Assembly (NCBI GenBank): GCA_017402895.1
Contig: JAFPLG010000177.1
Location: 1 to 12,683, forward strand
Length of the DNA stretch: 12,683 bases
DNA from: Paludibacteraceae bacterium
Lineage (GTDB): Bacteria; Bacteroidota; Bacteroidia; Bacteroidales; Paludibacteraceae
Direction: 5' to 3'
Both the position numbers and the translations under genes were made by a program. Numbering within the stretch: the first letter of the stretch is position 1; the number at the start of each line of letters is the position of its first letter. Below, one piece after another: positions 1 to 12,683 of the stretch. Below the pieces are notes generated by a model. That model was not told the DNA's origin, searched no databases, and was given only the letters and a program-made list of their open reading frames with translations.

Positions 1-73
1 CGGCCAGAAATACTATTCTTTTCGTCGCTAAACTGCTAAAATTCTCTGTTTTAGCGAAAAAAAAACGTAAAAT

Positions 74-105
74 TTTGCGTATATCGTAATTTTTTCGTAC
101 CTTTG
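74..105 (+). promoter_or_regulatory. Bacteroidota-type promoter of secDF
   Basis: A TTTG element at 74-77 is followed after exactly 20 nt by TACCTTTG at 98-105, matching the Bacteroidota sigma-ABfr consensus (-33 TTTG, -7 TAnnTTTG). Transcription should begin around 112, giving a 5' leader of about 97 nt before the secDF ATG at 209. The region just upstream (50-73) is A-rich and could act as an UP-like element. No Shine-Dalgarno sequence stands out before the ATG; the leader end is simply AT-rich, as is common in this phylum. Confidence 0.85.
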
Positions 106-121
106 CAGCCGATTTTGCGCT

Positions 122-161
122 CGTGTGCACTTACGCGTACGTTGTGCGCGTTTTTTCGCGC
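122..161 (+). promoter_or_regulatory. Structured secDF leader with alternating purine-pyrimidine tract
   Basis: Positions 122-151 alternate pyrimidine and purine almost without interruption (two phase slips at 131/132 and 142/143) and contain the palindromes GTGCAC, ACGCGT and CGTACG. At its end GCGCG (146-150) can pair with CGCGC (157-161) across a T6 loop. This lies inside the predicted 5' UTR, so an RNA role in stability or translation control is possible. A similar tract follows secDF and another precedes mdh. No known riboswitch family was recognised. Confidence 0.4.
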
Positions 162-208
162 TAAATAGATAAGGAAAATCAAATCAAAAATAAATAACAA
201 AAATCATT

Positions 209-3200
209 ATGAACAAACAAGGAATTGTAAGGAAATTGGCATTTTGTCTGGCCGCTCTGTTGGTGCTGACATGTGCCTTCTATCTCTCCTTCTCCTTCAG
301 AACAAGTTCGATTGACAAGAAGATGCTGGAGCAAGCAACCGACACCACTACGGGTAAGGTTGACTCGACTCGTTTGTCGTTCCTCCAGGACTCGATTGCA
401 CAGGAGAAAGTGTGGTTTGGCTACACGCTGAAGGAGTGCCGCGAGAAAGAGATTAACCTCGGTCTGGACTTGAAGGGTGGTATGAACGTAACCATGGAAG
501 TAGAGGTTTCGGGTATCATCCGTGCGTTGGCTGACGACAACCAGAGCGAGAACTTCAACCGCGCGCTGAAGATGGCTAGCGAGAAACAGGAGAACAGTGG
601 TAAGGATTATGTGACGCTATTCGTGGAGTCGTACCAGGAGATCGACCCGCAGATTCAACTCGCAGGTATCTTCTCTACGCCGGACATGAACAATCGTATC
701 AGTAGCACCTCTACCAACGAGGAAGTGGCTGCCGTACTTCGCGAGGAAGTAGACGCTGCTATTACCAACTCGTTCAACGTGCTGCGTACGCGTATCGACC
801 GTTTCGGTGTGGTACAGCCGAATATCCAGCGTCTGTCGCAGACGGGTCGTATCCTGATCGAACTTCCGGGTATCAAGGAGCCGGAGCGTGTGCGTAAGCT
901 GCTCCAAGGTTCGGCTAACCTGGAATTCTGGGAGACCTACAACCTGACCGAGATCTTCTCCAATCTGGAGCGTCTGGATGGCGAACTGGTGAAGACCGTT
1001 GCCGAGAAGGATACTACCAATGGCGAGGAAGTGGCTGAGGTTGCCGAGGCAGAGGAAGTAAAGAACGACACGACAACCAAGGATGTTGAGAGCCTGGTAG
1101 CTGAGGTGAAGGGCGACAGCACCAAGCAGACGAAAGAGGATATCGAGGAGTTCCGCAAGAACCACCCGCTGTTCTCTAAGTTGCAGGCTAACGTAGCAAG
1201 CAACAACCAGGTGATCCCGAGTCCGGTAGTGGGTATGGCTCACTTTACCGATACGGCTAAGATCAACGCGCTGTTGACCAGCCCGCAGGCTCGTCAGATC
1301 CTGCCGAGCGACGTTGTCTTCCGCTGGACGGTTAAGGCTATCGACAATGCGAATGCTTACTATCAGTTGATCGCATTGAAGGGTCATAACGGTCGCGCCA
1401 GCCTCGAGGGTAACGTCGTAACCGACGCTCGTGCTGACTTCTCGCAGACCAGTGCTTACGCTAACGTATCGATGTCGATGAACGCTGACGGCGCTAAGGC
1501 ATGGCAGCGTATCACGAAGGAGAATATCGGTAAGTCGGTAGCTATCGTGCTGGACGGACTGGTATATTCCTTCCCGACCGTACAGAATGAGATATCGGGC
1601 GGTAACAGCCAGATCACGGGTAACTTCACCGTAGAAGAGGCAAAGGACCTTGCCAACACCCTCAAGTCGGGTAAGATGCCGGCTCCGGCACGTATTATCC
1701 AGGAGGATGTAGTGGGTCCGTCGCTGGGTCGTGAGGCTATCCAGGCTGGTTTGTGGAGCTTCGTTCTGGGCTTCTGCCTGATTCTGCTCTACATGATTTT
1801 CTACTATGGTGTGATTCCGGGTCTGATTGCCGACTTCGCATTGCTGTGCAACGTATTCCTGCTGGTAGGTGTGCTGGCTTCGTTCTCGGCCGTACTGACC
1901 CTGCCGGGTATCGCCGGTATCGTGCTGACCATGGGTTGTGCTGTGGATGCTAACGTGCTGATCTACGAGCGTATCCGCGAGGAGCTGAAGAGCGGCAAGA
2001 AGATGCGTCAGGCTATCACGGACGGTTTCCAGGGTGCTATCTCGGCTATCGTGGACTCGAACGTAACCTCGTTCCTGACGGGTGCCATTCTGGCTATCTT
2101 CGGTACCGGTCCGATCAAGGGCTTCGCCGTAACGTATATGATTGGTATCGTTACTTCGTTCATCACGGCTGTGTTCATCACCCGCTGGTTGCTCGAGGCA
2201 TATGCTAACCGTGAGGATGCTAAGGAACTGGAGTTCACCACCCCGATGATGCGCAACTTCCTGCAGAATGCAAAGGTCAACTTCGTAGGTCTGCGCAAGG
2301 TATCGTATATCCTGTCGAGCGTATTGATCATCGTAGCTATCCTGGGTCTGGATCCGCATATCTTCGGTAAACTGAATCTGGGTATCGACTTCTCGGGTGG
2401 ACGTAACTATATCGTTCGTTTCGACCAACCGGTTTCGACAGAGGCTGTTAAGTCGTCGCTGGACGGTATCTTCCGTCAGAACCTGCAGGGCGATGATACC
2501 TATTCGCTCAATGTCATCACGATTGGTAATGAGAACCAGATACGTATCTCGACCAACTACATGATCAACGATCAATCGGCTGCAGTAGACGAGAAAATCG
2601 AAGAGATGATCTACACGGGTTCGAAGCAATTCTTGGCTAAGGAGATTCCGTTCGAGGACTTCCGCTCTACGCTGGTTAATCCTGAGGTAGGTATCATGCA
2701 GAGCCAGAAGGTAGGTCCGGCTATCGCCGACGATATCACGACGGCTGCCGTATGGGCTGTGCTGGCTGCATTGGTTGTTATCTTCCTGTATATCCTGTTG
2801 CGTTTCCGCAACTTCGCTTATTCGGTAGGTGCACTGGCAGCTTTGGCTCACGATACCGTAATCATCCTGGGTCTGTATGCTATCCTCTGGAAGATCATGC
2901 CGTTCTCTATGGAGATCGACCAATCGTTTATCGCTGCTATCCTGACCGTCATCGGTTATTCGATCAACGATACCGTGGTTATCTTCGACCGTGTACGTGA
3001 GTACAACAAGCTCTATCCGAAGCGTGCTCGCGAGGAGAATATCAACGCCGCACTGAACAACACGCTGAGCCGTACGTTCTCGACTTCTATGTCGACCTTC
3101 GTGGTATTGCTCGCTATCTTCAGCTTCGGTGGTGAGACGATCCGTGGCTTCGTATTCGCACTGTTGATGGGTGTGATCGTAGGTACCTATTCGTCGGTAT

Positions 3201-3277
3201 TCATCGCATCGCCTATTGCATTCGATATCCAACGTGCACGTCAGTTGCGCGCTGAGAAGAAGGCGCTGAAGAAATAA
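209..3277 (+). CDS. secDF: Fused protein translocase subunit SecDF
   Basis: SecDF is the inner-membrane accessory complex of the Sec translocon; it uses the proton motive force to pull secreted proteins across on the periplasmic side. This 1022-aa protein is the SecD-SecF fusion usual in Bacteroidota. An N-terminal helix (about 10-30) is followed by the SecD signature LGLDLKGG (84-91), a large periplasmic P1 region, and a helix bundle containing AVDANVLIYERIREEL (578-593), whose Asp is the conserved proton-relay residue in the family. The SecF half starts near residue 690, with LGIDFSGG (724-731) and the matching YSINDTVVIFDRVREY (from 917). A highly charged, low-complexity Glu/Lys/Thr segment (about 261-315) interrupts P1; such inserts vary among Bacteroidota. 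The ATG at 209 gives a normal N-terminal signal anchor. The gene is monocistronic, with its own promoter upstream and a terminator about 25 nt after the stop. Codon use is strongly biased, suggesting high expression. Confidence 0.97.
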   Translation: MNKQGIVRKLAFCLAALLVLTCAFYLSFSFRTSSIDKKMLEQATDTTTGKVDSTRLSFLQDSIAQEKVWFGYTLKECREKEINLGLDLKGGMNVTMEVEVSGIIRALADDNQSENFNRALKMASEKQENSGKDYVTLFVESYQEIDPQIQLAGIFSTPDMNNRISSTSTNEEVAAVLREEVDAAITNSFNVLRTRIDRFGVVQPNIQRLSQTGRILIELPGIKEPERVRKLLQGSANLEFWETYNLTEIFSNLERLDGELVKTVAEKDTTNGEEVAEVAEAEEVKNDTTTKDVESLVAEVKGDSTKQTKEDIEEFRKNHPLFSKLQANVASNNQVIPSPVVGMAHFTDTAKINALLTSPQARQILPSDVVFRWTVKAIDNANAYYQLIALKGHNGRASLEGNVVTDARADFSQTSAYANVSMSMNADGAKAWQRITKENIGKSVAIVLDGLVYSFPTVQNEISGGNSQITGNFTVEEAKDLANTLKSGKMPAPARIIQEDVVGPSLGREAIQAGLWSFVLGFCLILLYMIFYYGVIPGLIADFALLCNVFLLVGVLASFSAVLTLPGIAGIVLTMGCAVDANVLIYERIREELKSGKKMRQAITDGFQGAISAIVDSNVTSFLTGAILAIFGTGPIKGFAVTYMIGIVTSFITAVFITRWLLEAYANREDAKELEFTTPMMRNFLQNAKVNFVGLRKVSYILSSVLIIVAILGLDPHIFGKLNLGIDFSGGRNYIVRFDQPVSTEAVKSSLDGIFRQNLQGDDTYSLNVITIGNENQIRISTNYMINDQSAAVDEKIEEMIYTGSKQFLAKEIPFEDFRSTLVNPEVGIMQSQKVGPAIADDITTAAVWAVLAALVVIFLYILLRFRNFAYSVGALAALAHDTVIILGLYAILWKIMPFSMEIDQSFIAAILTVIGYSINDTVVIFDRVREYNKLYPKRAREENINAALNNTLSRTFSTSMSTFVVLLAIFSFGGETIRGFVFALLMGVIVGTYSSVFIASPIAFDIQRARQLRAEKKALKK

Positions 3278-3299
3278 TACGCGCACGCGTATGCGTATA
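3278..3299. repeat. 22-nt perfect alternating pyrimidine-purine tract
   Basis: Directly after the secDF TAA, 22 consecutive bases alternate pyrimidine/purine without exception (core ACGCGCACGCGTATGCGT). It is GC-rich and is the kind of sequence that can adopt left-handed Z-DNA under negative supercoiling. It sits between the stop codon and the terminator hairpin, so it is also transcribed. Related tracts occur in the secDF and mdh leaders. Confidence 0.6.
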
Positions 3300-3337
3300 A
3301 AAATAAGGAGTTGCTCATGCGGGCAACTCCTTATTTT
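3300..3337. terminator. Bidirectional rho-independent terminator between secDF and pepD
   Basis: AAAATAAGGAGTTGC (3300-3314) and GCAACTCCTTATTTT (3323-3337) form a perfect 15-bp stem around an 8-nt loop (3315-3322). The plus-strand side ends in a T-rich run (TTATTTTCTTT). The minus-strand side likewise reads TTATTTTTAT, so it can terminate both secDF (+) and the convergent MATE-pepD operon (-). Confidence 0.9.
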
Positions 3338-3338
3338 C

Positions 3339-3357
3339 TTTAGCCATTAGCCATTAA
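3339..3357 (-). repeat. Heptamer repeat tract after the pepD stop codon
   Basis: On the minus strand the TGA stop of pepD is followed at once by TTAATGG CTAATGG CTAAAG, that is, two to three units of a 7-nt repeat. It lies between the stop codon and the terminator hairpin. The same unit is found inside pepD, the MATE gene and ldcA, and at the spt-dehydrogenase junction. Confidence 0.6.
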
Positions 3358-4818
3358 TCAGAGTTTCTCCAAAACTCGGCAGAGCCATTGGTAGCAGCGC
3401 TCCGTGCTCGGAATCGACAGACGCTCTTGGGGCGAGTGGACGCCGTACATCTGCGGACCGATTGATACCATATCCAGGTACGGATATTTCTCCAAGAACA
3501 GACCGCATTCCAGTCCGGCATGGATAGCCAATACTTGCGGTTCTGACTTAAACAATTCTACGTACGCCTCTTTGGTCACCTCCAGCAGCGGGGAGTTAGG
3601 ATTCGGTGCCCAGCCGGGATAACCGTCACCATGGGTCACTTCGTCGCAAGCGAGCGAGAGCGCCTGTTCTACTGCCCATTTCAGGTGATGCTTGCTATTT
3701 TCGATCGACGAACGTTGGGAGGTATTGACTTCAATATATCCCTCTTTCATCTTGATGGAGGCAAGGTTCGTACTCGTCTCTACCAGTCCCGGCATCTCTT
3801 TGCTCATAGCGATCATGCCGTGCGGGCACTCGCAGAGCGCCATGATGAGTCGGTAGGCTTTGTCGGTAGGGATAAACTCTTCGGGCATGTCGCAGGTCTC
3901 GAGGTCCAGACGCATATCTTTCTCTACCTCGCCGAATACACCTTCCATCTGTGCGATAAAGTGGTTCCACTCGATACGTATCTGCTCTTTGTACGCCATC
4001 GGTATCGTGATGATAGCCTCCGCCTCGCGGGCAATGGCGTTGCGCAGGTTACCACCGTTGATGCTGGCCAGTTGTACCTCGGTCTGCGGCCATATACGTG
4101 CCAGGAACCAAACGATCAGTTGGTTGGCATTGGCGCGACCCTTGTTGATATCATCACCCGAGTGACCACCCATCAGTCCGCTTACGGACAGACGAATGGC
4201 TAATGGCGAATGGTTAGAGGCTAATGTACCTTCGCCATTAACCTTTAGCCTTTCACCTTTATAGTGCATCTTAGCCAGCGTGTCGATACCGCCGGCACAG
4301 CCGATGAAGATCTGGCCGTCGTCTTCGGAATCAAGGTTAATCAAACGCTTGCCTTTCAACATGCCGTCCCGGAGTTTCTCCGCGCCGGTCAGTCCGGTCT
4401 CTTCGTCCACGGTGAAGAGGCACTCGATAGCGGGGTGTTTTAGGTCCGGATTGGTGATAGCAGCCAGCGCCATAGAGATACCTATGCCATCGTCTGCGCC
4501 GAGGGTAGTACCTTTAGCTTTGAGCCACTCACCATCCACGTAGGTCTGGATAGGATCGTTCATGAAGTCGTGCTCAACGTCGCCGTTCTTCTCGCATACC
4601 ATATCCATATGGGCTTGCAGGATGACGCCTTCGTGGTCCTCATAACCCGGCGTGGCGGGAACGCGCATGATGACGTTCATGGTTTCGTCGGCTACGCATT
4701 CGATATTGTGCGCCTTGGCCCAGTCTTGGAGCCACTGGCTGATGCGCTCCTCATGCTTCGACGGACGAGGCACTTGGTTGATCTGCGCAAAGATGTCAAA
4801 CACTTGTTTTGGTTCCAT
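3358..4818 (-). CDS. pepD: Xaa-His dipeptidase / aminoacyl-histidine dipeptidase (peptidase M20C)
   Basis: A cytosolic di-zinc dipeptidase that hydrolyses Xaa-His and other dipeptides, recycling amino acids. The 486-aa length matches the PepD family. Metal and catalytic motifs are intact: QAHMDMV (His70, Asp72), LGADDG (Asp109/110), TVDEETG (Glu139/140), NLDSED (Asp163), GLMGGHSGDD (214-223) and MYGVHSPQE near the C-terminus (His461). The ATG at 4818 lies inside the end of the MATE gene (23-nt overlap, different frame), so translation is probably coupled and both genes use the promoter at 6221-6252. Residues about 187-207, just before the conserved SVSGLMGGHSG block, are encoded by a degenerate 7-nt repeat tract and appear roughly ten residues longer than in E. 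coli PepD as I recall that sequence. The insertion is in a loop, so activity is probably kept. Confidence 0.95.
   Translation of the reverse strand: MEPKQVFDIFAQINQVPRPSKHEERISQWLQDWAKAHNIECVADETMNVIMRVPATPGYEDHEGVILQAHMDMVCEKNGDVEHDFMNDPIQTYVDGEWLKAKGTTLGADDGIGISMALAAITNPDLKHPAIECLFTVDEETGLTGAEKLRDGMLKGKRLINLDSEDDGQIFIGCAGGIDTLAKMHYKGERLKVNGEGTLASNHSPLAIRLSVSGLMGGHSGDDINKGRANANQLIVWFLARIWPQTEVQLASINGGNLRNAIAREAEAIITIPMAYKEQIRIEWNHFIAQMEGVFGEVEKDMRLDLETCDMPEEFIPTDKAYRLIMALCECPHGMIAMSKEMPGLVETSTNLASIKMKEGYIEVNTSQRSSIENSKHHLKWAVEQALSLACDEVTHGDGYPGWAPNPNSPLLEVTKEAYVELFKSEPQVLAIHAGLECGLFLEKYPYLDMVSIGPQMYGVHSPQERLSIPSTERCYQWLCRVLEKL
4193..4262. repeat. Heptamer repeat tract and inverted repeat inside pepD
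   Basis: On the plus strand, units GAATGGC TAATGGC GAATGGT TAGAGGC TAATG run in one direction, and from about 4231 the complementary form (CGCCATT AACCTTT AGCCTTT CACCTTT) runs in the other. GGCTAATGGCGAA (4198-4210) and TTCGCCATTAACC (4231-4243) can pair with one G-T/mismatch position across a 20-nt loop. The 7-nt phase is unrelated to the codon phase, yet the reading frame stays open. Confidence 0.65.
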
Positions 4819-6202
4819 ATTCTAATCGTTTTAATTGTTTATGAAAGCGTATATGATAGAGCACGGCCGGGATAGCCAGTGCGATAACAAACGAGATCCA
4901 CATGCCCTGTGCTCCCCATCCTACGGGGAAGGTCAGTAGCAGTCCAAGCGGCAAAGCTACGATAATATAAGCCACTACGGCTATGCGCATCGGAACGCGC
5001 ACATCCTGGATTCCTCGCAACATAGCCGCTCCGATACATTGCAGTCCGTCCACATACTGGAGCGTACCGGCGATGACCAGTAGCGTCGAGGCGATAGGCA
5101 CTACCTCCGGATCGCTGGTGAAGATATAGGGGATTATGTTTCTTCCCAGAATCATAATTGCTGCGCCGATGGTATTCATCATCAGGCATAGATGCACCGA
5201 AGCCCGACTGGCCATACGAACGGCATGCAAGTCGCCATGCCCGAGTTGGTGGCTGACACGTATCGTCGTGGCGGCACCGATTCCCAGGGCCAGCATAAAG
5301 GTCAGGTCGGCCATCTGGTTGGCTATATGATGAGCCGCCAGCGTCTCCTTGTTGATCCAACCGATGATGATAAACGAGGCGGTGAACAAGAAGGCCTCGC
5401 AGAACGACTGCATACCGATAGGCGTGCCGATCTTGAAGAGTCGGCCAACCACTTCCCGGCGAATCATGCTGAAGCGAATGCCCCTTAGGTACTGTCGCCA
5501 GTCCTTACGCCATGCCATTACCAAAAAGAAGCAGATAGGCATCAGTGTGCGGGCGATAAGCGATCCGATACCCGCTCCCTCGGCACCCATGGCCGGAAAA
5601 CCACAATGGCCATAGATGAGTATCCAGTTCATCAGGATATTCATCAGGTTGCAGACGACGGTAATCACCATTGCCACGAGGGTGTTTCCCAGTCCCTCCA
5701 GAAACTGCTTGCAGAAGCAGAAGAGCAGGAAAGGCAGGATCGAGAGCACGATGAGCGTATAGTACGGACGGGCGCAGGCTACGACTTCGGGTTCCTGACC
5801 GAAATAATCCAGCAGACCGATACACGGAGCCAACAATACGAATGAGACAAGGCATATCAGAGCGGTGAACACCAGCCCGTTGGTCATATAGGACTTGATT
5901 TGCTCATTGGCCTTTTGCCATTCGCCATTTGCCTCCTCGCCTTTCGCCTTCTCCAGTTCGCCATGCGTGAAACCTACGAGCGGCGTAATACCCATGACGG
6001 CACCCATCGAGAAGACCATGACGGTGAAGAAGATAGCATTCGAAAAACTGACTGCCGCCAGGTCGGTTGTGGCGTATTGGCCCACCATGATCGAGTCGAA
6101 CAGACCCACCAGCGCCGCTCCCAGTTGGGTCAGCACCACGGGCATCGCTACCCGCAGGTTGCGACGGTAATAGGGCAGTATTTCTCGAAAACTATAGCGC
6201 AT
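4796..6202 (-). CDS. MATE-family multidrug/cation efflux transporter
   Basis: A 468-aa polytopic inner-membrane protein of the MATE (NorM-like) family, which exports drugs or organic cations in exchange for Na+ or H+. About twelve hydrophobic segments are visible, in two similar halves. The first half holds MPVVLTQLGAALVGLFDSIMVG (20-41) and MGITPLVG (70-77), the second GTPIGMQSFCEAFLF and the partner helices; this is the usual MATE repeat. The ATG at 6202 is preceded by a short leader of about 12 nt and a good promoter. Residues about 82-100, in the loop following MGITPLVGFTHG, are Glu/Lys/Asn/Gly-rich (EKAKGEEANGEWQKAN) and are encoded by a 7-nt repeat tract, apparently an in-frame insertion. 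The gene is the first of an operon with pepD. The substrate cannot be told from the sequence. Confidence 0.92.
   Translation of the reverse strand: MRYSFREILPYYRRNLRVAMPVVLTQLGAALVGLFDSIMVGQYATTDLAAVSFSNAIFFTVMVFSMGAVMGITPLVGFTHGELEKAKGEEANGEWQKANEQIKSYMTNGLVFTALICLVSFVLLAPCIGLLDYFGQEPEVVACARPYYTLIVLSILPFLLFCFCKQFLEGLGNTLVAMVITVVCNLMNILMNWILIYGHCGFPAMGAEGAGIGSLIARTLMPICFFLVMAWRKDWRQYLRGIRFSMIRREVVGRLFKIGTPIGMQSFCEAFLFTASFIIIGWINKETLAAHHIANQMADLTFMLALGIGAATTIRVSHQLGHGDLHAVRMASRASVHLCLMMNTIGAAIMILGRNIIPYIFTSDPEVVPIASTLLVIAGTLQYVDGLQCIGAAMLRGIQDVRVPMRIAVVAYIIVALPLGLLLTFPVGWGAQGMWISFVIALAIPAVLYHIRFHKQLKRLEYGTKTSV
5904..5962 (-). repeat. Heptamer repeat tract inside the MATE gene
   Basis: The plus strand reads as successive units TTGGCCT, TTTGCCA, TTCGCCA, TTTGCCT, then CCTCGCC, TTTCGCC, TTCTCC and GTTCGCC. 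On the coding strand the unit is approximately GGCGAAW/GGCAAAW. It encodes a polar, low-complexity loop (residues about 82-100) between two early transmembrane helices. Confidence 0.6.
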
Positions 6203-6220
6203 TCTTCTAAAATCCGACTA

Positions 6221-6252
6221 CAAAGATACGAATTATTTGCGAATCTCCCAAA
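6221..6252 (-). promoter_or_regulatory. Promoter of the MATE-pepD operon
   Basis: On the minus strand TTTG (6252-6249) is followed after exactly 20 nt by TATCTTTG (6228-6221), an exact Bacteroidota promoter. Predicted transcription starts near 6214, only about 12 nt before the MATE ATG at 6202. It overlaps the opposing promoter for the small membrane protein by 17 bp. Confidence 0.85.
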
Positions 6253-6267
6253 AAATTTATACCTTTG
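6236..6267 (+). promoter_or_regulatory. Promoter of the DUF4293-like gene
   Basis: TTTG at 6236-6239, then exactly 20 nt, then TACCTTTG at 6260-6267. Predicted start of transcription is near 6274, leaving a leader of about 22 nt before the ATG at 6296. The -33 box lies between the two boxes of the divergent MATE promoter, so the two core promoters are interleaved. Confidence 0.85.
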
Positions 6268-6295
6268 CAACCGATTTGATACAAAAAGCATCCGT

Positions 6296-6790
6296 ATGAG
6301 TGGTATTTACAAGCGTCTGGTGTTGATGTTGATAGCTCTGGTAGCGGCGATTACGCTGCTCAATGTGCCGGTGTTTAATTTCCAAGGAGACAAGGGAGTG
6401 ATCTCCAACCGCGCCTATGAAATGGACAAGAAGAACTTCTATGTCTACCAGACCGACTTTGAGACCCACGAGACGACCACCGTCGGCGTTGTTTCCGTCA
6501 AGGGTTTGTATTATTGCAACCTACTGATGATAGCCACTTCCATCCTCTGCCTGCTTTGTTTCTTTAGTGACAGTTGGCGCATCTATTTGTCGCTTATCAC
6601 GGTTCTCTTGGCCGGCATATACTATGCGCTGATGATCTACTATGCGGTGAAGATATCCAACGAGTGGTACCCGACGCTTTATCCCAACCTGGCAGCCCTG
6701 TTGCCGGCTGTCGTACTGGAGGCGATGGTTCTCACGCGCAAGAGTCTGTTGCGCGAGATACGTCATAACGACGAACGACTGATCGACTAA
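6296..6790 (+). CDS. Small four-helix membrane protein, DUF4293-like
   Basis: A 164-aa protein with four predicted transmembrane segments (about 8-25, 71-90, 95-117 and 130-147), a polar extracytoplasmic loop (26-70) and a charged C-terminal tail (REIRHNDERLID). Size, topology and the basic/acidic tail resemble the DUF4293 family, a Bacteroidota-specific membrane family of unknown function; this assignment is tentative. An open frame extends upstream to 5900, but I chose the ATG at 6296 because it follows a good promoter by about 22 nt and opens a typical membrane-protein N-terminus (MSGIYKRLVLMLIALVAA). The upstream part is antisense to the MATE gene. The stop overlaps the stop of the convergent transferase gene by 4 bp, with no terminator between. 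Function unknown. Confidence 0.8.
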   Translation: MSGIYKRLVLMLIALVAAITLLNVPVFNFQGDKGVISNRAYEMDKKNFYVYQTDFETHETTTVGVVSVKGLYYCNLLMIATSILCLLCFFSDSWRIYLSLITVLLAGIYYALMIYYAVKISNEWYPTLYPNLAALLPAVVLEAMVLTRKSLLREIRHNDERLID

Positions 6791-8562
6791 GGTCGTGTAG
6801 GAATAGCCATCGGCTGCAGGTTGGCGTCCAGTCCCCAAACGGTATCCATGGCTTGCATCAGCGTGTCGGCAAACGACAGCTGCGGATGGCCCTCCGGCAG
6901 TTTCACTTCTCCCAGATCCAGCAACGAATAGAAGAGGCACATCGTTGAGGTCAGTTTCTGACGGTTACGCTGCATAGCCTCTATTTTCTGCGGATAGATC
7001 TTCCGATATTGCTCGCTGGTCCAGACGAACAAAGGCACGTGGTACTCGTAGTACGAGCCGGCATACGTGCCATGCAGGAACATATGTTTCTCGTCGTCCA
7101 ACAGGTTCTCGCCGTGGTCGCCCACATACACCAGCACGGCCGGACGGCCCGTCTGCTCCAGTTCGCGAATGACGCAATCGATGAAGTAGTCGGTGTAGAG
7201 TATCGCGTTGTCGTACGAGTTGATGAGGATAGCTTTCAGGTTGCGGAAGGCCGTCATATTCTCCGGTTTGAGTCGAGCCATTCCGTCCGGTTCCTCACTA
7301 CCACCGGCTTTCTGAAACAGTGCCTTCATGTCCAGTCCGGTCATGTCGGGCGTGTAGCGTTGGAACGACTCCGGATAACGGGCCGAGTACTTGAAATGGC
7401 ATCCCAGCGAGTGGAGTGTGATGAACTGCTGCGTCTCGGGCGTGGTTAGTTGCGTGCGGAAGGGCGGTAGCAAAACGGTATCTACAAACACTTCCTCGCC
7501 CGGGTCGGTCACGTATTTCTTATAGTCGCAATTCTCGGCGATACGCATCAGGAAATGGTTGTTAAAACTCTGGTCGGCAATCCATGCCGTGCGATAACCG
7601 GCTTCGTGGAATGCATCCACTATGGATGCCTCGTGCATATACAGTTCGCGGTTTTGCGGTGTGGCGCGCGAGAAGATAAACGGAACGGAGACGGTTGTCA
7701 GGTTGGCCACCGAATAGACCGAGTCGAACGAGATAATCTGGTCTTGGCGTGCCAAGAGATAGGGCGATGTCTCACGTTCGTAGCCGTTGATCTGCCAGTG
7801 GTCGTAACGCGAAGTCTCGCCCACCAGAAAGACCACGATAGGCTGATTGTCTCTGACCCGTTTCGGACGACTCGGTTCGTACGTAGCACCGAAGCGGAAA
7901 TCCTGCAGGGCCTCTTTTTGCTCTGCAATCTGATGTCCCAGATCCACGATGTTGTAGATCGACAGGAACATATTCACCGGGCAAGCTTTCTCGGCACCTA
8001 CCCACGCGGCAGAACGCATGTCCTGGCCGTGGATGTTGAACATATTCCAGAACTTAGGTTGCAGTTTCAGCCCCACGACCGTCGTCGTCAGAAACAGCAC
8101 AATAACCCCCAGCGTCCACATACGCTTGCGTAGCGGCGCGATATATTCCTGCTTGACAAATCGATGGGCCAGGTAGTAATACACACCCCAGAGCGTGAAG
8201 AACAGGATCAGCACAAACCAGTAGGTAGAGAGCAGTTCCAGAAACTCACCCTTCTCCGATTTGATAATCGTGAACACAAAGAGCAAGGATGTCGTAGCAT
8301 GATTGATGATCAGGTGCACCAGGTCGATCGCCGAGAGCAGAAATCCCAACGAAGCCACGTATAGAAAGGTGCGACGGCGAAATAGGGTCAACCCCAGGCT
8401 ATAGATAGCTATCGAGGTGATGAAATAGATAATCCGCTGGCCGATCGTGAGCAGGTCTTGCGCCACGAACGTACCTACTATATTCGGTAGTAGCAAAAAG
8501 AGCATCAGGCACGTGAAAACGATGCCTTCACGCTTTGACATGGTCTTGCAGGATTTGGACAT
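6787..8562 (-). CDS. Phosphoethanolamine transferase-like membrane enzyme (EptA/sulfatase superfamily)
   Basis: A 591-aa inner-membrane protein with five hydrophobic segments (about 14-32, 42-60, 66-86, 112-132, 148-166), followed by a periplasmic alkaline-phosphatase/sulfatase-fold domain. Family marks include VGETSRYDHWQINGYERETSP (Glu249 as metal ligand), NLTTVSVPFIFS (287-298; Thr289 or Thr290 is the likely nucleophile), LHSLGCHFKYSARYP (383-397), YVGDHGEN (Asp482, His483) and FLHG (His497). Relatives move phosphoethanolamine from phosphatidylethanolamine to lipid A, glycans or other lipids; the acceptor here is unknown. Aligned by eye with EptA, the Thr falls two residues later than the classical nucleophile, more like OpgE-type enzymes. 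Two starts are possible, ATG 8562 and ATG 8541; both overlap the end of the LD-carboxypeptidase gene, implying translational coupling. It is the last gene of the minus-strand run and ends tail-to-tail with the DUF4293-like gene. Confidence 0.85.
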   Translation of the reverse strand: MSKSCKTMSKREGIVFTCLMLFLLLPNIVGTFVAQDLLTIGQRIIYFITSIAIYSLGLTLFRRRTFLYVASLGFLLSAIDLVHLIINHATTSLLFVFTIIKSEKGEFLELLSTYWFVLILFFTLWGVYYYLAHRFVKQEYIAPLRKRMWTLGVIVLFLTTTVVGLKLQPKFWNMFNIHGQDMRSAAWVGAEKACPVNMFLSIYNIVDLGHQIAEQKEALQDFRFGATYEPSRPKRVRDNQPIVVFLVGETSRYDHWQINGYERETSPYLLARQDQIISFDSVYSVANLTTVSVPFIFSRATPQNRELYMHEASIVDAFHEAGYRTAWIADQSFNNHFLMRIAENCDYKKYVTDPGEEVFVDTVLLPPFRTQLTTPETQQFITLHSLGCHFKYSARYPESFQRYTPDMTGLDMKALFQKAGGSEEPDGMARLKPENMTAFRNLKAILINSYDNAILYTDYFIDCVIRELEQTGRPAVLVYVGDHGENLLDDEKHMFLHGTYAGSYYEYHVPLFVWTSEQYRKIYPQKIEAMQRNRQKLTSTMCLFYSLLDLGEVKLPEGHPQLSFADTLMQAMDTVWGLDANLQPMAIPTRP

Positions 8563-9337
8563 GGTCGTTCTCTACAGTTAGTTTGACGGGGTGGTTGAGC
8601 CACAAGGGCAGGTTGTGCTCCACGTGTCCTACCGGCACGTTAAAAGCCACCGGGTAGTTGTATTCGGCCGCATAACGAGCGATGGTCTCATAGACCGTCT
8701 CGCCCATCAGCGGGTCGTCCTCGCAATCGGTGAACTGGCCCACCAGCAGTCCTGACAGATTGGCCAGTACGCCGCTCAACCGCAGGTTGTTCATCATCCG
8801 ATCGATATGATAATGTCGCTCCCCGATATCCTCGACGAGGAGAATACAATCTTTCGCCATTAGCCTTTCGTCCGTTAGCCCAAATGGCGTTCCCTGCAAG
8901 CCGTATAGCACGCTCAAGTTTCCGCCAACAAGCATTCCCTCCGTTTCTCCCTTTCGGTTCAGCGGATGGGTAGGAATCACATATTCCAGCGCCTTGCCTT
9001 GCAGGGCTTCTATCGTGCGTTGGAGCGCTTCGCTCGTCTCGGGGAGCGTGGCGATATGCTTGCACATGATGCTGTGGAGCGTCGGTTGACCGCTGAGACC
9101 GGCCAGCAGGTGAAGCGCCGTGATATCTGAGAAGCCGATGATAGGTTTACGGATCTCACCGATGCGGTCGATGATACGTTGCAGTCCGTATCCGCCGCGC
9201 GAACAGAGAATCATATCCACCTGTGGATCGTCCAGTGCCGCACGCAGGTCGCTCACCCGCTCCTCGTCCGTGGCGGCAAACCGTCCGTGACGGCCACGAC
9301 AATACTGCCCCTCGCTCACCTCAAAGCCAAGCGACAA
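8528..9337 (-). CDS. ldcA: LD-carboxypeptidase (peptidase S66), open body lacking its N-terminus
   Basis: LdcA-type enzymes are cytosolic serine peptidases that remove the terminal D-alanine from tetrapeptides during peptidoglycan recycling. The catalytic triad is present. In numbering from the ATG at 9415 it is Ser96 in IIGFSDITAL, Glu195 in LLVEDIGERHYHIDRM and His264 in NVPVGHVEHNLPL; the conserved CSRGGYG block is also there. The open frame begins after a TAA at 9365-9367, and its first usual start is a TTG at 9337. Starting there would remove the first beta-strand and the IVSPSG motif, which are encoded in the same frame upstream (9415-9368). So this is either a recent nonsense mutation, a sequence error or a recoded stop. 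Residues about 178-187 (LTDERLMAK region), before the catalytic Glu, come from a 7-nt repeat tract and look like a small insertion. It overlaps the start of the transferase gene. Confidence 0.85.
   Translation of the reverse strand: MSLGFEVSEGQYCRGRHGRFAATDEERVSDLRAALDDPQVDMILCSRGGYGLQRIIDRIGEIRKPIIGFSDITALHLLAGLSGQPTLHSIMCKHIATLPETSEALQRTIEALQGKALEYVIPTHPLNRKGETEGMLVGGNLSVLYGLQGTPFGLTDERLMAKDCILLVEDIGERHYHIDRMMNNLRLSGVLANLSGLLVGQFTDCEDDPLMGETVYETIARYAAEYNYPVAFNVPVGHVEHNLPLWLNHPVKLTVENDHVQILQDHVKA
8851..8887 (-). repeat. Heptamer repeat tract inside ldcA
   Basis: The coding strand reads GGCTAAC GGACGAA AGGCTAAT GGCGAAAG, units of the same 7-nt family as in pepD and the MATE gene. It falls between the conserved GTPF motif and the LLVEDIGE strand, where homologues normally have a short linker. 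Confidence 0.55.
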
Positions 9338-9364
9338 AAGACGCTCTGCAGCGCCTTTTATGTA

Positions 9365-9415
9365 TTACGGTTCTATCGCCCCGGAAGGAGATACTATGCG
9401 GATTCTTTTAACCAT
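9365..9415 (-). pseudogene. N-terminal fragment of ldcA cut off by an in-frame TAA
   Basis: From ATG 9415 the frame reads MVKRIRIVSPSGAIEP and then TAA at 9367-9365; the very same frame continues with YIKGAAERLLSLGFEVSEG into the LD-carboxypeptidase body. The N-terminal IVSPSG motif and the YIKGA continuation are what intact S66 peptidases show (homologues typically have a Gln or similar residue before YI). A single C-to-T change from CAA would explain the stop. No frameshift is needed. The ATG is 23 nt after the dehydrogenase stop, as expected for an operon gene. Confidence 0.8.
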
Positions 9416-9445
9416 TACGTAATTACGTAATTACGTTATTACGAG
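9414..9445. repeat. 8-bp tandem repeat ATTACGTA bridging two genes
   Basis: Four consecutive 8-nt units, ATTACGTA, ATTACGTA, ATTACGTT and ATTACGAG, fill the entire gap between the dehydrogenase stop (9441-9439) and the ldcA ATG (9415-9413), and overlap both codons. ACGTAATTACGT within it is palindromic. It has no visible Shine-Dalgarno sequence. It differs in unit length and sequence from the heptamer tracts. Confidence 0.8.
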
Positions 9446-10254
9446 TATACTTTATACTCTATCCAGTTCACCAGTCGTTTCGGTAGGATGCGGTCCAGCA
9501 GGCACAGCACGCGATAGCTGAATCCACCTACGTATTGCGGACGGGGACTACGACACGTAGCAATATGGTAAAACAGTCGAGCCATCTGCTCGGGACGCAT
9601 ACCGCCACGCTCGTCACGCTCCATCGTGGTGATGGCTTTGTTGGCGCCCACGTACACGTCTTCCCCGGCGGTCGATTTGTCGCGTGCATCCGTGAAACCG
9701 GTGCTCACGTCACCCGGCATCATCACGCTGACCTGAATACCGAAGTCCTTCACTTCGTTAGCCAGCGCCAGTGCCATCGCATTGATAGCTGCTTTTGAGG
9801 CCGAGTAGAAAGCCTGGTACGGAACGGGCAACGCTGCAGCCACCGACGAGGTATAGATGATACGTCCGCCATGCTGTGCGCGCAGTTGTGGCAGTACGGC
9901 TTGCGTCAGACGAACAGCGCCCATGAAGTTGACATCCATCTGGTGCTCGGCATCCCGAATCTCGGTGAACTCAATAGAACCCGAGATACCGTAACCCGCA
10001 TTGGAGATGACGACGTCGATATGGTCGGTCTGGCGGAGCACCTCGGCGATAGCCTTGCGCGTACTCTCCTCGGAGCATACATCGCAGGTCACGTGGATAA
10101 TCTCCACTGCGTCTTTTGTCTTTCGACTTTCGACTTTCGACCCTTTACCATGCCGGCTCAGTTCAAAAACGCGCCAGCCCCGCTCCGCAAAGAGCGAGGC
10201 CGTAGCCTTTCCTATACCCGAAGATCCTCCGGAAATAACTAATACTTTAGCCAT
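9439..10254 (-). CDS. Short-chain dehydrogenase/reductase; candidate 3-ketosphinganine reductase
   Basis: A 271-aa classical SDR. It has the NAD(P)-binding GGSSGIG (9-15), CDV (57-59), NAG (85-87), the catalytic Ser at 136/137 and YSASK (Tyr150, Lys154). Position 24 nt downstream of serine palmitoyltransferase suggests it could reduce 3-ketosphinganine to sphinganine; SDRs next to spt are a known arrangement in Bacteroidota. The SDR fold alone does not prove the substrate. I place the start at ATG 10254 (MAKVLVISGG), since the TTG three bases earlier adds only one residue. Residues about 37-49 (KGSKVESRKTKDA), between the second beta-strand and CDV, are encoded by a 7-nt repeat tract and look inserted, about eleven residues longer than usual. 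The start codon itself lies inside another heptamer tract. Confidence 0.93.
   Translation of the reverse strand: MAKVLVISGGSSGIGKATASLFAERGWRVFELSRHGKGSKVESRKTKDAVEIIHVTCDVCSEESTRKAIAEVLRQTDHIDVVISNAGYGISGSIEFTEIRDAEHQMDVNFMGAVRLTQAVLPQLRAQHGGRIIYTSSVAAALPVPYQAFYSASKAAINAMALALANEVKDFGIQVSVMMPGDVSTGFTDARDKSTAGEDVYVGANKAITTMERDERGGMRPEQMARLFYHIATCRSPRPQYVGGFSYRVLCLLDRILPKRLVNWIEYKVYS
10111..10149 (-). repeat. Heptamer repeat tract (GAAAGTC type) inside the SDR gene
   Basis: The plus strand reads GTCTTTT GTCTTTC GACTTTC GACTTTC GACCCTTTACC, a clear 7-nt period with two exact neighbouring units. On the coding strand the unit is GAAAGTC. Seven is not a multiple of three, so loss or gain of one unit would shift the reading frame of the SDR. 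Confidence 0.75.
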
Positions 10255-10278
10255 CAACCTTTAGCCTTTAGCCATTAA
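10245..10278 (-). repeat. Heptamer repeat tract spanning the spt-SDR junction and the SDR start codon
   Basis: On the minus strand, right after the spt TGA, comes TTAATGG CTAAAGG CTAAAGG TTGATGG CTAAAG, about four to five units of the 7-nt repeat. The fourth unit contains the SDR ATG (10254-10252). AAAGG ends 3 nt before that ATG and may be used as a weak ribosome-binding site, so the repeat itself seems to supply the initiation signal. Confidence 0.75.
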
Positions 10279-11463
10279 TCACATCTCCGGTGCACCCTCT
10301 TTGAGCACACGTGCGATAATCTCTACGGCTTCGTCGATCACCGGTTCGGTATGGGTAGCCATGAGCGTAGTGCGCAGCAGGCACTCACCCTCGACGCATG
10401 CCGGAGCCATCACCGGATTGACATAAACACCCTCGTCAAACAGCTTCTTGCCGAAGTAGAGTGTGTCGAGCGTCTTGTACGTAAAGATAGGCACGATAGG
10501 CGTCGGCGCCTCGATGATCTTCACGCCGGCAGCCAGCAATTGCTTCTGGAAGTACTTAGCGATATTCATCAGTCGCGTCGGACGCTCCGGATCCAGGATC
10601 AGTTGGTGGAGTGCCTCCAATGCCGTTGCAGCTGAGCATGGCGTGATACTTGCCGAGAAGATAAACGGACGACTCACGTGACGCAGCCAGTCGGCTACGC
10701 GATGACTCGTCAGCATACATCCGCCAATCGACGCCAGCGACTTGGAGAAGGTCAGCATCGTGATATCCACCTTGTCGGTCAGTCCGAAATGGGCAGCCGT
10801 TCCACGACCGCCGGGACCCAGCACACCGAATCCGTGGGCATCGTCCACCATCACGCGGGCACCGTATTTCTCAGCCAGCGCGCATATCTCCGGCAGTCGG
10901 CATATATCGCCGCGCATAGAGAACACACCGTCGGTGATGATCAGCTTGCCGGCATTCTCCGGAATAGATTGCAACTGACGCTCCAGGTCCTCCATGTCGG
11001 AGTGACGATAACGCAGCACCTTCGCATAACTCAGGCGACATGCATCGTATATCGAAGCGTGGTTCTCGCGATCGTTTAGGATATAATCGTCCTTACCACA
11101 GATAGCCGAGATGATAGCCAGGTTGGTCTGGAAACCCGTAGAAACGGTCATAGCCTCCTCGTAACCTGTGAAGGCGGCTATCTCGCGCTCCAACTGCAGG
11201 TGCAGATCCAGCGTACCGTTCAGGAAGCGACTACCGCTCACCCCCGTTCCGTATTTGTCCAGGGCTTCATGACCGGCCTTGATGACTGCCTCGTTCTCCG
11301 TGAAGCCGAGGTAGTTGTTCGAACCGAGCATGATGACGCGGTGGTTCTCCATCTGAACGATAGGAGCCTGACGACTCTCCAGTTCGTGGAAATAAGGATA
11401 GATTCCTAATTTGCGTACCAGTTTGAGGGTCTCAAAATGGTCACATTTTTCAAATAAATCCAT
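10279..11463 (-). CDS. spt: Serine palmitoyltransferase (PLP-dependent alpha-oxoamine synthase)
   Basis: This enzyme condenses L-serine with palmitoyl-CoA (or acyl-ACP) to 3-ketosphinganine, the first step of sphingolipid synthesis, a hallmark of gut Bacteroidales. The 394-aa sequence has alpha-oxoamine synthase marks: GSNNYLG (48-54), GSRFLNGT (77-84), ENHASIYD with the cofactor-stacking His135, DDAHG (207-211) and TFSKSLAS with the PLP-binding Lys241. The N-terminus (MDLFEKC...GIYPYFHELESRQ) and RPFIFSASITP match the Bacteroides serine palmitoyltransferase as I know it, better than glycine C-acetyltransferase or BioF, which remain the alternatives. No biotin genes are nearby. ATG 11463 is the natural start. 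It is followed 24 nt later by the SDR gene. The 101-nt gap to mdh has no recognisable promoter, so it may be read from the mdh promoter. Confidence 0.92.
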   Translation of the reverse strand: MDLFEKCDHFETLKLVRKLGIYPYFHELESRQAPIVQMENHRVIMLGSNNYLGFTENEAVIKAGHEALDKYGTGVSGSRFLNGTLDLHLQLEREIAAFTGYEEAMTVSTGFQTNLAIISAICGKDDYILNDRENHASIYDACRLSYAKVLRYRHSDMEDLERQLQSIPENAGKLIITDGVFSMRGDICRLPEICALAEKYGARVMVDDAHGFGVLGPGGRGTAAHFGLTDKVDITMLTFSKSLASIGGCMLTSHRVADWLRHVSRPFIFSASITPCSAATALEALHQLILDPERPTRLMNIAKYFQKQLLAAGVKIIEAPTPIVPIFTYKTLDTLYFGKKLFDEGVYVNPVMAPACVEGECLLRTTLMATHTEPVIDEAVEIIARVLKEGAPEM

Positions 11464-11564
11464 GTTTTATTTTGATTACAGAGTAAAGACCGGTCGTTTT
11501 ACTCCCTCAAAGCAATGTGGTCTTTGAACGAAGTGGTCTTTCTTCTTTTAGCGTTAGCGGTCTA
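11464..11564. other. mdh-spt intergenic region with direct repeat and palindrome
   Basis: A 9-bp direct repeat GTGGTCTTT occurs at 11517-11525 and 11533-11541, 16 nt apart. A near-palindrome, GAGTAAA (11481-11487) with TTTACTC (11498-11504), encloses GACCGGTC (11488-11495), itself a perfect palindrome. No TAnnTTTG promoter pair and no convincing terminator for mdh was found. These could be regulator-binding sites or RNA structure ahead of spt; there is no direct evidence. Confidence 0.4.
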
Positions 11565-12506
11565 TTAAAGTACATTCAGTTCTTTCAAAACTGCCGTGGT
11601 CTTGCGAACTGCTGCCTCGCTCTCGCGAAGTTTCTTCATCTCCTCGTCCGAGATCTTGAGCTCCAGCACCTTCTCAATACCGTTGCGGCCGATGATACAA
11701 GGAACACCGATGGTGATGTCCTTCATGCCGTACTCGCCTTCCAGTGCGGCCGAGCAAGGAATCATCTTCTTCTGGTCCTTGATGATAGCCTCAGCCACCG
11801 ATGCTGCGGCAGCACCCGGAGCCATCCATGCGCTCGTGCCGAGCAGACCGGTCAGCGTTGCACCACCAACCATCGTGCTCTTTACTACATTCTCTATCTC
11901 CTCTTTGCTAAGGAACTCGGTTACAGGAATACCCTTGTAGGTGGTGTACGAGGTCAACGGAATCATCGTCGTGTCGCCGTGGCCACCGATAACGAAACCG
12001 TCTACGTCGTTGGCGTTGCACTTCAGCGCCTGGCTCAGGAAGTATTTCAGACGAGCGCTGTCGAGTGCGCCACCCATACCGATCACGCGGTTACGCGGCA
12101 GACCCAGTGCATGCAGCGTCAGATAAGCCATCGTGTCCATCGGGTTGGAAACCACTACGAGGATAGCATTCGGGCTGTAGGTCAGCACCTGGTCGCAAAC
12201 GCTCTTTACAATACCTGCATTCACGCCGATCAGCTCCTCGCGCGTCATACCCGGCTTACGGGGCAGACCCGAGGTGATGATGACTACGTCGCTTCCGGCA
12301 GTCTTGCTGTAGTCGTTGGTCACACCCTCAACAACGGTGTCGAAACCCATCAGCTGAGCGGTTTGCATGATATCCATAGCCTTACCCTCGGCAAAGCCCT
12401 CTTTGATATCAATCAGACATACTTGGTTAGCCACCTCATTTACGGCCAATACATTTGCGCAGGTTGCTCCCACATTGCCTGCGCCAACAACAGTTACTTT
12501 TGACAT
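11565..12506 (-). CDS. mdh: NAD-dependent malate dehydrogenase (LDH-like type)
   Basis: This enzyme interconverts malate and oxaloacetate with NAD(H), serving the reductive (fumarate/succinate) branch that Bacteroidales use in fermentation. The 313-aa protein is of the lactate-dehydrogenase-like MDH class. It shows GAGNVGA (8-14) for NAD binding, Asp33 after the second strand, LPRKPGMTR (81-89) with substrate Arg83 and Arg89, SNPMD (120-124), GGALDSARLKYFL with Asp149 and Arg152, and GGHGDTT with catalytic His176. MDH rather than LDH is suggested by Arg83 in the specificity loop and by the close match to the Bacteroides MDH sequence. ATG 12506 is the start. An exact promoter lies 88 nt upstream, and the leader contains two inverted repeats. 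Strong, regular codon use suggests high expression. Confidence 0.96.
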   Translation of the reverse strand: MSKVTVVGAGNVGATCANVLAVNEVANQVCLIDIKEGFAEGKAMDIMQTAQLMGFDTVVEGVTNDYSKTAGSDVVIITSGLPRKPGMTREELIGVNAGIVKSVCDQVLTYSPNAILVVVSNPMDTMAYLTLHALGLPRNRVIGMGGALDSARLKYFLSQALKCNANDVDGFVIGGHGDTTMIPLTSYTTYKGIPVTEFLSKEEIENVVKSTMVGGATLTGLLGTSAWMAPGAAAASVAEAIIKDQKKMIPCSAALEGEYGMKDITIGVPCIIGRNGIEKVLELKISDEEMKKLRESEAAVRKTTAVLKELNVL

Positions 12507-12548
12507 AATGTGTATATTTTTTTAGTTTATTATTTTTCTAAAATTGTA

Positions 12549-12578
12549 ATCCGCTTGCGCGGATGCGTACACGCATAC
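12549..12578 (-). promoter_or_regulatory. Structured mdh leader: two inverted repeats and an alternating tract
   Basis: In the predicted 5' UTR of mdh, ATCCGC (12549-12554) pairs with GCGGAT (12559-12564) over a 4-nt loop, and ATGCGT (12563-12568) with ACGCAT (12571-12576) over 2 nt. The two share 12563-12564, so they are partly exclusive. 12563-12578 is 16 nt of strict purine-pyrimidine alternation, resembling the tracts around secDF. Confidence 0.45.
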
Positions 12579-12593
12579 TTGCATATCAGCCCG

Positions 12594-12625
12594 CAAAGGT
12601 AACAAAAAAATCACACATACGCAAA
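12594..12625 (-). promoter_or_regulatory. Promoter of mdh
   Basis: On the minus strand TTTG (12625-12622) is followed after exactly 20 nt by TACCTTTG (12601-12594). Transcription should start near 12587, giving a leader of about 80 nt. This promoter may also serve spt and the genes behind it. Confidence 0.85.
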
Positions 12626-12649
12626 TTTTTTGGCCATTTTTTTCATTTT

Positions 12650-12676
12650 GTCAAATAGTCTTTAGACTTATTTGAC
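12650..12676. repeat. Inverted repeat upstream of the mdh promoter
   Basis: GTCAAATA (12650-12657) and TATTTGAC (12669-12676) are perfect inverted arms, with GTCT and AGAC continuing the symmetry inside. There is no T-run on the minus side. It could be an operator about 25 nt upstream of the -33 box, or the end of a terminator for a gene beyond the window. Confidence 0.4.
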
Positions 12677-12683
12677 GTTTTCC

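Follow-up and report, generated by a model that had tools for sequence, protein, structure and literature searches.

How can one short repeat occupy several unrelated genes of a bacterial genome, inside reading frames as well as at gene ends, and leave these genes open although its unit is not a multiple of three? The question is raised by a contig of a Paludibacteraceae bacterium (JAFPLG010000177.1, assembly GCA_017402895.1), of which a stretch of 12,683 nucleotides, referred to here as the window, was analysed. Six places in the window had been predicted, from the letters alone, to share a phased, degenerate 7-nt repeat, and a unit scan recovered all six, in GGCKAAW-type or GAAAGTC form, with main tracts scoring 18.5 to 33.

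The first tract (3339–3359, minus strand; GATTAAT GGCTAAT GGCTAAA; score 20) runs over the stop codon of pepD, which encodes an M20 family aminoacyl-histidine dipeptidase (3358–4818, minus strand). Within pepD, two arms form an inverted pair, with 24 nt at 79% complementarity. Arm 1 (4191–4225, plus strand; GACGAAT GGCTAAT GGCGAAT GGTTAGA GGCTAAT; score 33) is antisense to pepD, and arm 2 (4230–4257, minus strand; GGTGAAA GGCTAAA GGTTAAT GGCGAAG; score 28.5) is sense. Since this tract holds both orientations, the original prediction of a coding-strand unit is half right there. The tract encodes approximately residues 186–209, immediately N-terminal of the M20 dimerisation domain (212–274), and an extra match within pepD at 4513–4533 scores 13, which is background level. 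The MATE family transporter gene (4796–6202, minus strand; PF01554) carries degenerate heptamers in a loop-coding tract at 5899–5962 (minus strand; scores 28 and 16), which comprises two scan matches, 5899–5933 and 5928–5962, that overlap because of a phase slip. A shorter tract (8852–8872, minus strand; GACGAAA GGCTAAT GGCGAAA; score 21) lies in ldcA, a peptidase S66 (LD-carboxypeptidase) gene (8528–9337, minus strand), and a GAAAGTC-type tract (10114–10141, minus strand; three GTCGAAA units and GACAAAA; score 18.5) lies in a short-chain dehydrogenase (SDR) gene (9439–10254, minus strand; PF00106). The sixth tract (10246–10280, minus strand; score 32) bridges spt and SDR, from the stop codon of the one to the start codon of the other, and its final unit belongs to the SDR start, ATGGCTAAA (ATG GCT AAA). 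Tracts thus overrun two stop codons, that of pepD and that of spt, with identical TGATTAATGGCTAAWGGCTAAA at each, and TGATTAATGGCTAA is the tract sequence that spans the stop codon at the two genes. secDF, the DUF4293 gene, mdh and spt had been listed as free of tracts, and no scan match scoring at least 12 was found in the first three, inside spt or in the sulfatase-family gene.

The abundance of the unit was assessed in the genome that holds the window (G000; 1,252,423 bases, 59% complete). Unit pairs, GGCKAAWGGCKAAW with at most one mismatch, occur 163 times (81 forward and 82 reverse), against 4 (2 and 2) for the reversed pattern, in a count that covers the whole genome and is independent of contig choice. 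The placement on minus-strand genes is true of the carrier genes in the window, and these figures reveal no orientation bias across the genome. Tract scores were compared over 343,629 bases of G000 (27% of the genome, 41 stretches), a sample in which 20 stretches (~208 kb) had been picked for carrying matches and 20 other contigs are those left of C1–C25 once match-bearing ones had been taken, and are hence depleted, not random. In this sample, tracts scoring at least 20 number 40; reversing the sequence leaves 1, and five local trinucleotide shuffles give 0.0. A score of at least 18 is reached by 43 tracts against 3 reversed, and the loosest score, at least 12, by 66 against 25. The last of these comparisons would favour a chance product of codon and base composition, yet the genome-wide pairs and the tracts scoring at least 20 leave that origin next to no probability, and it was rejected. 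The enrichment that had been proposed as a check is therefore present. For GAAAGTC, 31 pairs stand against 11 in the control, a weaker excess than that of GGCKAAW. Head-to-tail copies at a lag of 7 exceed chance and are dispersed over many places, and the tracts in the window are members of a genome-wide family of heptameric simple-sequence repeats.

Inside genes, the tracts lie in loops, as had been supposed. In an AlphaFold model of PepD (40 sequences, mean pLDDT 89), the tract forms the turn between strands 176–185 and 205–213, and the block of lowest confidence (56) is residues 191–200. The pepD, MATE and ldcA tracts coincide with alignment gaps, and the SDR tract with a place of variable length, in comparison with the best solved relatives. 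A spreading or slippage-prone mini-repeat tolerated in loops only had been suggested; a dispersed mini-repeat in loops is what we find, and tracts occur at gene ends as well. Read directly in sense, the arrays translate into polar residues (G, E, K, R, N, A), and the antisense reading is more hydrophobic. Within ORFs, called by length only, sense tracts outnumber antisense ones by 17 to 2 at a score of at least 18, as counted by hand, and by 27 to 6 among all tracts. The ratio of T to G forms is 10:28 inside ORFs against 53:19 outside long ORFs, a comparison that is partly circular because an in-frame TAA would end the ORF. With this reservation, the open frame is not luck, because the stop-free GGCGAA form leads inside ORFs.

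Arrays often substitute for loop sequence instead of lengthening the loop, which had not been foreseen. The MATE tract stands where most close congeners have LEKLLxQGTTxxEIxHKHEQ, with 41 vs 42 aa. Among the best 120 pepD relatives, the nearest (89% identical) have a loop stretch of 27 residues, KMHYKGERLEAKGERLAIRLSVSGLMG, vs 35 in the window, and a dozen array-bearing loops of 26–27 aa are similar in length to array-free loops of 25–28 aa. Equal loop lengths in repeat-free homologues had been named as an argument against the repeat; such equality exists in part, as in these pepD loops, yet the repeat is real.

The pepD loop is also the site at which the identity of the unit can be followed between species. 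Among 41 orthologues with at least 60% identity, 18 of 20 lag-7 tracts in pepD fall within the loop, which makes up 7% of the protein. Congener loops are filled by AATTCAA, AAATCAY, CAATCTY, CACAATG, AAAGTTK, AAGTCAG, CCAATAG or GGYKARA arrays; across 43 distinct sequences, arrays of eight unit families are present in 22 (window included), an 18-nt-type hairpin repeat in 3, and no lag-7 array in 18. At a low array threshold (8), at least 13 unit switches among array-bearing loops are required on a weakly supported tree (9 of 40 inner branches starred, 15 open), which excludes rows with incomplete pepD and rows that do not differ outside the loop, and in which the window label was set by hand. 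In a pairwise comparison that dropped partial rows only (four rows could not be split), the pepD genes of L038 and L032 are 92% identical outside the loop and their loops, of 51 and 42 nt, are unlike, and those of L248 and L245 are 86% identical outside it, with loops of 33 nt in both that differ in unit. The change of unit between species at one site, with the period of 7 persisting, had not been foreseen in the original prediction.

In ldcA, 4 of 6 lag-7 tracts are inside the loop and 2 outside (27 orthologues), the single MATE tract is in the loop (20 orthologues), and so are both SDR tracts (25 orthologues), while spt has no lag-7 tracts in 32 orthologues. At a looser threshold, the distinct congener loops that bear a lag-7 array number five for ldcA, two for MATE and three for SDR. 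AATTCAA-, AAATTAA-, AATGGAC-, TCAATTC- and ATTCAGG-type arrays are found in the same ldcA loop in congeners, and the SDR loop holds arrays related to the window's in the G004 and G018 orthologues. Selection for the heptamers as functional sites, be they regulatory, structural or protein-level, would be consistent with the tracts at gene ends, the polar peptides that fill loops and the many pepD orthologue loops near 27 aa; it is nevertheless improbable, as near relatives differ in unit at the same site, the carrier genes are functionally unrelated, and the window matches no Rfam family.

Each array-rich species of the genus owns a few abundant units. GAAAGTC pairs number 151 in G007 and 117 in G022, with 0 in G014 and G017; CACAATG pairs number 67 in G034 and 65 in G021, with 0 in 21 of 61 genomes; AAATCAY pairs number 304 in G073 and 220 in G069; and for GGCKAAW the 163 pairs of G000 compare with 1 in G013. 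In 24 genomes of other families, the ratio of GGCKAAW to its control does not rise above 2.6, and GAAAGTC pairs number 3 or fewer. The reversed-pattern control is invalid for AAAGTTG, whose reversal is its own rotation, and this unit was left out of the abundance test; for CAATCTY and AAATCAY the control gives large counts in certain genomes (e.g., 71 in G014 and 179 in G081), perhaps because the reversed word is itself a repeat unit there.

The hypervariable pepD loop tends to hold a unit that is common in its own genome. For four units and the ten genomes that have one of them in the loop, the abundance of that unit elsewhere averages the 0.92 percentile (range 0.64 to 1.0). Not one of 10,000 label shuffles attains this mean, in a test that subtracts three counts for the loop itself, is uncorrected for shared ancestry and takes GGCKAAW counts from 37 genus genomes only. 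Taken one unit at a time, and likewise uncorrected, the results are modest (p 0.064, 0.047, 0.0047 and 0.0074). Of two predictions noted beforehand, G068 has 95 pairs of its loop unit and ranks 1 of 61 genomes, and G002, with 18 pairs and rank 15 of 61, missed the top-tenth mark. Among lag-7 units found de novo, two units from one genome are identical in 3.5% of 1357 pairs and two from different genomes in 0.7% of 10,091 pairs, a difference reached in 0 of 2000 permutations.

These figures bear on independent local slippage, by which each array would arise from its own seed and the likeness of units would follow from base or codon composition. Most arrays within one genome do carry unlike units, and both the over-representation of heptamers in bacteria and a polymerase-footprint hypothesis appear in the accessible parts of the literature (PMC4692102, PMC4679880). 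The likeness within genomes argues against this account, as do the distributions of CACAATG (67 pairs in one genome, none in 21) and GGCKAAW across genomes, which are raw counts uncorrected for the base composition of sister genomes, and simple slippage does not produce the inverted pair in pepD. As a complete explanation, local slippage is possible and rather doubtful.

The period itself is mostly constant: 7 prevails in one Paludibacteraceae genus, and 2 of 9 sampled species favour 11 or 16. In contigs C1–C10, taken unseen, lag-7 arrays per 100 kb number 14.7 in G007, 12.4 in G014, 12.0 in G017 and 7.1 in G025, three of which had been picked as rich from GGCKAAW/GAAAGTC pair counts, vs 0–3.0 at lags 4–6 and 8–10. 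Most arrays of G007, G014 and G017 have a period of 7 or twice that, and G025 has 5.5 arrays per 100 kb at 11 beside its 7.1 at 7. G013 has chiefly 11-nt arrays (8.4 vs 1.4 at 7 per 100 kb; one lag-7 array in 72 kb), and G024 has 16-nt hairpin-like arrays (7.0 vs 1.5 at 7 per 100 kb; 3 lag-7 arrays in 200 kb). There are 0 lag-7 arrays in 200 kb of unseen stretches of G028, and array absence in G022 is uninformative, the sample being 24 kb of small contigs only. Loci L050–L110 of other Bacteroidales have 1.2 lag-7 arrays per 100 kb.

A fixed unit length with a unit that changes between species resembles telomere repeats, and by this analogy a telomerase-like reverse transcriptase could copy the unit from an RNA template and add it at breaks; RVT_1 matches are present in G073, the richest genome for four units summed. 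This origin is very improbable, as RVT_1 is found in 15 of 61 genomes, with none in array-rich G006, G007, G014, G022 and G069 nor in the incomplete G000, is not linked to array abundance (p=0.30), and would have to serve several units per genome. A small mobile element (MITE or REP-like) that contains heptamers and is moved by a transposase deserves somewhat more weight. The repeats are dispersed, lie in both orientations and stand in frame inside genes, like the Rickettsia palindromic elements in the available text of PMC2229807; some GAAAGTC tracts adjoin the GCGAAGCGGTC hairpin repeat, two of them on contig C50 have 3' flanks in common, and G000 itself has one above-cut-off Y1_Tnp match (contig C82). 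Such an element is still unlikely. Lengths and flanks, judged by eye, are variable in most of the 66 listed tracts, Y1_Tnp is found in 22 of 61 genomes (18 over cut-off) with none in array-rich G006, G014, G069 and G073 (some of them incomplete), and array abundance, summed over four units, does not differ between genomes that have a match and those that lack one (p=0.53). Array-rich G006, G014 and G069 are without both RVT_1 and Y1_Tnp matches.

The best explanation overall, to which we assign a probability of about 0.5, is 7-nt slippage together with copying of short patches from one array to another, with selection for open frames and tolerant loops as the filter. Slippage can account for the arrays and their lengths, and alone it does not account for one unit at many places, for inverted arms or for replacement of loop sequence, all of which copying between arrays would cover. 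We infer both array lengthening by slippage and array-to-array copying from these patterns. Arrays would lengthen through 7-nt slippage, and short stretches might be copied from array to array by template switching or ectopic gene conversion. Such copying would spread one unit in either orientation, as in the inverted pepD pair, and overwrite prior loop content; the vocabulary of a species would drift afterwards via point mutation and spread. Selection would purge arrays that introduce a stop or impair folding, so that survivors in genes would be polar, stop-free turns, mostly in sense. On C50, a 59-nt block at 96.6% identity extends past the array and occurs at two places 1.1 kb apart, which is one clear case, although ordinary duplication could be the alternative. 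More tentatively, active short-patch non-allelic copying may impose a small set of species-specific heptamers on numerous sites and repeatedly rewrite the same protein loops, as a concerted evolution of bacterial microsatellites. The repeat vocabulary seems to turn over fast while the genes remain open.

The genus, with 61 genomes, offers a comparative series in which the period is mostly constant while identical sites carry changing units, and slippage, copying and selection are therefore distinguishable. The arrays are a route by which conserved enzymes acquire and swap loop sequence quickly, and they bear on the bacterial preference for 7-base repeats and on the presence of one unit at many unlinked places.

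Several known systems are comparable. The original prediction knew of no named family for the repeat, which agrees with the literature searched as far as the GGCKAAW unit is concerned; heptameric repeats as a class have already been published, while the accessible parts of two further articles hold nothing on heptamers in Bacteroidota (PMC7015867, PMC4060949). The GGGAATC and GGGGA(C/T)T heptamers of Xanthomonas and Nostoc, dispersed as 186 repeats in one Xanthomonas and 183 in another, are described in the available text of a 2015 paper, which refers to polymerase slippage as a hypothesis and also mentions three Calothrix heptanucleotides (PMC4692102). According to that text, they are alike in their heterogeneous 7-nt units, inverted pairs, and variation of length and sequence between related species, and unlike in being G-rich and strongly skewed towards non-coding DNA, whereas here many arrays are inside conserved genes and the unit is species-specific within a genus. 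GGCKAAW and GAAAGTC have no GGG run and so fall outside the G-quadruplex heptamers of the GGGAATC type. The Calothrix heptamers, which we take to be the cyanobacterial STRR, are by description alike in having several heptamer families per genome.

TAACTGA repeats are known from Beggiatoaceae, Cyanobacteria and five Bacteroidetes (PMC4679880), and the units in the window differ from TAACTGA, its rotations and its complement. In the portion of that article available, they too are dispersed heptamer tandems, sometimes mixed with other heptamers, with a mechanism of spread that is not evident; they are unlike in that one unit recurs across phyla, mainly in intergenic positions, whereas here one site has a changing unit. 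Rickettsia palindromic elements likewise place repeat DNA in frame within conserved enzymes, and in the accessible text they are palindromes of 105–146 nt instead of 7-nt tandem arrays (PMC2229807). No report of unit turnover at orthologous sites was found in the literature searched. Heptamer repeats as such are known, and what is new here is the genus-wide turnover of their units at conserved sites, conserved enzymes included.

In two sister species, arrays with other periods predominate in place of heptamers, with mainly 11-nt units (TATTGGGTGAT) in G013 (stretches L193-L199) and mainly 16-nt units (TCTAACAGCGCAGCGG) in G024 (L211-L218). A hairpin-like repeat, GCGAAGCGGTCTTTC, lies in the spt-mdh intergenic region of the window (11522-11563) and resembles both the 16-nt arrays of G024 and an insert in the pepD loops, a hypervariable turn, of three compared genomes (G002, G018 and G065). 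This segment also matches positions 3813-3854 of L119, a stretch from the compared set, at 90% across 42 nt.

Between ldcA and the SDR gene we found a palindromic octamer array, (ATTACGTA)n, at 9413-9445, and stretches 91-97% similar to it occur elsewhere in the congeners G006, G015, G061, G068 and G078. Close to the 5′ end of ldcA, an in-frame TAA (9365-9367) is located upstream of the TTG start (9337), and may reflect a truncated gene start or a sequence error. A terminator-like hairpin, as read from the sequence, is situated between the convergent secDF and pepD genes (3301-3338), immediately adjoining the heptamer tract at the pepD end.

Close to gene starts, an AT-rich element of ~50 nt with a TAnCTTTGC-like end is present at 74-115, 6236-6277 and 12593-12642, and recurs elsewhere in the window's genome; it resembles a long Bacteroidota promoter region.
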